Origin: Clostridia bacterium
Lineage (GTDB): Bacteria; Bacillota; Clostridia; TANB77; UBA1234
Length of the DNA: 64,000 nt
Assembly: GCA_017469545.1 (NCBI GenBank)
Contig: JAFUGE010000005.1
Span: 62,001-126,000, forward strand
Direction: 5' to 3'
The notes beneath the pieces were generated by a model. It saw only the letters and a program-made list of their open reading frames with translations. It searched no databases and had not been told where the DNA came from. Within the stretch, counting starts at the first letter, position 1. Each line of letters begins with the position of its first letter. Position numbers and translations under genes: made by a program. This document shows positions 1-64,000 of the stretch, piece by piece.

Positions 1-314
1 CGAATTGAAATTTGTTTCGCAATTCTCTCTGCCAGATATGCCCTATCCAAACTCTCGTCTATGATATCGACACAGTGATATTCATGAATCATTTTCCAAA
101 GATAGTTAGGTGCCTTATTGTTCGTCACAATAATCACATTGGCTGTCTTAAAAAGACCCTCCATTTCACCATCGCCAAACACAATCACAAAATCATTTTT
201 GGTGGCCCTCACTTTGCAATCGCCTTTCATTTCTACATTTTCAATTCCACTATCTTGTAATTTTTTCAAAATATCATAATTCTTTTGGTACTGATCAATC
301 AGAAACACTCTCAT
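1..314 (-). CDS. Partial gene at left edge, possible pilus-assembly (CpaE/TadZ-like) protein
   Basis: Only the first 104 residues are in the window; the gene runs off the left edge. It begins MRVFLIDQYQKNYDIL and alternates hydrophobic strands with helices (FVIVFGDGE, ANVIIVTNN), like a degenerate receiver domain. Its ATG lies inside the end of the CpaB-like gene, 9 bases after a GAGGAGG ribosome site, so the two are translationally coupled. CpaE/TadZ proteins often start with an atypical receiver domain and follow cpaB, which is the basis for the suggested identity. No catalytic motif is visible in the part seen, so the function is inferred from context only. Confidence 0.55.
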   Translation of the reverse strand, partial: MRVFLIDQYQKNYDILKKLQDSGIENVEMKGDCKVRATKNDFVIVFGDGEMEGLFKTANVIIVTNNKAPNYLWKMIHEYHCVDIIDESLDRAYLAERIAKQISI

Positions 315-1083
315 TCGTCAAAGCCTCCTCTGCTATCACTTCATTTTCTACTTCCGCTTGTTCTTCTACTTCTGGTTCAGAAAAGGCGGGATGCACTTCT
401 TCCAATTCCGTAATACTAAATACCGCAACATCTCTAATCAAATTAATATCGCGCGCCTCCTCTGGTGTAACGCTTACCATAATCGTATCCGGCGTATATT
501 CTTCCGTATTGCCATCCACTTGCATGCCAACATTATCAAACACGCCAATTACTCTGACATTATCTAATATTTTCATGTTGCAATAGCCATCATTCTCGCT
601 GCCAATATATTGCCTTGCACTGTTAGGAAAAATATTATTTGAATATTCCGTTCTGAGCGTCGCATACACATTCACTTTCGAATTTTCTTTAATACGATAC
701 GAAACGCCATTTTCAGCAGCTTTGATTCTAATGGCAATTTTTTCTTTTCCCTCTTCGCCCTCGAAAATGGAAAGACTCTCTCTTGTATCAAACTGATTTT
801 TCACAAGGATTTGTCCCGCATACACTTTGCTCTTTGCGTAAAGGTCATTCAAATCCTCTTTTTCCTGCACAATTTTCATATTCATAACCATGGCAATTGG
901 CACGTCAAGTAGCTTCATTTTTTCCATGGATACTTTCTCATGCTCTTCAATATCCGCACTTGCCACATAGCATTTCATGGTTGGCTCATAATTGATTAAT
1001 TTTCGTTGAAGATAAGTAGATATGCCAAACAAAATCAAAGTCAAAATTACTGCGATAGTTAGTACACTAATCTTTCTTTTCAT
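295..1083 (-). CDS. CpaB-like Flp pilus assembly protein with SAF domain
   Basis: 262 residues. A single N-terminal membrane segment (about 8-25) is followed by an SAF-type domain (about 36-95, with CYVASADIEEHEKVS), the arrangement of CpaB/RcpC, which sits at the membrane and helps assemble Flp pili. The middle region is probably extracytoplasmic. The C-terminus is an acidic Glu-rich tail, perhaps a linker. The start has AGGAGG five bases upstream. The gene ends with TGA and overlaps the next ORF by 20 bases. It lies in an operon with a pilin-like gene and a TadC-like gene. Family assignment is good; a full RcpC-type secretin partner is not visible here. Confidence 0.75.
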   Translation of the reverse strand: MKRKISVLTIAVILTLILFGISTYLQRKLINYEPTMKCYVASADIEEHEKVSMEKMKLLDVPIAMVMNMKIVQEKEDLNDLYAKSKVYAGQILVKNQFDTRESLSIFEGEEGKEKIAIRIKAAENGVSYRIKENSKVNVYATLRTEYSNNIFPNSARQYIGSENDGYCNMKILDNVRVIGVFDNVGMQVDGNTEEYTPDTIMVSVTPEEARDINLIRDVAVFSITELEEVHPAFSEPEVEEQAEVENEVIAEEALTNESVSD

Positions 1084-1092
1084 AACTGCCTC

Positions 1093-1296
1093 CTATACTT
1101 GGAATGGCTTACTTCCGATATTTTCAAACCACGTAGAAATCGTCGTCATCATTTTCGTAAATAGATTTTGCATTTGTGGATAAAACAAAGTAATGATAAT
1201 TACTAGCAAAAGTCCCGAAATCAATATGATTTGCAAAATCTCAGAACCTCTCTCCTCTTTTAATTTTTCTCCTAATTTCTTCGTTACTTTTTTCAT
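1093..1296 (-). CDS. Small Flp1-like pilin subunit
   Basis: 67 residues: a basic N-terminus (MKKVTKKLGEKLKEERG), one long hydrophobic helix (about 21-42) and a short polar tail. This is the shape of Flp1-like pilins of Gram-positive Tad systems. The leader has RGSE before the hydrophobic stretch, a plausible prepilin-peptidase cleavage context but not a perfect consensus. It sits between the TadC-like and CpaB-like genes, which supports a role as the pilus subunit or a minor pilin. AGGAGT lies 8 bases before the ATG. Confidence 0.65.
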   Translation of the reverse strand: MKKVTKKLGEKLKEERGSEILQIILISGLLLVIIITLFYPQMQNLFTKMMTTISTWFENIGSKPFQV

Positions 1297-1324
1297 TTTT
1301 CTCTACTCCTTTTTCCTTAATATC

Positions 1325-2155
1325 TTATTTAAATACACTGTTAAAGCCTTGTCCAATTCCCACAAACAATGGATAAAACGTGATCAAAATAATATTTCCC
1401 AGTGCGACAATCACGCCAAACGTAATATAAATAATTTTCGTCATTGTGTTTTGCCTAATCTTTTCCACGTTTTTCTTCTTCAGTGTTTGTCCTAGATTGT
1501 CCAGTACTTCCTCAATTTGTGTCGTCTCGTTGTATGTCTCTAAAGCCCTACAAAACATTCTTACTTCCAAAAGATCAAACTTGTCCTCCAAAGCCTTTGT
1601 CGCCTCGGTAATATTTAACTCTGAAAGTTCATACTTTGTCGAAAATTCCAACAAAGCCTTTTTAAAATCTTTGTTCTTACAATTCTCATATTGTTTTTTG
1701 AGGGAATTTTTTAAAGAGACTTGCGCAGAAAGTTGCAAACAAATAGAACTTGTAACATTCATTAAGTCCGTACATATTTCACTGTCTCTCGATTTTCTAC
1801 GAGACAAAATGAAAACATCTATCAGAAAATATCCAATAGCAGCAAATACGACAGCAATGACAATGGAGTGATAATTTACTATGCCTGCAATAAAAAATAG
1901 CATGGCCAAAAATAACTTGAATACAAAATATGAAATTACGTTTAAATTAAATGGGTATCCTTGCTTAGATAAAAAATCGTCTTTTGTCCTTATCAAATTG
2001 ATTTTTGAAATAAAGTGTTTGAAAAAATTTTCCTTCGTTTTTAATCGCTTTACATTTCTCTTTCTATATCTCTCCGCTTGCCAATTGATTAAAAAATGTT
2101 GTGCAAGTATGAGGGATATCACAAATAGTAAAGCAAGCAGCAAGTAATTAATCAT
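1325..2155 (-). CDS. TadC/TadB-like type II secretion F domain protein
   Basis: 276 residues from the preferred ATG at 2155; a GTG three codons earlier is too close to the AAGGGA ribosome site. There is an N-terminal membrane helix, a pair of helices near residues 80-125, a cytoplasmic helical domain with a type II secretion F-like pattern (SSICLQLSAQVSLKNSL, ALEDKFDLLEVRMFCRALE) and a C-terminal hydrophobic helix. Such proteins form the inner-membrane platform for Tad/Flp pilus assembly. It is the first gene after a strong promoter and so probably leads the pilus operon. Confidence 0.75.
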   Translation of the reverse strand: MINYLLLALLFVISLILAQHFLINWQAERYRKRNVKRLKTKENFFKHFISKINLIRTKDDFLSKQGYPFNLNVISYFVFKLFLAMLFFIAGIVNYHSIVIAVVFAAIGYFLIDVFILSRRKSRDSEICTDLMNVTSSICLQLSAQVSLKNSLKKQYENCKNKDFKKALLEFSTKYELSELNITEATKALEDKFDLLEVRMFCRALETYNETTQIEEVLDNLGQTLKKKNVEKIRQNTMTKIIYITFGVIVALGNIILITFYPLFVGIGQGFNSVFK

Positions 2156-2195
2156 GACTTTCACATCCCTTATTCGGTTTGCTTTTTATGCGCTC

Positions 2196-2223
2196 ATTTT
2201 ACCACGATAAAATTTCTTGTCAA
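2196..2223 (-). promoter_or_regulatory. Sigma-A-type promoter of the pilus operon
   Basis: On the minus strand TTGACA (2218-2223) is followed after 16 bases by TAAAAT (2196-2201), about 40 bases before the TadC-like start codon. Nothing else that I recognise lies in 2224-2358. Confidence 0.7.
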
Positions 2224-2358
2224 TACTTTTTAAAAAAATTTTTATTTTTCTTCTTACTCTCGCAAGGCTTTCGCCATTTCTCGACATTGCTCGACAAAAT
2301 CAAACTTCTTCGTCGACACAATTCGACAAAATATCCTTTCGCTGATTTTCACATAAAT

Positions 2359-2877
2359 TTATCTGCAAAAAATGACTGCAACATACAATGCCACCGCATC
2401 ACACACCAGCCCAATCCACAAAGCGCCTCTTGTGTCTTTTACTTTTGCTGCGGCTGTATAAACTGCAAGCACATACAGCGTTGTTTCGCTGCTTCCTAAA
2501 ATAGTAGAGGCCATTTTACCAATGGTCGAATCAGGTCCGTATGTTCCAAGGGTATCTGCAAGAATTCCAAGCGAAGCGCCTCCCGATACAGAACTCATAA
2601 ACCCAAGGGGCAATACTTCTTCCGGAATTCCTAAAAAAGAAGTAATTGGCTGTACCAAGCGAATGACTAAAGCTAGCGCTCCTGACTCACGAAAAACAGT
2701 AATCGCCACAATGATGGCAAGTATTGTGGGAAATATTTTTAGTACGGTGCCTCCGCCTTCCTTTACGCCCTCAATAAAATTGTCATAGATAGGCACTTTC
2801 TTTTTTTGTGCATGCAAGATAATGGCAATAATCAAAATTGGAATTAACAAATAAGAAACATAATCGACTACTTTCAT
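2359..2877 (-). CDS. spmB: Spore maturation protein SpmB
   Basis: 172 residues, almost entirely hydrophobic, with the nucleoside-recognition/Gate-type pattern of SpmB (FPTILAIIVAITVFRESGAL, MSSVSGGASLGIL, GSSETTLYVLAVY). SpmA and SpmB are membrane proteins needed for spore-core dehydration; the transported molecule is not established. The ATG overlaps the stop codon of spmA as ATGA, so the two are translationally coupled. Length and order match the pair in other spore formers. Confidence 0.92.
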   Translation of the reverse strand: MKVVDYVSYLLIPILIIAIILHAQKKKVPIYDNFIEGVKEGGGTVLKIFPTILAIIVAITVFRESGALALVIRLVQPITSFLGIPEEVLPLGFMSSVSGGASLGILADTLGTYGPDSTIGKMASTILGSSETTLYVLAVYTAAAKVKDTRGALWIGLVCDAVALYVAVIFCR

Positions 2878-3452
2878 TCTCTCTCCTTTTTGGAAACCAC
2901 TTTCACTAAAATAATTCCCACTATGACCGAAACAACGCTAGATACTATTGTTGGCAGCACAATCGAAGTGGGATTTGCAGAGCCATAATTTGCTCTCAGT
3001 GCAATGACCGTTGTCGGGATTAACTGAATGGATGCTGTGTTGAGCACAACAAGCATTAACATTGCGTTAGAAAGTCTTTCTTTATTTTTATTTCTCTCTT
3101 GCAACTTCTCAATCGCCTTAATACCCGTAGGTGTAGCAACATTACCAAGGCCTAGCATATTCGCCGCAATGTTCATTCCTATCTGTCCACTTATTTCCGG
3201 TTCATTTGCCACATCCGGAAACAATAGCTTAATTAGTGGCCTAACTATTTTCGAGAGCAAAGACACAAAGCCACTTCTCTCTGCGATTTTCATAAACCCA
3301 CTCCACATACAAAGAATTCCTGCAATCCCAACACACAATTCAATGGCACTATTTGTCGAATCAAATAACGCTTTGACCACACCCTCCAAATTTCCCTGCC
3401 AAATCGCGACGCCAAACGAACTAAGTATCAAAAAGATCCAAACCTTCTCCAT
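2874..3452 (-). CDS. spmA: Spore maturation protein SpmA
   Basis: 192 residues with several membrane helices and Gate-domain motifs (GFMKIAERSGFVSLLSK, NMLGLGNVATPTGIKAIE, LNTASIQLIPTTVIALR). It forms the usual spmA-spmB pair. The stop is TGA within ATGA, shared with the spmB start. Its presence argues that the organism makes endospores. No sporulation-sigma promoter was confidently identified in the 128 bases before abrB's promoter. Confidence 0.92.
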   Translation of the reverse strand: MEKVWIFLILSSFGVAIWQGNLEGVVKALFDSTNSAIELCVGIAGILCMWSGFMKIAERSGFVSLLSKIVRPLIKLLFPDVANEPEISGQIGMNIAANMLGLGNVATPTGIKAIEKLQERNKNKERLSNAMLMLVVLNTASIQLIPTTVIALRANYGSANPTSIVLPTIVSSVVSVIVGIILVKVVSKKERE

Positions 3453-3580
3453 CCTCTCACATCCCTAATTCATTATATTTCTTGAGCAAAAATTTATTCC
3501 TTCCTTTCTTTCTCTCTTCGTCATAAATGCCACTATGAAAATCTTCGCTCCTTAAATTTTACAATTTTTTACAATTTTCA

Positions 3581-3609
3581 TTGACGCGAAGAAATTTATG
3601 TGTTATATT
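3581..3609 (+). promoter_or_regulatory. Strong sigma-A promoter of the AbrB-like gene
   Basis: TTGACG (3581-3586), a 17-base spacer and TATATT (3604-3609), 38 bases before the ATG of the AbrB-like gene. Confidence 0.8.
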
Positions 3610-3646
3610 AATTCTAGAAAATTTAATTGAGAAAGGTGGGCTTAGT

Positions 3647-3886
3647 ATGAAGTCAACAGGGATTGTCAGAAGAATAGACGAATTAGGAAGAGTGGTTTTA
3701 CCAATAGAATTAAGAAGAACGCTTGATATCGATATAAAGGATTCACTAGAAATATATGTGGACAACGAATCCATCATATTAAAAAAATATGAACCAGCTT
3801 GCATTTTCTGCGGCGATGCAGCAGACGTTGTAAACTTTAAAGGAAAAGTTGTTTGCAAGAATTGCATCCATGAATTAAATAAATAA
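3647..3886 (+). CDS. AbrB/SpoVT-family transition-state regulator with C-terminal zinc-ribbon-like tail
   Basis: 79 residues. The N-terminal swapped-hairpin AbrB DNA-binding domain is clear (MKSTGIVRRIDELGRVVLP, then RRTLDIDIKDSLEIYVD). The last third has two CxxC pairs (CIFCG and CKNC), as in many clostridial AbrB-family proteins, probably a small metal ribbon. The chosen ATG follows GAAAGGTGGG by 6 bases; longer in-frame upstream starts would overlap the promoter. It is one of few plus-strand genes in this arm and is monocistronic, followed by a family A repeat. It likely regulates the exponential-to-stationary or sporulation switch; targets are unknown. Confidence 0.88.
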   Translation: MKSTGIVRRIDELGRVVLPIELRRTLDIDIKDSLEIYVDNESIILKKYEPACIFCGDAADVVNFKGKVVCKNCIHELNK

Positions 3887-3900
3887 TAACGTAACGTAAT

Positions 3901-3940
3901 GTAGGGGCAGCGTAATACGCTGCCCGTCACGCTGCCCGTT
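3901..3940 (+). repeat. Family A palindromic repeat with an extra right arm
   Basis: GTAGGGGCAGCGTAATACGC begins a 9-bp-stem hairpin (GGGCAGCGT / ACGCTGCCC), followed by one more CACGCTGCCCG arm. It lies between convergent abrB and rsmI and may serve as a 3' end structure. Confidence 0.85.
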
Positions 3941-3947
3941 TATATTT

Positions 3948-4781
3948 TTATCGATTTAATAAATATTTATAAACATCCGATTTGGTAATGCCTTTTTCTT
4001 TGGCCACTTTCTTCATGGCTTCTTTTTTATCAAGTCCCTCTGCCTCATACTGTTGCATCAAAACTTCTATCGGCAAATCATTGATTTTTTCTTCTGGCAA
4101 AATTATTTTTCCTTCCACCAAAACCACAAATTCACCCTTAATATCTTTGTCCTCGTAATACTCTTTTGCTTCCGCTAATGTAAAGCGCAAATATTCCTCA
4201 TAAATTTTCGTAATCTCTCTTGCTAAAACAATTCTTCTATCCGGCCCAAACGTGTCATACAAATCGTCTATTGTTCTTCTTAATTTGTGTGGTGCCTCGT
4301 AGAAAATCATGGTGCGCGTTTCATTTGCAAGTTCTGCTAGTCTTTCCTTCCTTACTCTTTTATTAATGGATAAAAAACCCTCAAAAACAAATCGCGTTGT
4401 ATCCAGACCCGAACATATTAAGCCCTGCACAAAAGCAACGCTTCCAGGAACAGGAACCATTTGTATTTCATTTTCGATACACGCTCTTACCAAATCCTCA
4501 CCAGGGTCTGAAATTCCAGGCGTTCCGGCATCCGAGACTAACGCCAAATTTTTCCCCTCTTTTAAAAGTGAAATCACAAAATCAGTTTTCACGCCCTCAT
4601 TATGACGATAAAAACTAATCAGCGGCTTTGCAATTTCAAAATGATTTAACAGTTGCTTCGTTTTTCTCGTATCCTCCGCTAATATCGTATCTACTTCTTT
4701 TAATATTCTTAGCGCCCTTAGTGTTATATCTTCCAGATTGCCAATTGGTGTTGCCACCAAATAAAGTTTTCCCGCTTCCAT
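3948..4781 (-). CDS. rsmI: 16S rRNA 2'-O-ribose C1402 methyltransferase RsmI
   Basis: 277 residues. Uses S-adenosylmethionine to methylate the ribose of C1402 in the ribosomal P site. Motifs of the tetrapyrrole-methylase fold are clear: VATPIGNLEDIT (9-20), EDTRKT (36-41), SDAGTPGISDPG (about 83-94) and PVPGSVAFVQGL. Full length for the family. AGGAGG precedes the ATG. It follows trmN6 by 8 bases and both are RNA methyltransferases, the usual pairing in Firmicutes. Confidence 0.95.
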   Translation of the reverse strand: MEAGKLYLVATPIGNLEDITLRALRILKEVDTILAEDTRKTKQLLNHFEIAKPLISFYRHNEGVKTDFVISLLKEGKNLALVSDAGTPGISDPGEDLVRACIENEIQMVPVPGSVAFVQGLICSGLDTTRFVFEGFLSINKRVRKERLAELANETRTMIFYEAPHKLRRTIDDLYDTFGPDRRIVLAREITKIYEEYLRFTLAEAKEYYEDKDIKGEFVVLVEGKIILPEEKINDLPIEVLMQQYEAEGLDKKEAMKKVAKEKGITKSDVYKYLLNR

Positions 4782-4789
4782 AATTCCTC

Positions 4790-5524
4790 CTATAAATGAT
4801 AGATCTCTTTGATTTCTTTCGTATAATTTTCCTTATCCTCATACACGTATAGCGGCGGTTCGATTTTCAAAAAACTATTACCAGACCTGACGCCCTCTAC
4901 CAAAAACAAATTTGGTGCCTCACCAAAACTTGGGTGAATAAACCTAAGCCTCTTCGGCTCCACTTTTTCCTTTCGCATACAAGATAAAACGTCCACCAAT
5001 CTCTCCGTCTTATGCACCATATACAAGCTTCCGCCAAATTTCAAAACTCGCGCTGCCTCCTTAATGATATCCTCTAAGGTGCACGAAATTTCGTGTCTCG
5101 CAATCGTCTTCGTATCGCGCTCATTAATGATGCCGCTTCCCTTTTTCATGTATGGTGGATTAACGGTTACCGCATCTACACTTCCCGACGGAATCACATC
5201 TTTTATCTCTTTCAAATCACGATTCACAATCTCAATTCTATCTTCCAAATGGTTTAAGCAAACACTTCTTTTGGCAAGCTCGGAAACTTCTTCTTGTATT
5301 TCAACGCCATAAATTTTAGAAGCAGCCGTTTTCCCACAAAGAAGAATCGGTATAATCCCATTCCCGCTGCACAAGTCCACCACCACGCTATTCTCCTTGA
5401 TTTGTTTTGCAAAATCCGACAATAACACGGCATCAATGCCAAAGCAAAAACCATTTTTATTTTGAATAATTTTGAGCCCCTTCAATTGTAAATCGTCAAT
5501 TCTTTCATTTTCTTTTAGTTCCAT
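4790..5524 (-). CDS. tRNA1(Val) (adenine-N6)-methyltransferase, TrmN6/YabB family
   Basis: 244 residues with a Rossmann methyltransferase fold: the SAM-binding motif VVDLCSGNG (about 48-56), acidic VEIQ, and the N6-adenine methylase signature NPPY (about 122-125). The N-terminal DDLQLKGLKIIQNKNGFCFG is typical of YabB/TrmN6, which modifies A37 of a tRNA. It starts an apparent two-gene unit with rsmI. The gap upstream (5525-5842) holds a small plus-strand ORF and repeats rather than an obvious strong promoter for this gene. Confidence 0.85.
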   Translation of the reverse strand: MELKENERIDDLQLKGLKIIQNKNGFCFGIDAVLLSDFAKQIKENSVVVDLCSGNGIIPILLCGKTAASKIYGVEIQEEVSELAKRSVCLNHLEDRIEIVNRDLKEIKDVIPSGSVDAVTVNPPYMKKGSGIINERDTKTIARHEISCTLEDIIKEAARVLKFGGSLYMVHKTERLVDVLSCMRKEKVEPKRLRFIHPSFGEAPNLFLVEGVRSGNSFLKIEPPLYVYEDKENYTKEIKEIYHL

Positions 5525-5562
5525 TGTCTCTTCCTTTTCATATGATATAGTAGGTGATAAAA

Positions 5563-5703
5563 ATGTATAAAAACAAAAATCAAAAAAGCCCTAGTCCCAT
5601 CATGCAATCTCTTAGGCAAGTAGAGTGCTTTCTCAATTCCGTCTGCACCGTCAAAGACTTCAAGCAAATATTCACAATCTTAAACAAGCCGCGACGTCAT
5701 TGA
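5563..5703 (+). CDS. Possible small protein, 46 residues, unknown
   Basis: An open frame starts MYKNKNQKSPSPIMQSL and ends NKPRRH; the product is basic and soluble with two Cys. It is preceded by TAGGTGATAAAA as ribosome site and by TTGTCT, 16 bases, TATAGT with an extended TG (about 5525-5552). It diverges from trmN6 and converges on the ferredoxin gene, filling a 318-base gap. I do not recognise a family. Codon use resembles the neighbours, but the length leaves chance occurrence possible. Confidence 0.4.
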   Translation: MYKNKNQKSPSPIMQSLRQVECFLNSVCTVKDFKQIFTILNKPRRH

Positions 5704-5740
5704 TTGATTCCTTATTTTCAATGAAAAATTCGTATATGTT

Positions 5741-5833
5741 GTAGGGGCAGCGTATCACGCTGCCCACCACGCTGCCCGTCGCGCTGACATACTCTTATTT
5801 ATGAGTACGGGCGGCTTAATAAGCCGCCCCTAC
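5741..5833. repeat. Composite family A repeat block bounded by GTAGGGGC and GCCCCTAC
   Basis: A plus-oriented family A hairpin (5741-5766) with two extra right arms is followed by an inverted variant at 5808-5833 (CGGGCGGCTT AATAAGCCGCCCCTAC). The outermost bases GTAGGGGC and GCCCCTAC are inverted repeats of each other. The inverted member lies just after the ferredoxin stop codon and could be its 3' hairpin. Confidence 0.8.
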
Positions 5834-5842
5834 AGAATAACA

Positions 5843-6013
5843 CTATTCTTTATTTGGTGCACCCACTGGACAAATACCAGCGCAAGCGCCACACTCAATG
5901 CATTGCTCTGGGTCAATCACATATCTGTCGTCTCCTTCAGAAATGCAAGACATAGGGCACTCATTAGCGCAAGCACCACATTTAATACAAGCATCAGAAA
6001 TTTTGTAAGCCAT
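5843..6013 (-). CDS. 2[4Fe-4S] ferredoxin
   Basis: 56 residues (MAYKISDACIKCGACANE...). Two complete CxxCxxCxxxCP clusters are visible at Cys 9/12/15/19 and 38/41/44/48, with the internal pseudo-symmetry of clostridial ferredoxins. It is a low-potential cytoplasmic electron carrier used with pyruvate:ferredoxin oxidoreductase, hydrogenases and similar enzymes. AAGGTGGTG precedes the ATG, 17 bases after ricT, so it is probably read with that operon. An extra Cys at 23 is outside the clusters. Confidence 0.95.
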   Translation of the reverse strand: MAYKISDACIKCGACANECPMSCISEGDDRYVIDPEQCIECGACAGICPVGAPNKE

Positions 6014-6030
6014 CCTTAATCACCACCTTC

Positions 6031-6927
6031 TTAAATAATATCGTCAGTTCTTTTAAAACCTTCCTCTAATCCCTTTAGTTCATTGAAATTCTCTATATAA
6101 TCGTCTCGCTTTTTGTTATCTTTCAAAATTTTTATCTCCGCCAAAGGATAGTTCTTTCGCTGCGTTTCGTCCTTCGTCTCGATTTTTACTTTCACAATCT
6201 CTTTTAACACTTCCACATCTTCCACAACGCCCTTGCCGTCTGGTGTACTCACAAGCGCTCCCACACTTGGAAGGCGAGATAATTTCTCCTCATACACTTC
6301 GTGCTCATGCTTTAGGCAACACATTAGCCTTCCGCACATGCCAGAAATTTTACTTGGATTAAGTGATAATCCCTGCTCTTTCGCCATTTTTATCGATACC
6401 GGATTTAAATCTGATAAATGATTGCAGCAGCAAAGTTCTCTGCCACACATTCCATATCCGCCAAGCATTTTTACTTCGTCTCTGACGCCAATTTGTCTTA
6501 GCTCAATTCTTGTTCGGTAAATAGCGGCAAGCTCCTTTACCAATTCTCTAAAGTCTACTCTGCCATCCGACGTAAAATAGAATAACAATTTGCTACCATC
6601 AAACGTATACTCCACGTCCACCAATTTCATATCCAATCCGTGCTCGGCAACCTTTTTCTCGCAAACTTTAAGTGCCTCTTCTGCTTTTCTCGCATTCTCA
6701 GCATAAACTTTTTCGTCCTCCACAGTCGCGATACGAATTGTCTTCTTTAGTGGTGCCACTAATTTATCTTCGCTGATTTTTCTATTTGCAACGGCAACTT
6801 CTCCAAGTTCAATTCCCCTCGCTGTCTCAACAATGACGTTCTTTCCCTTTTGCACTTCTATTCCATTCGAGTCGAAGAAATAAACTTTTCCAACCGTTTT
6901 AAACTTTACACCAATAATCTCTTGCAT
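6031..6927 (-). CDS. ricT: RicT/YaaT (PSP1 domain) regulator
   Basis: 298 residues from the ATG at 6927, which has GGAG six bases upstream; an upstream GTG (6945) is less likely. The PSP1 region carries Cys-rich motifs GMCGRELCCCNHL and GMCGRLMCCLKHE. In Bacillus, YaaT (RicT) forms the iron-sulfur-containing RicAFT complex that promotes RNase Y-dependent mRNA maturation and the phosphorelay to sporulation; the conserved cysteines are the likely cluster ligands. It overlaps the end of holB by 22 bases, the same order as in B. subtilis. Confidence 0.93.
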   Translation of the reverse strand: MQEIIGVKFKTVGKVYFFDSNGIEVQKGKNVIVETARGIELGEVAVANRKISEDKLVAPLKKTIRIATVEDEKVYAENARKAEEALKVCEKKVAEHGLDMKLVDVEYTFDGSKLLFYFTSDGRVDFRELVKELAAIYRTRIELRQIGVRDEVKMLGGYGMCGRELCCCNHLSDLNPVSIKMAKEQGLSLNPSKISGMCGRLMCCLKHEHEVYEEKLSRLPSVGALVSTPDGKGVVEDVEVLKEIVKVKIETKDETQRKNYPLAEIKILKDNKKRDDYIENFNELKGLEEGFKRTDDII

Positions 6928-7808
6928 TCTCTTCTCCATTTCCACAAATTAATAACCATTCTATCTAGCGCAATATCCACATTTGCATTTCGCAAAATAT
7001 GATTTCTCGTCTCTTCCACGATAGCAATTGCGCCCGTTGTATCTTGCTTCTTTTCCTTCATATCCTTGTAATACAAGTACAAAAGATACTCCAAAAAATC
7101 TTGCAAATGATCTTTTACATACTTTTCTTCTCTAACCTCATTCACATCACGCATTAATTCAATCAAGCTCTCTTGCCTAAATGCCTGTACCCACTTTGCA
7201 ATGGCTTCCGTCGCATGATTCTCTTTTGCATTGACAATCGCGCCTATACTTCCTCTGGCATACTCCAAAAGCTCTTTTTCGATTGGCTCTTCAAAATACG
7301 CTCTTAACTCTTCCTCTTTTAAAGGCTGAAACTGAAAACTAATGCAGCGCGATTTAATCGTGTATAGCAATTTTTCTTTATTTGATGTGATTAAAATAAT
7401 CGTCACGTATTTCGGTGGTTCCTCTAGAATTTTCAAAAGCGCATTTTGTGCTTGCTCGTTCATGCATTCGGCGTCATTAATAATGGCTACTTTTCTATCT
7501 GAAGTAATGGGCTTTAGCATCAATTCTTCCTTCAAAGCCCTGATACTATCCACCTTAATCACGTTGCCCTCTGGCGCAAGCAAAATAAAATTATTACTGT
7601 CTTCAAATGTTTTGCAAGCAATGTACTCATTACAAGGACGACTTCCCTCGCTCAAACAAAGTAGCGCTTTGGCAAACTCTTTGGCAACAGTACACTTGCC
7701 AATTCCACTCATGCCCTCAAAAATATAGGCATTGGCAACTTTATCTGTCTTAACGATCTTCTTTAGTTTTTCTATTTGCTCTTTATGCCCCATGATTTCC
7801 AAAAGCAT
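6906..7808 (-). CDS. holB: DNA polymerase III delta-prime subunit (clamp loader)
   Basis: 300 residues. AAA+ fold with Walker A-like GMSGIGKCT (about 31-39), a Walker B/sensor region (KVAIINDAEC, EQAQNALLKILEEPP) and the SRC-like sensor motif in TIKSRCISFQF. The delta-prime subunit helps the clamp loader place the beta clamp (DnaN) on DNA. Zinc-binding cysteines are partly present (RPCNEYIAC). I chose the ATG at 7808 over a GTG one codon upstream, giving the standard start MLLEIMGHKEQIEKL. Coupled to ricT by overlap. Confidence 0.92.
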   Translation of the reverse strand: MLLEIMGHKEQIEKLKKIVKTDKVANAYIFEGMSGIGKCTVAKEFAKALLCLSEGSRPCNEYIACKTFEDSNNFILLAPEGNVIKVDSIRALKEELMLKPITSDRKVAIINDAECMNEQAQNALLKILEEPPKYVTIILITSNKEKLLYTIKSRCISFQFQPLKEEELRAYFEEPIEKELLEYARGSIGAIVNAKENHATEAIAKWVQAFRQESLIELMRDVNEVREEKYVKDHLQDFLEYLLYLYYKDMKEKKQDTTGAIAIVEETRNHILRNANVDIALDRMVINLWKWRRECKRLLV

Positions 7809-7835
7809 CACCTTTTTCCTCTGCCAATTGACAGA

Positions 7836-8462
7836 CTAATCTACTTTTCCAAATTTAGAAAGTGGCCAAATTCTAAAGCTTACTCTGCCCTCAATTTTAT
7901 CTAGTGGTACGCATCCAAACTCTCTGCTATCAGAAGAACCAGTTCTGTTATCGCCCATCACAAATACATATCCCTCTGGAACAACCACATCATAGAACAT
8001 GCCTTTTCTAGGCGTTTGTAGGCCCTCTTCTAAATATGGCTCGTCTAATACTTCGTCATTGATATAAACCTTACCATCCGAAATATATAAATGGTCGCCT
8101 GGCATACCAATGACTCTCTTGATATAACTCGTCTTCGTTAATTCCAAAACATAGTATAAAAATTTGTTTTTCAAGCCTTTTACTTCGCTATACACCGCAA
8201 TTTGCTCGTCCTCTAAAATGCTAGAAGGCTTCTCTAACGTTACAATGTCGCCTCTGTTAATATCTCCATGAAATGTTCTCACTAATCTATTAATAATGAC
8301 TCTTTCGCCATCTAAAATCGTTGGGGTCATAGAGCCTTGCTTTACAAGCGTTGGCGTAAAAATAAAATACTTAATAATAAGTGCCACAACGAAAGCTGCC
8401 ACGATGCAACCTAGCCATTCTAAAATCTCTCTAGAAACTGATTTCTTTTGTACTTCTGACAT
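7836..8462 (-). CDS. lepB: Type I signal peptidase
   Basis: 208 residues: one N-terminal membrane anchor (about 17-36), catalytic Ser44 in QGSMTPT and general-base Lys115 in YIKRVIGMPGD, then box E GDNRTGSSDSREFG. It removes signal peptides of exported proteins on the outer face of the membrane; several exported proteins are encoded in this window. AAAGGATG precedes the start. It sits between walK and holB, apparently part of the walR operon. Confidence 0.95.
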   Translation of the reverse strand: MSEVQKKSVSREILEWLGCIVAAFVVALIIKYFIFTPTLVKQGSMTPTILDGERVIINRLVRTFHGDINRGDIVTLEKPSSILEDEQIAVYSEVKGLKNKFLYYVLELTKTSYIKRVIGMPGDHLYISDGKVYINDEVLDEPYLEEGLQTPRKGMFYDVVVPEGYVFVMGDNRTGSSDSREFGCVPLDKIEGRVSFRIWPLSKFGKVD

Positions 8463-8511
8463 AATACCATCATCCTTTCTAAACCTAGATTATACAATAT
8501 TTGAAACGATT

Positions 8512-10320
8512 TTACAACTGTTTTAGTGGAACTTTAATAATAACTTCTGTCCCTTTGCCAACTTCGCTCTTCATATCAATACTTCCGCCATTTGCCTCAA
8601 TAATCTCTTTGGCAATCGGAAGCCCCAAGCCAGTTCCGCCCATCTCACGAGACCTTGCCTTATCCACACGATAAAATCTCTCGAAGACTCTTGGCAAATC
8701 CTCTTCCGGAATACCAATTCCGTTATCAATAATTTTAATATAGGCGTCGTCGTGCACCGAACCCACATAAACCTTGATATTGCCGTTCTCCGGCGTATAC
8801 TTAATGCTATTCGTCAAAATATTCGTTACCACTTGCTCAATACCATCTCTATCCGCATTGACCAAAGGTACATTGGCAGTTACAAAACAATCTAGAATTT
8901 GATTCTTTGTCTCTGCTTGAATCTTATGCTTCTCACAAATTTGCTTTACCAATACAGGCAAATCAAAATCGACTTTATTCCAAGCTACCTTCTTGTAATC
9001 AAACTTGGTAAGCTGCAACAAATCACTCACAAGCCTTGTCATTCGATTGGCTTCTGTCAATATTACATTCAAAAATCTATTTTCGCTTTCCTTGTCAATC
9101 TCTTGATCTAAAAGCGTTTCCGTATACGTTTTTATCGAAGTAAGTGGCGTCTTTAGCTCGTGCGAAACATTCGCCACAAACTCTTTTCTCATGTCGTCTA
9201 GCTTTGCCTGCTTTGTAATATCCTGGATAACCACAATCACACCAATGGCATGTTCTTTCTCGTCTCTAAATGGCGCAAAAAACATATTCACAAAAATGTC
9301 GCCCACATTCACCATCTGCTCCGAAGAAGTCCAGTCGTCCAGATAAATAATTTTTTCCATATTAATATCAATCTTGTAGTTTCCAAAAATATCTTCAAAT
9401 TTCTCGTTACCCTTTAATTTAAAAATCTTTTTCGCTGCCAAATTCGCGTGAATTGTTTCTCCCTGAAGATTAAAAACGAGAACACCGTCCGTCAAGTGAA
9501 GAAGAATGGTCTCAAATTTACTCTTCTCACTCGATATTTCATTTAGGTTATTTTTAATCTGCATCGTCATATCACTAAACGTCTGAATCAATTTGGAAAT
9601 CTCATAGCCCGACTTGCTCTTATCCGGAAACTTTACTTGATCAATGTCGCCACGCGCAATCTTTTCCGCTTCTTTCGTTAGCGTATCAATCGGCCTTGTA
9701 ATATTCGAAGCAAATACGACAGAAACAATAATGGCAATAAACGTAATAATCACAATGGCTGTCCCATACATCAAACGCACTTCGTTAAGCTGCGTATTAA
9801 TATAATCTTTGCTTTGCTCAATCACAATAATATACTCAATCTCGCCCTCGTTTTCCAAGCGATGCGTAATCACATAAGCAAATAAATAATTCTGACTTTC
9901 TGTATCATTAAAAACAGCGTAGCCCATCCTGTTTTGTTTCGCTTCGTTAATACATTGCAGCATATTCGGCGTTATCTCAGAGTTCTTGCTAGAAAATAGC
10001 ACATTGCCATCCTTATCTAGTATTTTCCCCGAACGACTAATATTATTAAGTGAAAAATAGGCACTAAAATTACTATAAATTTTATTTAAATTTTCTTTTT
10101 CTAACTCCTCGCGATTGACATCCTCATATTGCTCTGTTTCGCCAATGCTATTAATATTAATGCCAAAACTCGAAATCGTATTTAGCATTTCCTCCGCAAA
10201 GCCTCTGTAGTAAACCTGTTCCATCTTTAAAACAGAAAACGTGCCTACTGCAACCAAGCTTACCAAGACAAAGGCAAAAAACAGTAAAATCATTTTTAAC
10301 TGAAGACTTTTAAAAAACAT
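8512..10320 (-). CDS. walK: Sensor histidine kinase WalK (YycG)
   Basis: 602 residues. TM1 about 9-28, an extracytoplasmic sensor of about 150 residues, TM2 about 182-203, HAMP (TRPIDTLTKEAEKIARGDI), a PAS domain (about 265-370), HisKA with the phospho-accepting His in VANVSHELKTPLTSIKTY, and HATPase with NILTNSIKYTPENG and GGTGLGLPIAKEI. This is the full WalK layout; in low-GC Gram-positives the pair senses and controls cell-wall turnover and is usually essential. It follows walR with a family A repeat in between. Confidence 0.93.
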   Translation of the reverse strand: MFFKSLQLKMILLFFAFVLVSLVAVGTFSVLKMEQVYYRGFAEEMLNTISSFGININSIGETEQYEDVNREELEKENLNKIYSNFSAYFSLNNISRSGKILDKDGNVLFSSKNSEITPNMLQCINEAKQNRMGYAVFNDTESQNYLFAYVITHRLENEGEIEYIIVIEQSKDYINTQLNEVRLMYGTAIVIITFIAIIVSVVFASNITRPIDTLTKEAEKIARGDIDQVKFPDKSKSGYEISKLIQTFSDMTMQIKNNLNEISSEKSKFETILLHLTDGVLVFNLQGETIHANLAAKKIFKLKGNEKFEDIFGNYKIDINMEKIIYLDDWTSSEQMVNVGDIFVNMFFAPFRDEKEHAIGVIVVIQDITKQAKLDDMRKEFVANVSHELKTPLTSIKTYTETLLDQEIDKESENRFLNVILTEANRMTRLVSDLLQLTKFDYKKVAWNKVDFDLPVLVKQICEKHKIQAETKNQILDCFVTANVPLVNADRDGIEQVVTNILTNSIKYTPENGNIKVYVGSVHDDAYIKIIDNGIGIPEEDLPRVFERFYRVDKARSREMGGTGLGLPIAKEIIEANGGSIDMKSEVGKGTEVIIKVPLKQL

Positions 10321-10347
10321 ATTTTGCTCCTTTGATTTTTAACGTAT

Positions 10348-10375
10348 GCGGGCAGCGTTTTTGCGCTGCCCCTAC
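10348..10375 (-). repeat. Family A palindromic repeat between walR and walK
   Basis: Minus-oriented copy, GCGGGCAGCGTTTTTGCGCT then GCCCCTAC on the plus strand. Located in the 72-base walR-walK spacer, so it would be transcribed inside the operon. Confidence 0.85.
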
Positions 10376-10392
10376 CATAAAATTTGTTTCAT

Positions 10393-11091
10393 TTATACTG
10401 ACGGATTGAAATAATAGCCGATGCCTCTCTTTGTTGCCAAGAACTCAGGCACACTAGGATTTTGTTCAATCTTTTCTCTAATTCTTCTTACCGTCACATC
10501 TACTGTTCTTACATCGCCAAAATATTCATAGCCCCAAACTTTTTCCAAAAGCTCTTCTCTTGAAAAAATTTGTCCCTTTTGTACTGCCAAGAACTTTAAT
10601 AATTCAAACTCTCTTAGCGTCAATTCTACGCTCTTGCCATTAATCTTTGCCTCATATCGATCGGTGTCTAATGTCAATGGGCCGAAATTCAAAGCCGTCT
10701 CGTTGCTAGGCTTCGTCATTTCAAACGCCATTGTCTTTCTTAAGTTTGCTTTGACTCTTGCAACCACTTCTCTCACACTAAAAGGCTTTGTAATGTAGTC
10801 GTCCGCACCAAGCTCTAGGCCAATGATTTTATCAACCACATCTTCCTTCGCTGTTACCATGATAATCGGAACATTACTATTTTGACGAATTTCTCTGCAA
10901 ACCGAAAACCCATCTTTCTTCGGAAGCATCACATCTAGCAAAATCAAATCTGGTTTCTCGCTCTCCGCCATAGAAACTGCTTGCTCGCCATCATGCGCCT
11001 CCACTGTTTTATATCCCTCTTTTGTAAGATTATAATTGAGTATATCCACTATCGCTTTTTCGTCGTCAACAATCAAAATTTTCTTATCCAT
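10393..11091 (-). CDS. walR: Response regulator WalR (YycF)
   Basis: 232 residues. Receiver domain with acidic pocket D9/D10, phospho-acceptor D53 (LLDVMLP), T/K switch residues (MVTAKED, ITKPFSVRE) and an OmpR-type winged-helix domain (LTLREFELLKFLAVQKGQ, VRTVDVTVRRIREKIE). The close match to the WalR C-terminus and the neighbouring walK support this over other OmpR regulators. It controls autolysins and wall metabolism. First gene after a good promoter. Confidence 0.94.
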   Translation of the reverse strand: MDKKILIVDDEKAIVDILNYNLTKEGYKTVEAHDGEQAVSMAESEKPDLILLDVMLPKKDGFSVCREIRQNSNVPIIMVTAKEDVVDKIIGLELGADDYITKPFSVREVVARVKANLRKTMAFEMTKPSNETALNFGPLTLDTDRYEAKINGKSVELTLREFELLKFLAVQKGQIFSREELLEKVWGYEYFGDVRTVDVTVRRIREKIEQNPSVPEFLATKRGIGYYFNPSV

Positions 11092-11136
11092 TTTTCAACA
11101 CCCTTCCTTACGGATAGACAGTTTTGTCATACTTTT

Positions 11137-11165
11137 ATTATCCATTAACGGAACAAAAAAGTCAA
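11137..11165 (-). promoter_or_regulatory. Promoter of the walRK operon
   Basis: On the minus strand TTGACT (11160-11165), 17 bases, GATAAT (11137-11142), about 45 bases upstream of the walR ATG. Confidence 0.75.
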
Positions 11166-11189
11166 TACAAAAATAATGGAATTTCTTCT

Positions 11190-11215
11190 GTAGGGGTCGG
11201 CGTCTCGACGACCCG
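11190..11215 (+). repeat. Family B palindromic repeat
   Basis: GTAGGGGTCGGCGTCTCGAC then GACCCG. Shares the GTAGGGG end with family A but has a different stem (GGGTCG / CGACCC). Lies between walR and the M23 gene, in the opposite orientation to both. Confidence 0.85.
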
Positions 11216-11216
11216 T

Positions 11217-11246
11217 CAAAAAAATCGGGCACTAACATGCCCGATC
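11217..11246 (-). terminator. Intrinsic terminator of the M23 peptidase gene
   Basis: On the minus strand ATCGGGCA (11238-11245), loop TGTTAG, TGCCCGAT (11224-11231), then seven Ts. It follows the M23 stop codon by about 23 bases. Confidence 0.88.
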
Positions 11247-11268
11247 TTCATTTTCAAATTTGTGCGAA

Positions 11269-12288
11269 TTACAACATATCCGCAGGATTCATATGCTTAC
11301 CATTATACCTAATCTCCAAATGTACGTGAGGTCCAGTCGATCTACCCGTGCTTCCTACATAAGAAACCACATCGCCTTGTTTTACCTCGTCGCCAACACT
11401 CACAGCAAATCTGCTACAATGTGCATAATACGTTTCAAATCCACCCGCGTGTTGTATCTTTACTAAATAACCATAATTTCCACTCCATTGTGCGCAAGTA
11501 ACAACGCCATCTTCCGCAGCGTGTATTGGTGTGCCTAGAGGAGCAGCATAGTCTATACCTGTATGGAACTCTGTTCCATTTCTTCTCCATCCATATCTAG
11601 AAGTAATCACATAGCTCTCAAGTGGAAGCGTAAAGTTTAACTCTTTACTGCTTTCCTTTAGGGCAGCTAAAACTTCTGCAGAAACTGTTAAGCCAGTCGA
11701 AGGTGTCGTATATATTTTAGTAATCTCCGCATTAAGCTTTTTAACAGGAGCAATGATATCTGCTACTGCCACTTCTACGTCAGAAGATACTTCGTACTCT
11801 TTCTCGTACTTTTCACTAATCGTTAAAGTAGCCTTCTTCGTGTAGTTTTTCTGCTCTTCATTTGCCTTGTCTACAATTTCTTGTGCCATGGCTAATGTCT
11901 CTACTCTGCATACTTCTTCGTCATTTGATTCGACGGCATATACTTTATAGTAAATATCGCATTTACTCTTAATATATGCATAAATCTCTTCGTCATTTGT
12001 TTCAATATCTTTTTTGGCAAGTTTAAAAGTATACTCTGGTTTTTCCTTTAAAATGACATATCCTACGTTTTCGCTATCGCCATATTGCAAATAATTTTCA
12101 ATATTCTTTTGCAACACATTCTTGTTTTGTGCATAACCTAAGTCTTCGTCGCCATAAGCAACACTGTACACTGGTTTGTACTCTAAAAGCACTAGCGAAC
12201 CAAGTACGGAAAAACCTAGAAGCATGGCAACAAATACTTTTGTACAGATACTTGTTACTAACTTTGCCCTATTTGAAATCCTTATCAA
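11269..12288 (-). CDS. M23-family peptidoglycan endopeptidase with N-terminal membrane anchor
   Basis: 339 residues starting at TTG (AAGGAG nine bases upstream). An N-terminal hydrophobic segment (about 14-34) anchors or exports the protein. A mixed helical region follows, then the LytM/M23 domain with the zinc motif HTGIDYAAP and the active-site HVHLEIR near the C-terminus. Such enzymes cut peptide cross-links of peptidoglycan outside the membrane. Position beside walRK and a WalR-like direct repeat upstream suggest control by WalR. A strong terminator follows, so it is probably monocistronic. Confidence 0.9.
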   Translation of the reverse strand: MIRISNRAKLVTSICTKVFVAMLLGFSVLGSLVLLEYKPVYSVAYGDEDLGYAQNKNVLQKNIENYLQYGDSENVGYVILKEKPEYTFKLAKKDIETNDEEIYAYIKSKCDIYYKVYAVESNDEEVCRVETLAMAQEIVDKANEEQKNYTKKATLTISEKYEKEYEVSSDVEVAVADIIAPVKKLNAEITKIYTTPSTGLTVSAEVLAALKESSKELNFTLPLESYVITSRYGWRRNGTEFHTGIDYAAPLGTPIHAAEDGVVTCAQWSGNYGYLVKIQHAGGFETYYAHCSRFAVSVGDEVKQGDVVSYVGSTGRSTGPHVHLEIRYNGKHMNPADML

Positions 12289-12341
12289 GTTTTCAACTCC
12301 TTTTTGAAACAGAATTTTTGTATTTCAAACAATATTATTTT

Positions 12342-12370
12342 ACTATAAAAGTTTTTGGGGTGCAAATCAA
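12342..12370 (-). promoter_or_regulatory. Promoter of the M23 peptidase gene
   Basis: On the minus strand TTGATT (12365-12370), 17 bases, TATAGT (12342-12347), about 55 bases before the start codon. Confidence 0.6.
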
Positions 12371-12469
12371 ATTATCCTTTTTAAAGTTTATTACAAACCC
12401 TTAGTTTGAATTTTTAGGCAATTTTGCCACATTATCTCACTAATTCTTCGATTTGCTCCATTTTTCGTT

Positions 12470-12486
12470 TTTACAAACTGTTTACA
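12470..12486 (-). promoter_or_regulatory. Candidate WalR binding site
   Basis: On the minus strand TGTAAA-CAGTT-TGTAAA matches the WalR/YycF direct repeat TGTWAH-N5-TGTWAH exactly. It lies about 100 bases upstream of the -35 box of the M23 gene, farther than in typical activated promoters. A weaker half-match lies closer to the promoter. Confidence 0.5.
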
Positions 12487-12488
12487 AA

Positions 12489-12968
12489 TTACTTAAGAGT
12501 ATTGTAATAAAGCATCTCAATATCCTTAAACTCATAGACAATACTGTTTTCATTGTTTCTATAGAAGCCATCCACCAAATAAACTTTATCCGTGGCCATA
12601 TCGACAACATATTCTCCCAAAATTTTTTCTAGTTCAATTTTATAAGCATTGTCCGGTGTAATCAAATAAAGATTGTCCGCGCCAGCATCTGGCGAAAAAA
12701 GGCCAATTCTTGCATAATTTGACTGTAGCCATGATTCTGTGACCGGTTCGAAAAGAGACGAAATCGGATACGTCGTCGGATTAATCTCATTTAATGTTTT
12801 TGCATTTTCATAAGCCTCTTTGACACTATGAACCTCCGCATAAGCTCTTGCAAGCTTTGCCTCGGTAGAAGTATTCGAAGAATACCAAATAGCAAAAGAA
12901 GCTATAATAATAATGATAATAATTGCTACAATCACACTTGCCAGCGTTACGCCTCGCTCGTTTCTCAT
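12489..12968 (-). CDS. Type IV prepilin-like protein
   Basis: 159 residues from ATG 12968 (AGGGGGTG nine bases upstream); a GTG four codons earlier is less likely. Short basic leader MRNERG, then VTLASVIVAIIIIIIIASFA: a class III signal peptide cut after Gly. The usual Glu at mature position 5 is absent (Ser there). The C-terminal part resembles a small pilin head with no Cys pair. It is in tandem with a second prepilin gene, suggesting a minor-pilin pair or a secretion pseudopilus. Confidence 0.72.
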   Translation of the reverse strand: MRNERGVTLASVIVAIIIIIIIASFAIWYSSNTSTEAKLARAYAEVHSVKEAYENAKTLNEINPTTYPISSLFEPVTESWLQSNYARIGLFSPDAGADNLYLITPDNAYKIELEKILGEYVVDMATDKVYLVDGFYRNNENSIVYEFKDIEMLYYNTLK

Positions 12969-12986
12969 TTTAAGAAACACCCCCTA

Positions 12987-13430
12987 TTAATTTCTTCCTT
13001 TGTTTACCAAACTTTCTGCATCACTCAATGTTTGAATCTTTGTGCCCTGAATATCAACAGGTTCCATTAGTCTAATATCTCCTGAATCAAAATTTACCAA
13101 ATATGTTCTCTTAAGATTGTTAATTCCTAAGTTTTTCGCCACTTCACTTGTCGTTCCCTGCATACTACCATAGATAATAACCGCATTATCGTCCGAAAGC
13201 TCCGCATCAAAATGGACGCCCTGCAAAGGCTCAAAATCGTCCTGAAGCGCAATCTGACTTCTCACCGTTTCTACCGCCTGTTGCACACTTAGCATTTCGG
13301 CGTAAACCTCCACAGCCTTAGCGTGAGCAGCAGAACTTTGCGCACTGTAAATGGCAAACAATGCTATCATTAACAAAATAATTATTGAAACAACAACTTC
13401 AATCATAGAAATACCCTCTTCTTTTCTCAT
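12987..13430 (-). CDS. Type IV prepilin-like protein with canonical cleavage motif
   Basis: 147 residues. MRKEEG followed by ISMIEVVVSIIILLM gives a textbook prepilin peptidase site with Glu at mature position 5, then a long N-terminal helix (AHAKAVEVYAEMLSVQQAVE) and a small beta-rich head. It precedes the sister gene by 18 bases. No pilus ATPase or prepilin peptidase gene is adjacent, so the partner machinery is elsewhere. Confidence 0.78.
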   Translation of the reverse strand: MRKEEGISMIEVVVSIIILLMIALFAIYSAQSSAAHAKAVEVYAEMLSVQQAVETVRSQIALQDDFEPLQGVHFDAELSDDNAVIIYGSMQGTTSEVAKNLGINNLKRTYLVNFDSGDIRLMEPVDIQGTKIQTLSDAESLVNKGRN

Positions 13431-13504
13431 ATTTTATCACTCCATACATAAAATGATTATCATTCGAAACAATTATACACGAAGTCGCCAGCAAAACGCA
13501 AGCC

Positions 13505-14551
13505 CTACCCCAAAATTTTCATATTAGAAAACTTGGCCATCAATCGTTTCATGCCCACTTTCTCAAAATTAATTTCCACCACTAAATCGTCGTCTTCCGG
13601 CGTCACTTTCGTAATCACGCCAGCGCCAAACTTCTTATGCTCCACAGAAACGCCCTCTTTGAAAGCTGCCAAATCGGTATCTTCGTTTGCCTGAATGCCT
13701 TGCAAAAAGCTCTCGGCCGTTCTAAAACTAAATGCGGCAGCAGGAGACTTCTTGATATTTGGAACGCTACTTGTAAAGTAGTCGTCAAACTCATATGTCT
13801 TTCTCTCTGGTCTCTTTTGCATATTTCCCTCAATGTATTCTTGCGGCACTTCCGTCAAAAAGCGAGAAACAGAATTATACGAAGTACTTCCAAACGTGGT
13901 TCTGGAATTGGCGCACGTCAAATACAAATGCTCCTTTGCTCTCGTCACGCCTACGTAGCAAAGCCTGCGCTCCTCTTCTAGTTCTGGCTCTTCGCCAATC
14001 GAGCGATAGCTTGGGAACAAGCCATCCTCCATTCCCACCATAAATACCACAGGGAATTCTAGTCCTTTTGCGGTATGGAACGTCATTAGCCTAATGCTGT
14101 CTTGCTCTTCGTCTACCGAATCCAAATCCGTTACCAGCGCCAAATTCTCCAAGAAATCGTTTAGCGTATGTTCTGCTTCCTCATTCTCAAATTCAACGGC
14201 AACATTCAAAAACTCTCCTAAGTTCTCAATCCTGCTCTCAGACTCTGCCGACTCCTCAAGTTCTAGTGCAGACATATACCCTGACTCTTTTAATACCCTA
14301 GAAATCAGCCCCTCAATGCCAGAAGTATCCTTCTGCATCGTCTCGATAAATGTCACAAAATCGCGAATATTGGCGTTTGCCCTCGTCGCCACATATTGGT
14401 CAATATCCTTAATAATCGTAAACATCGAGACATTTTTATCATTCGAAATCATTTCGATTTGCTCCAGCGTCGTCTTACCAATGCCACGTTTTGGCTCATT
14501 GATAATTCTCTTCAAACTCACATCGTCATTCGGATTGGCAATCACTCTCAA
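13505..14551 (-). CDS. pcrA: PcrA/UvrD-type helicase, C-terminal fragment after an in-frame TGA
   Basis: 348 residues from a TTG codon, in the same frame as the upstream fragment. It holds helicase domain 2: RGIGKTTLEQIE, LMTFHTAKGLEFPVVFMVGM, LEEERRLCYVGVTRAKEHL, and the C-terminal PcrA tail (VEHKKFGAGVITKV..KRLMAKFSNMKIL). No ribosome site precedes the TTG, so independent translation is doubtful. Together with the upstream ORF and the bridge residues KEIKDIIAYL it adds up to a normal PcrA of about 745 residues. Confidence 0.88.
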   Translation of the reverse strand: MRVIANPNDDVSLKRIINEPKRGIGKTTLEQIEMISNDKNVSMFTIIKDIDQYVATRANANIRDFVTFIETMQKDTSGIEGLISRVLKESGYMSALELEESAESESRIENLGEFLNVAVEFENEEAEHTLNDFLENLALVTDLDSVDEEQDSIRLMTFHTAKGLEFPVVFMVGMEDGLFPSYRSIGEEPELEEERRLCYVGVTRAKEHLYLTCANSRTTFGSTSYNSVSRFLTEVPQEYIEGNMQKRPERKTYEFDDYFTSSVPNIKKSPAAAFSFRTAESFLQGIQANEDTDLAAFKEGVSVEHKKFGAGVITKVTPEDDDLVVEINFEKVGMKRLMAKFSNMKILG

Positions 14552-14578
14552 ATAAGCAATGATATCCTTAATTTCTTT

Positions 14579-15739
14579 TCATTCATAGAACTTCTGCCCG
14601 CCAACAACCTTGTATGGAATTCCCTCTCGCATAAAAACGGTTTCAAAAGCTCGCGACTGCGCATTCGTACGATACAAAATCGTAAAATCCGCATAATGAT
14701 AATACTCTTCTCTTCTTAAATGGTTTACTTGCTCTACCACGTAATTAGCCTCGTCATATTCGTCCTGCGCTTGATGGAACGTAGGCTTTTCTCCCGCCTC
14801 ATTTTCCGTCCACAAATTCTTCTTCACATTGCCCGTATTATGCTTAATTACTTCGTTTGCCAGTGCCAAAATATTTTTCGAAGAACGGTAATTTTGCTCT
14901 AGCTTAATCACTTTTGTATTCGGAAATGTCTTCTCAAAATTCAAAATATTCGAAATGTCAGCGCCTCTAAACTTATAAATACTCTGTTGGTCGTCACCAA
15001 CAACGCAAATATTATGATGTTTTCTTGCTAACATAGAAACAAGCAAATCCTGCGCCTTGTTGGTATCCTGATACTCGTCCACCAATATGTACTGAAACTT
15101 CTCTTGATAATACTCTAGCGTCTCCGGATTTTCTTTCAAAATACGAATCGCAACATCAATAATATCGTCAAAATCCAAAGCATTATTCTTTTTCAATTTC
15201 GCCTGATACAACGAATACGCCTTTGCCACATTGCTAAGCCTAAAATCACTCGCATACATATTCGCATATTGCACATCGCTAATCAAATCATTCTTCGCAC
15301 GGCTCACTTCGCCAAGCAAAAACTTATCACTATACATCTTATCATTCAAGTTTAGCTCTTTCATACACTGCTTCATAACCGTCTTAGAATCGCTCGTATC
15401 AAAAATCAAAAAATTCTTATCATAGCCGGCCTTCTCAATCTCGCGCCTTAGTAGTCGAACACACATCGCGTGAAACGTGCCAACCCACATATCTTTCGCC
15501 GTATCTTCGCCGATTAACTTCTCAATTCTCTCTTTCATTTCTCGCGCCGCTTTATTTGTAAACGTAATCGCAAGCACATTCCACGGCTTCACGTTATGAT
15601 TCGAAATCAAATTTGCAATACGATGCGTTAATACTCTCGTCTTGCCACTACCTGCCCCAGCAATGACCAAAAGTGGCCCCTCTGTATACATTACAGCCTC
15701 TTTCTGCTCTTTATTTAACCCCTCTAAAATATCCTGCAT
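14579..15739 (-). CDS. pcrA: PcrA/UvrD-type helicase, N-terminal fragment ending at TGA in place of a conserved Arg
   Basis: 386 residues. Walker A AGAGSGKT (27-34), AITFTNKAAREMKERI, VDEYQDTNKAQ, GDDQQSIYKFRGA and QNYRSSKNIL identify an SF1A 3'-5' helicase of the PcrA/UvrD family, used in repair and in clearing replication conflicts. It stops at GGQKFYE-TGA (14579-14581), where homologues read GGQKFYERKEIKD. The reading frame continues without a shift for another 358 codons. This is therefore a point nonsense change (CGA or AGA to TGA), a sequencing or strain variant, or readthrough. Start: AAGGAG then ATG. Confidence 0.9.
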   Translation of the reverse strand: MQDILEGLNKEQKEAVMYTEGPLLVIAGAGSGKTRVLTHRIANLISNHNVKPWNVLAITFTNKAAREMKERIEKLIGEDTAKDMWVGTFHAMCVRLLRREIEKAGYDKNFLIFDTSDSKTVMKQCMKELNLNDKMYSDKFLLGEVSRAKNDLISDVQYANMYASDFRLSNVAKAYSLYQAKLKKNNALDFDDIIDVAIRILKENPETLEYYQEKFQYILVDEYQDTNKAQDLLVSMLARKHHNICVVGDDQQSIYKFRGADISNILNFEKTFPNTKVIKLEQNYRSSKNILALANEVIKHNTGNVKKNLWTENEAGEKPTFHQAQDEYDEANYVVEQVNHLRREEYYHYADFTILYRTNAQSRAFETVFMREGIPYKVVGGQKFYE

Positions 15740-15821
15740 TTTTATTCTCCTTGTTTCATATAAATTTTCGCAACATCTATTTTATCAATACCACCCAAAC
15801 AATGCAATAAGAATTATTTTT

Positions 15822-15928
15822 GTCCAAGGGTTATCCAAGGGGGACGGAAGAAAATGGATAAGACTTCTTATCCATTTTCCTCTGTCCCCCTTGGATAGCC
15901 CCCCTTGGACAACCCCCTTGGATAACCC
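15822..15928. repeat. Family C large palindrome (copy 1)
   Basis: A long inverted repeat with core AAAATGGATAAGA / TCTTATCCATTTT flanked by CCAAGGGGGAC / GTCCCCCTTGG and repeated CCAAGGG arms. Located between the stop of the beta-glucan synthase C-terminal ORF and pcrA. No transposase. The rest of 15740-15935 shows nothing else. Confidence 0.88.
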
Positions 15929-15935
15929 AAATGTT

Positions 15936-18251
15936 TCAAATCTCCACTTCAATCGTGTGAGTTTTTCCGTCGTCTACTAAGTCTATTTCTTCTGTGTTTA
16001 CCAAATTATTGTCCAAATAAATGCTCTTTACTCCTGCGGATTTATGATTTGGATTTTTGACTTTGATGGCATACGTGCTGCTCTTGTACTGGTACGTAAT
16101 CTCGTATTTTTCCCATTCTTTTGGAATGGCAGGCGCTATTCTTAATTTTTCTCCCCTCTTATCAAAGCCAAGAAGATACTTAAGGCCAGCAAAATAAAGC
16201 CACGCACTGGAGCCGGTGTACCACGTCCAGCCGCCTCTTCCTGCCAAATGGCTATTGGCATAAACATCTGCCGCCACTACATATGGCTCCACTTTATACC
16301 TCGCCGCGCTTTCCCTCGTTCTCGCGTGCTCAATTGGATTAATCATTCTAAAATATTCGCCTGCTCTATCGCCATTTTTCAAAATACTGTTCGCAACAAT
16401 TGCCCAAATTGCCCCATGGGTGTACTGCCCGCCATTTTCTCTGACACCTGGAATATACGCCTTGATATAACCCGGCTCCAGGGCACTCTGATAAAATGGC
16501 GGCGTGAGTAACTTGATTACCATATTTTCCTTGTCCACTAAGTAATTCTCCAAACTATCCATAGCGATACTCACTTTTTCCGCATCGCCTGCACCAGAAA
16601 TCACGGCCCAGCTCTGCGAAATCCCATCAATTTTGCACTCTTCATTTTGTGAGGACCCCAATGCCGTTCCGTCCGGAAAATACGCTCTTCGATACCATCT
16701 TCCGTCCCACGCATTTTGGTTGAGCGCCTCACGCAAATTCCCCATTACTTCCTCATATTTCCTGCTAAACTCCTTGTCACCACGCACCTCGCAAAGCCTC
16801 GAAAACTTTTTCAAAATATCATACAAGAAAAAGCCAAGCCAAACGCTCTCGCCACAAACCTGATTCATTCCGTCATTCCAGTCGCCGCCACCCATTTCCG
16901 GCAAGCCGTGCTCCCCAAAATGGAGGCTTACTTCAATTGCTTTCAAGCAGTGCCAATAAATGCTCTCTGAAACTTCCGAAACACTTGTCTCCTCATAAAT
17001 CTCGTCCTCGTCTTCTCCAAGTTTTCTTCCCTCTACGTATGGCACGGCCTCTTCCCAAATGCTGCTATCGCCCGTAACACAGGCATACTCATACACCACA
17101 TAAGGAAGCCAAAGCATATCGTCTTTATACCTCGTTCGAATGCCGTTATTTCTCTCCGGATGCCACCAGTGCAAAACATCGCCCTCGCGAAATTGATGCG
17201 CCGCACTATACAAAATCTGCTTCCTTGCCAAGGTTGGATTCGTCACCAAAATTCCCAGCAAGTCCTGCAGCTGGTCGCGAAAACCAAACGCTCCACCACA
17301 TTGATAAAAAGCCGTTCTCCCATAAAGTCTGCTCACAATCGTCTGATACGTAAGCCAGCCATTCATGATAATATTCATTGACTCCACAGGCGTCTTTACT
17401 TGCACGCCCTCTACCGTTTTTCTCCAATGTTCCTTCGTCTTGGCAAGCTCTTCCTCGGCGGAAGAAAAATCATTTCTCTCGCACTCTCCCAGTGAAAAAC
17501 ATACCGTCTTCTCCGCTTCTGGTCCCAACAAAACCTCCACTTCCAAAACCGCAAACGGATTCTGGCAAACGCCAAAACACTCCTCTAAAATTCCCTCTTC
17601 GATTTGAAACTGTTCCTTCTCGCAAGTCGCCTTCGTTATCGTTTCAGAGCTAGAAAGATACGTAATGCTATCCGCATAATGCTCACGATAATAGTTGCAT
17701 AAAGCCACAGCATTTCCCATTCTCTTCGATAAAATATGCTTCTTCGTCGTCTCCCTCGAAACGCCCAAAACAGGCTCTATGCAGTAATATAGCTTCAAAT
17801 ATTTTTCCTTAAGCGTCTCATTTTTAAATCGCAAAATACTTATCTTCTCCGGCAAATCATTGGGAACAAAAACAGTTAGTTCTTGCCTAACTCCCTCATA
17901 CGCCGTCTCAAAAGAGGCATAACCAAAGCCATAAGTAACCGTGTATTCTATTTGGCTGTCCACAGGTGTGGCTGTATAAACGCCCTCCTCGCCCTTAACG
18001 AAAATTACTTCCGACGGCCTATCTGAAACCTGGTCATTACTCCAAGTCGTAATCTTATTCTCTCTACTATTCCCATACCAAGTATAACCACCACCATTCG
18101 ATGTCACAAGCGTACCAAACTCGCGATTCGCCATCATATGCGCCCACGGCGCCGGCGTCCTCTGCTCAGCATTTATCTTAATCTGATACTCTTTTCCGTC
18201 CGCCGAAAACCCGCCAAACTCATTAAAATACAAAAGACTATCCCATTTCAT
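15936..18251 (-). CDS. Cyclic beta-1,2-glucan synthase, C-terminal GH94 phosphorylase fragment
   Basis: 771 residues from ATG 18251, which has GGAGGAG seven bases upstream; an upstream ATG (18278) in the same frame has no ribosome site. It begins with the carbohydrate-binding module (YFNEFGGFSADGKEYQI, TPAPWAHMMAN, GGGYTWYGNSRENKITTWSN) and contains the GH94 catalytic region with the acid Asp in GGGDWNDGM, plus FYQCGGAFGFRDQLQD and HWWHPERNNGIRTRYKDD. In NdvB-type enzymes this domain trims or regulates glucan length. It overlaps the previous fragment in another frame, so either a frameshift mutation or a coupled separate gene. Confidence 0.82.
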   Translation of the reverse strand: MKWDSLLYFNEFGGFSADGKEYQIKINAEQRTPAPWAHMMANREFGTLVTSNGGGYTWYGNSRENKITTWSNDQVSDRPSEVIFVKGEEGVYTATPVDSQIEYTVTYGFGYASFETAYEGVRQELTVFVPNDLPEKISILRFKNETLKEKYLKLYYCIEPVLGVSRETTKKHILSKRMGNAVALCNYYREHYADSITYLSSSETITKATCEKEQFQIEEGILEECFGVCQNPFAVLEVEVLLGPEAEKTVCFSLGECERNDFSSAEEELAKTKEHWRKTVEGVQVKTPVESMNIIMNGWLTYQTIVSRLYGRTAFYQCGGAFGFRDQLQDLLGILVTNPTLARKQILYSAAHQFREGDVLHWWHPERNNGIRTRYKDDMLWLPYVVYEYACVTGDSSIWEEAVPYVEGRKLGEDEDEIYEETSVSEVSESIYWHCLKAIEVSLHFGEHGLPEMGGGDWNDGMNQVCGESVWLGFFLYDILKKFSRLCEVRGDKEFSRKYEEVMGNLREALNQNAWDGRWYRRAYFPDGTALGSSQNEECKIDGISQSWAVISGAGDAEKVSIAMDSLENYLVDKENMVIKLLTPPFYQSALEPGYIKAYIPGVRENGGQYTHGAIWAIVANSILKNGDRAGEYFRMINPIEHARTRESAARYKVEPYVVAADVYANSHLAGRGGWTWYTGSSAWLYFAGLKYLLGFDKRGEKLRIAPAIPKEWEKYEITYQYKSSTYAIKVKNPNHKSAGVKSIYLDNNLVNTEEIDLVDDGKTHTIEVEI

Positions 18252-20190
18252 ACAGTTGCTCCTCCAATAATCCATCATGCGCGTCGAAGACGATATCGCT
18301 GCAGGCGTATAGCAAATTCATTTCTTCTTCGGTAATTTGTGTGTGCTTAATGACGTGAATGCCGCCGCTTCTGTTCAAAAGATAGTTCACATTTTGCGCA
18401 TTGATCAGCTCGTATATTTTGTCCTTTACGTATTCCTCATAACTATTTTCTTCTTCATTAACCAAAACCAAATCCACCTTGATTCTCTTGTGCTCCCAAT
18501 ACTCCGTAAGCGAAATAAGCTGCCTCAAAATTTCCGTCTCATTGATATTCTTGATTTTTAGCAGAATCATTGGCAAATCTCCCGAGATGCCAAACTTCCA
18601 TAAATCCCTCTGCTTTAGCCTACTTGCCATAATTTGCTTCTCGTATTTTTTCCTTGTCGGCGAGCCCGCGAGTATCTGCCCCATCACATCATTATACTTG
18701 CTAATTTCCTTAAAGCGATACCCCAAAAATCGATTCTCCACCAAGCTCCTCGAAAACGCCAGTTCATACACACGGCTTATCATATCAAGGTTATGATACT
18801 TCTCATAAATTTGGATACACTCCTCTTCGCTGCTCGCAAAGCCGTAGATATAGTGAATCGTTTTCTTCTCGCCCGGCAAAATACTTACGTTTGTTTTATA
18901 CGAAAGAATCGTATTCAAATTCGGAAAAACTTCATTCGAATAAACCTTATCCTTAAACGCAATCGATGCATTCGCAATATTTCTGCCGCTTCCAATCACT
19001 TTGCTTTTATCAATTTCAAAATCAAATTTCTCGTCCAAATTTTCTTCCGCAAACGCAAAGTGCACAAAATACTTATCGTCCGCCTTGCTATCTCTATTTT
19101 TTCTTTTCAAAATGCAAGCATCTTTGTAACGACTTACACTCAAAAACAAATTCTGAAACGCCATATGCGCAATGTCGTCTTCCTGCTTACAAAGCGGGTT
19201 TTCGAGATAACTAATGACATCCATTTCGGCCTGCTCTTCTCTATGATTGTGAAGACTCACGCTTCGAATTTCTACATTATCCTCTGGAGAAATCGCAATC
19301 TTCGTCGTTGTATCAATGTTTTCGTCGCTCCTCAAAAACTTGCAAACTGCCGGAGAAAATTCCACTTGATATCTATCCGGTTCTCGAAGCTCCGGTGCCT
19401 TACTATTCGTCCAAACAAGATTGTTTTTTATATCTTTTAAATAAATCACATTCGACTGTAGCTGGGAATCCTTAAACCTCGTAAGATAATTCCCCTTGCA
19501 AACACTATATCCTTGCCCAAAATCGTCTATCAACAAAGTGTAATTATCATTCGATAAGATATTCACAAAACCGCCCGGATTGTTGATAATTCTCTCGCTA
19601 TACTCTTCATAATCTTGGTACTTTAGCGCCTCAATTTTCTCTTTTTTCTTCTTCGTGAAAATCACATTTTGTGGCACTCTCTCCTGAAGCAAAATTTCCA
19701 AAGTCTTGATTTCCTGATTACGCGAAAATCTCTCTTTCAAAATATCCTCATTTAAAAAATTATTAATCGAAAGCAAAATCAGTGCCTGATGGTGCGCCAT
19801 ATATGTCTTCACGACAGCTTTTCGCTTCTTTCCCACACGGTTAGGCGTATAATCAATCGCGTCATAAAAACCATACTTGCTATACGCCCCGGCTCTCTTC
19901 AATGCCTTAATGTTTTTCAGTACTTCCTTTTCGTCTTTATCGATGGCCATGATAGAGCTGTACGGAGAAACAACCACTTCTTCCTTTAGTCCACGCTTCA
20001 CGCCAAGCCAAGGAATGCCAAACGCCTTATATTGATAGTTATAGTTCAAATCCTGCAAATAGTACGCCGACTCAGAAATGCCAAACGGAATGTCCAATTT
20101 CTTCGCATATTTTTTCTGACTGTAGATACAAAATTCATACGTCTCGTCCATCAATGTATACGCAAAATTTTTCATGACCACATACGGCAT
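18238..20190 (-). CDS. Cyclic beta-1,2-glucan synthase, middle fragment (glycoamylase and first carbohydrate-binding region)
   Basis: 650 residues, in the same frame as the upstream fragment but separated by a TAA. It continues the glycoamylase-like domain (MDETYEFCIYSQKKYAK, PFGISESAYYLQDL, YQYKAFGIPWLGVKRGL, YMAHHQALILLSINN) and then a binding module that shares the GH94-associated fold (NNLVWTNSKAPELREPDRYQ, VEIRSVSLHNHREEQAEMDV). No ribosome site precedes its ATG. It ends in TAG 14 bases inside the next fragment, where the frame changes. Confidence 0.8.
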   Translation of the reverse strand: MPYVVMKNFAYTLMDETYEFCIYSQKKYAKKLDIPFGISESAYYLQDLNYNYQYKAFGIPWLGVKRGLKEEVVVSPYSSIMAIDKDEKEVLKNIKALKRAGAYSKYGFYDAIDYTPNRVGKKRKAVVKTYMAHHQALILLSINNFLNEDILKERFSRNQEIKTLEILLQERVPQNVIFTKKKKEKIEALKYQDYEEYSERIINNPGGFVNILSNDNYTLLIDDFGQGYSVCKGNYLTRFKDSQLQSNVIYLKDIKNNLVWTNSKAPELREPDRYQVEFSPAVCKFLRSDENIDTTTKIAISPEDNVEIRSVSLHNHREEQAEMDVISYLENPLCKQEDDIAHMAFQNLFLSVSRYKDACILKRKNRDSKADDKYFVHFAFAEENLDEKFDFEIDKSKVIGSGRNIANASIAFKDKVYSNEVFPNLNTILSYKTNVSILPGEKKTIHYIYGFASSEEECIQIYEKYHNLDMISRVYELAFSRSLVENRFLGYRFKEISKYNDVMGQILAGSPTRKKYEKQIMASRLKQRDLWKFGISGDLPMILLKIKNINETEILRQLISLTEYWEHKRIKVDLVLVNEEENSYEEYVKDKIYELINAQNVNYLLNRSGGIHVIKHTQITEEEMNLLYACSDIVFDAHDGLLEEQLYEMG

Positions 20191-20196
20191 AAAATA

Positions 20197-23100
20197 TTAA
20201 AACATCGTTCCCGCCCAGGAAATAAGACCCTTGTGCTTGTCCAATGTCGTAAGCGTTCTGCCCAGACTAAACCAATGTTTATACGGCACATCTCTTTTGG
20301 CAATCGCCACAAAGCTTGCCAGCCTTGCCTCCGACGCCAGCAAATCATAATACGAATCTACCAACTTATTTTCCTTAGCATCAAACCCTACGGAAAACAA
20401 GCTTTTTTTCGCATCATACAGCGTTTTAAAATCCGTATCGTAAATTAGTTTTTGGATGTGATTTATCATTTCTAAAACTTTCTCATTTTTACTATCTTTC
20501 TTTTTGCATTCCTCCAAAGCCTGCCAGGTAACATACAAATACCCCACAAAATTACCACTGTCGACTGTCGAAACAAAGGCCGGCTGCAAAATTTCTTTCG
20601 TTTCAATGTTATACCAATTGTATAAATGCCCTTTCCATTTTTCCAAAGAGCAAATCGTGCGAATGCTTTTGTAAAGCCTGTCTATCATTTCCTCTTCCGA
20701 AATAAAACCCAAATCTTTGGCAGAAATAATCGTAAGAAGGCCTAGGCCAATATTCGTCGAAGAAGTGCGTGGCACCACTAAATCTTTGCGCTTATTTTGA
20801 TAATTGTCGGGCGGCAAATAGTGGTATCGTTCGTTCATATATTCTTTAAAATAGTTCCACGTGCGCTCTGCAATATCCAACAATTCTGTTTGGGATTGCG
20901 GGCCGTGTACGACGTTGCTCTTACGGGTTTGTCCCTCGGTAACGCCAATTCCAAAACTAATATATGGCATGGCAAACCAAATGATAAATAGCGCAAACGC
21001 GGCCGCCATCGGAATTGGATTGTAAATCAAACACGTCTCCATTAACGCAAATCCAATAAGAGAACTCACTATCATTTCTCGGACAAAACTTCTCAAGTCT
21101 TTTCCCAAAACTTTTTCTGCGTCCGCCGCCGTCAACCACTCCAGAAGATGCTTCTTCGAAATCGTCATTCGATAAAGCGTGACGACAATTGCCTCTAAAA
21201 GTAACATCGCCTTATACGGCAAAAACACGAGCTCTAGCGTGCAGCGATAAAGTGAACCTTTTAGCCCCGCAATAATCGGCAAATAATTTTTATTCTTGAT
21301 GCGAACATCGTCGCCCGTCTGGCGTATTGAACTGCTTAGCTTATACACAAACGTATCCAATGCATCTAAGAGAAACGGAAAGAAAATCACAAAAAGTGGC
21401 AAGACATAAAAGCCGCAAAAAAACAAACTCATAAGCGAAATTTCAATCAAGCTTCTTCTCAAATTATCAAAAATTTTATACTTTGATAAAGGGTTAAGGG
21501 GACCCTTAAAAAGCCATCTCACAATCTGCCAATCGCCTCGCGTCCAGCGTTTCAGCCTAACCATATAGGAATTCACTCGGCTTGGAAATCCGTCAATCAC
21601 TTCCACGTCAGACGCTAGTCCCGCACGCACAAAACTTCCCTCCAGCAAATCGTGGCTAAGCACTGTGTTTTCTGGAATTTGTCCCTCCAAGGTTTTCTGA
21701 AAAACTTCGACGTTATAAATTCCCTTTCCCGTAAAAATCGCTTCTCCAAACACATCTTGGTACACATTCGACTCCGCCGTAGAATATAAATCTAGTCCAC
21801 CACTTCCCGCATAAATCTTAGAAAAAATCGAGCTAGTAGAACTCTCTAGCGAGATTCCCACTTTCGGCTGAATTAAGCCATACCCCTCCGTTACAATTCC
21901 ATTTTTTATCACTGGCTGATTGAGTGGATGTTCCATAATCCCAATTAATTTCTTCGCTGAATCCAGAATCAATTCCGTATCCGCGTCGAGCGTAATCACG
22001 TATTTGATTTTCTTTTCTAATAGTTCGTTCGGAATGGTATTGGCCCTAAACGTGCCCTGCGCGCCGGTTTGCAAAAGATTATTAAACTCAACGAGCATTC
22101 CTCTTTTTCGCTCGTATCCTAAGTACTTTTCTTGTCCCTCGCTATAGACTCTCTTGCGATACAAGAAGAAAAAAATCTCTTTGCCATACTTCTCGTTTAA
22201 TCGCTTCGCCTCTGCAAATCCAGTCTTTACAACCTCTTCGTCAAACGGCATTTCCTCCCTGTCTTCTTCCGATGCATCGCCAAGAAGTGCAAAATATAAG
22301 TGCTCCATCTTGTTGCCCAAATAATAGCGCTCGATACTTTGCATCAAATTTTCGACTCTCTCTTTGCTGTTTAAAAGCGTCGGAACCACAACAAACGTAT
22401 TCACGTCTTCCGGAATTTCTTCTAAGCGCGGAAGCAGTTTCGGCCTAACGCTTTTCGTTAAAATTTTATTTGTGAGATACACAAAAATTTCTGAAATCGG
22501 AATCAACGCCAACACAAAAAACTTCTTTGCGAGCAAAATAGAAAACACAATCGTAGGCAAATAAATGGCGACAACATACTCAAACGTTTTTAATCCCAGT
22601 GGCTTCCTTTTCTCTAATCGTTTGATGCCAAGGCTTTTCCAAAACTCGTCTTTACGACTTCCAAATAAGCTTAGGCCAATGTGCTCTCCTTCTCCCGCCA
22701 TTTCTACGAGCTTTTCCGCCACATACACTTCGGACGTATGGCTCTTCTTCGCAATCCTCGTAATCTCTTGTCGATAGCTATTTTTCGTATCAAAATCCAA
22801 TTTCGGATACCACTTGTCCTTGCTTAAAATCGCATCAATCGAATTAATATTTTCAAAAAGATTCACAAAATTAAAACGCGAAACATTCCTGATACTGGTA
22901 ATGCAATTCGCCATCGAAACGCGGCGAAGCGCCAAATCATAATGCTCCGTTCGAATCACTTCGCTCGTCGTCGTGCCAACTTTTCTAATCTCCTCCTCCA
23001 AAATCTGCACGTACACCGCGCCATCTTTGCCAAACTTTTTAAGGCAATAAATCAAATACTCTACATACGAAGTCGCCTCCGTATCTAGAATAATACTCTT

Positions 23101-23655
23101 ATACTTGTGGAATCGCTGCTCACTTACCGGTTTATTTTTCACCACGCGCTCCACCAAACTCTCCACTTTAAACTTTTGCAGTTGCGCCGCGGTAATCTTC
23201 TCGCACAAGTCTTTCATGTACTCAATCAGGCTAATTTTCAGCATCACAGGAAGCATCCAAAGCTCGTCCACCAAAATACTTTTCTTCGTTTGGTACGCCC
23301 TCAAGAAATTTTCTACATTCTCCTCTGTAATCGAAGCGTCCGTAAATTTCACAAGTTCCTTGGCAATCAAATAAATCCTGCTCACGCCATTCACCGACGG
23401 AAGCTTTTGATACTGAGAAAGCGTCATTTCCTTTTTCAGACTATTTACTTGCTCCTCAATCAAATAGTAGTTATCCAAAATCCACTCGCCACTAGGCGGA
23501 ATCGGCACATTCTTAGCGATACTCTCATTTAAAATATCATACGTACGCCCAATATACTCAAAATCACTTTTCAGCTTACGAATCGGGAAAGACTTCCTAC
23601 TAGAGCCACTCACAACCTTATGGTCCAGCGCAAGCTTCTTCGCATAATTTTCCAT
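20197..23655 (-). CDS. Cyclic beta-1,2-glucan synthase, N-terminal fragment (membrane glycosyltransferase GT84)
   Basis: 1152 residues from ATG 23655 (GAGGTG five bases upstream). A helical N-terminal domain, paired membrane helices near residue 390, a GT84-type glycosyltransferase core (VITLDADTELILDSAKKLIG, LSHDLLEGSFVRAG, RLKRWTRGDWQIVRW), more membrane helices, and the beginning of a glycoamylase-like domain (TSSTNIGLGLL, AFVSTVDSGNFVGYLYVTWQ). NdvB/Cgs enzymes make periplasmic or extracellular cyclic glucans from UDP-glucose. The ORF stops at GTMF-TAA (20197-20199) where homologues continue GTMFEYLMP, i.e. GAA to TAA. Confidence 0.85.
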   Translation of the reverse strand: MENYAKKLALDHKVVSGSSRKSFPIRKLKSDFEYIGRTYDILNESIAKNVPIPPSGEWILDNYYLIEEQVNSLKKEMTLSQYQKLPSVNGVSRIYLIAKELVKFTDASITEENVENFLRAYQTKKSILVDELWMLPVMLKISLIEYMKDLCEKITAAQLQKFKVESLVERVVKNKPVSEQRFHKYKSIILDTEATSYVEYLIYCLKKFGKDGAVYVQILEEEIRKVGTTTSEVIRTEHYDLALRRVSMANCITSIRNVSRFNFVNLFENINSIDAILSKDKWYPKLDFDTKNSYRQEITRIAKKSHTSEVYVAEKLVEMAGEGEHIGLSLFGSRKDEFWKSLGIKRLEKRKPLGLKTFEYVVAIYLPTIVFSILLAKKFFVLALIPISEIFVYLTNKILTKSVRPKLLPRLEEIPEDVNTFVVVPTLLNSKERVENLMQSIERYYLGNKMEHLYFALLGDASEEDREEMPFDEEVVKTGFAEAKRLNEKYGKEIFFFLYRKRVYSEGQEKYLGYERKRGMLVEFNNLLQTGAQGTFRANTIPNELLEKKIKYVITLDADTELILDSAKKLIGIMEHPLNQPVIKNGIVTEGYGLIQPKVGISLESSTSSIFSKIYAGSGGLDLYSTAESNVYQDVFGEAIFTGKGIYNVEVFQKTLEGQIPENTVLSHDLLEGSFVRAGLASDVEVIDGFPSRVNSYMVRLKRWTRGDWQIVRWLFKGPLNPLSKYKIFDNLRRSLIEISLMSLFFCGFYVLPLFVIFFPFLLDALDTFVYKLSSSIRQTGDDVRIKNKNYLPIIAGLKGSLYRCTLELVFLPYKAMLLLEAIVVTLYRMTISKKHLLEWLTAADAEKVLGKDLRSFVREMIVSSLIGFALMETCLIYNPIPMAAAFALFIIWFAMPYISFGIGVTEGQTRKSNVVHGPQSQTELLDIAERTWNYFKEYMNERYHYLPPDNYQNKRKDLVVPRTSSTNIGLGLLTIISAKDLGFISEEEMIDRLYKSIRTICSLEKWKGHLYNWYNIETKEILQPAFVSTVDSGNFVGYLYVTWQALEECKKKDSKNEKVLEMINHIQKLIYDTDFKTLYDAKKSLFSVGFDAKENKLVDSYYDLLASEARLASFVAIAKRDVPYKHWFSLGRTLTTLDKHKGLISWAGTMF

Positions 23656-23725
23656 ATGGCACCTCGAACATTCAACATTTACCATTATTATGTGCCAACA
23701 TTGTCAAATTATACAAAAAGCAAAA

Positions 23726-23856
23726 ATGCGCACTTTTCCGCCACCCCGAAAACGCGCATCTTTCCAGATTCTGCCAGGATGCGCGTTTTGGGCGTCGCTG
23801 AAAATGCGCATGTTTCCAATTTCTGCCGGGATGCGCGTTTTGGGCGTCGCCGAAAT
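23726..23856. repeat. Family D three-unit palindromic array (copy 1)
   Basis: Three units like GATGCGCGTTTTGGGCGTCG..GAAAATGCGCA start at about 23726, 23779 and 23831 (period 52-53), with similar spacers (TTCCAGATTCTGCCAG and TTCCAATTTCTGCCGG). The third unit is shortened and runs into the cwlD stop region. The spacers are alike, so it is not a CRISPR array. Confidence 0.88.
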
Positions 23857-23860
23857 TGTA

Positions 23861-24580
23861 TCATTGGTAGATTTCTTCGTAATAGGCTTCGATGCCTTCT
23901 AGGATTCCTTCTACCAATTGATCTCTGTATGCTTCTGTTTGGAGTAGTTTTAAGTCTTCCGGATTGGAGAGAAAGCCACATTCTACGATGGCTGTTGGAA
24001 TTTTAGATTCGTCGGTTAGTTTGATATCTTTGATGGCGAGTGCAACTCTGTCATTTTTTCTTTCAATGTTATTGGAGATTCCTGCCTGAATTTTTTCCGC
24101 CAGGATTTTGTTGTACTCGGAATTTTGATTATAAAAAGTTTGCCATCCGTAATATTTTTCGGAGGCAAATTTGTTCATATGAATGGAAATGCACATGTCG
24201 GCATCGCTGCTATTGACGATTTTGACGCGATTGCTTAAATCAGATACTTTCATTTTTCTAAGCGTGTCTTGCTTGTCGCTGTCTGCGATGTTGTTTTCGT
24301 CTTGCCTTGTCATGATTACACTGTAACCTAGGCTATCTAGCGCCGCTTCCAAATCTTTTGCCACTAATAGATTGATGTCCGATTCTTTGACACCTGTACT
24401 AGATACTGCTCCGCCGTCTGGCTCTCCATGTCCAGCGTCTACGACAATGACGTATGTCGGCTCACTAAGCGGAGTGGCCGCAACAGGAATAGTCTCTTTT
24501 CTCCCTACATATATCATGCATGCGATTAGCAGCACAGCGCACACTGCATAAACTTTTTTCATTCTAATAAATAAAAACAT
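23861..24580 (-). CDS. cwlD: N-acetylmuramoyl-L-alanine amidase, CwlD-like
   Basis: 239 residues: an N-terminal signal-anchor (about 8-26), then an Amidase_3 domain with zinc ligands in VVDAGHGEPDGGA and SIHMNKF, Glu in GVKESDINL and the catalytic Glu in AIVECGFLSNPED. CwlD removes peptides from muramic acid so that muramic-delta-lactam can form in the spore cortex. The length and lack of binding repeats fit CwlD rather than a vegetative autolysin. Start: GGGAGGG then ATG; the leader can fold (next entry). Ends with TGA just before the family D array. Confidence 0.85.
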   Translation of the reverse strand: MFLFIRMKKVYAVCAVLLIACMIYVGRKETIPVAATPLSEPTYVIVVDAGHGEPDGGAVSSTGVKESDINLLVAKDLEAALDSLGYSVIMTRQDENNIADSDKQDTLRKMKVSDLSNRVKIVNSSDADMCISIHMNKFASEKYYGWQTFYNQNSEYNKILAEKIQAGISNNIERKNDRVALAIKDIKLTDESKIPTAIVECGFLSNPEDLKLLQTEAYRDQLVEGILEGIEAYYEEIYQ

Positions 24581-24618
24581 CTTATGCCCTCCCGTACATT
24601 GTACGGTAAAAACATAAG
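24581..24618 (-). promoter_or_regulatory. Possible translation-control leader hairpin of cwlD
   Basis: On the minus strand the leader reads CTTATG, TTTTTA, CCGTAC-AAT-GTACGG, GAGGG, CATAAG and then the ATG. The inner stem and the outer CTTATG/CATAAG pair enclose the ribosome site directly before the start codon. Confidence 0.45.
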
Positions 24619-24637
24619 ATTTATACTTATTTTTATA

Positions 24638-24666
24638 TTGACTTTTTGTAAATGTTATGATATCTT
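24638..24666 (+). promoter_or_regulatory. Promoter of the small-toxin RNA
   Basis: TTGACT (24638-24643), 17 bases, TATCTT (24661-24666) with an extended TG one base before the -10. Transcription would begin near 24671, at GATAGACAAAGG. Confidence 0.65.
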
Positions 24667-24670
24667 ACTT

Positions 24671-24918
24671 GATAGACAAAGGTAATAGTAGAGCGGTTAG
24701 CATTCCTCTTTCTGTTGGACATCCTCCTAGGAAAGGAGGAGTTGCTATGGTAGTTACTGACTATATATGGTTTGCATTCGAAGTTATGATAATAGCTATC
24801 ATATTTAAAGCGTTGTTTAAACGTAAATAATCGCCTATCGGTCTAAAACAGGGCGATTATTTATTGTCCACTTAGGCTAGCCGCTTCTTGCGGATTACCT
24901 CTTGTCTATTTTTATTTT
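24671..24918 (+). ncRNA. Predicted structured mRNA of a type I toxin-like locus with paired ends
   Basis: The predicted 5' end ATAGACAA-AGGTAAT (24672-24686) pairs with ATTACCTCTTGTCTAT (24894-24909), and GCGGTTAGC (24693-24701) pairs with GCTAGCCGC (24876-24884, one G-U). TTTTTATTTT follows the 3' arm, as in a terminator. TCCTCC (24722-24727) pairs with the ribosome site GGAGGA (24735-24740). A closed-end fold and a buried ribosome site are features of type I toxin mRNAs (hok, fst, aapA). A weak antisense promoter (TTTACG 24822-24827, 18 bases, TATGAT 24798-24803, minus strand) could make an antisense RNA over the ribosome site. Inferred from sequence only. Confidence 0.55.
24747..24830 (+). 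CDS. 27-residue hydrophobic peptide, candidate type I toxin
   Basis: MVVTDYIWFAFEVMIIAIIF followed by KALFKRK: one membrane helix and a basic C-terminus, the typical build of type I toxins and holin-like toxins. GGAAAGGAGGA lies six bases before the ATG, a near-perfect ribosome site, but it is in a hairpin. A hairpin follows the stop (AATCGCC / GGGCGATT). It is the only gene on the plus strand between cwlD and the GGDEF gene. Family membership (Fst/Hol_Tox-like) is suggested by shape rather than sequence identity. Confidence 0.6.
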   Translation: MVVTDYIWFAFEVMIIAIIFKALFKRK

Positions 24919-24956
24919 AATTCATTCCGTGCAAAATGTCAAGATGCTATTTCACT

Positions 24957-25907
24957 TTATCCATTCATTGCTGTTTTTCTTCTGTTTTCCAAGAAGGTGC
25001 TGCCCTCAATCGTTTTTGCCTTTTTCTTGACGCTGGCGCCATCTTCGCCGATTTCTAGCGTTGACTTGTATTTTCTGTATTTGTTACTAATCATAGCAAC
25101 CGTGATTGTCATGATTGGGAATTTTTCTATTTTCCCTCTACGATTGGCAATTCTGATGCCGCCATTTTTGATGTCTTCGTCTGTGTAAAAGTCTAATATT
25201 TTTTCGTCAAATTCTTTGATAATGCTCCTGGCAATTTTTCTTGCATTTTCATAATCTAGAATAGCAACAAAATCGTCTCCCCCGATATGTCCTAGGAAAT
25301 CGCCTTGTTTGCCGTACTTTTGAATGTTGTCTTGCATAACATTACTCGTAAATTTGATCACTTCGTCGCCGCTCATAAATCCATATTTATCGTTATAAGA
25401 TTTGAAATTATCTAAGTCTGCATATAATACTGCATATGTTTTTCTCGAAGCAATTCTTCTTTTTAGTTCCGATTCGATTTGAATATTTCCAGGAAGCCCT
25501 GTTAGCGCACTGATACATCGATTTGACGCAATGAGCCTTGATAAATTTTTAATCGTGTAATAGAAAAATCCTTCGTGTAGTGGTTTTGGAATATAGTATT
25601 CGACCCCACTTTTTAAAATATCCATTCGAAATTCTTCGTCTTTGGTATCGGCCGTCACGATAATTGGCGTGGCATTGCTGTCTTTGTCTTTTCTGATAAA
25701 TTGACACGTTTTGAAAATGTCAGCATCAATATTATCTGCATTGATAATAATTAAGTCTGGCATCGTCATTAATGCTCTTTTGATGTCGTCTTTCGCAGAA
25801 GATGTGTGAACAAATACTACCCCTTTTTCTTCTTTAAATATTTCTTTAGCTAAGTTAATGACTTCACCTTCGTCGTCTATGATGACAATGTAATTGGTGT
25901 TTATCAT
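24957..25907 (-). CDS. Receiver-like plus GGDEF domain protein (probable diguanylate cyclase)
   Basis: 316 residues. An N-terminal receiver-like domain has IIDDEGE (acidic pair) and IINADN at the acceptor site and IPKPLHEG for the conserved Lys. A GGDEF domain follows from about residue 135: LTGLPGN, YADLDNFKSYNDKYGFMSGD and HIGGDDFVAIL. The signature is GGDDF instead of GGDEF, a variant that can retain activity. No RxxD inhibitory site is evident just upstream. It probably makes cyclic di-GMP in response to phosphorylation. GGGAGG precedes the ATG, and it likely follows rsmA in one transcript. Confidence 0.8.
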   Translation of the reverse strand: MINTNYIVIIDDEGEVINLAKEIFKEEKGVVFVHTSSAKDDIKRALMTMPDLIIINADNIDADIFKTCQFIRKDKDSNATPIIVTADTKDEEFRMDILKSGVEYYIPKPLHEGFFYYTIKNLSRLIASNRCISALTGLPGNIQIESELKRRIASRKTYAVLYADLDNFKSYNDKYGFMSGDEVIKFTSNVMQDNIQKYGKQGDFLGHIGGDDFVAILDYENARKIARSIIKEFDEKILDFYTDEDIKNGGIRIANRRGKIEKFPIMTITVAMISNKYRKYKSTLEIGEDGASVKKKAKTIEGSTFLENRRKTAMNG

Positions 25908-25936
25908 TGGTTTTCCTCCCCATTTATTTTTATTAT

Positions 25937-25963
25937 GCGGGCAGCGTACTACGCTGCCCCTAC
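25937..25963 (-). repeat. Family A repeat that encodes the end of rsmA
   Basis: Minus-oriented copy GTAGGGGCAGCGTAGTACGC continuing TGCCCGC. Its first bases encode the last residues V-G-A-A and the TAG stop of RsmA. Confidence 0.88.
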
Positions 25964-26785
25964 CAATCTATTGGCAATGTTTGCGTAATCTTCAATCGAT
26001 AAATCTTCTGCTCTTAATTTTTCGTCTATGCCTAACTCTCCCAAAACCTGCATGATTTTTTCTTTTGGCACATTTCCTGATGCGAGCGAATTGCTAATCG
26101 TTTTTCTTCTGTGATTAAACCCATTTCTGATTAATTCAAAAAATACTTTTTCGTTGGCAACCATCACAGATGGCTTTTCTAAAACGTCTAATTTCATGAC
26201 GCACGAGTCCACTTCCGGCGATGGCAAGAAATTTTCTCTTGGCACATCAATGATAATTTTAGGAGCGCTGTAATAATTAGTAGTAACAGTAATCGCGCCG
26301 TACTCCTTTATGCCCGGCTCAGAGCAAATTCTTTCTCCTACTTCTTTTTGCACCATCACCGTAATGCTCTTTAACGCATATCTTTCTTCTAGTAATTTCA
26401 TTAAGATTGGCGTCGTGATGTAGTATGGCAAATTTGCTACTACCTTGACACTTCCCTCATTTGCTATGATTTCGTTTAAATCAACTTTTAAAACATCCCC
26501 ATAAATGATTTCTAGTTTATCCGTGATAAATCTATTTTTTAGAATGTCCACCATGTTTGGGTCTAATTCAATCGCAATTACTTTTTTACTTTTTTCTAGC
26601 AACGCTTTTGTCAGCGTTCCCAAGCCCGGCCCAATTTCTATGATGGTGTCGTTTTCGGTAATTTCTGATTTCTCTATAATTTGCTCTACGATTTCGTCGC
26701 TAATTAAAAAGTTTTGCCCTAATCTTTTATTCGCACGTAATCCATATTGATTTAATAACATTCTTGTTTCTTCGTATAAATTCAA
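25949..26785 (-). CDS. rsmA: 16S rRNA A1518/A1519 dimethyltransferase RsmA (KsgA)
   Basis: 278 residues. Dimethylates two adjacent adenines near the 3' end of 16S rRNA. Visible: NKRLGQNFLIS, the SAM motif IEIGPGLGTLTKAL, VIAIELDPNM, catalytic ANLPYYITTPI (NLPY) and LPSPEVDSCV. I favour the TTG at 26785 with GGAAG upstream; a TTG at 26803 would lack a ribosome site. The final codons and stop lie inside a family A repeat, so the native C-terminus has been replaced or trimmed there. Confidence 0.93.
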   Translation of the reverse strand: MNLYEETRMLLNQYGLRANKRLGQNFLISDEIVEQIIEKSEITENDTIIEIGPGLGTLTKALLEKSKKVIAIELDPNMVDILKNRFITDKLEIIYGDVLKVDLNEIIANEGSVKVVANLPYYITTPILMKLLEERYALKSITVMVQKEVGERICSEPGIKEYGAITVTTNYYSAPKIIIDVPRENFLPSPEVDSCVMKLDVLEKPSVMVANEKVFFELIRNGFNHRRKTISNSLASGNVPKEKIMQVLGELGIDEKLRAEDLSIEDYANIANRLVGAA

Positions 26786-26915
26786 ATGACATCTTCCTTT
26801 CAAATTAAATTATAATCTTTTCACACACTCTTTTCAAGACAAATTTGGGGGTTATTCAAAATTATGTTGCCCCTATGTGAAATTTTAAAAATAACACCAT
26901 ATTTTTTGATTTCTA

Positions 26916-26924
26916 TGATATAAT
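26916..26924 (+). promoter_or_regulatory. Extended -10 promoter element before the glycosidase gene
   Basis: TGATATAAT gives a TG-extended TATAAT; the -35 region is poor. A CTTAC-GGAA-GTAAG hairpin follows at about 26941. It lies in the 26786-27058 divergent gap. Confidence 0.5.
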
Positions 26925-27015
26925 ATTTTTGTAAAATTTTCTTACGGAAGTAAGAATTTGATGGAACATAGCTGATTTTTTATTTGTCTTATAATTGTAT
27001 AAAGATTTTATTTTT

Positions 27016-27041
27016 GTAGGGGTCGGCGTCTCGACGACCCG
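27016..27041 (+). repeat. Family B palindromic repeat in the leader of the glycosidase gene
   Basis: GTAGGGGTCGGCGTCTCGAC then GACCCG, identical to the copy at 11190. It ends 10 bases before the AGGAGG ribosome site, so it would be in the 5' leader. Confidence 0.85.
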
Positions 27042-27058
27042 CATTTTAGGAGGTACGG

Positions 27059-29896
27059 ATGAAAAAATTTATTCTTTTTCTTGTTTTGTTTTTCTCGATA
27101 ACAACACCTATTTTTGCAGCCACTACTTTATACCAAAGGGTAGTGAGCTCACCAATTTCTTCAGGAGTCACGCTGAAAAATTACATTCGCTTTACCGATA
27201 GTGGATGGCAAAATATCAATGTGCTAGAAGTAGACTTAGACGACAAGTATACCAATCTTGGCCTGCTTACTTCGAGTAACGGCGTCGGCACGTTGCAAAA
27301 TGTGCTCACGATGGCCAATAACGCAGATGCAATTGCGGGAATTAATGCGGACTTTTTCCAAGCCAAATCTGGCAAAGGAAATTCGGTTGGTCTTGCGATT
27401 GAAGACAGCGAGGTGGTTAGTAGCGCTTACTATGGCAATTTAGAGAAGAATGAATTTGCTACATTTGCGTTAGATAAAAACAATTCCGTTTTTGCAGATT
27501 ATTTTACCAACGAAATCATTCTTACTTCTGTCAAGACGAAAGAGTCTACGTCGGTTGGCGAAATTAATAAGTTCCCGCGAGATTTTGAAAACATCGCGAT
27601 TTACACGCCCGCTTGGGGCACGCATTCCCACGGTTCGGAAGAGGGATTGCCACTAACGGAGATGGTCGTAGAAAATAATAAAGTCGTAGAGATACGATAT
27701 AACGAGGAAGCGGTAGAAATTCCTGAGAATGGGTTTGTTGTTTCCGCTCTTGGTGCAGGCGCTGATTTTATTACTCAGAATTTTAAAGTGGGCGGCAAAG
27801 TAAAATTGGAAGTGAAATTTAATATCGATGTGGATCATATTTCGCTTGCAGTTTCTGGCGGTGCTGTACTGATAAAAAACGGAAAAATTCCTGAGAATTT
27901 TGATTCGAATATTACAGGCAACAATCCAAGAACAGCCATTGCCTCTTCGAAAGACGAAAGCACGATTTATTTAGTAACAGTAGATGGCAGACAAAAGTCA
28001 AGCCTTGGCATGACGCAAAGTGCCCTTGCCGAATTTTTAAAAGAGATTGGCGCCTACAATGCGATTAATTTAGATGGTGGCGGCTCTACAACGATGGTTG
28101 CAAGGCAGCTTGGCGACACGAATTTAAGCGTCGTCAATAACCCAAGTGGTGGCGCGCTTCGTAATGTCATTAATGGTGTCGGCGTTTTTAATAGTGCTCC
28201 TGCTTCTAATAAAGTTGCAAAGCTTGTGATTGAAGTCGACGATACCAATGTATTTAAAGGCAAAGAAAGAAATGTGACTGTCAAAGCATACAACAAATAT
28301 TTTAATCCCGTTGAGATTAAACAAAGTGATGTGAAGTGGAGTTATGATGGCGTGCCGATAACTGTTAACAATGGCGTACTTAGCGGCGATACCGTTGGTA
28401 TGACAATGCTAAAAGCAAAAGTGGGAAATGCCACTGCGGAAATTGAAATCAATATTTTAAGTGACCCGCAAGATTTATCCATCTCGCCGAAAAAAGTAAC
28501 ACTTTCTAGTGGGAAGAGTACTTCCTTTACCATTAGTGCCAAAAACAAAAACGGATATTATGGCACGTTAAACAATGACGAGATTACGTGGAAAATTGAA
28601 AGCTTTGCAATTGACGGTATTATGCAAGAGAAGATTCCAAGCGACGCTAGCTTGAAAAATGCTTCTTTTACAGCAACGACTTCTGGCGACTATATTATTT
28701 CTGTCGCTAGCGGTAATATCAAATCTTACGCATTAATTACCGTCAGTGGCAAAACAAAAACAATCGCCTATGATTTCGAAACGCAAAATTACGCGTTTGA
28801 TCCTTATCCTGACGAAGTAGGCGGCGATGCTGTGCAAAGCACAGACCAAGCGCATTCTGGAAAATACTCTTGCAAATTATCTTATGATTTTAAACAAGAC
28901 ATTAACATTAGAGCAGCCTATATTGAGTTTAAAAATAACGGCATCGATATTCCTGAAAACACGACAGACATTGGCTTTTGGCTTTATAACGATGCACCAA
29001 AGGAAGACAATATCAAAATCAAATTGAAAGATGCAAAAGGAATTTATCATTTGATTGTTGTGCAAAAAGGAATTACCCACACGGGATGGAAAGAGTTTAC
29101 TTACTCGCTTGCTAACATTCCGCTTCCAGCAAAAATCACAGATATTTATTTGGCGCAAGATAATATCAATGTACAATCAGAGGGCTATGTGTATGTGGAC
29201 GACTTAACATTCTATCAAGAGTCAACGGCCGTTACCACAAAAACAACTCTCCCAAAAGATGTCAAGGGAACAGACGAATTACAAAAATATGCAGAATTAG
29301 AAAATGACGAAGCCTACAGAATTGCCATCGTAGACGAAATCACAAGCAGTAATTTTATGATTGAATATATGAAAAATCAAAAGATAGCAGAAGTCATGAA
29401 TGAAAATGCAGAAGTGGCAATCTTTACGTCACAAACAAATGAAGCGTTGCTAAAAAATATTGAGACAGAAAAAATTCTTTGCAATCGTTATAACAAGACT
29501 GTTTTCAATAATGCCACTTTTATTACTATTAACAGTAAAAACTCCGGCATTCGCAATACAGATAGCACGCAGTGGACGAAAGTGCAAGAAGATATTAAGA
29601 GTGCCAAGACAGACAATATTTTTATTGTTATGAATAATTCTTTAGATAATTTCTCAGACAATGAGGAAGCAAAACTTTGGATTGATATGCTTTGTGATTT
29701 GCGAAGAGAAGTGAATAAAAATATTTGGGTAATTCACAAAGGCTCTTACACCGATTATTCGATGGAACGCGGTATCAAATATTTAGGAATTAATAATACA
29801 TCAAAACTCGATGACATCCCTGGCAATACGAATTACATTTTAATTACCGTGAATGGAAAAATTTTAAGCTATGAAATCAAAAGTGTGTTTCAGTAA
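27059..29896 (+). CDS. Secreted phosphodiester glycosidase (NAGPA/DUF2233) with Ig-like and binding modules
   Basis: 945 residues with a signal peptide (cut near FAATT, about 20). Residues about 60-380 are a NAGPA domain: AGINADFFQAKSGKGNSVGLAI, GNNPRTAIASSKDESTIYLVTVDGR and YNAINLDGGGSTTMVA are its core motifs. NAGPA enzymes cleave sugar-phosphodiester bonds. Then come Ig-like repeats (about 385-560), a jelly-roll binding-type domain (AHSGKYSCKLSYDF .. GYVYVDDLTFYQ, about 575-720) and a C-terminal phosphoesterase-like segment (YRIAIVDEIT, AEVAIFTSQ, NNIFIVMNNS). It may act on wall glycopolymers. It is against the direction of its neighbours and monocistronic, followed by a terminator. Confidence 0.85.
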   Translation: MKKFILFLVLFFSITTPIFAATTLYQRVVSSPISSGVTLKNYIRFTDSGWQNINVLEVDLDDKYTNLGLLTSSNGVGTLQNVLTMANNADAIAGINADFFQAKSGKGNSVGLAIEDSEVVSSAYYGNLEKNEFATFALDKNNSVFADYFTNEIILTSVKTKESTSVGEINKFPRDFENIAIYTPAWGTHSHGSEEGLPLTEMVVENNKVVEIRYNEEAVEIPENGFVVSALGAGADFITQNFKVGGKVKLEVKFNIDVDHISLAVSGGAVLIKNGKIPENFDSNITGNNPRTAIASSKDESTIYLVTVDGRQKSSLGMTQSALAEFLKEIGAYNAINLDGGGSTTMVARQLGDTNLSVVNNPSGGALRNVINGVGVFNSAPASNKVAKLVIEVDDTNVFKGKERNVTVKAYNKYFNPVEIKQSDVKWSYDGVPITVNNGVLSGDTVGMTMLKAKVGNATAEIEINILSDPQDLSISPKKVTLSSGKSTSFTISAKNKNGYYGTLNNDEITWKIESFAIDGIMQEKIPSDASLKNASFTATTSGDYIISVASGNIKSYALITVSGKTKTIAYDFETQNYAFDPYPDEVGGDAVQSTDQAHSGKYSCKLSYDFKQDINIRAAYIEFKNNGIDIPENTTDIGFWLYNDAPKEDNIKIKLKDAKGIYHLIVVQKGITHTGWKEFTYSLANIPLPAKITDIYLAQDNINVQSEGYVYVDDLTFYQESTAVTTKTTLPKDVKGTDELQKYAELENDEAYRIAIVDEITSSNFMIEYMKNQKIAEVMNENAEVAIFTSQTNEALLKNIETEKILCNRYNKTVFNNATFITINSKNSGIRNTDSTQWTKVQEDIKSAKTDNIFIVMNNSLDNFSDNEEAKLWIDMLCDLRREVNKNIWVIHKGSYTDYSMERGIKYLGINNTSKLDDIPGNTNYILITVNGKILSYEIKSVFQ

Positions 29897-29944
29897 AAGA
29901 AATCACAAATTGATTCAATAAAAACAGGAATGAAATATACATAG

Positions 29945-29981
29945 AAAAATACCAGTGCATGAATTTGTGCACTGGTATTTT
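29945..29981. terminator. Bidirectional intrinsic terminator
   Basis: AAAAATACCAGTGCA, loop TGAATT, TGTGCACTGGTATTTTT. It separates the convergent glycosidase and pseudopilin genes and has A/T tracts on both sides. Confidence 0.92.
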
Positions 29982-29990
29982 TATTTTCAT

Positions 29991-31469
29991 TTAGTTATAT
30001 AGTTCAATCTTAACATATTCAAATACAACATTACAAGGTCTTTGCGGTGTCGTTAAATCGTCCTTCAAACTGCATCCAAATGTGACTGGTGTATTATGAA
30101 TCACTGGATTGTATGGTACTTCAACTTTATTGCCATCACTTCCAATTTGATAATACAAGTGTCCGTCCTCTCTCGATATGATAAATTCCTTATCAATAAT
30201 ATCGTCCACTCTTATCTTTGACTTTAAAGAAGTTCTTACAGAACGAATATCCAAAACATTATTATTACCATCATATCTAAATACAAATCCTGGCCAAGTA
30301 GCAGCTTGATTCTCAAACATACTATTAACGATAGTACTGTTACTTTCAAGTCGTTCAAGACTCTTAATTTTTAGCGTTATCTTGAAATCTCTATTAATAT
30401 TTTCTTCACTATATAAGCATATTTCTGAATTAAAATTATGCGTTTTATCACAAACCAAGTTATATCTTTCGAATTTGCCAACTACCGCTCTACCCGTGTC
30501 AATCTCTTCTTTTACACTATCAAAGATTGTGACAGAAATATACCCTACTTTTCCTATGAATGGTCTCTGCTTTGCATTATTTTGAGCAATACTACACCCA
30601 ATAACAAGTGGAGAATCAAAAGTCTCTGTAATTGGATTATTCTGACTAATCATTTCCTCGCCATTTCCAATCTGATAAGAAATAACTCCCTCAGTTCTTC
30701 GAATAATGATTTCCTTATTCAATACCGATGTCGTTTCAAGAGATTTCTGATCATTCTTGCTTCCTCTCATTGCTAATTCCAGTGAAGTGTCATTTTTATA
30801 TCTAAGCACAATTCCTGGATAAGTTGACCCATTTTCTAATTTTGCATTTAAGATTGTTGATTGATTTACATTTCCTTCGCCTACTTCTTCTACGACAATC
30901 TTGATTTCAAAGTCCTTTTCAATATAAGCCTCACTAAACAGATTAATGTCTGTCACGATTACCTTACTATAATCTCCATCAAAATCTAAATTCTGCCACT
31001 CATAGAATTCATTTGTGGATAATCCAATCTCTCGAATCCATGCTAATTCGTCCGTGGAAAACTTCGTAGTGTCTACGTTAATGATACCACTTTTAATAAA
31101 AAGCTTTCCTTGAAAGTAGGCTGGAATACCTCCAAATATATAATCCACAGAATCTTCATACGAACCATTTTCTACTTTTCCTGTGTTGGTTGCATAGTAC
31201 TCCAATCCATCCCACTCTAAATTCGTATTTCTATAAGAAACAGATGCAAGATTTGCTTTCTCGTGATAAATTTTCAGTCTGTCCATCATTCCGCGTAACT
31301 CACTTTTAAATTTTGCTTCAGAAGTGGAATTTAAGACATTATGATTGATTGTAATTGAAATAGCCGCTAGTATGATAATCACAATAATCGTAACAATCAA
31401 TGCAACTAAAGAGATTCCTCTTGCATCTTGTAGGATACTACTGAACACGCCGCTTGGTGGTTTTTTCAT
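29991..31469 (-). CDS. Large prepilin-like protein with two tandem lectin-like domains
   Basis: 492 residues. The leader MKKPPSGVFSSILQDARG is followed by ISLVALIVTIIVIIILAA, a class III signal peptide, and a pilin-like helix. After a linker (about 90-180) come two homologous modules of about 140 residues: compare STILNAKLENGSTYPGIVLR with STIVNSMFENQAATWPGFVF, ISYQIGNGEE with LYYQIGSDGN, and VIGCSIAQNNAKQRPF with TFGCSLKDDLTTPQRP. They look like concanavalin/LamG-type sandwiches. A pilin carrying an adhesin-type head is a reasonable reading. AGGGAGG precedes the ATG. Confidence 0.7.
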   Translation of the reverse strand: MKKPPSGVFSSILQDARGISLVALIVTIIVIIILAAISITINHNVLNSTSEAKFKSELRGMMDRLKIYHEKANLASVSYRNTNLEWDGLEYYATNTGKVENGSYEDSVDYIFGGIPAYFQGKLFIKSGIINVDTTKFSTDELAWIREIGLSTNEFYEWQNLDFDGDYSKVIVTDINLFSEAYIEKDFEIKIVVEEVGEGNVNQSTILNAKLENGSTYPGIVLRYKNDTSLELAMRGSKNDQKSLETTSVLNKEIIIRRTEGVISYQIGNGEEMISQNNPITETFDSPLVIGCSIAQNNAKQRPFIGKVGYISVTIFDSVKEEIDTGRAVVGKFERYNLVCDKTHNFNSEICLYSEENINRDFKITLKIKSLERLESNSTIVNSMFENQAATWPGFVFRYDGNNNVLDIRSVRTSLKSKIRVDDIIDKEFIISREDGHLYYQIGSDGNKVEVPYNPVIHNTPVTFGCSLKDDLTTPQRPCNVVFEYVKIELYN

Positions 31470-31492
31470 TGCTCATTCCTCCCTTGTTTCTC

Positions 31493-31518
31493 CGGGCAGC
31501 GTGTTACGCTGCCCCTAC
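31493..31518 (-). repeat. Family A palindromic repeat
   Basis: CGGGCAGCGTGTTACGCTGC then CCCTAC on the plus strand; between the phosphohexomutase and the pseudopilin gene, codirectional with both. Confidence 0.85.
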
Positions 31519-31523
31519 ATTCT

Positions 31524-32888
31524 TTATTTCATGGCATTTCTAATAACTGCATTGATTTTATCCATAATTGCCTCCACATTTTCCTTCGTATCTGCCTCTG
31601 CTTTGATGGTTAGTTTTGGCTCTGTATTCGAACATCTTACTAAGCCCCAACCATTGCCAAATAGCACTCTGGCGCCGTCGACATCAATGACTTCGTAACC
31701 CTCTTCAAAGAATGTTTCTTTTACTTTTTCGACTACTTCATTTTTTGTTTCGTCCGTCAACATCACAAATTGTTCTGGTGTACCAACATAACGTTTCACA
31801 CCGTCTAATAGCTCTGACATTTTCTTGTCTGTATTGGTTAAAATTTTTAAAATTCTTGCTGCAGAATAATACGAGTCGTCAAATCCATAGTATTCGTCAT
31901 TGAAATAAATGTGGCCTGCATATTCGCCTGCAAAAATTAAATTTTTCTCTCTGATTTCTGCTTTGATAAATGGACTACCCACTTTTACAAATCTTGGCTT
32001 TCCGCCTATCTTCTCTATTTCTTCATACAAGCTTTGTGTACATTTGACATCTAAAATTCCTTCAGCGCCCGGATATTTTTTGATTAAGTCTCTCCAAATA
32101 ATAATCATAAATTCGTCGCCGAATAAAATTTTTCCGTTTTCGTCAAAGCAAATAATTCTATCAGCATCGCCATCAAAGCTAATACCAATATCACAATGAT
32201 TGTCTACCACAAATTTTTCAAAGGCAAGCATATTTTTTTCTTGCGATGGGTCTGGATGGTGATTTGGAAAATTACCGTCTGGCTCAATGCAAGTGTATAC
32301 TGCGTCTTCAATCCCCAGTCTTTGCAAAAATTCTTCAATAAAAATTCCGCCAACGCCATTACCAGCATCTACTGCCACTTTTACTTTTTTATCGCCTAAC
32401 TTCACTTTGTCGACAATATACGAAAGATAGTCTTCACGAATATCTCTGTCTATCACTTGTCCCTCGCCCTCGTCAAAATCGCCGGCTTCTACAAATCTTC
32501 TCAAGTCTTGGATTTCTTCGCCATAAATTGTATCGCTTCCCAAACCGCAGATTTTTAATCCGTTATATTCTTTTGGATTATGGCTCGCCGTAATCATGAC
32601 AGATGGCTTAATACCAAGTAGTTCTCTGGCAAAATAAGACATCGGCGTCATACAAACACCAAGGTTTATCACATTAACACCAGTAGATGTAATGCCTTTT
32701 GCTAGTGCTTCAAATAGCGCGTCTGAAGAAAGTCTCACATCTCTTCCTACAATTATTTCAGTTTGTCCTTGTCGTTTCATTAAAGTCGCAAAGCCTTTTC
32801 CAATCAGCTCTGCCGCCTCTAAAGACAAATCCGTAGGATAAATTCCTCTGATGTCATAGCCCCTAAAAATATTTTTAGCAATCGTCAT
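31524..32888 (-). CDS. Phosphomannomutase/phosphoglucomutase
   Basis: 454 residues from ATG 32888 (GGAGG eight bases upstream). Interconverts hexose-1- and 6-phosphates for nucleotide-sugar and wall polysaccharide synthesis. Motifs: FRGYDIRGIYPTDL, the phosphoserine loop MITASHNPKEYNG, metal loop SFDGDADRIICFDE, sugar loop FAGEYAGHIYFND and phosphate loop RCSNTEPKLTIKAE. GEXSGH in many PGMs reads GEYAGH here, as in bacterial PMM/PGM. It may work with galE in this window to feed UDP-sugars. Confidence 0.92.
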   Translation of the reverse strand: MTIAKNIFRGYDIRGIYPTDLSLEAAELIGKGFATLMKRQGQTEIIVGRDVRLSSDALFEALAKGITSTGVNVINLGVCMTPMSYFARELLGIKPSVMITASHNPKEYNGLKICGLGSDTIYGEEIQDLRRFVEAGDFDEGEGQVIDRDIREDYLSYIVDKVKLGDKKVKVAVDAGNGVGGIFIEEFLQRLGIEDAVYTCIEPDGNFPNHHPDPSQEKNMLAFEKFVVDNHCDIGISFDGDADRIICFDENGKILFGDEFMIIIWRDLIKKYPGAEGILDVKCTQSLYEEIEKIGGKPRFVKVGSPFIKAEIREKNLIFAGEYAGHIYFNDEYYGFDDSYYSAARILKILTNTDKKMSELLDGVKRYVGTPEQFVMLTDETKNEVVEKVKETFFEEGYEVIDVDGARVLFGNGWGLVRCSNTEPKLTIKAEADTKENVEAIMDKINAVIRNAMK

Positions 32889-32933
32889 TTGTATTTCCTC
32901 CAAATCAAATTATTTTTTCGATTTATAATATAT

Positions 32934-33006
32934 GTAGGGGTCGGCGTCCTCGACGACCCATCCATTTTGATTTGTTTTTGCGGGTCGTCCAGAGGCCAAC
33001 CCCTAC
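32934..33006. repeat. Family B inverted pair
   Basis: A plus-oriented GTAGGGGTCGGCGTCCTCGA copy (32934-32959) and a diverged minus-oriented copy (GCGGGTCGTCCAGAGGCCAA then CCCCTAC, 32980-33006) face each other around a 20-base centre, between gyrB and the mutase gene. Confidence 0.82.
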
Positions 33007-33010
33007 AATT

Positions 33011-34966
<1,956 letters not shown>

Positions 34967-35194
34967 TCAAAACATCATTTTTTGATTGATTCGTTTATTG
35001 ATTGTCGTTACTGATATATTGGAAAAATAATTTTCATTTTTTCCAATGATTAATGTTTTATTATTTTTATCAATTTCTTTGATGTTATCTAAAAATTGCT
35101 TGTTTTCACTACTATTTTTTAACGTTTCGATATCAAAGACTCCAATGATATCTTTTAATTTAATCAAATTATTTTCGCCAAAGTGTAAAAACAT
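34967..35194 (-). CDS. remB: RemB-like extracellular matrix regulator (DUF370)
   Basis: 75 residues from the ATG at 35194 with GGAGAG upstream. MFLHFGENNLIKLKDIIGVFDIETLKN matches the start of YaaB/RemB, which sits between recF and gyrB in Firmicutes. RemA/RemB proteins bind DNA and activate matrix genes in Bacillus. The second half is diverged. It begins just after the recF TAA, so the two are coupled. Ends with TGA. Confidence 0.82.
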   Translation of the reverse strand: MFLHFGENNLIKLKDIIGVFDIETLKNSSENKQFLDNIKEIDKNNKTLIIGKNENYFSNISVTTINKRINQKMMF

Positions 35195-35195
35195 G

Positions 35196-36278
35196 TTACT
35201 CTCCTTTATTTTGAATTGCACCTCTATCTATATTATATAATTTTATGTTTTTTGTCAAACTATCATATTTTAAAATTGAATTCACATCCGTACAAGTAAT
35301 GAGCACTTGATAATCTTGGATGTTTTCAAAAATAGAACTAATTCTACTTGTATCTAATTCCGACGTAACGTCGTCTAATAGTAAGATTGGATTTTCTCCA
35401 ATCTCGTCTTTCACAATCATGAGCTCGGACATCTTGAGCGATAAAATCGCCGTTTTATGCTGCCCTTGCGAGCCATACGCATTTAAAGGAACTTCATTAA
35501 TTAAGATTTCGAAGTCGTCTCTGTGAATCCCCTCGGACGTGTAACCTCTTAATAAATCTAATTCTTGTTTTTGTTCTAATAAGTTTAGAAATTGTTCTTT
35601 GTTTTTAAAATTTGATTTGTATTGTATGCGAATGGTTTCTAATTCATTCGTAAGCTTGGGATGGATAGTAGTTAGCTGCTCTTGTAGTTTATCCACATAT
35701 TCTTTGCGATAAGCAGAAATCTTTTCACATTTTGTCGCCAATTGTTCATTCCAAACTTCGATGCCATCTATTCGCTTACTTTTTAGCATCGCATTTCTTT
35801 GCTCTAACACTTTGTTATACTCATTTAATTCATATAAATATTTGATTTTTAACTGACTAATTAAAATATCTAAAAACTTTCTTCTTTGCGCCGGCCCCTC
35901 TTTTAGCATAATGATATCGTCCGGCGAAAATAGCACCAAATTAATATTTCCCACTAATTCACTATTTTTATTTAGCTTAATTTTGTTTAATTTGATACTC
36001 TTTCTTTCATTTTTATGAAGCGCAATTTCAATTTCACTATCTCGATTATTCTTAAAATATTTAACCACAATTTTAGAATGTTCATTTTCAAACTGAATTA
36101 ATTCCTGTTCTCTGTGAGTACGAAACGATCTTCCCAGCGAACAAAAATACAACGCCTCTAAAATATTGGTTTTTCCTTGTGCATTTTTTCCATAAAAAAC
36201 ATTCACGTGGTCGTTTAATTCAATTTTTTGTTTATCATAATTTCTGAAATTTTCGAGATAAACTTCTTTAATTAGCAT
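35196..36278 (-). CDS. recF: DNA replication and repair protein RecF
   Basis: 360 residues. SMC-like ATPase with Walker A GKNAQGKT (30-37), the signature YGSQGQHKTAILSLKMSE and Walker B PILLLDDVTSELD. Helps load RecA at gaps. It lies between dnaN and remB with a family A repeat upstream. AAAGGAATG precedes the ATG. Confidence 0.95.
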   Translation of the reverse strand: MLIKEVYLENFRNYDKQKIELNDHVNVFYGKNAQGKTNILEALYFCSLGRSFRTHREQELIQFENEHSKIVVKYFKNNRDSEIEIALHKNERKSIKLNKIKLNKNSELVGNINLVLFSPDDIIMLKEGPAQRRKFLDILISQLKIKYLYELNEYNKVLEQRNAMLKSKRIDGIEVWNEQLATKCEKISAYRKEYVDKLQEQLTTIHPKLTNELETIRIQYKSNFKNKEQFLNLLEQKQELDLLRGYTSEGIHRDDFEILINEVPLNAYGSQGQHKTAILSLKMSELMIVKDEIGENPILLLDDVTSELDTSRISSIFENIQDYQVLITCTDVNSILKYDSLTKNIKLYNIDRGAIQNKGE

Positions 36279-36298
36279 GTTATCATTCCTTTGTGTAT

Positions 36299-36325
36299 GC
36301 GGGCAGCGTGGTACGCTGCCCCTAC
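36299..36325 (-). repeat. Family A palindromic repeat between dnaN and recF
   Basis: GCGGGCAGCGTGGTACGCTG then CCCCTAC on the plus strand; it fills the 49-base spacer almost entirely. Confidence 0.87.
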
Positions 36326-36327
36326 GT

Positions 36328-37446
36328 TTATTCTTTTAGACGAATTGGCGAAACCATATAAATAAACTTATCCTCTACCACTGGCCTAATAATACATGGT
36401 GAAATATTCGAGCCAAAGTCCAAATAAACTTCGTCGTCTTCAATATTCTTCAAGGCATCTAATAAGTATTTTGGATTAAATCCAATCTCCAATTCTTTGC
36501 CTTCCGTTTCAATGATCACTTCTTCTTTGGCGTCTCCTACTTGTGAAGTACAAGAAACAATTAGACTTCCTAAGCTCACGTACATCTTAATCGGATATTT
36601 TTTCTCCTTCTCCCCAGCGGTAATAGAAAAGATAGAGGCTCTTTCAATGGCGCCTTGAAGACTATCTTTCTTGACTTTAATTCTTGTTTCTCTATTATTA
36701 GGAATGACATTATTATAATTTAAGAATTCGCCTTCCAAAATTCTTGTGACGATTTTACAATCATTAAACTCAAATAAAGCTTGATTTTTCGAAACACCAA
36801 TCACAATTTCGCTATCGTCCTCTGAAACATTCTTTACTACTTCGTTTAAATATTTTCCAGGAATGATGGCTGTAAAATCTTCGCTAGCATCTACTGTAGG
36901 CGTTTTTCTAAGTGCTAGTCTAAAACCATCGACTGCGACGATAAATAATTTCCCTTCTCTCATTTCAAAAAGACATCCTGTAAAAATTGGTCTGTTTTCG
37001 TCACTGCTAACAGCAAACATTGTTTTCTTTACCATTTCTTTAAACATTTTTTGCGATAACGCAATGCTTTTTTCCACATTGATGGTTGGTAATGTGGTAA
37101 ACTCGTCCGGATTCATAGTAGAAAGTTTATAAACAGAACCTTCACATTCTATTACTAATAATTTATTGTCATTGACATGTATGGTAATTTCAGAATTTGG
37201 TAATTTACGAATAATTTCTCCAAACATTTTACAATCGACAACCGTTTTTCCCTCTTCGGCAATATAACAATCTGTAATAACATATTCCATTCCAATATCT
37301 AAGTCGTTCGTGGTTAATGTTAAAGAATTATTTTTTAGATTTAATAGTACTCCTTCCAAGATTGCATCTGTCGTTCTTCCTACGGAAGTACGGGTTACAT
37401 AGTTTAAACCTAATAATAATTTTTCTTTTTCACAAATAAATTTCAT
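36328..37446 (-). CDS. dnaN: DNA polymerase III sliding clamp (beta subunit)
   Basis: 372 residues from the ATG at 37446 (GGAGG eight bases upstream). Three homologous clamp domains, beginning MKFICEKEKLLLGLNYVTR and ending with the typical C-terminal hydrophobic pocket sequence IRPVVEDKFIYMVSPIRL. It forms the ring that tethers polymerase to DNA. Second gene of the dnaA-dnaN pair, separated by an oriC-type spacer of 333 bases. Confidence 0.96.
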   Translation of the reverse strand: MKFICEKEKLLLGLNYVTRTSVGRTTDAILEGVLLNLKNNSLTLTTNDLDIGMEYVITDCYIAEEGKTVVDCKMFGEIIRKLPNSEITIHVNDNKLLVIECEGSVYKLSTMNPDEFTTLPTINVEKSIALSQKMFKEMVKKTMFAVSSDENRPIFTGCLFEMREGKLFIVAVDGFRLALRKTPTVDASEDFTAIIPGKYLNEVVKNVSEDDSEIVIGVSKNQALFEFNDCKIVTRILEGEFLNYNNVIPNNRETRIKVKKDSLQGAIERASIFSITAGEKEKKYPIKMYVSLGSLIVSCTSQVGDAKEEVIIETEGKELEIGFNPKYLLDALKNIEDDEVYLDFGSNISPCIIRPVVEDKFIYMVSPIRLKE

Positions 37447-37540
37447 TTTAAAAACCTCCATCTTACCTAAAAACAAATTTCTTTTTTCTTTTCTTAAATA
37501 AATATTAATTAGTCATAGTAGTAGTAGGTGCTGTTAGTAG

Positions 37541-37735
37541 TGTGGAAAAGTGTCCAAAACATTCTATCCGTAAGTGAAAATCGATGTGCATAACTTGTTA
37601 ATTCTTGACAACTTTTATTCACATCGTTTTACACATTTTCACAACTTTCGACTTAATCACACTTTATTTACACATTTTCAACATTCCCCTGTTAGTATCC
37701 AACGCATTGCTTCCGTAAGAACGGATAACAATTTT
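37541..37735. other. Origin region, dnaA-dnaN spacer with DnaA boxes
   Basis: Within the gene-free 37447-37779 stretch there are two exact TTATNCACA boxes: TTATGCACA on the minus strand (37585-37593) and TTATTCACA (37615-37623). Near matches are TTTTCCACA (minus, 37541-37549) and TTTTACACA (about 37627). A small TCCGT-AAGA-ACGGA hairpin lies near 37721. This matches the downstream half of a bipartite Firmicutes origin. The unwinding element was not determined. Confidence 0.75.
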
Positions 37736-37779
37736 GGAACCTAAAAAAATCTTATGTTACTTTTTTGATTTTTCGCCTT

Positions 37780-39087
37780 TTAGCTCAAAATCATTTTTCG
37801 AATGTTATCCACAATGATTTTTGTATTCGGATCGACCTCCATCGTATCCTCTACTTTTTTGATAGCATAAATGACTGTCGAATGATCTTTTCCTCCGAAC
37901 TCTTTTCCAATATCTTTTAAAGACGAACCGGTAAGTTGTTTGCAAAGATACATAGCAATTTGTCTTGGAAAAGCAATATCACTTGTCTTCCTTTGTATCT
38001 TAAAATCACTTTGATTTAAGTTATAATATTTCGCCACTACATTTTGAATATAATCAATCGTAATGACTTTTTCTTTGGATTGATGTAAATTAGAAATTTC
38101 TTTTTCAGCAAGCTCCATCGTGATTTCACTGTTGGTTAGTGACGACCAAGCAATCATTTTATTCAAAATTCCTTCTAATTCACGAATGTTTGACTCGACT
38201 TTGACAGCAATCATAGACAAAATGTCGTCGTCAATATAAATATTTTCCGTTTCAATTTTTTTTCTTAAGATGGCATATCTTGTTTCATAGTCTGGCTTTC
38301 CAATATCAGCAACCAAGCCCCACTCAAATCGAGACTTTAACCTCTCCTCCAACGGATTGATGTCTTTTGGAGGCTTATCACTGGAGATTACCATTTGCTT
38401 TCCGTTCTCATAAAGTTCATTAAAAGTATGGAAAAATTCTTCCTGACATCTTTCCTTACCGATAAAGAATTGAATATCGTCTATTAATAGTAGATCAATG
38501 TTTCTATATTTATCGCGAAATTCTTCGTTTGTATTTTTTTGAATCGCGTTGATTAGCTCATTTGTAAATTTTTCAGAAGTAATATAAAGTACTTTGGCAT
38601 CTGGATTTTGTGATAAAACAAAATTACCAATGGCGTGCATTAAGTGCGTTTTGCCAAGCCCCACTCCTCCATATAAAAATAGCGGATTATAGGCTTTGCC
38701 AAGGCTTTCGGCCGCTGCCAAAGCTGCTGCGTGAGCAAACTTATTGTTCTCCCCAACGACAAAACTATCAAATGTATATTTAGGATTTAGCAAACTACTA
38801 TTAGAAGCATCTTTCTTCACTTTGACGTCATTTGCCTCTGTTGTTTCGTTTTCTAATACTACTTTTAAATCCAATTCCTTATTTAAAATATGTCTAATAC
38901 TCGCTTTTAATAGTTCTCCATATCGTGTGTCGATAATATTTTTTTGAAAAACAGATGTCGCTTTTACAGTAAAAACATTGTCGTCCATCCCAATTGGAAC
39001 TAAAGATTTAACCCAAGTATCATAACTGATACTCGTCATCTCGGGCTGTACAAGTTCCAGAACCCTAGTCCAATATTCGTCTAACAT
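37780..39087 (-). CDS. dnaA: Chromosomal replication initiator protein DnaA
   Basis: 435 residues. Domain I (DEYWTRVLELVQPEMTSISYDTWVKSL), a short variable domain II (about 85-100), AAA+ domain III (YTFDSFVVGENNKFAHAAA, Walker A GGVGLGKTHLMHAIGN, Walker B LLLIDDIQFF) and domain IV with DNA-binding motif FGGKDHSTVIYAIKKVE. It opens the origin by binding the boxes on both sides of its gene. AGGAGG precedes the ATG. Confidence 0.97.
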   Translation of the reverse strand: MLDEYWTRVLELVQPEMTSISYDTWVKSLVPIGMDDNVFTVKATSVFQKNIIDTRYGELLKASIRHILNKELDLKVVLENETTEANDVKVKKDASNSSLLNPKYTFDSFVVGENNKFAHAAALAAAESLGKAYNPLFLYGGVGLGKTHLMHAIGNFVLSQNPDAKVLYITSEKFTNELINAIQKNTNEEFRDKYRNIDLLLIDDIQFFIGKERCQEEFFHTFNELYENGKQMVISSDKPPKDINPLEERLKSRFEWGLVADIGKPDYETRYAILRKKIETENIYIDDDILSMIAVKVESNIRELEGILNKMIAWSSLTNSEITMELAEKEISNLHQSKEKVITIDYIQNVVAKYYNLNQSDFKIQRKTSDIAFPRQIAMYLCKQLTGSSLKDIGKEFGGKDHSTVIYAIKKVEDTMEVDPNTKIIVDNIRKMILS

Positions 39088-39131
39088 TTTTTCATAACCT
39101 CCTAACAGTAATTGACAAAGTTACTAACATT

Positions 39132-39163
39132 TTATTCACAAATGTTGATAAAAATGTGGATAA
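39132..39163. other. Origin region, DnaA boxes upstream of dnaA
   Basis: Two exact boxes: TTATTCACA (39132-39140) and TTATCCACA on the minus strand (39155-39163), close to the dnaA start. They form the upstream half of the bipartite origin and may autoregulate dnaA. Confidence 0.75.
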
Positions 39164-39550
39164 AATTGTGAAAAGCTCTGAAAAAGCCTAGAACTCTCAC
39201 TTTTTTAAGTGAATTTTTTGTGAACTCTTAAAAGCATTGCTACAAGCCGAGTCTAAAAAATAAATCAATTTTTCCAGCATTTTTGATACGAACATTAATT
39301 TGTAAGCGTGATATTATCTTATGTAAAATTTACATAGTAATTTATTATGATAAACACCCCTGAAACCCTATCTATTTCAGTATGTTTGTAAGTTACTAAC
39401 ATTATATAAGTTATTGTCGATAAATGCAAGCAGAATTCATAAAATTTTTTTAAATTTAACCTTCCGTAAAAGGAAACATCACAAATTTGATAATTTACAT
39501 AAAACATATGTGAAAAACTTTAACCTTCACCCCACACAAATTATGTAATT
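39164..39550. other. AT-rich gene-free stretch between dnaA and rpmH
   Basis: Highly AT-rich with an inverted TATGTAAA-TTTACATA near 39318 and repeated TTACTAACAT (also at 39121). It could include the origin unwinding zone or dnaA regulation. A minus-strand open frame here (39319-39507) has no ribosome site and is probably chance. Confidence 0.5.
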
Positions 39551-39554
39551 TTTC

Positions 39555-39584
39555 TTGACAAATGAGGGGGGAGCGTTGTATAAT
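39555..39584 (+). promoter_or_regulatory. Strong promoter of rpmH-rnpA
   Basis: TTGACA (39555-39560), 18 bases, TATAAT (39579-39584), 46 bases before the rpmH start codon. Confidence 0.88.
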
Positions 39585-39630
39585 GCTTATGTTGCTTTGA
39601 GAGTAATGAAAGGAATCGGGAGGTGTAAAC

Positions 39631-39765
39631 ATGAAAAGAACATTTCAACCTAAAAATAGACAAGAAAAAAGAGAGCATGGCTTTAGAAAGAGAATGAGCA
39701 CAGCGAATGGTAGAAAAGTTTTAAGGAGAAGAATGCTTAAGGGAAGGAAAAAGCTTTCTGCATAG
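39631..39765 (+). CDS. rpmH: 50S ribosomal protein L34
   Basis: 44 residues, [20 protein letters not shown] ... KGRKKLSA, a very basic full-length L34 of the large ribosomal subunit. GGGAGG precedes the ATG. It opens the conserved rpmH-rnpA-yidC-jag cluster reading away from dnaA. A GGGCC-GTATAT-GGCCC hairpin with Ts (39790-39815) follows, perhaps a partial attenuator before rnpA. Confidence 0.98.
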
Positions 39766-39836
39766 TACATATTAGAATAAGTGATTTTTGGGGGCCGTAT
39801 ATGGCCCTTTTATTCTATATAGAAGAAGGTGCAAGA

Positions 39837-40190
39837 ATGAAAATAACACTATCGCTAAAAAAGAGCTCGGATTTTCAGAGAATCCTAAAAAAAGGCAAGT
39901 GGAGCAGTGGAGATTACCTAAGTATTTACGTAGTATCTAATTCGCAAGAGGTTAATTTTCTAGGCGTTGCTGTCAGCAAAAAGGGCTTAAATAGTGTTAA
40001 AAGAAATCGAATTAAAAGATTAATTCGTGAAGCTTATAGGCACTCCGAGGAGAATTTAAAAAAAGGCTATAGTATCGTCATTTTATGGAAAACGAGAAAT
40101 AAATTTGAGGAAGCAACTTTCCAAAACATTGATAAAGATATGAAAAAATGCCTAAAAAAAGCCGGATTGCTTGTAGAAATAAATGAATAG
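39837..40190 (+). CDS. rnpA: Ribonuclease P protein component
   Basis: 117 residues from the ATG at 39837 with AGAAGGTG six bases upstream. Contains the RNR motif SVKRNRIKRLIREAYR that contacts the RNA subunit, plus an N-terminal basic cleft region. Assists the RNA enzyme in removing tRNA 5' leaders. The RNA subunit itself is not in this window. Confidence 0.95.
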   Translation: MKITLSLKKSSDFQRILKKGKWSSGDYLSIYVVSNSQEVNFLGVAVSKKGLNSVKRNRIKRLIREAYRHSEENLKKGYSIVILWKTRNKFEEATFQNIDKDMKKCLKKAGLLVEINE

Positions 40191-40204
40191 AGGAGGCGAA
40201 GCCT

Positions 40205-41044
40205 TTGTTTAATTGGATTCCACAATTATTTGGATATTTGCTTTATTGGATTTACAATTTAGTGAATAATTATGGTGTTGCAATCCTAGTATTTACGCTT
40301 TTGACAAAGCTAATTTTGTTGCCATTTACCATCAAACAGCAGAAATCTCTAGAAAAATCAAAGGAGATGCAGCCACTTTTGCAAGACTTGCAAAATCGCT
40401 ATAAGGACGACCAGCAAAAATTGGCAGAAGAGTATCAAAAGCTCATGGCAAATCACAAGTTTAATCCTTTTGGAGGATGTTTACTTTCGCTTATCCAGAT
40501 ACCGATTATCATAGGAATGCTATACGTAGTGGGCAAGCCACTTTCGTATATGGTAAAAATGCCGCAAGAAGAAATCAAAGCGAAAATTATGGAAATTATG
40601 CCAGAAGGCTCTACAGAAGAGGATTACGAGACATTTATCAAGCAAAATCGTTATGTGGAGTTGAAGGTAATCAAACAGGAAGAACTATTAAATTTAGACT
40701 TCTTAGGAATTAACCTAGGGGATGTTGCTAGCGAAAATAGGACGGATTATAAGCTACTAATTATTCCATTGCTTTCGACGCTATTTACTGGATTGTCAGT
40801 GTTTGTTATGAATAAGCAAAACCAGCCGCAGCCTGTGAAAAGTGAGAATGCAGAGGAAGAAATGCCAATGCCGAATATGAAAGTCATGAATGTTTCGATG
40901 GTGCTGTTATCTGGCTGGATTGCATACATTGTGCCGCAAGGCTTAGGACTATATTGGTTCTTCAGTAGCTTGTTGCAGATTTGCATACAATTTGGAATGA
41001 AGAAATTAATGAAAAAAGATACAAAATTGATTGAAGAAAAATAA
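40205..41044 (+). CDS. yidC: Membrane protein insertase YidC
   Basis: 279 residues starting at TTG with GGAGG about eight bases before. Gram-positive-type YidC/OxaA with five membrane helices and the cytoplasmic loop containing KQQKSLEKSKEMQPLLQDLQ and NPFGGCLLSLIQIPIIIGML. An 80-residue loop between helices is longer than usual. No lipoprotein signal Cys is present. yidD, often between rnpA and yidC, is missing. Inserts proteins in the membrane alone or with Sec. Confidence 0.95.
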   Translation: MFNWIPQLFGYLLYWIYNLVNNYGVAILVFTLLTKLILLPFTIKQQKSLEKSKEMQPLLQDLQNRYKDDQQKLAEEYQKLMANHKFNPFGGCLLSLIQIPIIIGMLYVVGKPLSYMVKMPQEEIKAKIMEIMPEGSTEEDYETFIKQNRYVELKVIKQEELLNLDFLGINLGDVASENRTDYKLLIIPLLSTLFTGLSVFVMNKQNQPQPVKSENAEEEMPMPNMKVMNVSMVLLSGWIAYIVPQGLGLYWFFSSLLQICIQFGMKKLMKKDTKLIEEK

Positions 41045-41054
41045 AATGAAATTT

Positions 41055-41081
41055 GTAGGGGCAGCGTATTACGCTGCCCGC
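41055..41081 (+). repeat. Family A palindromic repeat between yidC and jag
   Basis: GTAGGGGCAGCGTATTACGC then TGCCCGC; it lies in the short spacer just before the jag ribosome site. Confidence 0.88.
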
Positions 41082-41108
41082 AAGAAAAATAAAATGGAGG
41101 GTAAGGAT

Positions 41109-41798
41109 ATGAAAGAGGCAGAAGGAGTAGGCAAAACATACGAAGAGGCTTTAGCAGACGGCTTAAAGAAGATTGGTTTGCCAAAAGAAAAGGTTTCTGT
41201 AGAAATTGTAAAAGAGCCTAAAAAGAGACTTTTTAGCATCTTAGAGGCAAGAGAAGTAAAGGTAAAATTGACAGAGATAGAGGAAGAGGAAAAAGCAAGC
41301 ACTTCAAAACATGTTAGTAAAGAATATGTAAAGCCAAGTACGGAAGATATAGAGAATGCAAAAAATATTGCTAGAACGTTTTTAAATGACTATTTTAGCC
41401 AGTTAGGAGTGGAACTAGATATTAATATGTCAGAAACAGAAAATGCCCTTAAAATTGATATAACGGGCGATAAAGCTGGTTTAATTATCGGATATCGAGG
41501 AGAGACGTTAGAAGCTTTGCAAGTAATGATTGCTAATATCGTTAATAAAGGTACAGAGAGAAGAGTTAGAGTTGTGGTAGACGCAGAGGGATACCGCGCC
41601 AAGAGAGAAAAGACGTTGGAAGAGTTGGCACATAAGGTTGCAAGTACTGTAGTTTCTAGAAGAAAGAGCTTTACGTTAGAGCCCATGGTTGCTTTTGAAA
41701 GAAAAGTCATTCACGAAGCACTTCAAAATCATCCAAAGGTGAAGACAATGAGCGTGGGCGAGGAGCCGTATAGGAAAGTTGTTATTTCATTGAAATAA
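41109..41798 (+). CDS. jag: RNA-binding protein Jag (KhpB)
   Basis: 229 residues from the ATG at 41109 (GGAGGG upstream; the frame runs open further upstream through the repeat). Jag-N domain (KTYEEALADGLKKIGLPKEKVSVE..), then KH (IGYRGETLEALQVMIANIVN) and R3H (ERKVIHEALQNHPKVKTMSVGEEPYRKVVI) domains. A conserved partner of YidC; KhpB with KhpA binds RNA and affects cell elongation and sporulation in relatives. Confidence 0.94.
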   Translation: MKEAEGVGKTYEEALADGLKKIGLPKEKVSVEIVKEPKKRLFSILEAREVKVKLTEIEEEEKASTSKHVSKEYVKPSTEDIENAKNIARTFLNDYFSQLGVELDINMSETENALKIDITGDKAGLIIGYRGETLEALQVMIANIVNKGTERRVRVVVDAEGYRAKREKTLEELAHKVASTVVSRRKSFTLEPMVAFERKVIHEALQNHPKVKTMSVGEEPYRKVVISLK

Positions 41799-41817
41799 CG
41801 ATAAATTAAAATTGAAT

Positions 41818-41937
41818 GTTCGTAGTCTAAGCGGCATCTTGCTGTGTTATTTGATTTGTATCGGTCCTCGACGTACAGCGTACGACTCCGGTCCTCACAA
41901 ATCAAATGCCTTGCAATATACCACTTATACTACGAAC
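41818..41937. repeat. Large imperfect palindrome after jag
   Basis: GTTCGTAGT..TAAG..GG..AT and ATTTGATTTGT pair with ACAAATCAAAT and ACTACGAAC across a GTAC-AGC-GTAC centre; about 58-base arms with several mismatches. Lies in the gene-free 41799-42170 stretch. Confidence 0.8.
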
Positions 41938-42027
41938 TTTTCTTTTTAGTGTATTTTATTTAGTAATAATAAAATATTCAAACGCCTAGCAATACACTAC
42001 TTATTCTGCGAATTTTTATTTTTAGTG
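41903..42027 (+). repeat. Diverged tandem copies of a 49-base arm
   Basis: 41903-41951 (CAAATGCCTTGCAATATACC...) and 41979-42027 (CAAACGCCTAGCAATACACT...) match at about 40 of 49 positions, both ending TTTTTAGTG. The first copy is the right arm of the palindrome. Confidence 0.75.
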
Positions 42028-42170
42028 AGTTTTTTATACAAATTTGTTGAATTTTGTGTTTTCTTGTAATACGATAATGGTGTTGATATTTTTACTTAGG
42101 AAGAGGTAGGGAAAGATTATTTTTCTTACAGATGTTTCACGACGGATAAAGCGGCAAGGAGGCGCTCAGC

Positions 42171-42470
42171 ATGGAAAACTTACAGAAGGCCTTGATGCTT
42201 CATTTGAGGCGGTATCACTTGGTTTGGCTAGTCAGAAGTGCTCTTGACGATGGCATTTTTGAGGATTTTTTTGGTGAGCTTAGCGCAGATGTTGACATCA
42301 AAAAAACGCTCGAAGGCCTTGCCTGGGCAGACGATTCTGCACGGATTCGCTGTGCGGCGATCAAGCGATTGGATAATGGAATCATTTTGAAGGAAATCGA
42401 AAGAAGTTCTAATTATCCTGCCGCAAGGATGGCAGCACAGAGGAGATTGATCGAAATCGGCGATTTGTAA
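42171..42470 (+). CDS. Small HEAT-like repeat protein, unknown function
   Basis: 99 residues. The second half has two helical-hairpin motifs like HEAT repeats: DDSARIRCAAIKRLDNGIIL and YPAARMAAQRRLIEIGDL. There is no signal or membrane segment. AAGGAGG lies eight bases before the ATG, and TTGAAT, 17 bases, TACGAT lies upstream. Arg is encoded mostly by CGN rather than the AGA used by neighbours, and GC content is visibly higher, which suggests acquisition. It is inserted between jag and mnmE, normally adjacent. A family A copy with a T-run serves as terminator. I do not know its role. Confidence 0.65.
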   Translation: MENLQKALMLHLRRYHLVWLVRSALDDGIFEDFFGELSADVDIKKTLEGLAWADDSARIRCAAIKRLDNGIILKEIERSSNYPAARMAAQRRLIEIGDL

Positions 42471-42483
42471 TGCATGAAACCTC

Positions 42484-42507
42484 GTGGGGGCAGCGTGATA
42501 CGCTGCC
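42484..42507 (+). terminator. Family A repeat acting as intrinsic terminator
   Basis: GGGGGCAGCGTGATACGCTG then CC and TTTTTCTT: a 7-8-bp GC-rich stem followed directly by a T-run, 14 bases after the stop of the HEAT-like gene. Confidence 0.82.
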
Positions 42508-42619
42508 TTTTTCTTATTTCTAGGAAAAAATGAAGCATACCGTGCAAAAAAGATTGATAAATTTACAAAATATGATATAATTATGTAACGTAGTTCGAAG
42601 TAAAATGAGGAGGAAAAGT

Positions 42620-43972
42620 ATGAACACAATCGCTGCAATATCTACTCCTGCAGGAGCCGGAGGCATTAGTATTGTTAGAATTAGTGGCAAAGATGCCATG
42701 AATATTATCAAAAAAATACTGAAAACCAAGAATATAAGCGACTTTCCAAGCCATACGATTAAATATGGTCATATCGTAGGCGAAGACGGAAAAGTAATAG
42801 ACGAAGTATTAGTATCATATTTTGAGGCGCCGAAAACCTATACAGGAGAAGACGTTTGCGAAATTAACTGTCATGGCGGTAATTTAGTGACGAAGCAAAT
42901 TTTAGAGTTAGTTTTAAGAAATGGTGCGAATTTGGCAGAGCCTGGAGAATTCACGAAGAGAGCTTTTTTGAACGGAAAGATGGATTTGTCGCAGGCAGAA
43001 GCAGTGATGGACGTGATTAATAGTAAAAGCTTGAAGGAGAAAAATGCGTCACTTAGCCAGTTAGAGGGTGTTTTAGGAAAACGCATTTCTGGGATAAAGG
43101 CAAATCTTGTGGATTTATTAGTTGATGTTGAGGCGAATATTGATTATCCAGAGTATGACGTAGAAGAGGTTCGCAGAGAAAAAATAGAGAAAATTCTGGA
43201 CGAAAATATCGTAGAATTACAGAAATTAGAAAATTCATTCGAAAGCGGGAAAGTGCTGAAAAATGGCGTGAATACGGTCATTGTAGGAAAGCCAAACGTA
43301 GGAAAATCGTCACTTATGAATGTGCTATTAAAAGAGGAAAGAGCGATTGTGACGGAAATTCCTGGAACAACGAGAGATACCATCGAAGAGTATCTAACGA
43401 TTAGAGGAGTTCCACTCAAAATAGTTGATACAGCAGGCATCAGGGAGACGACAGATATTGTAGAAGGCATTGGGGTGGAAAAGAGCAAAAAAGCTTTGAA
43501 AGAGGCGGAATTAGTGCTTGTTTTATTAGATGGCACAAGACCGCTAGAAGAGCAGGATTACGAGATTTTACAGGAAGTAAAAGAGAAAAATCACCTTATT
43601 TTGATTAATAAAACGGACGAAGAGAGTAAAATAGAAAAAGAGAAAATTCATGACGAAAACGTGCTTGAAATTTCGGCAAAAACGCTTGCAGGAATTGACG
43701 AGCTAGAGCAGAAAATTGAGGAAATGTTTCAAATAAAAGAAATCAATGTAAATGACGAAATTGTTGTCACGAATATTAGGCATAAAGACTTAATTAGCAA
43801 GGCAAAAGAGCAAATCAAAAGTGTGCAAAATGCTTTAAAATCAGGCGTTCCAATTGATATGATTTCGATAGAATTGCAAAATGCAGTACAGTTTTTGGGA
43901 GAAATCACAGGAGAAACAGTCTCGGAGGACGTGATTACAGGCATTTTCAAAAAATTCTGCCTTGGAAAGTAA
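42620..43972 (+). CDS. mnmE: tRNA modification GTPase MnmE
   Basis: 450 residues from ATG 42620 (GGAGG upstream). N-terminal folate-binding domain (MNTIAAISTPAGAGGISIVR, EINCHGGN), a G domain inserted in a helical domain (G1 GKPNVGKSS, G2 TTRD, G3 DTAG, G4 NKTD) and the C-terminal FCLGK. With MnmG it makes 5-carboxymethylaminomethyluridine at wobble U34 of tRNAs. Followed by mnmG after a parS-containing spacer. Confidence 0.96.
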   Translation: MNTIAAISTPAGAGGISIVRISGKDAMNIIKKILKTKNISDFPSHTIKYGHIVGEDGKVIDEVLVSYFEAPKTYTGEDVCEINCHGGNLVTKQILELVLRNGANLAEPGEFTKRAFLNGKMDLSQAEAVMDVINSKSLKEKNASLSQLEGVLGKRISGIKANLVDLLVDVEANIDYPEYDVEEVRREKIEKILDENIVELQKLENSFESGKVLKNGVNTVIVGKPNVGKSSLMNVLLKEERAIVTEIPGTTRDTIEEYLTIRGVPLKIVDTAGIRETTDIVEGIGVEKSKKALKEAELVLVLLDGTRPLEEQDYEILQEVKEKNHLILINKTDEESKIEKEKIHDENVLEISAKTLAGIDELEQKIEEMFQIKEINVNDEIVVTNIRHKDLISKAKEQIKSVQNALKSGVPIDMISIELQNAVQFLGEITGETVSEDVITGIFKKFCLGK

Positions 43973-43976
43973 GGAG

Positions 43977-43992
43977 TGTTTCACGTGAAACA
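43977..43992. promoter_or_regulatory. parS partition site
   Basis: TGTTTCACGTGAAACA, the perfect 16-base parS palindrome bound by ParB/Spo0J, in the mnmE-mnmG spacer. Confidence 0.93.
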
Positions 43993-44015
43993 TTTTAAAA
44001 AAGGAGTAATTTTAA

Positions 44016-45881
44016 ATGGATTATGAAGCAGGAAATTATGATGTAATCGTTATAGGAGCGGGGCACGCCGGATGTGAAGCAGCGCTTAGTGCTGCACGTC
44101 TTGGCGCGAAAACGTGTCTCTTTACGATTAATATGGATAGTATTGCAAATATGCCGTGCAACCCGAATATCGGAGGAACTTCCAAGGGGCATCTAGTAAG
44201 GGAAATAGACGCGCTTGGCGGCGAAATGGGCAAGAATATTGATAAAACGTTTATTCAATCTAGAATGCTAAATACGGCAAAAGGCCCAGCAGTATACTCT
44301 TTAAGGGCGCAAGCCGATAGAAAAAAATATCAAATGGAAATGAAGCATACGTTAGAGTTACAGGAAAATCTTGACGTAAAACAGGCAGAAATCGTAGAGT
44401 ATATGGTAAATGACAATCATATAGAAGCAGTCAAGACGCGTATTGGAGCCATTTACCACGCCAAGGCAGTGGTTTTGTGCTCAGGGACTTATTTGAGAGG
44501 CAAAATCTTTATTGGAGAAACAAACTATGAAAGTGGCCCAGATGGCGTATTTCCGGCTAGATTTTTAACAGAGAGCTTGGAAAAGTTGGGCATTGAAACG
44601 AGACGATTTAAAACGGGTACGCCTGCCAGAGTCAATAGAAGAAGTATTGATTTTAGCAAGATGGAAATTCAAGAGGGAGATAGCGAAATCACGCCGTTTT
44701 CTTTTGAAAATGAAAGCATAGAGAGAGAGCAAGTTCCTTGCTATTTGACGTACACGAACGCAAAGACACACGAAATCATTAGAGCCAATTTGCATCGTTC
44801 TCCGTTATATGGAGGCGAAATTGTAGGTACAGGGCCTAGATATTGCCCATCTATCGAGGATAAAGTAGTAAGATTTGCGGATAAAGAAAGACACCAGGTT
44901 TTTGTAGAGCCATTGGGCGAAAACACGGAAGAAATGTATATTCAGGGAATGTCTAGTAGTTTGCCAGAAGACGTGCAAATAGCGATGTACAGGACGATTC
45001 CGGGATTAGAACACTGTGAATTTACAAGGCCTGCTTATGCGATTGAATATGATTGCATTGATTCCACGCAGCTAAAATTAAGCCTAGAACTAAAGAACAT
45101 TGAGGGGCTATTTTTTGCGGGACAAGTAAATGGCTCTTCTGGCTATGAAGAGGCTGCGGCGCAAGGGCTGATCGCCGGGATTAATGCGGCACGAAAAGTG
45201 CAAGGAAAGGAGCCTTTAATCTTAGATAGAAGTGACGCGTATATCGGCGTTTTGATTGACGATTTAGTAACAAAAGGCACGAATGAGCCGTATAGAATGA
45301 TGACGTCCAGAGCGGAGTACAGGCTACTTTTGAGGCAAGATAATAGCGACCAAAGACTAACGCCAAAGGGACATGAAATAGGACTTATTTCGGAAGAAAG
45401 ATACCAGAAGTTTTTGCAGAAACAAGAGCATATTGCCAAGGAAATTGAGCGTGTGAAACGCACGAATATAAAGCCTTCTGAGGAATTAAATGCCATACTT
45501 CGAGAGCATCATACCACGGAAGTGACGACGGGAACGAAGCTTGCTGATTTGGTAAAAAGGACGGAGCTGGATTATAAAACGCTTGCGCCAATTGATGCTG
45601 AAAGGCCTGCTTTGACAAAAGAAGAGGCAGAAGAAGTTAATATTGAGATCAAATATGAGGGGTATATTAAGCTTCAGTTAGAACAAATTGAAAGCTTTAA
45701 AAAGCTTGAGAATAGGCGTATTCCGGAGAATATTGATTATGAGAATGTGAAGGGAATTCGTATTGAGGCTAGGCAGAAGCTTACTAAGTTTAGGCCTACG
45801 TCGATTGGGCAGGCCTCTAGAATATCGGGGATTTCGCCGGCGGACATTAACGTTTTATTAATTTATTTACAGACATTGTAA
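44016..45881 (+). CDS. mnmG: tRNA uridine 5-carboxymethylaminomethyl modification enzyme MnmG (GidA)
   Basis: 621 residues. FAD-binding [20 protein letters not shown], GidA signatures [24 protein letters not shown] and [15 protein letters not shown], and the C-terminal domain (LARRL-like helical region, [14 protein letters not shown]). Partner of MnmE in wobble-U34 modification. AAGGAG precedes the ATG. Confidence 0.97.
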
Positions 45882-45932
45882 TAATTAGAAAATGTGTGGT
45901 GTGCTATGTTTATGCGTTTCGCTGTGGTTTAC

Positions 45933-46037
45933 GGTATGATTTGCATATTATTTTTTCTTGCCTCACATGGCTTCGCGGGATTCCGCTACGTCGTACAACT
46001 TCCTCGGACTGCGAAAAAACAATACGCAAATCATACC
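45933..46037. repeat. Large palindrome between mnmG and rsmG
   Basis: GGTATGATTTGCATATT..TTTTTTC pairs with GAAAAAAC..AATACGCAAATCATACC. The loop holds GCTACGTCGTACAAC, reminiscent of the centre of the 41818 palindrome. The rest of 45882-46216 shows no gene with a ribosome site. Confidence 0.78.
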
Positions 46038-46216
46038 TGATAGCGGAAAAAGTAGTAAAAGCCTACTGAGCGATACGTTACGGACAGAAAACGTCAGGAT
46101 TGATTTGAATAGATTTTTGAATCTTTGTACGATAAAGTTGTTTGCTTAATGTACAAAATTAAAATTTAGGGCATTGTGGTTGCAAATAATGATTTTAGCA
46201 ACCGAAAGGAGAAATT

Positions 46217-46522
46217 ATGAAAACTCTTTTGGAAGAATTAGCACAAAAATTGAATATTACATTATCGGAAAAACAGCTTGACCAATTTTTGCTTTATCAA
46301 AACGAATTAAAAGAATGGAATGAAAAAATTAATTTGACGGCTATCACGGAAGATAGAGAAATTATTGTGAAGCATTTTATTGATTCTTTGACGATATTAA
46401 AATACGTTGGCGATGGCGACAAAATGATTGATGTGGGTACTGGCGCTGGGTTTCCTGGTATTCCTGTGAAGATTGCAAAGCCTGATACAGACGTGACATT
46501 GCTGGATTCTTTGAATAAATGA
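46217..46522 (+). CDS. rsmG: 16S rRNA G527 methyltransferase RsmG, N-terminal fragment ending at an in-frame TGA
   Basis: 101 residues. LDQFLLYQNELKEWNEKINLTAI, the catalytic-fold segment KHFIDSLTIL and the SAM loop MIDVGTGAGFPGIPVKIAKP identify RsmG (GidB). It stops at LLDSLNK-TGA (46520-46522), where the family has Arg followed by a hydrophobic helix. The frame continues uninterrupted for 141 codons, so this is a single nonsense change. AAAGGAG precedes the ATG. Confidence 0.9.
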   Translation: MKTLLEELAQKLNITLSEKQLDQFLLYQNELKEWNEKINLTAITEDREIIVKHFIDSLTILKYVGDGDKMIDVGTGAGFPGIPVKIAKPDTDVTLLDSLNK

Positions 46523-46596
46523 TTACTTTTCTTACAGAATATTATTGAGAAGAATTCGCTTGAAAAAATTACTTGTGTTCACGGAAGAGCGGAAGA

Positions 46597-46612
46597 TGTT
46601 TCACGTGAAACA
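46597..46612. promoter_or_regulatory. parS partition site inside rsmG
   Basis: Perfect TGTTTCACGTGAAACA within the rsmG reading frame, encoding D-V-S-R-E-T. Confidence 0.93.
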
Positions 46613-46660
46613 ATACATCGAGAAGCATATGATATTGCTACTGCGAGAGCCGTTGCAAAC

Positions 46661-46945
46661 ATGGCAACACTGGCGGAACTGTGCTTGTCTTTTGTAAAAG
46701 TTGGCGGGAAATTTATTTGTATGAAGGGCAATAATATTGACGAGGTAGAGGAAGGAAAAAAGGCGATTGAGGTATTGGGCGGCAAAATAGAAACCATTGA
46801 GAAATTATCATTGCCTGTCATTGACGCTGCTCGTGATGGGGATAGCAACATAGAACGTAATATTATTATCATTCGCAAAATAAAAAACACTCCAAAAGAA
46901 TACCCGAGAAAAGCGGGAACACCTGCCAAAAATCCTATCAAATAG
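46661..46945 (+). CDS. rsmG: RsmG, C-terminal fragment
   Basis: The first possible start after the TGA is the ATG at 46661, in the same frame as the N-terminal fragment; homology itself resumes right after the stop (LLFLQNIIEKNSLEKITCVH, then DIATARAVANMATL). The fragment holds the C-terminal part (ELCLSFVKVGGKFICMKG, RNIIIIRKIKNTPKEYPRKA) with the usual RsmG ending. No ribosome site precedes the ATG, so it is probably not translated on its own. Confidence 0.85.
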   Translation: MATLAELCLSFVKVGGKFICMKGNNIDEVEEGKKAIEVLGGKIETIEKLSLPVIDAARDGDSNIERNIIIIRKIKNTPKEYPRKAGTPAKNPIK

Positions 46946-46959
46946 ATTTCAACTCAAGT

Positions 46960-47166
46960 GCCACAAAGAGGTAATGGGAAGGGGCTTGAAAACACTTCTC
47001 CGATTTCACAATCTCTAGTGAATTGCTTCAACAAAAACTAAAAAGATATGTTGGATTCCTTCAGCTTCGCTCCAACATATCTTTTAATTTTTTGTAATCA
47101 GCAATTCCCAAGACATTGGAAATCTCCGAAATGTTTTCAAGGCCCTTCCCATTACCGCTTTGTGGC
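46960..47166. repeat. Giant 207-base palindrome between rsmG and parA
   Basis: Outer arms GCCACAAAG.GGTAATGGGAAGG ... CCTTCCCATTACCGCTTTGTGGC, middle arms GAATTGCT / AGCAATTC and inner arms AAAAGATATGTTGGA / TCCAACATATCTTTT fold around a 15-base loop. The arms are about 95 bases long with scattered mismatches. It has no coding capacity. The flanking 47167-47290 is AT-rich and holds nothing I recognise apart from the parA leader. Confidence 0.85.
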
Positions 47167-47290
47167 GTTAGCACTGAAAGTTATTTTAAAAATTTTTCTC
47201 AAAACTATATACAAAAATAAATTAAATCGATATAATATTTTTGAAAAATGAAAAGTCGAAAGAGGAACAACTACGCAGTTTGATGCGACG

Positions 47291-47306
47291 TGTTTCACGT
47301 GAAACA
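47291..47306. promoter_or_regulatory. parS partition site before parA
   Basis: Perfect TGTTTCACGTGAAACA, 32 bases upstream of the parA start codon. Confidence 0.93.
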
Positions 47307-47338
47307 TTTGCACAAAAGATAGGGGAGGTCATGGAAAA

Positions 47339-48106
47339 ATGGGAAAAATAATTTCAATTGCGAATCAAAAAGGTGGAGTTGGAAAGACTACAACCGCAGT
47401 GAATTTGAGCGCTTGCTTGGCACTCGCAAAGAAAAAAGTTTTGCTAGTGGATGCAGACCCACAAGGAAATGCAACGAGTGGTGTGGGGGCAAGTAAAGAT
47501 GTAGAAAAATCGACATATGACATTATTATTAATGGCGAAGATATAGAAAATGTAATTCAAAAAAGTGCCGTAGAGAATTTGGAGGTTTGCGCTTCTAATA
47601 TTAATTTGGCCGGAGCGGAAGTGCAATTGGTGTCGCAGTTATCGAGAGAGTATAAGTTAAAGGCGGCGTTGCAAAATGTCAAAGATAAATATGATTACAT
47701 TATCATAGACTGTCCGCCATCTTTAGGTCTCGTAACACTTAACTCATTAACAGCTTCGGATACGGTTCTAGTTCCAATTCAATGCGAATACTATGCATTG
47801 GAAGGATTAGGGCAGCTAATGAGTACGATTGATTTGGTGCAAAAGCATTTGAATAAAGACTTAGAGGTGGAAGGCGTTGCGCTTACAATGTTTGATGCCA
47901 GAACCAATTTGTCGATGCAAGTAATTGAAGAAGTAAGGAAGTATTTTAAAGACAAAGTTTATAGGACAGTCATTCCTAGAAATGTCAAGCTTAGCGAGGC
48001 ACCAAGCTTTGGTTTGCCAATTGCTTTGTATGACAAAAACTCCAAAGGTGCAATTGCTTATACGGAGCTGGCTAAGGAGGTTATTAAGCACAACAAAAAA
48101 GGCTAA
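47339..48106 (+). CDS. parA: Chromosome-partitioning ATPase ParA (Soj)
   Basis: 255 residues. Deviant Walker A KGGVGKTT (11-18), [29 protein letters not shown] and [21 protein letters not shown]. ParA/Soj works with ParB and parS in origin segregation and also regulates DnaA in Bacillus. GGGGAGG lies about 10 bases before the ATG. Unusually, parB does not follow directly; galE lies between. Confidence 0.96.
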
Positions 48107-48129
48107 CGCTTTTTTAAATTTCGGTCTGT

Positions 48130-48219
48130 GTAGGGGCAGCGTATTACGCTGCCCGAAATAAAAAAATGTAGGGTGTGCATAATATGCGATCCGCGGGTTG
48201 CGTGATACTTAGCCCCTAC
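48130..48219 (+). repeat. Family A repeat plus a degenerate copy
   Basis: An intact copy (48130-48155, GTAGGGGCAGCGTATTACGC then TGCCCG) and a diverged one (48168-48219) bounded by GTAGGG and CCCCTAC. Both sit between parA and galE. Confidence 0.82.
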
Positions 48220-48249
48220 AAAAACATATGAAATAAGAGGAGAGATATA

Positions 48250-49260
48250 ATGTCTATTTTGTTAACAGGTGGAACGGGTTATATTGGAAGTCACACGGCG
48301 ATTGAACTTTTAAATGCCGGGGAAGAGATTGTAATCGTCGACAATTTATCGAATAGTAAAATTGAAATGGTGGATAAAATTAAGAAGCTTTCGGGAAAAG
48401 ATTTGAAGTTTTACGAGACGGATATCTTGGATAGAGAAGGATTGGAAAAAGTTTTTAGTGAAAATGAAATCAGTGAAGTGATTCATTTTGCTGGGTTTAA
48501 GGCCGTTGGTGAGTCTTGTCAAAAGCCAATTGAGTACTATCATAATAATGTAACGGGCACATTAATTTTATTGGATGTTATGAGAAAACACAATTGCAAG
48601 AAGATTGTTTTTAGTTCTTCTGCGACGGTTTATGGAAGTCCAAAATCACTTCCGATTAGAGAGAATTTTCCTCTTTCCACGACAAATCCATATGGAACGA
48701 CGAAATTAATGATAGAGAAAATTTTAGAAGATGTTGCAAAAGCAGATAGTGAGTGGAGTATCGAAATTTTAAGATATTTTAATCCAATTGGTGCCCATGA
48801 AAGTGGCGAGATTGGTGAGAATCCAAACGGTATTCCGAATAATTTGATGCCATATATTAATTATGTAGCAGTCGGAAAGTTAGACCATTTAAATGTATTT
48901 GGTAATGATTACGATACGCACGATGGCACAGGTGTAAGAGATTATATTCACGTGGTAGACTTGGCACTAGGCCATTTGAAGGCACTTTCAAAAGCAAGAG
49001 AAACGGCCGGCATTAATTATTATAACTTAGGAACGGGCAAGGGTTATTCTGTATTAGATATTGTGGATGCTTTTGAAAAAGCAAATGGCATTAAGATTAA
49101 ATATGAAATTGCGGCAAGAAGACCGGGCGACATTGCTAGCTGCTATGCCGACCCAAGCAAGGCGAGAGAAGAGCTTGGATGGGAAGCAACAAGAGATTTG
49201 CAGAAGATGTGTGAGGATTCGTGGCGCTTCGTTAGAAACGAATATGGTAAATCAATGTAG
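48250..49260 (+). CDS. galE: UDP-glucose 4-epimerase
   Basis: 336 residues. NAD-binding GGTGYIGSH (7-15), [21 protein letters not shown], catalytic Ser and Tyr-x3-Lys in FSSSATVYG and [11 protein letters not shown], and the sugar-binding [12 protein letters not shown]. Interconverts UDP-glucose and UDP-galactose. AGGAGAG precedes the ATG. The TAG stop is formed by the first bases of a family A repeat. Its place between parA and parB is abnormal. Confidence 0.95.
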
Positions 49261-49282
49261 GGGCAGCGTAGCACGCTGCCCG
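49257..49282 (+). repeat. Family A repeat supplying the galE stop codon
   Basis: GTAGGGGCAGCGTAGCACGC then TGCCCG; the TAG at 49258-49260 ends galE. Confidence 0.88.
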
Positions 49283-49311
49283 AGAGAAATATTTATAAAG
49301 GAGGCTTTAAA

Positions 49312-50193
49312 ATGGCTAAGGGAGGACTTGGAAAAGGATTGGAAGCACTGTTTCCATCAAACGTAGATATAGGAACACTTTCAAAAGATGTTTCACGTGA
49401 AACAGGAGAAAAAGTAATTGAAATGAAATTAAACGAAATCGAGCCAGACATTAATCAGCCAAGAAAAGTTTTTGACGACGAGAAGTTAGAAGAACTTTCA
49501 GAGTCAATCAAAGTTCATGGCGTTTTGCAACCAATCATTGTAACAAAGAAAGAAAACTATTACCAAATTATTGCAGGAGAAAGAAGATGGAGGGCTTCGA
49601 AAAAGGCTGGTCTTAAGACGATTCCTGTTATTGTGAGGGAGTACGACGAGAAGAAGACGAGAGAAGTTTCTTTAATCGAAAACATTCAAAGACAAGATTT
49701 GAATGCATTAGACACGGCAAAGGCGATTAAAGAATTAATGGACGAGCATCACTTAACGCAAGAGCAATTGGCAAAAACGCTTGGAAAGAGCAGAAGTAGC
49801 ATTGCGAACACGCTTAGAATTTTAAATCTAGACGAGAGAGTACAGGATTTAGTACAGGAAGGAAAGCTTTCTGAAGGGCATGCGAGAACGCTTGCGTCGA
49901 TTGAAAGTCCACAAAAACAATATAAACTTGCCATGGATATTATTAATTTGGATTTAAGCGTACGTGACGCGGAGAGTAGAGCCAAAGAAGAGAAAGTAGA
50001 AACAAAGAAAAAGCCAGTAAATAAGAAGAAAAGCAAGCTAGAAATTATTTATAAAGATTTGGAAAATAGGCTAAAAACAGCCTTGGGAACGAAGGTTGCA
50101 TTTAGGCCACAAACGAAGAGCAGGGGCAAGATTGTGATTGATTACTACAACGACGAAGAACTAGAAAGAATTTTGGAAATACTAGAGAAATAA
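49312..50193 (+). CDS. parB: Chromosome-partitioning protein ParB (Spo0J)
   Basis: 293 residues. N-terminal ParB domain with LNEIEPDINQPRKVFDDEKL, the CTPase/arginine patch GERRWRASKKAGLK, EVSLIENIQRQDLNALDTA, a helix-turn-helix (LTQEQLAKTLGKSRSSIANT) and a C-terminal dimer domain (SRGKIVIDYYNDEELERILE). A perfect parS lies within its own gene. AAAGGAGG precedes the ATG. It loads at parS and spreads to condense the origin region. Confidence 0.96.
   Translation: MAKGGLGKGLEALFPSNVDIGTLSKDVSRETGEKVIEMKLNEIEPDINQPRKVFDDEKLEELSESIKVHGVLQPIIVTKKENYYQIIAGERRWRASKKAGLKTIPVIVREYDEKKTREVSLIENIQRQDLNALDTAKAIKELMDEHHLTQEQLAKTLGKSRSSIANTLRILNLDERVQDLVQEGKLSEGHARTLASIESPQKQYKLAMDIINLDLSVRDAESRAKEEKVETKKKPVNKKKSKLEIIYKDLENRLKTALGTKVAFRPQTKSRGKIVIDYYNDEELERILEILEK
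49389..49404. promoter_or_regulatory. parS partition site inside parB
   Basis: Perfect TGTTTCACGTGAAACA in frame, encoding D-V-S-R-E-T as in rsmG. Confidence 0.93.
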
Positions 50194-50208
50194 ATGGGGG
50201 AAGATACC

Positions 50209-50733
50209 ATGGATAAAATTTTAGAATTTGCAAAAGAGCCGCAAGTTGTAATCGTTCTTATGACAGCGGTATGTGTACTTTTGATTATTACGATTATCAA
50301 TTTCGTGAAGACAAATAAGATGGTAAAAAAGTACAATCGATTTATTTCAAAATTCTCGAAAGGCGCTAATATAGAGGCTTTGCTGGGAGATTATGCTTCT
50401 TCTGTGGAGGAAGTAAAGAAAGAAAATAGAGAGATTAAAAATGAAATCAATATCATGGAAAAGAACAGCATGCGCTGCATTCAAAAGGTTGGAATCGTAA
50501 GGTATAACGCGTTTTCAGATACGGGAAGTGACTTGTGTTTTGCGCTTGCATTGCTTGATTTTGAAAACAATGGCGTGGTGATCAATGGTGTTTATTCGAG
50601 AGATAATACAACGACGACTTATGCAAAACCTGTCGAAGCAGGGACATCAAAATATACGCTATCGGAGGAAGAGCAAGCAGCCATTGAAAAAGCAAAGCGC
50701 ATGGCAGATAGCTACTATATTAATGTGAAATAA
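50209..50733 (+). CDS. DUF4446 family membrane-anchored protein
   Basis: 174 residues from the ATG at 50209, which has GGGGGAAG upstream; an earlier ATG (50194) overlaps that site. One N-terminal membrane helix (about 14-34), a coiled segment (EEVKKENREIKNEINIMEKN) and a compact C-terminal domain (QKVGIVRYNAFSDTGSDLCF, ALLDFENNGVVINGVYSRD). DUF4446 genes regularly follow parB in Firmicutes, but the function is unknown. Confidence 0.85.
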   Translation: MDKILEFAKEPQVVIVLMTAVCVLLIITIINFVKTNKMVKKYNRFISKFSKGANIEALLGDYASSVEEVKKENREIKNEINIMEKNSMRCIQKVGIVRYNAFSDTGSDLCFALALLDFENNGVVINGVYSRDNTTTTYAKPVEAGTSKYTLSEEEQAAIEKAKRMADSYYINVK

Positions 50734-50750
50734 AATTCCATAATTTTGTA

Positions 50751-50779
50751 TTGACAACCGCAGAATAAAATGTTAGTAT
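50751..50779 (+). promoter_or_regulatory. Promoter of the tRNA-Ser genes
   Basis: TTGACA (50751-50756), 17 bases, TAGTAT (50774-50779), 34 bases before the first tRNA. Confidence 0.6.
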
Positions 50780-50812
50780 ATATACTGTTACCGAGTTCGA
50801 TAACAGTCATAT

Positions 50813-50903
50813 GCAGAGGTGGTCGAGTTGGTTTAAGGCACCAGTCTTGAAAATTGGCGTATGTGCGAGCATACCGTGGGTTCGAATCCCACCCTCTGCG
50901 CCA
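50813..50903 (+). tRNA. tRNA-Ser (anticodon UGA)
   Basis: Acceptor GCAGAGG pairs with CCTCTGC, discriminator G, encoded CCA. Anticodon stem CCAGT/ATTGG with loop CTTGAAA gives anticodon TGA (50848-50850). A long variable arm marks a class II tRNA-Ser. T loop TTCGAAT is intact. Confidence 0.96.
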
Positions 50904-50939
50904 TATGCGGGTTGCATTTTGTGCAACCCGTAAAAATAA

Positions 50940-51031
50940 GGAGACATACCCAAGCAGGTTGAAGGGGACAGTTTGCTAAACTGTTAGGGTTCGCAAGGGC
51001 CGCGAGGGTTCGAATCCCTCTGTTTCCGCCA
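50940..51031 (+). tRNA. tRNA-Ser (anticodon GCU)
   Basis: Acceptor GGAGACA pairs with TGTTTCC (one G-U), discriminator G, CCA encoded. Anticodon stem ACAGT/ACTGT with loop TTGCTAA gives GCT (50975-50977). Long variable arm. A CGGGTTGCA-TTTTG-TGCAACCCG hairpin separates it from the first tRNA. Confidence 0.96.
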
Positions 51032-51069
51032 ATAAAAAATAGCACACTTTGGTGTGCTATTTTTTATTG
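51031..51069 (+). terminator. Intrinsic terminator of the tRNA-Ser unit
   Basis: AATAAAAAATAGCACAC, loop TTTG, GTGTGCTATTTTTTATT; long stem with a T-run directly after the tRNA CCA. Confidence 0.9.
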
Positions 51070-51082
51070 GGAGAAGGAATAT

Positions 51083-51253
51083 GAGGATTCGAACCCGAGA
51101 GGGCAACGAACGTAAAGAAAACGTGCCAGTGGCACGTTTTTAGTGAGTTGACTGACTGAGCTTGCGAAGGAGGTCTAGGACGCGAAGCGGACGGCGAATC
51201 CCTCTGTTTCCGCCAAAAGAAAAGAGTACACAACGTGTACTCTTTTCTTTTGG
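51083..51253. repeat. tRNA-derived fragments and hairpins, possible attachment-site scar
   Basis: 51195-51215 repeats exactly the last 21 bases of tRNA-Ser(GCU). On the minus strand 51083-51096 reads GGGTTCGAATCCTC, a T-arm. A GTGCC-AGT-GGCAC hairpin lies at 51119-51141. The 3' tRNA copy is the left arm of a long palindrome through AAAGAAAAGAGTACAC-AAC-GTGTACTCTTTTCTTT (51213-51253). No real gene is here; open frames over it are chance. The whole 51032-51367 stretch lacks genes apart from the TA promoter. Confidence 0.7.
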
Positions 51254-51314
51254 CGGAAACAGGGGAGTTCATAGAATAAATACACCAAACTTCGTGAAGA
51301 ATAATATAATAATA

Positions 51315-51343
51315 TTGACTATTGTAATACATCGTAGTACAAT
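51315..51343 (+). promoter_or_regulatory. Promoter with overlapping operator of the RelBE module
   Basis: TTGACT (51315-51320), 17 bases, TACAAT (51338-51343). The spacer and -10 form the palindrome ATTGTA.TAC...GTA.TACAAT (51321-51343), placed where an antitoxin would block RNA polymerase. Confidence 0.75.
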
Positions 51344-51367
51344 AAAGTTAGGGAAGGAGTTGAGATT

Positions 51368-51586
51368 ATGACGATTTCGGTTAGATTAAATGACGAGGAT
51401 ACGAAACTAATTAAAGCATATGCAAAAATGAACAAAATAACATTATCAGAATTGCTTCGCAATGCAATTATGGAAAAAATTGAGGACGAATATGATTTAA
51501 AAAGTTATAAAAAAGCAAAAGAGGAATATGAAAAGAATCCAACAACTTATTCAATGGACGAAATGAAAAAGGAGTTGGGATTGTAA
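51368..51586 (+). CDS. RelB/DinJ-type ribbon-helix-helix antitoxin
   Basis: 72 residues. The N-terminal MTISVRLNDEDTKLIKAYAK and KITLSELLRNAIMEKIED form a ribbon-helix-helix DNA-binding domain. The charged C-terminal tail (YKKAKEEYEKNPTTYSMDEM) resembles the toxin-binding tail of DUF6290/RelB antitoxins. GGAAGGAG precedes the ATG. The stop overlaps the toxin start as TAATG. Confidence 0.88.
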   Translation: MTISVRLNDEDTKLIKAYAKMNKITLSELLRNAIMEKIEDEYDLKSYKKAKEEYEKNPTTYSMDEMKKELGL

Positions 51587-51855
51587 TGAGATATAGAGTT
51601 GTATTTACAGAGAGAGCAAAAAAACAACTAAAAAAATTAGACAAATATACAGCTTCTCTTATCATGGGATGGTTAGAGAAGAATGTTGATGGTTGCAGTG
51701 ACCCTCGAGCACATGGCAAAGGCCTATCAGCCAACAGGGCAGGCCAATGGAGATATAGAATTGGAGATTATAGAGTCATTTGCGAAATAGAAGACGAAAC
51801 AATCAGTGTACTTATTTTAGAAGTAGGACACAGAAAAAATGCGTATCAACAATAG
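51586..51855 (+). CDS. RelE/ParE-family toxin (ribosome-dependent mRNase type)
   Basis: 89 residues, MRYRVVFTERAKKQLKKLDK, GKGLSANRAGQWRYRIGDYR and VLILEVGHRKNAY are core RelE motifs, with the conserved basic and aromatic residues of the active site (K, R in WRYRIGDYRV, Y near the end). Free toxin would cleave mRNA on ribosomes. Coupled directly to the antitoxin. Location by a tRNA with a duplicated 3' end suggests it arrived with a mobile element. Confidence 0.9.
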   Translation: MRYRVVFTERAKKQLKKLDKYTASLIMGWLEKNVDGCSDPRAHGKGLSANRAGQWRYRIGDYRVICEIEDETISVLILEVGHRKNAYQQ

Positions 51856-51868
51856 AAAGGAAAAATTT

Positions 51869-54163
51869 ATGGATAATCGATTTGAACTTCTAGCCCCAGC
51901 AGGCAGCTATGAGGCCTTTTTGGCTGCTGTGGAAAATGGGGCTGATGCGGTGTACATGGGAGGCAAGCTCTTTAATGCGAGGGCGAATGCTTCTAATTTT
52001 GATTTAGAAGAGCTTAGCAAAATTGTGCAGTACGCGCACCTTAGAAATGTAAAAATATATATTACTTTGAATACGCTTTTAAATGACCAAGAAATGAAAG
52101 AGGCGCTAGATTTTGCGTATAGCATTTACGAGATTGGCGTAGATGCTGTGATTGTGCAAGATTTAGGGCTTGCCAGTGTGCTTCATAAACATATTCCTAA
52201 TTTAGCACTTCACGCAAGTACGCAAATGACGGTTTATGATTTAGAGGGTGTAAACGAGCTGGAAAAGCTAGGATTCACAAGGGTTGTGCTAGCAAGAGAA
52301 TTGTCAATGGAAGAAATCAAATACATTTGTGAAAATACAAAATTGGAAATAGAAGTGTTTGTGCATGGGGCTCTTTGCGTTTGCTATTCGGGCGAGTGCC
52401 TTATGAGCAGTATGATTGGAGACAGGAGTGGCAATCGCGGGAAGTGTGCGCAGCCATGCAGAATGCCATACCATTTATTAGAAGACGGCAAAGAAGTGGG
52501 AGATGGCTATTTGCTAAGCCCGAAGGATTTGTCTTCGATTGACTTGTTAAAGAATTTTCCAAACGTTACTTCCTTAAAAATAGAAGGACGCATGAAGTCG
52601 CCAGAATATGTGGCAACCGTTGTTTCCAACTATCGAAAGTATTTGGATAACGGATATGCACTTAGTGAAGACAAGGAAGATTTGAAGCAAATCTTTAATC
52701 GTGGTGGTTTTACCACAGCCTATTTAGAAGAGAAGCAAGGCGCCGATATGATGTGCTACGAGAAACCTAAGAACTGGGGAGTATATGTTGGTAAGGTAAC
52801 GAACTATGACGGCAGAAAGTTTATTACATTAGATCATGTTTCGAATCTACATATTGGTGATGGGATAGAAGTTTGGAACGGAAAAAATGAAAGTCCTTCT
52901 ACGATTATCAGCGAAATCAGTGGCAATAAAGTGGGCAGAATTTCGGGCAAAATCAACATAGGCGACAAGGTTTATAAAACTTCTGACAAGCGATTAAATC
53001 AATCGGCGCGTGAGAGTTTTTCTAGAGGTTTTGTGAAGAAAGCAGATGTAAAAGTTCATGTAGAAGTCAAAGAAAACAGACCGGTAAAAATGAAGATAGA
53101 AGACATGGAATATGTGTCAGAAATCATTCCACAAGTGGCGCAAAAGCAGCCTTTGACAAGGGAAACGCTTTGCACACAATTAGGAAAAACAGGCAATACC
53201 CCATTTAGAATCAAAGAACTTACCGCCGAGATGGACAACAATTTATTTTTAACGATTGGCGAAATCAATGAAATCAGAAGAGAAGCTTTTGCCAAATGGG
53301 AAGAAACGCTGCTTGCCAAAATCCCAAGAACCATTGCAAGACAAAGGCTTGAAGTTCCTCAAAATAGGGAGATTGGAGCAAAGAAAGTTTCACTATATAT
53401 TTTGAATTTAAGAAGAGAGCATTTACAAATCAAATTAAATGAAGTAGATAGAGTTTATTTTTCATTCAAAGATGCACTAAAAAATACCTCGCTCATAGAA
53501 GAGTTTCAGTGCGAGAAATACATTGTATTTCCAATTGTGACAAAGGCCAATTATGACAGATTAATTCGAAAAAATATCGTCAATTTAGCGAAGATGGTAG
53601 ACGGTTTTGTCATATCTAATCTTGGCCAACTTGCTTATTTGAAAGACATTAAAACGAAAAAGATTGCAAATGAAACACTCAATATTTTCAATTCTTATAC
53701 GGCGCAAATGCTTGAAAGATTGGGCTTTGACGAGATAACATTATCGCCAGAATTAACGAGAGAACAAATCAATGGAATCAAGTCTTGCTTGCCATGCGAG
53801 TACAAAGTATATGGTAGGCAGCGTGTTATGACTTCCGAGTATTGCCCGGTAGGTAGCGTTGCGGGCGGCTTTTCCGCTTCGCAGAAATGTTCAATGCCAT
53901 GCTTGAATGGAAAGAGATATGTGCTAAAAGATAGGGTGGAAGCGGAGTTCCCGTTATCTCCTGATAATGTGGATTGCCAGTGCGAAATATACAATAGCAA
54001 GATCACTTCCGTTGCCTCAAGGGATTTGAAGGTTGATAGCATCCGAATTGATGTGCAAGGCGAGGAGCCTTCTAAAATTAATAACATCATTTCGATTCAT
54101 AAAATGGGAGAAAAACTTTCGGGAAATCAATATACGAATGGACATATAGCAAGGCCTGTATAG
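51869..54163 (+). CDS. U32 family peptidase-like protein (RlhA/TrhP-type RNA hydroxylation)
   Basis: 764 residues from ATG 51869 (GAAAGG upstream). N-terminal U32 core: LLAPAGSYEAFLAAVENGAD, DAVIVQDLGLASVLHKHIPN, HGALCVCYSGECLMSSMIG and GNRGKCAQPCRMPY. The middle and C-terminal DUF3656-type region ends with a second Cys set (EYCPVGSV, QKCSMPCLNGKRY, DCQCEIYNS). In E. coli the related RlhA hydroxylates 23S rRNA, and TrhP-type paralogues act on tRNA; protease activity is doubtful. Cysteines probably bind an iron-sulfur cluster. Confidence 0.88.
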   Translation: MDNRFELLAPAGSYEAFLAAVENGADAVYMGGKLFNARANASNFDLEELSKIVQYAHLRNVKIYITLNTLLNDQEMKEALDFAYSIYEIGVDAVIVQDLGLASVLHKHIPNLALHASTQMTVYDLEGVNELEKLGFTRVVLARELSMEEIKYICENTKLEIEVFVHGALCVCYSGECLMSSMIGDRSGNRGKCAQPCRMPYHLLEDGKEVGDGYLLSPKDLSSIDLLKNFPNVTSLKIEGRMKSPEYVATVVSNYRKYLDNGYALSEDKEDLKQIFNRGGFTTAYLEEKQGADMMCYEKPKNWGVYVGKVTNYDGRKFITLDHVSNLHIGDGIEVWNGKNESPSTIISEISGNKVGRISGKINIGDKVYKTSDKRLNQSARESFSRGFVKKADVKVHVEVKENRPVKMKIEDMEYVSEIIPQVAQKQPLTRETLCTQLGKTGNTPFRIKELTAEMDNNLFLTIGEINEIRREAFAKWEETLLAKIPRTIARQRLEVPQNREIGAKKVSLYILNLRREHLQIKLNEVDRVYFSFKDALKNTSLIEEFQCEKYIVFPIVTKANYDRLIRKNIVNLAKMVDGFVISNLGQLAYLKDIKTKKIANETLNIFNSYTAQMLERLGFDEITLSPELTREQINGIKSCLPCEYKVYGRQRVMTSEYCPVGSVAGGFSASQKCSMPCLNGKRYVLKDRVEAEFPLSPDNVDCQCEIYNSKITSVASRDLKVDSIRIDVQGEEPSKINNIISIHKMGEKLSGNQYTNGHIARPV

Positions 54164-54179
54164 TAAAATACAGGCCTTT
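54151..54179. terminator. Bidirectional terminator
   Basis: AAGGCCTGTA, loop TAGTAAAA, TACAGGCCTT; overlaps the end of the U32 gene and lies between it and the convergent XRE gene. Confidence 0.8.
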
Positions 54180-54188
54180 GATAGTCGA

Positions 54189-54428
54189 TTATAATTCAAG
54201 ATCAATATCCTTGAAAGAGTCGTCGTCAAAGAAATCCACGATAGAAATTTCTAATCCAGCGCAAATTCTAATAATTGTAAGTAGTTTGACATCTTTCGTA
54301 TATTTGTTTACAATATTATTCAAAGTTGATTGCGTTAGCATAGATTGATTGGCTAATTTATTAATCGAAATATTTCTTTCATTGCAATAATGCAATATTC
54401 TTTGAATAACAGCGTCATTAACCTTCAT
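54189..54428 (-). CDS. Small XRE-family helix-turn-helix regulator
   Basis: 79 residues from ATG 54428 (AAGAGGTG upstream). The HTH reads NISINKLANQSMLTQSTLNNIVNKYTKDVKLLTIIRICAGL, followed by an acidic tail (DFFDDDSFKDIDLEL). A single-domain Cro/C1-type repressor. No adjacent minus-strand partner, so the target is unknown. Confidence 0.85.
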   Translation of the reverse strand: MKVNDAVIQRILHYCNERNISINKLANQSMLTQSTLNNIVNKYTKDVKLLTIIRICAGLEISIVDFFDDDSFKDIDLEL

Positions 54429-54521
54429 ACTTAAACACCTCTTATTCAACAGATTTTGTCTGCTAGAAAAATTATAACAAGGAATAGGAGCGAGCTATTA
54501 ACCTCGGATAATTGACTTTTT

Positions 54522-54550
54522 ACGATAATTAAGGTATAATGCACTAGAAA
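54522..54550 (+). promoter_or_regulatory. Near-consensus promoter
   Basis: TTGACT (54522-54527), 17 bases, TATAAT (54545-54550). It ends 11 bases before the next ATG, so the leader would be very short. Confidence 0.85.
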
Positions 54551-54561
54551 GGGTGAAAAGA

Positions 54562-54966
54562 ATGGAAATAACAGAAGAATTACTTGACTTTTTGTGTTTA
54601 TCGCAAGGGCTGATTCGTGCCAATTTATTAATCACGGACATGGAGAAAAGCATTATCGAAATTCGTAGGGACGGGACAATCGATTATTCCGCTAGAAAAA
54701 TTAGTGAGGAATTAAAAAATCTTGATTTGCCTGTTAGTACGATTAAAAACAAAGGTTCATTAGTGCAACCGTTTGGAGAGCCAATTCCAATGCGAACAGA
54801 GCTAATGGCGCCGATTTGCCATCAGGGAGAGCAAATTGGATTTTTAATCTATCACATGAACAGAAGCGAATTTTTCTACAAGGAAACGGAATTTGCAGAC
54901 ACAGCAAAGTATTTCATTGAAAGATTTATTAATAGACAAAAGGGAATCGAAAAAGTGAACCCATAA
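54562..54966 (+). CDS. Unknown small protein, GAF-like fold suspected
   Basis: 134 residues from ATG 54562 (GGGTG upstream). Soluble, with alternating strands: ANLLITDMEKSIIEIRRDG, STIKNKGSLVQPFGEPIPM, TELMAPICHQGEQIGFLIYH and a C-terminal helix ETEFADTAKYFIERFI. The pattern (PI..GE.IGFLI... then a helix) is GAF-like, as in the C-terminal domain of SpoVT, but I cannot assign a family. Monocistronic, with a strong own promoter. Confidence 0.6.
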   Translation: MEITEELLDFLCLSQGLIRANLLITDMEKSIIEIRRDGTIDYSARKISEELKNLDLPVSTIKNKGSLVQPFGEPIPMRTELMAPICHQGEQIGFLIYHMNRSEFFYKETEFADTAKYFIERFINRQKGIEKVNP

Positions 54967-54984
54967 AATGTGAACCAATAAAAT

Positions 54985-55095
54985 GTAGGGGCAGCGTAAT
55001 ACGCTGCCCGTTATGCTGCCCGTTATGCTGCCCGTTATGCTGCCCGTTTCGCTGCCCGTTTCGCTGCCCGTTTCGCTGCCCGTATTGCTGCCCGT
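54985..55095 (+). repeat. Family A repeat expanded into a tandem array of its right arm
   Basis: A full family A unit is followed by seven more 12-base GCTGCCCGTTAT / GCTGCCCGTTTC / GCTGCCCGTATT units and ends in a T-run. It separates the convergent GAF-like and SLH genes. Confidence 0.92.
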
Positions 55096-55111
55096 TTTTC
55101 TAGGCATTTCC

Positions 55112-56434
55112 CTATTTTACATCGGTCACAGGTGTACCAGCGTCTAAGGCATCTTTCTCTAGTTGCTTAATTAGTTTGTAACACATCTCAGCTGCTTGGC
55201 CACGCGTAATGATACTATTTGGATCAAATTCGTTTCCAGAGCCCTGGATAATCTTGTATGCTGTTAAGTTCTTAACGGCTTGCAATCCCCATTCAGGAAT
55301 ACTTTTAATATCAGAGTAAGTTAAGTCATTCGTAGAGTTTGCTGGCTTTAACACATTATTAATCATAACAACGGCTTCTGTACGAGTAAGTGGTGCATAA
55401 GCATTTAGATAAATGCTATTTCCCTCGGCAGAACCCTTGATAATTCCCTTAGCATAAGCTAGTTTTGCGGCTTCAATTAACCAGTCAGGCGTTGTATCGC
55501 TGTCTGCAAAAGTTACCTTTGGTATCTCGATTTCCGCGTCCTCGTTGCTTTCTGTGATGGCAAGTAAGAATAAGATAAATTCGCTACGAGTCATTTCTCT
55601 ATCAGGATAGAAGTAAAATCTGCTGCCAATTTCTTCGCCGACGATTAAGCCTCTCGAAGCAAGTTGTGAAGCAGAATAGTTAGCCCAGTGATTTTGCATA
55701 TCGATGTAGGTAAATGGGATAACGTCTTCCTTAGGCTTTTCAATTGTTAGAGTAACAGTAGCAACATTTGATTCCAATTCGCCTTTTGTTACTTTAAAAG
55801 TGAAAGAGTCGTTTCCTACATAGTCTAGTTTTGGTGTATAAGTGAAGCTAGCTGATGTTTCGTCTGCGTGCGTTACAGTTCCGTTTGTAGGTTCTGAAAC
55901 GATAACGTATTTTAATTCTGTTTCGCCTTCAATACCAGGTAAGTTGGTTGTTAAAATAGAATTTTTCTCTAAAGTAAATGTTGCATCTTTCACCACAAGA
56001 GTCTCAGGCTCCTCAGGTTCTTCAGGCTCTGCAGGAGTAGTAGCTTCCGATATTGTTAAAGTAATCGTAGCAACGTTTGATTCTGCTTCACCTTTTGTTA
56101 CTTTAAAAGTAAAGGAATCATTTCCGACATAATCGGTGTCTGGCGTATAAGAGAAAGCTCTAGAACTGCTATCTGTATACGTTAAAGTACCTTTTTCAGG
56201 TTGTGTCACAATACGGTACGTTAAATCGGTTTCGCCTTCTATTGTAGGCAAATTACCAGTAAATGTGGCATTTTTTTCTAAGGTGAATGTCGCACCTTCT
56301 ACGGTAAGAGTTGTTGTTTCTCCCCCAGTAGTTTCTCCAGTTGTACCGCCGTTTTCGCCCTCAGTAGCGAATACGCTTAAGCTGGAGAATATCAAAACAA
56401 ATAACATTGCAAATATCAAAAATCTTTTATTCAT
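55112..56434 (-). CDS. Secreted S-layer homology (SLH) protein with two Ig/cadherin-like repeats
   Basis: 440 residues. Signal peptide (1-23, ending SLSVFA), a Thr/Gly-rich linker, two about 95-residue repeats (TFTLEKNATFTGNLPTIEGE and TFTLEKNSILTTNLPGIEGE; both with YVGNDSFTFKVTKGE.ESNVA) of the tandem-95/Bacterial-cadherin type, a Pro-Glu linker between them, and three SLH motifs (IDMQNHWANYSASQLASRGL, FADSDTTPDWLIEAAKLAYA, YSDIKSIPEWGLQAVKNLTA) that bind pyruvylated wall polymer. It is one of few genes here opposed to replication. GGAGG precedes the ATG. Confidence 0.9.
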   Translation of the reverse strand: MNKRFLIFAMLFVLIFSSLSVFATEGENGGTTGETTGGETTTLTVEGATFTLEKNATFTGNLPTIEGETDLTYRIVTQPEKGTLTYTDSSSRAFSYTPDTDYVGNDSFTFKVTKGEAESNVATITLTISEATTPAEPEEPEEPETLVVKDATFTLEKNSILTTNLPGIEGETELKYVIVSEPTNGTVTHADETSASFTYTPKLDYVGNDSFTFKVTKGELESNVATVTLTIEKPKEDVIPFTYIDMQNHWANYSASQLASRGLIVGEEIGSRFYFYPDREMTRSEFILFLLAITESNEDAEIEIPKVTFADSDTTPDWLIEAAKLAYAKGIIKGSAEGNSIYLNAYAPLTRTEAVVMINNVLKPANSTNDLTYSDIKSIPEWGLQAVKNLTAYKIIQGSGNEFDPNSIITRGQAAEMCYKLIKQLEKDALDAGTPVTDVK

Positions 56435-56621
56435 ATGATTACCTCCAAAAAATATTTATCATAAAAATGACTTAATCCTATTTTTTGCGCGAAGTGATAA
56501 AATATGCGGGCATTAAATTGGCACGCAAGGAAAAATTTTGAAAAAAGTGTGAATATCCGGTGGGACAAAACATATAATTTATGGAAGGGACAACGTTTTA
56601 GCGTAATAAAAATCAAAAAAT

Positions 56622-56650
56622 TTGACAAATTTCGATATTTGTTGTACACT
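56622..56650 (+). promoter_or_regulatory. Promoter of the 3D-domain protein gene
   Basis: TTGACA (56622-56627), 17 bases, TACACT (56645-56650), 33 bases before the ATG. Confidence 0.8.
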
Positions 56651-56683
56651 AAATGAGCTGCGCTAAATTAATGGAGGGATAAA

Positions 56684-57460
56684 ATGCAAAAAAGTACAGA
56701 AATGACACTTTACAAAAGAGGAAAAGGGCTTATAGCGCAATCGTTATTACTTGCCTTTGTAATTATGATTAGCTGCACCATTGGAATTGTTATTTCAAAA
56801 CAGGAAGCAGAAAAAGAAGAACAAAAAGCACAAATGCAAATGGTATTAAAAGAGCATTTAAATAAAGTAGAACTACAAAAAATGACAGAGCAGTACAAAG
56901 AATTAAAAGCAGAAATGGAACAAGCAATCGCCGATGCGGCATTGGTAAAAAAGAATGTGACGCCGACAAGCGTTAGCTACACTTCGAGAGGAACAAGAGT
57001 AGACAGAACAGCGGTAACGACGCAGGATGTAAAAGAAGTAGAGACGGCAAAACCGTCGATTGGAGTTTTAGAAGAAGAGGCAGCGGAAACCGTTGCGCCT
57101 ACAAGTTCTGGAGCGCCAACAGAGTATAAACAAGTGATAGAAATGAAAGCGACGGCATACTGTTTGTGCACGAAATGCTGTGGGAAGAGTCCAAGCAGTC
57201 CTAATTATGGTGTTACCAGTTCGGGATTAAAAATCGTTCCTGGCACAGGAATGAAAGTAATCGCAGTAGACCCGAAAGTCATTCCACTTGGCAGCAAGGT
57301 TTATGTGGAAGGCTTAAATGGGGCCGCTGATTATGGCTATGCGGTAGCAGCAGACACAGGCAGTGCTATCAAAAATAACAAAATAGACGTATACATGGAT
57401 ACGCATTCAGCCGCATTAAATTGGGGAAGAAAAAGCGTGAAAGTATATGTCGTTGAATAA
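56684..57460 (+). CDS. Exported 3D-domain protein (probable wall-lytic enzyme)
   Basis: 258 residues. N-terminal signal-anchor (about 15-37), a coiled-coil (EAEKEEQKAQMQMVLKEHLN...), a low-complexity linker, and a C-terminal 3D domain: EMKATAYCLCTKCCGK, VIAVDPKVIPLGSKVYVEGL, VAADTGSAIKNNKIDVYMDT with its three Asp. 3D domains share a double-psi barrel with MltA-type lytic transglycosylases and Rpf/YabE-like proteins. Four Cys in CLCTKCC are conserved in clostridial members. Confidence 0.86.
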   Translation: MQKSTEMTLYKRGKGLIAQSLLLAFVIMISCTIGIVISKQEAEKEEQKAQMQMVLKEHLNKVELQKMTEQYKELKAEMEQAIADAALVKKNVTPTSVSYTSRGTRVDRTAVTTQDVKEVETAKPSIGVLEEEAAETVAPTSSGAPTEYKQVIEMKATAYCLCTKCCGKSPSSPNYGVTSSGLKIVPGTGMKVIAVDPKVIPLGSKVYVEGLNGAADYGYAVAADTGSAIKNNKIDVYMDTHSAALNWGRKSVKVYVVE

Positions 57461-57465
57461 TTTGG

Positions 57466-57555
57466 TGTCCAAGGGGGGATGTCCAATGGGGACGGAGGAA
57501 AATGGATAAGAGTTCTTATCCATTTTCCTCCATCCCCATTGGACATCCCCCCTTT
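57466..57555. repeat. Family C large palindrome (copy 2)
   Basis: TGTCCAA.GGGGAcGGAGGAAAATGGATAAGA and its complement around GTTC, with additional outer AAGGGGGGATGTCC / GGACATCCCCCCTT arms. Directly follows the 3D gene. Confidence 0.9.
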
Positions 57556-57637
57556 CAACTAAAAATTTTTCCATTGCAATTCCATTGGTTTATTGTTATA
57601 CTGAATATGTAGAATTTTGTACAAAGGAGGAAGTTTT

Positions 57638-59185
57638 ATGGCGAAAGAAGTGGAAGGCGCAAATGGCTCTTTTCCAGCTTGTTTGGTTGACGAGAAGCTA
57701 GAAATTGAATACATAGGAATGCTGATTAATAACCCAAAAGGTATTGCAATGTTTTATTTCGAAAACAAGGAATGCTATTTTTCTACTCCTGGGCTTTTAA
57801 ATATTTATAAATTAATTGTGTTTAAAATCGGAGAAATGTACGCGCCAGAGTACATTAAGTCGACGTTTGCATTTCCAAAGGTAAATGACGAAACGGATAA
57901 GATTGTCGATATTTGTCAAAAATATGCGGCAAGCAAACCGGACGACAATTTGGCGGAAGTGTACAATAAATTAAAGAAATTATTTATGCTAAAAGGCGCA
58001 TACGATATTGCGGCGACAGAGGCGATTAAGAAAAAGGTCATTGGCATCAAAAATTACGAGCGCTATGAAGATATGACGATTGCGGAGATTCGAAGCAGGG
58101 TTGAAAACATCGGCCTTTTAAGTAGTTTAAATGAAGGTATTATTAACGAGAATGTAACAAGCTTTATGTTAGAGAGAAATAACAATCTAAAGTCGGGACT
58201 TAGAATGCCATTTCCTCTTATGACAAAAACGTTTAAAGGAATTAGAAAAGGCGAAACGATGTCTTTCTCAATGCCGTCTAACGCAGGTAAGAGTAGGTTT
58301 TTACTAAACCTTATTTGTCACTTGGCTTTTGTAGAACATAAAAAGATTTTGCTAATTTCCAACGAAATGACGGAAGATAAAATGAAGCTTTGTTTGATTA
58401 CGACCATTCTTAACAGCCCTGAAATTCAAAAGTTGCACGGGCAAAAATTGCATAAAAGAGAAGCGGAAATATTGGGATTAAAATTTAGAGTAGACGAAGA
58501 TAAAAAAGATCAGGTGGAGCTAGACGACGACGGGTTTATTTTAAAAAGAGAAGAAGAAACCGACGAGGAGTTTAATCAAAGGCTAGCAGAGGTTTCAGAG
58601 GAGTTTAACAAAACGGTAATCGCGACAAACTGGGTATCAGAGCAAATGCAAAATGCGATTTATTTTGTGTATATTTCTAACCACACGAATGACGAGCTTA
58701 GAAATGTAATTATGGACTATTTATATAAGGAATCCATCGAATATGCTTTTTACGATACGCTAAAAACGGATATTGAAAATATCGGTAATGGTGAAGAGTT
58801 AAAGAAAACGGCAACCGTGCTTTCTACAATGGCACAGAAGTATAAGATTTTCGTTGGTTCTACGTTGCAATTGCAGGAAAATGATACGCCACCACTTAGC
58901 ATGAATATTAATGATATTGCCACGAATAGGACGGTTAAGGAAGTATTAGATAATTTGTGCTTAATCAAGGAAGTCAATCGTTCTACGTATGATAAATATG
59001 AAATATCGGACGAAGAAGAGGGAGAAGATTACCACGATTTAGAAATGCCAGAGCTTTTAAACACGAAGTATTATGCTTGCGTTGTGGATAAAAACAGGGC
59101 TGGCTCAAAACCAAACTTATTATATAGAGTGAATCTGGACTATAATAGTTGGGAAGAAATGGGATATGTTAGGTACAAACAATAA
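57638..59185 (+). CDS. DnaB-like RecA-fold ATPase
   Basis: 515 residues from ATG 57638 (AAGGAGG upstream). The C-terminal part resembles replicative helicase DnaB: FPLMTKTFKGIRKGETMSFS, a P-loop MPSNAGKSRFLLNLICHLA, ILLISNEMTEDKM, and late VLSTMAQKYKIFVGSTLQLQ and VVDKNRAGSKP. The P-loop lacks the leading Gly, and an acidic insertion (EEETDEEFNQRLAEVSEEFN) separates the motifs. It is not the standard dnaB (no typical N-terminal domain), so perhaps a phage-type or accessory helicase. Flanked by family C palindromes on both sides. Confidence 0.7.
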   Translation: MAKEVEGANGSFPACLVDEKLEIEYIGMLINNPKGIAMFYFENKECYFSTPGLLNIYKLIVFKIGEMYAPEYIKSTFAFPKVNDETDKIVDICQKYAASKPDDNLAEVYNKLKKLFMLKGAYDIAATEAIKKKVIGIKNYERYEDMTIAEIRSRVENIGLLSSLNEGIINENVTSFMLERNNNLKSGLRMPFPLMTKTFKGIRKGETMSFSMPSNAGKSRFLLNLICHLAFVEHKKILLISNEMTEDKMKLCLITTILNSPEIQKLHGQKLHKREAEILGLKFRVDEDKKDQVELDDDGFILKREEETDEEFNQRLAEVSEEFNKTVIATNWVSEQMQNAIYFVYISNHTNDELRNVIMDYLYKESIEYAFYDTLKTDIENIGNGEELKKTATVLSTMAQKYKIFVGSTLQLQENDTPPLSMNINDIATNRTVKEVLDNLCLIKEVNRSTYDKYEISDEEEGEDYHDLEMPELLNTKYYACVVDKNRAGSKPNLLYRVNLDYNSWEEMGYVRYKQ

Positions 59186-59188
59186 AAA

Positions 59189-59254
59189 GTGTCCAAAGGG
59201 GACGGAGGAAAATGGATAAAAATTTATCCATTTTCCTCCGTCCCCTTTGGACAC
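59189..59254. repeat. Family C perfect 66-base palindrome (copy 3)
   Basis: Two perfect 32-base arms (GTGTCCAAAGGGGACGGAGG...) around a 2-base centre, immediately after the DnaB-like stop codon. Confidence 0.95.
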
Positions 59255-59351
59255 CTATAATAAAATTCACAAAACGTTCAAATTTTTCACATTTTTTGGT
59301 TACGAAAGGCAGTTATAATAATCAATAATAACACATGGGGGTGGAAAATAG

Positions 59352-60047
59352 ATGCAAGAAATTTTTGAGAGAGTGGAAAAAAAGTACATATTAACAAAAG
59401 CGCAAAAGGAACAGTTGATGCAACTAGTAAGTTCCCATTTGGTAGACGACGAGTATGGTCCGAGCACCGTTTGCAATATTTACTTTGATAATGAGAATAA
59501 CGATTTGATTAGAAATTCGCTTGATAAGCCGGCGTACAAGGAAAAAGTAAGACTTAGAAGTTATAATGTGCCAAACAAGGATACAACAACATTCTTGGAA
59601 ATCAAGAAAAAGTATGATGGCATTGTTTATAAAAGAAGAATTACGGAGACACTTGGGCATATTGAGGGCCACATTGAAAATGGGGAGAATTTGGAATGCA
59701 ACAAACAAATCCTAAATGAGATTGATTATTGCTTTGACTATTACAAACTAAATCCGGCGCTATTTTTGGCCTATGATAGAGTAGCCTACTATGACAGCCA
59801 AGACAAGAATTTTAGAATTACATTTGATACGAATATCGTTGCTAGAGATTATGATTTGGAATTGGAAAAAGGCGTTTACGGTGAAACGTATTGTGACGAC
59901 AACACTTACATTATGGAAGTAAAATGCAGTGGCGGCTTACCGTTTTGGTTTATCAGTGCACTAGAAGAAGTCAAAGCGTATCCAGCATCTTTTTCAAAAT
60001 ACGGTAAGGTGTATGCGGATAATTTTGAAAAAATATTAAATGTATAA
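59352..60047 (+). CDS. VTC-domain polyphosphate polymerase-like protein
   Basis: 231 residues. Triphosphate-tunnel fold signatures: ERVEKKYILTKAQKEQLM, TVCNIYFDNENNDLI, KVRLRSY, FLEIKKKYDGIVYKRR, RITFDTNI and IMEVKCSGGLPFWF. In eukaryotic VTC complexes this domain makes polyphosphate from ATP; the bacterial gene is usually paired with DUF4956, as here. GGGGGTGG precedes the ATG; TATAAT at 59314 may be its -10. Confidence 0.85.
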   Translation: MQEIFERVEKKYILTKAQKEQLMQLVSSHLVDDEYGPSTVCNIYFDNENNDLIRNSLDKPAYKEKVRLRSYNVPNKDTTTFLEIKKKYDGIVYKRRITETLGHIEGHIENGENLECNKQILNEIDYCFDYYKLNPALFLAYDRVAYYDSQDKNFRITFDTNIVARDYDLELEKGVYGETYCDDNTYIMEVKCSGGLPFWFISALEEVKAYPASFSKYGKVYADNFEKILNV

Positions 60048-60051
60048 AAAT

Positions 60052-60078
60052 GTAGGGGCAGCGTAGCACGCTGCCCGC
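60052..60078 (+). repeat. Family A palindromic repeat
   Basis: GTAGGGGCAGCGTAGCACGC then TGCCCGC in the VTC-DUF4956 spacer. Confidence 0.88.
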
Positions 60079-60101
60079 ATAAAAAATAGGAGGGAATTAA
60101 A

Positions 60102-60773
60102 ATGTTTGAAAGTATTTTTACAACAACTACAACAACAGGATTAACTTTTGGGAATGCAGCCATCTGCATTGTATCAGCATTAATTATGGGAGCGATTATC
60201 GCCATTGTTCATATGAAGACATCGAAGTACACGAAGAATTTTGTAATTTCGATTGCCGTTTTGCCGGCGCTAGTGGAGCTTGCGATTATGATGGTAAATG
60301 GTAACTTAGGCACGGCAGTTTCGATTATGGGTATTTTTGGACTAATTAGATTTAGAAGCATCGAGGGAAATTCCAAAGAAATTATCAGTGTGTTCTTTGC
60401 AATGGTGATTGGCCTTGCTGTAGGAATGGGCCACATCGCTTTTGCAGCAACGGTAACACTTGTAGTTTCTTTGATTATGCTAATTTATAACAAGATACCA
60501 GTTGGTTCAAAAGAAAATGAGAGAAACTTAAAAATTGTCATTCCAGAAAATTTAAACTACACCAATGTGTTTGACGAAATCTTCAGCGAATACACAGTGA
60601 AGAACGAGCTTCAAAAAGTGAAGACGACGAATATGGGAAGTATGTATGAATTAAGTTATGTGGTGGAAATGAAGAAAGACGCGGACGAGAAGAAATTCTT
60701 AGACGACCTGCGCGTAAGAAATGGCAACTTGAATATTATTATGTCGAAGAATTTGGACGACCAAGCATTGTAA
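60102..60773 (+). CDS. DUF4956 membrane protein
   Basis: 223 residues with four or five membrane helices in the first 125 residues (AICIVSALIMGAIIAIVHMK, FVISIAVLPALVELAIMMVN, GTAVSIMGIFGLIRFRSIEG, IISVFFAMVIGLAVGMGHIA) and a soluble C-terminal domain. The conserved GLIRFRS motif is typical. DUF4956 co-occurs with VTC-domain proteins and may form their membrane partner or polyphosphate channel; this is inference. Confidence 0.85.
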   Translation: MFESIFTTTTTTGLTFGNAAICIVSALIMGAIIAIVHMKTSKYTKNFVISIAVLPALVELAIMMVNGNLGTAVSIMGIFGLIRFRSIEGNSKEIISVFFAMVIGLAVGMGHIAFAATVTLVVSLIMLIYNKIPVGSKENERNLKIVIPENLNYTNVFDEIFSEYTVKNELQKVKTTNMGSMYELSYVVEMKKDADEKKFLDDLRVRNGNLNIIMSKNLDDQAL

Positions 60774-60786
60774 AGGAGGGGTTTAA

Positions 60787-62454
60787 GTGAAAGAAATGTC
60801 ACGAATACTGATTGCACTTATTATTTTGTTAGTGCTTATTGTGGCGGTCCCGAAGTTGCTCAACACAAACAGCACGAAAGAAAGTAATTTAAACGCAATG
60901 AGCAATGAAATAAACGATAGCCTATACAATTATAGTACAGAGGCGCTTATCACGCTTGCGGATGGCGCAACGACTTCTACAAGTGGCAATGTAAAAATAG
61001 ACGGCGATGTCATTATCATTGAGGCAGCGGGCGCATACAGAATTACTGGCTCACTAACAGACGGCAGAATTATTGTTAATGCAAAAGGAAAAGATATAAA
61101 ACTCATTTTAGATAATTGCAGCATCACATGCTCCTATGGCTCGCCAATCTATGTTTACAAATCAGAGAGCACAATGATTTATTTGGAGAATGGAACAGTT
61201 AGTACCCTAACTGACGGAAAAACATATACGTTTGCAGACGAATATTCTTCAGAGGCAGACGAAGACCCAAATGCATGTCTGTACAGTAAATCAGACTTAA
61301 TCATTTGTGGAAGCGGCACGCTAAATGTCAATGCAAATTACCACAATGGTATCACAAGTAAAGATACTTTAATTATTGAAGATGCAACGATTAATGTTGT
61401 CGCAAAAGACCACGGCATCAATGGAAAAGACAATCATACTATTAAGAATGCAACTATCAATGTGGTTGCCGGTGAAGATGGAATCAGGTCTACGAACGAG
61501 GACGACGAAAGTCTTTATGGATGGATTACGATTGAAAATTCCGACATTACGTTAGAAGTTGGTGACGACGGAATTCACGCAGAGAGTTTAGTTACGATTG
61601 AAAGTGGCAACATCAATATTGTAAAATCTCACGAAGGTATCGAGGGCAAAAACATTACGATTAATGGTGGAGAAATTATCGTGAATGCAGACGACGACGG
61701 CATTAATGTGAATGGCGGAGAAAACAATTCCGGAATGTTTAGAATGCCAGGGACGGAGGTAGCAGAGAGCGGATACAAGCTAATCATTAATGGAGGAACA
61801 ATCACAGTTAATGCTGCGGGAGACGGGCTAGACAGCAATGCTTCTATCGAAATGAATGGTGGATATGTGCTAGTGAATGGCCCAACCAATTCTGCTAACG
61901 GCGCAATAGATTATGATGGCACATTTGTACAAACAGGCGGAACACTAATTGCGGTGGGCGCCTCGGGAATGGCAGAAGGCCCTTCTACTGTAGAAAACCA
62001 GGGACTTATCTTTACGAATATATCAAACCAAAGTGCGAATACGAAAGTAACGATTAAAGATGCAGAGGGCAATACGATCGTTGAATTCACAGCAGCAAAA
62101 ACATTTTCTAATGTTGTTGTTTCTACACCGGAGATTACGAATGGAAATGAGTATCAAATTTATTGCAATGACACTTTGGTAACCAACGTAACAGCAACAA
62201 ACCAAAGCTCGGGAATGGGCGGATTTGGCGGAGGTCAAGGTGGCTTTGGAGGATACGGCGGCCAGGGCGGCTTCGGCGGATTTAACATCGAAGACGGAAC
62301 GAACAATGGCGAAAGGCCGGAACTACCAGACGGAATGGAATTCCCAAGCGATGGCGAAAGACCGGAAATGCCGGAGGGAATGACGTTCCCAGAAAACGGA
62401 GAAAGACCGGAAGGAATGGAATTCCCAGGAAACGGCAGACGAAAAATGCAATGA
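60787..62454 (+). CDS. DUF4353/carbohydrate-binding domain protein with Gly-rich tail
   Basis: 555 residues, GTG start with GGAGGGG upstream. A signal-anchor (about 7-24), then a parallel beta-helix-like repeat region (IDGDVIIIEAAGAYRITGSL, GIRSTNEDDESLYGWITIEN, GDDGIHAESLVTIESGNINI, ADDDGINVNGGENNSGMFRM), as in DUF4353 proteins associated with CotH and VTC genes. A Gly-rich stretch (GFGGGQGGFGGYGG) and a repetitive tail (GERPEL/EM.., GMEFP..) end it. Likely exported; the function is unknown. Ends TGA beside a family D array. Confidence 0.84.
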   Translation: MKEMSRILIALIILLVLIVAVPKLLNTNSTKESNLNAMSNEINDSLYNYSTEALITLADGATTSTSGNVKIDGDVIIIEAAGAYRITGSLTDGRIIVNAKGKDIKLILDNCSITCSYGSPIYVYKSESTMIYLENGTVSTLTDGKTYTFADEYSSEADEDPNACLYSKSDLIICGSGTLNVNANYHNGITSKDTLIIEDATINVVAKDHGINGKDNHTIKNATINVVAGEDGIRSTNEDDESLYGWITIENSDITLEVGDDGIHAESLVTIESGNINIVKSHEGIEGKNITINGGEIIVNADDDGINVNGGENNSGMFRMPGTEVAESGYKLIINGGTITVNAAGDGLDSNASIEMNGGYVLVNGPTNSANGAIDYDGTFVQTGGTLIAVGASGMAEGPSTVENQGLIFTNISNQSANTKVTIKDAEGNTIVEFTAAKTFSNVVVSTPEITNGNEYQIYCNDTLVTNVTATNQSSGMGGFGGGQGGFGGYGGQGGFGGFNIEDGTNNGERPELPDGMEFPSDGERPEMPEGMTFPENGERPEGMEFPGNGRRKMQ

Positions 62455-62467
62455 TGCAGATGCAACG

Positions 62468-62607
62468 ATGCGCGTTTTGGGCGACGCCCAAAACGCGCAT
62501 CCTGGGAGAAACTGGAAGAGAGATGCGCGTTTTCGGCGTCGCCGAAAATGCGCAAGATGGGAAATGTTGGAAGAATGATGCATTTTCGGGGTGGCGGAAA
62601 AGTGCGC
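62468..62607. repeat. Family D three-unit palindromic array (copy 2)
   Basis: Units start at about 62468, 62523 and 62578 (period 55), e.g. GATGCGCGTTTTCGGCGTCG then CCGAAAATGCGCA; the last is GATGCATTTTCGGGGTGGCG then GAAAAGTGCGCA. The spacers (CCTGGGAGAAACTGGAA) match those of the copy after cwlD. Confidence 0.9.
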
Positions 62608-62633
62608 AAAATGCGTTGCTTTTCAAGAAATAC

Positions 62634-62662
62634 TTGACATAATTTGTGAAATCTGGTACAAT
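62634..62662 (+). promoter_or_regulatory. Strong promoter of the SH3 protein gene
   Basis: TTGACA (62634-62639), 17 bases, TACAAT (62657-62662), just after the family D array. Confidence 0.87.
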
Positions 62663-62717
62663 AGATTTGCGTTGAAAAATGCAATAAAAACCTACCACAA
62701 TTAAGGAGGAAATTTTT

Positions 62718-63458
62718 ATGAAGCGGATGTTTGCTGTAATCCTGGGTGCGGTTCTGTTACTCTCTTCGATGGCGTTTGCTGCGGATGGGGCCACTTATAC
62801 GGTGGTTGATGCCCCGTCTGGCTTGAATGTCCGGACTTCTGAGAGCGGAGGCGCTGTTCAGGACATCTTGAAGAATGGCACTGTTGTTACCGTTACGGGG
62901 GAGTCGAAGTATTGGTATAAAATCCAGTACGGAGACGGTAAAACCGGCTATGCATACAAGGAGTATCTCCAGCCGGCCACGTATGAGGAATACGTAGGGG
63001 CGCAAAAGCCCAAGAAGGAATTTATCCCGCCGACGGCCAATGATGGCAAGTTCATTTACGAGGCAGTCAAAGATGCTAAAGTTTATGAAAGCCGGGACAA
63101 GGGTTCCAAGCAATTGGGAACTGTCCTTGAAGGAGAGGTCGTCTACGTGAGCAAGACCTGGAAGTATTGGTACCAGGTCGTGCTCGAGTACGAGCGCTAT
63201 GCCTACGTTTGGGCAGACGACTTCGAGTTCCTCGAAGTGAATTTGCCGGATGTCGGCGAACTGAGACAGCTCACCAGCCGTAACGAAGGCACCACAGAAG
63301 TCTACGTTCGCGAATCGGCGGACGCTAAGGCAAAGGTGGTCAAGAAACTGGCCCTCGGCACCAACGTCAGACTGCTTAGTACTGACGGCAACTGGGCTGA
63401 GGTTGTATACGATGCTGATGGCAACGTCGGATATGTATACAAGAACAACATCAAGTAA
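62718..63458 (+). CDS. Secreted protein with three bacterial SH3 domains
   Basis: 246 residues. Signal peptide (1-21, ending MAFA), then three SH3_3-like modules: SGLNVRTSESGGAVQDILKN, AKVYESRDKGSKQLGTVLEG and TEVYVRESADAKAKVVKKLA, with Trp/Tyr in KYWYKIQYG and NWAEVVYD. Such domains bind peptidoglycan peptides; no enzymatic domain is attached. Codon use is GC-richer (many CGG, CGT, GGC, GCC) than that of neighbours, as in the 42171 gene, suggesting a foreign origin or high expression. AAGGAGG precedes the ATG; own promoter and terminator. Confidence 0.85.
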   Translation: MKRMFAVILGAVLLLSSMAFAADGATYTVVDAPSGLNVRTSESGGAVQDILKNGTVVTVTGESKYWYKIQYGDGKTGYAYKEYLQPATYEEYVGAQKPKKEFIPPTANDGKFIYEAVKDAKVYESRDKGSKQLGTVLEGEVVYVSKTWKYWYQVVLEYERYAYVWADDFEFLEVNLPDVGELRQLTSRNEGTTEVYVRESADAKAKVVKKLALGTNVRLLSTDGNWAEVVYDADGNVGYVYKNNIK

Positions 63459-63492
63459 AAAAAGGTCGACCCTAACTAGGGCCGACCTTTTT
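63459..63492 (+). terminator. Intrinsic terminator of the SH3 protein gene
   Basis: AAAAAAAGGTCGACCCT, loop AACT, AGGGCCGACCTTTTTT, directly after the stop codon. Confidence 0.93.
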
Positions 63493-63574
63493 TCGGCATT
63501 TCCGGACGCCCAATAGGATTGAAATTAGCATAACAATATGATATATTGTGTATATTCCAATAGGAGGAATGAAA

Positions 63575-64000
63575 ATGGAGATAAATCATGAGCTGGTGCT
63601 TACCACCAAGGATCACATAGAATACTTGCAATTTAAAAGGCTGCTGGCTTTTCCAGAAGTAAAGCACGCCTATATTTTAAAATCACACGACATGAACTTT
63701 AGGCTAGGAACGAATTTCAGGCATTTAGAGACAGTCAAAAAGAATTTAGAGGTGGTTTGTGACGAATTAGGAATTGCGAAAAGTAGCGTCATTAGGCCGG
63801 ATTATAACCACACTAGTAACGTAAAAGTAGTGGATTTCGTGGATAACTCTGAAGAAAATCCAGAATTAAGTGGAAAACGTTTTAAAGATACCGATGGCCT
63901 GATTACCGACAAAACCGGCATTGCCATGATTTCTACGAATGCGGACTGTAACTTAATTTTGCTTTATGATCCCGTGAAAAAAGTGATTGGCAACATCCAC
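63575..64000 (+). CDS. pgeF: PgeF/YfiH-family purine nucleoside phosphorylase (laccase-domain), partial
   Basis: 142 residues in the window; it runs off the right edge. FKDTDGLITDKTGIAMISTN, ADCNLILLYDPVKKVIGNIH is the conserved core; the Cys and His are zinc ligands of the family (the following HAGWRG lies outside). Members act on purine nucleosides and edit peptidoglycan precursors. I chose the ATG at 63575, seven bases after AGGAGG, over the ATG at 63569 that is too close. Confidence 0.88.
   Translation, partial: MEINHELVLTTKDHIEYLQFKRLLAFPEVKHAYILKSHDMNFRLGTNFRHLETVKKNLEVVCDELGIAKSSVIRPDYNHTSNVKVVDFVDNSEENPELSGKRFKDTDGLITDKTGIAMISTNADCNLILLYDPVKKVIGNIH

Follow-up and report, generated by a model that had tools for sequence, protein, structure and literature searches.

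Whether a bacterium still reads UGA as a stop is called into question when conserved genes contain TGA within their frames. The methyltransferase gene rsmG raises this question in the window analysed here, a stretch of 64,000 nucleotides (bases 62001-126000 of contig C1) from the genome of an uncultured gut member of the Clostridia, since a TGA interrupts it at a position where its relatives have a basic residue. The answer that fits best, with a probability of about 0.86, is that the assembled sequence carries an ordinary nonsense substitution here, that the organism uses the standard code, and that the TGA is either a very recent variant or a consensus error.

The genome comprises 1.24 Mb (1,242 kb) in 24 contigs and is 99.6% complete with 0.5% contamination; among named relatives, the nearest are metagenome assemblies of gut Clostridia. 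Protein-family and tRNA searches covered the entire genome. In-frame stops were scanned by codon usage over 802 kb of the 1,242 kb (65% of the genome), and lesions were scanned by protein homology over about 260 kb. The counts of arginine codons and gene ends drew on homologues in nine stretches taken from related genomes. The relatives named individually are G001, which belongs to the same genus, and further G003, G004, G006 and G012. The features discussed are collected in Table 1.

Table 1. Positions of the interrupted genes, their lesions and associated elements; positions without a contig refer to the window.
Feature	Position	Strand	Details and basis
rsmG (gidB), 16S rRNA G527 N7-methyltransferase	46217..46945	+	Interrupted by in-frame TGA, codon 102 of 242
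TGA stop codon at conserved Arg/Lys position of rsmG	46520..46522	+	R/K column in relatives
pcrA DNA helicase, interrupted by TGA	13505..15739	-	TIGR01073 aligns over 2-381 before the stop and over 383-724 after it
TGA replacing the conserved Arg of pcrA (FYE*KEI), codon 387	14579..14581	-	R in G001, G006, G012, G004
Cyclic-glucan-synthase-like long gene with an interrupting TAA; domains glucoamylase-like and GH94 supersandwich	18238..23685	-	Pfam; G006 frame
TAA at Glu of relatives	20197..20199	-	Third nonsense lesion in window, not UGA; comparison with relatives
GH57 branching enzyme, TAA at Glu	G000:C16:32356		Protein-homology scan
ypeB, one-base frameshift	C3, near 151521		Protein-homology scan
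Probable mreC, one-base frameshift	C21, near 8138		Named from gene order and length only
tRNA-Trp(CCA), 4-bp anticodon stem (A27.C43 unpaired), U11-A24 pair	G000:C8:31429-31502		tRNA sequence and fold
Hairpin-forming repeat GTAGGGGCAGCGTATCACGCTGCCC and variants	3901, 5741, 41055, 48130, 49257, 54985, 60052, 62994		Also elsewhere

Two interrupted genes

The first-pass annotation had proposed that a TGA lies within an otherwise complete rsmG, and this is borne out. The 242-codon frame continues beyond the stop (LLDSLNK-TGA-LLFLQN) to the normal C-terminus and, when read through, it matches RsmG over its whole length (Pfam GidB, 3.5e-52; NCBIfam TIGR00138, 8.5e-52). The Pfam GidB alignment crosses the stop, and the genome search flags '1 TGA' inside the match. 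The residue expected at this position had been given as arginine, which is correct for 69 of 80 relatives and has to be widened to lysine for the other 11; none of the 80 has a stop in this column. In the same taxonomic family, rsmG is open in all 11 of the other matches above the cut-off.

A second gene of the window was also said to carry TGA at an arginine position. This gene is pcrA, and the comparison agrees: the site reads FYE-R-KEI in four out of four relatives. No other match in the genome reaches PcrA strength: the interrupted gene scores 324.6 bits and the runner-up 150. In B. subtilis, cells die without pcrA unless recJ, recA, recO or mfd is lost as well; alleles of recF and recR are reported as further suppressors (PMC7385302). 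Given that mfd and recJ are intact in the present genome, as is recF within the window, a fixed pcrA null is unlikely. More probably the consensus is wrong at this site, the stop belongs to a minor variant, or the allele is partially read through or suppressed.

Decoding of UGA

A window with two TGA codons in frame resembles a case of recoding until the rest of the genome is counted, and caution is needed for this reason. The first-pass annotation had raised recoding or a suppressor as possible causes, and had reasoned that a lack of further TGA-at-arginine cases and of a suppressor tRNA would speak against them. This is largely what is seen. Over the 802 kb scanned by codon usage, no TGA beyond these two was seen inside a gene, leaving no further TGA-at-arginine case in the scanned 65% of the genome. 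At arginine-aligned positions, the homologue alignment contains an arginine codon 1,588 times, 110 of these being CGA, against TGA only twice. The earlier argument that properly TGA-ended genes are at odds with wholesale reassignment also holds, since TGA terminates 14 of the 151 genes whose ends coincide with the ends of their relatives.

The termination machinery is likewise unchanged. The genome encodes intact RF1 and RF2, the latter with its SPF and GGQ motifs, and prfB, the gene of RF2, keeps the in-frame CTT-TGA-C (CTTTGAC) programmed +1 frameshift site (contig C8; positions 819-897 of the segment L070), which has a short upstream frame, MLELEEPKQLLKELEKKLSEMGESL-stop. The programmed frameshift in prfB requires UGA to be a slow stop. 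The retention of the site therefore means that RF2 continues to control its own synthesis through termination at UGA.

The tRNA model recovered 35 tRNAs from the whole genome, all of which could be typed, with ACG, CCT and TCT as the arginine anticodons. None of the 35 has the anticodon UCA, in a list that is incomplete because tRNAs for Ala and Ile were not recovered, and the cognate suppressor tRNA suggested at first pass has no candidate among them. Selenocysteine at the TGA sites was also considered and was rejected, as the genome search returned no tRNA-Sec above the cut-off and the sites correspond to arginine.

Thus, the genetic code is standard here, with UGA read as a stop. That UGA has truly been reassigned to arginine in this lineage, or is used for it in addition to termination, would agree with the location of both UGA codons at conserved arginine positions. 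This is contradicted by the codon counts and the retention of CGA for arginine, by an RF2 that keeps its UGA frameshift, by UGA at conserved gene ends and by the lack of a UCA tRNA among those typed, and we regard it as exceedingly improbable.

Bacterial reassignments of UGA are known, to tryptophan in the Mycoplasmatales and insect symbionts, and to glycine in Absconditabacteria and Gracilibacteria (PMC8629427). The present case is similar in that in-frame UGA is found at conserved sites in a small genome of fairly low GC. A recoded UGA would be expected to stand for one amino acid at many conserved sites across the genome, RF2 to be lost together with termination at UGA, and a cognate tRNA to bear the anticodon UCA. 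Here there are two sites only, at arginine; RF2 is present, UGA still terminates genes, and the UCA tRNA was not found.

A tRNA-Trp with a four-base-pair anticodon stem

UGA could also remain a stop and yet be leaky, if a near-cognate tRNA-Trp(CCA) with a 4-bp anticodon stem reads some UGA codons as tryptophan, so that lesions are tolerated even in pcrA. The only tRNA-Trp found in the genome has a stem of this kind: in its anticodon arm, AGAGT-CTCCAAA-ACTCC, positions 27 and 43 are A and C and stay open when the sequence is folded. The stem is identical or nearly so in 12 of 13 genomes of the family, and these 12 are all those in which the tRNA was found. In E. coli, overexpression of a 4-bp-stem tRNA-Trp(CCA) is reported to increase UGA read-through approximately 2.5-fold, and genomes with such a tRNA to have fewer UGA stops (PMC13092985). 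In addition, the sole lesion in a probably essential gene, that in pcrA, is a UGA.

The tRNA described in that study and the one found here share the open pair at the top of the stem (A27.C43). The tRNA here also has A24, which places it outside the strict 'Blastocrithidia-like' class (PMC13092985), and any read-through by it is putative. Outside this family, the same form recurs in a number of families of the order.

Several observations weigh against leaky UGA as the cause. The tRNA is family-wide, whereas the rsmG stop is found in no other genome of the family; the tRNA therefore does not explain why the lesions are in this genome only. No TGA lesion was found in G012 or G004 in the approximately 245 kb searched in each, while lesions of the UAA and frameshift kinds do occur in the present genome. 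Approximately 6.5% of standard-code genomes have a 4-bp-stem tRNA-Trp(CCA) as their only one (PMC13092985), and TGA is still used at conserved gene ends. We consider tolerance through leaky UGA unlikely, although a tRNA-Trp of this form could soften UGA lesions, inserting tryptophan and not arginine. It is very unlikely that the whole family is in a standing state of ambiguous UGA, en route to UGA as a tryptophan codon; if leakiness were true, the lineage would be a natural setting in which to study such a transition with release factor 2 still present. A literature search on UGA read-through in connection with rsmG found nothing.

Lesions of other kinds and their background

Across the approximately 260 kb covered by protein homology there are four nonsense lesions, namely TGA in rsmG and pcrA, and TAA in the glucan-synthase-like gene and in the gene of the GH57 branching enzyme. 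Both halves of the glucan-synthase-like gene are covered by a single open frame of 1775 aa in G006. Since TAA replaces Glu in two genes, and one-base frameshifts interrupt ypeB and probable mreC, the lesions are not specific to UGA or to arginine. Some candidates did not stand: a suspected frameshift near 18238-18278 in the glucan synthase is not a lesion, as G006 likewise splits there into overlapping genes, and in-frame stops from an early scan (C3:110930, C3:111047 and window 50960) were false hits, antisense or in a tRNA region.

Related metagenome assemblies have a similar low background of lesions. In similar searches of approximately 245 kb each, G012 had two nonsense lesions and several frameshift-like breaks, and G004 had no nonsense lesion and several frameshift-like breaks. 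Nonsense-interrupted genes, whether pseudogenes or consensus errors, are familiar from metagenome-assembled genomes; there, in-frame stops and frameshifts are scattered singly, the relatives are intact, and tRNAs and release factors are unchanged. The present case shows the same picture, with intact orthologues, a single stop, a conserved frame and other lesion types in the genome. There is no essential difference from the known cases; here pcrA, essential in model Firmicutes, is among the genes affected. The cause is thus an ordinary one that involves no new genetic code, and the mixed lesion types together with the standard code favour mutation or consensus error as the source of the TGA codons.

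If the rsmG stop is present in living cells, RF2 would read the UGA as a stop and release an RsmG of 101 residues that has the SAM-binding loop but not the remainder of the methyltransferase fold (the C-terminal 60%). A strain truly carrying the stop would be an RsmG null. The rsmG and pcrA lesions may be very recent variants in the sampled population or errors of the assembly consensus. The rsmG lesion is one of various single-base lesions that form a low background throughout the genome.

Origin and age of the lesions

The possibility of C-to-T changes at CGA codons, also put forward at first pass, may apply to some of the sites. It is possible for pcrA, where G001 has CGA. For rsmG, the codons of the relatives are mixed, with AGA in G001 and CGA in G012 and G003. 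The two further nonsense lesions cannot be accounted for in this way, because TAA at Glu needs another change.

Under simple substitution models, approximately 22% of nonsense changes lead to TGA, and 26-28% of those arise from arginine codons. Uniform substitution gives TGA at arginine in about 6% of nonsense lesions, and the two out of four seen here are mildly unusual. As this is a mild coincidence, recoding is not needed to explain it.

For both rsmG and pcrA, sequence identity upstream and downstream of the stop is the same as in intact pairs. Lineage-specific changes past the stop are not more frequent in comparison with G001 (11 versus 13 for pcrA, 1 versus 0 for rsmG). Because conservation downstream of the stops equals that of intact relatives, the lesions appear to be recent; judged from sequence, they might alternatively not be real alleles, or the regions might still be translated. 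A test of sequence accuracy based on unusual substitutions gave no excess, where the expected excess was only about 2-3 changes, too few to give the test any power. If all four nonsense changes were errors, the implied rate of approximately 3e-4 substitutions per base would be high by the standards of short-read consensus sequence.

A genuine loss of rsmG, adaptive or neutral, for example under streptomycin-like selection and unrelated to pcrA, would be a sub-case of the preferred reading in which the allele is real. Within the order, 40 of 287 genomes lack a strong match to rsmG, and the gene therefore looks dispensable. Moreover, it is well documented that rsmG loss confers low-level streptomycin resistance. 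However, the sequence past the stop is undecayed, and a lesion in the probably essential pcrA suggests a common, non-adaptive cause. We regard genuine loss as possible, if somewhat doubtful.

Repeats in the window

Between rsmG and soj/parA, window positions 46929-47197 form a large imperfect inverted repeat with arms of 79 nt that are 76% complementary, and a second hairpin is nested within it. Separately, a short hairpin-forming repeat (GTAGGGGCAGCGTATCACGCTGCCC and variants) is present in many copies across the genome, mostly in intergenic positions.
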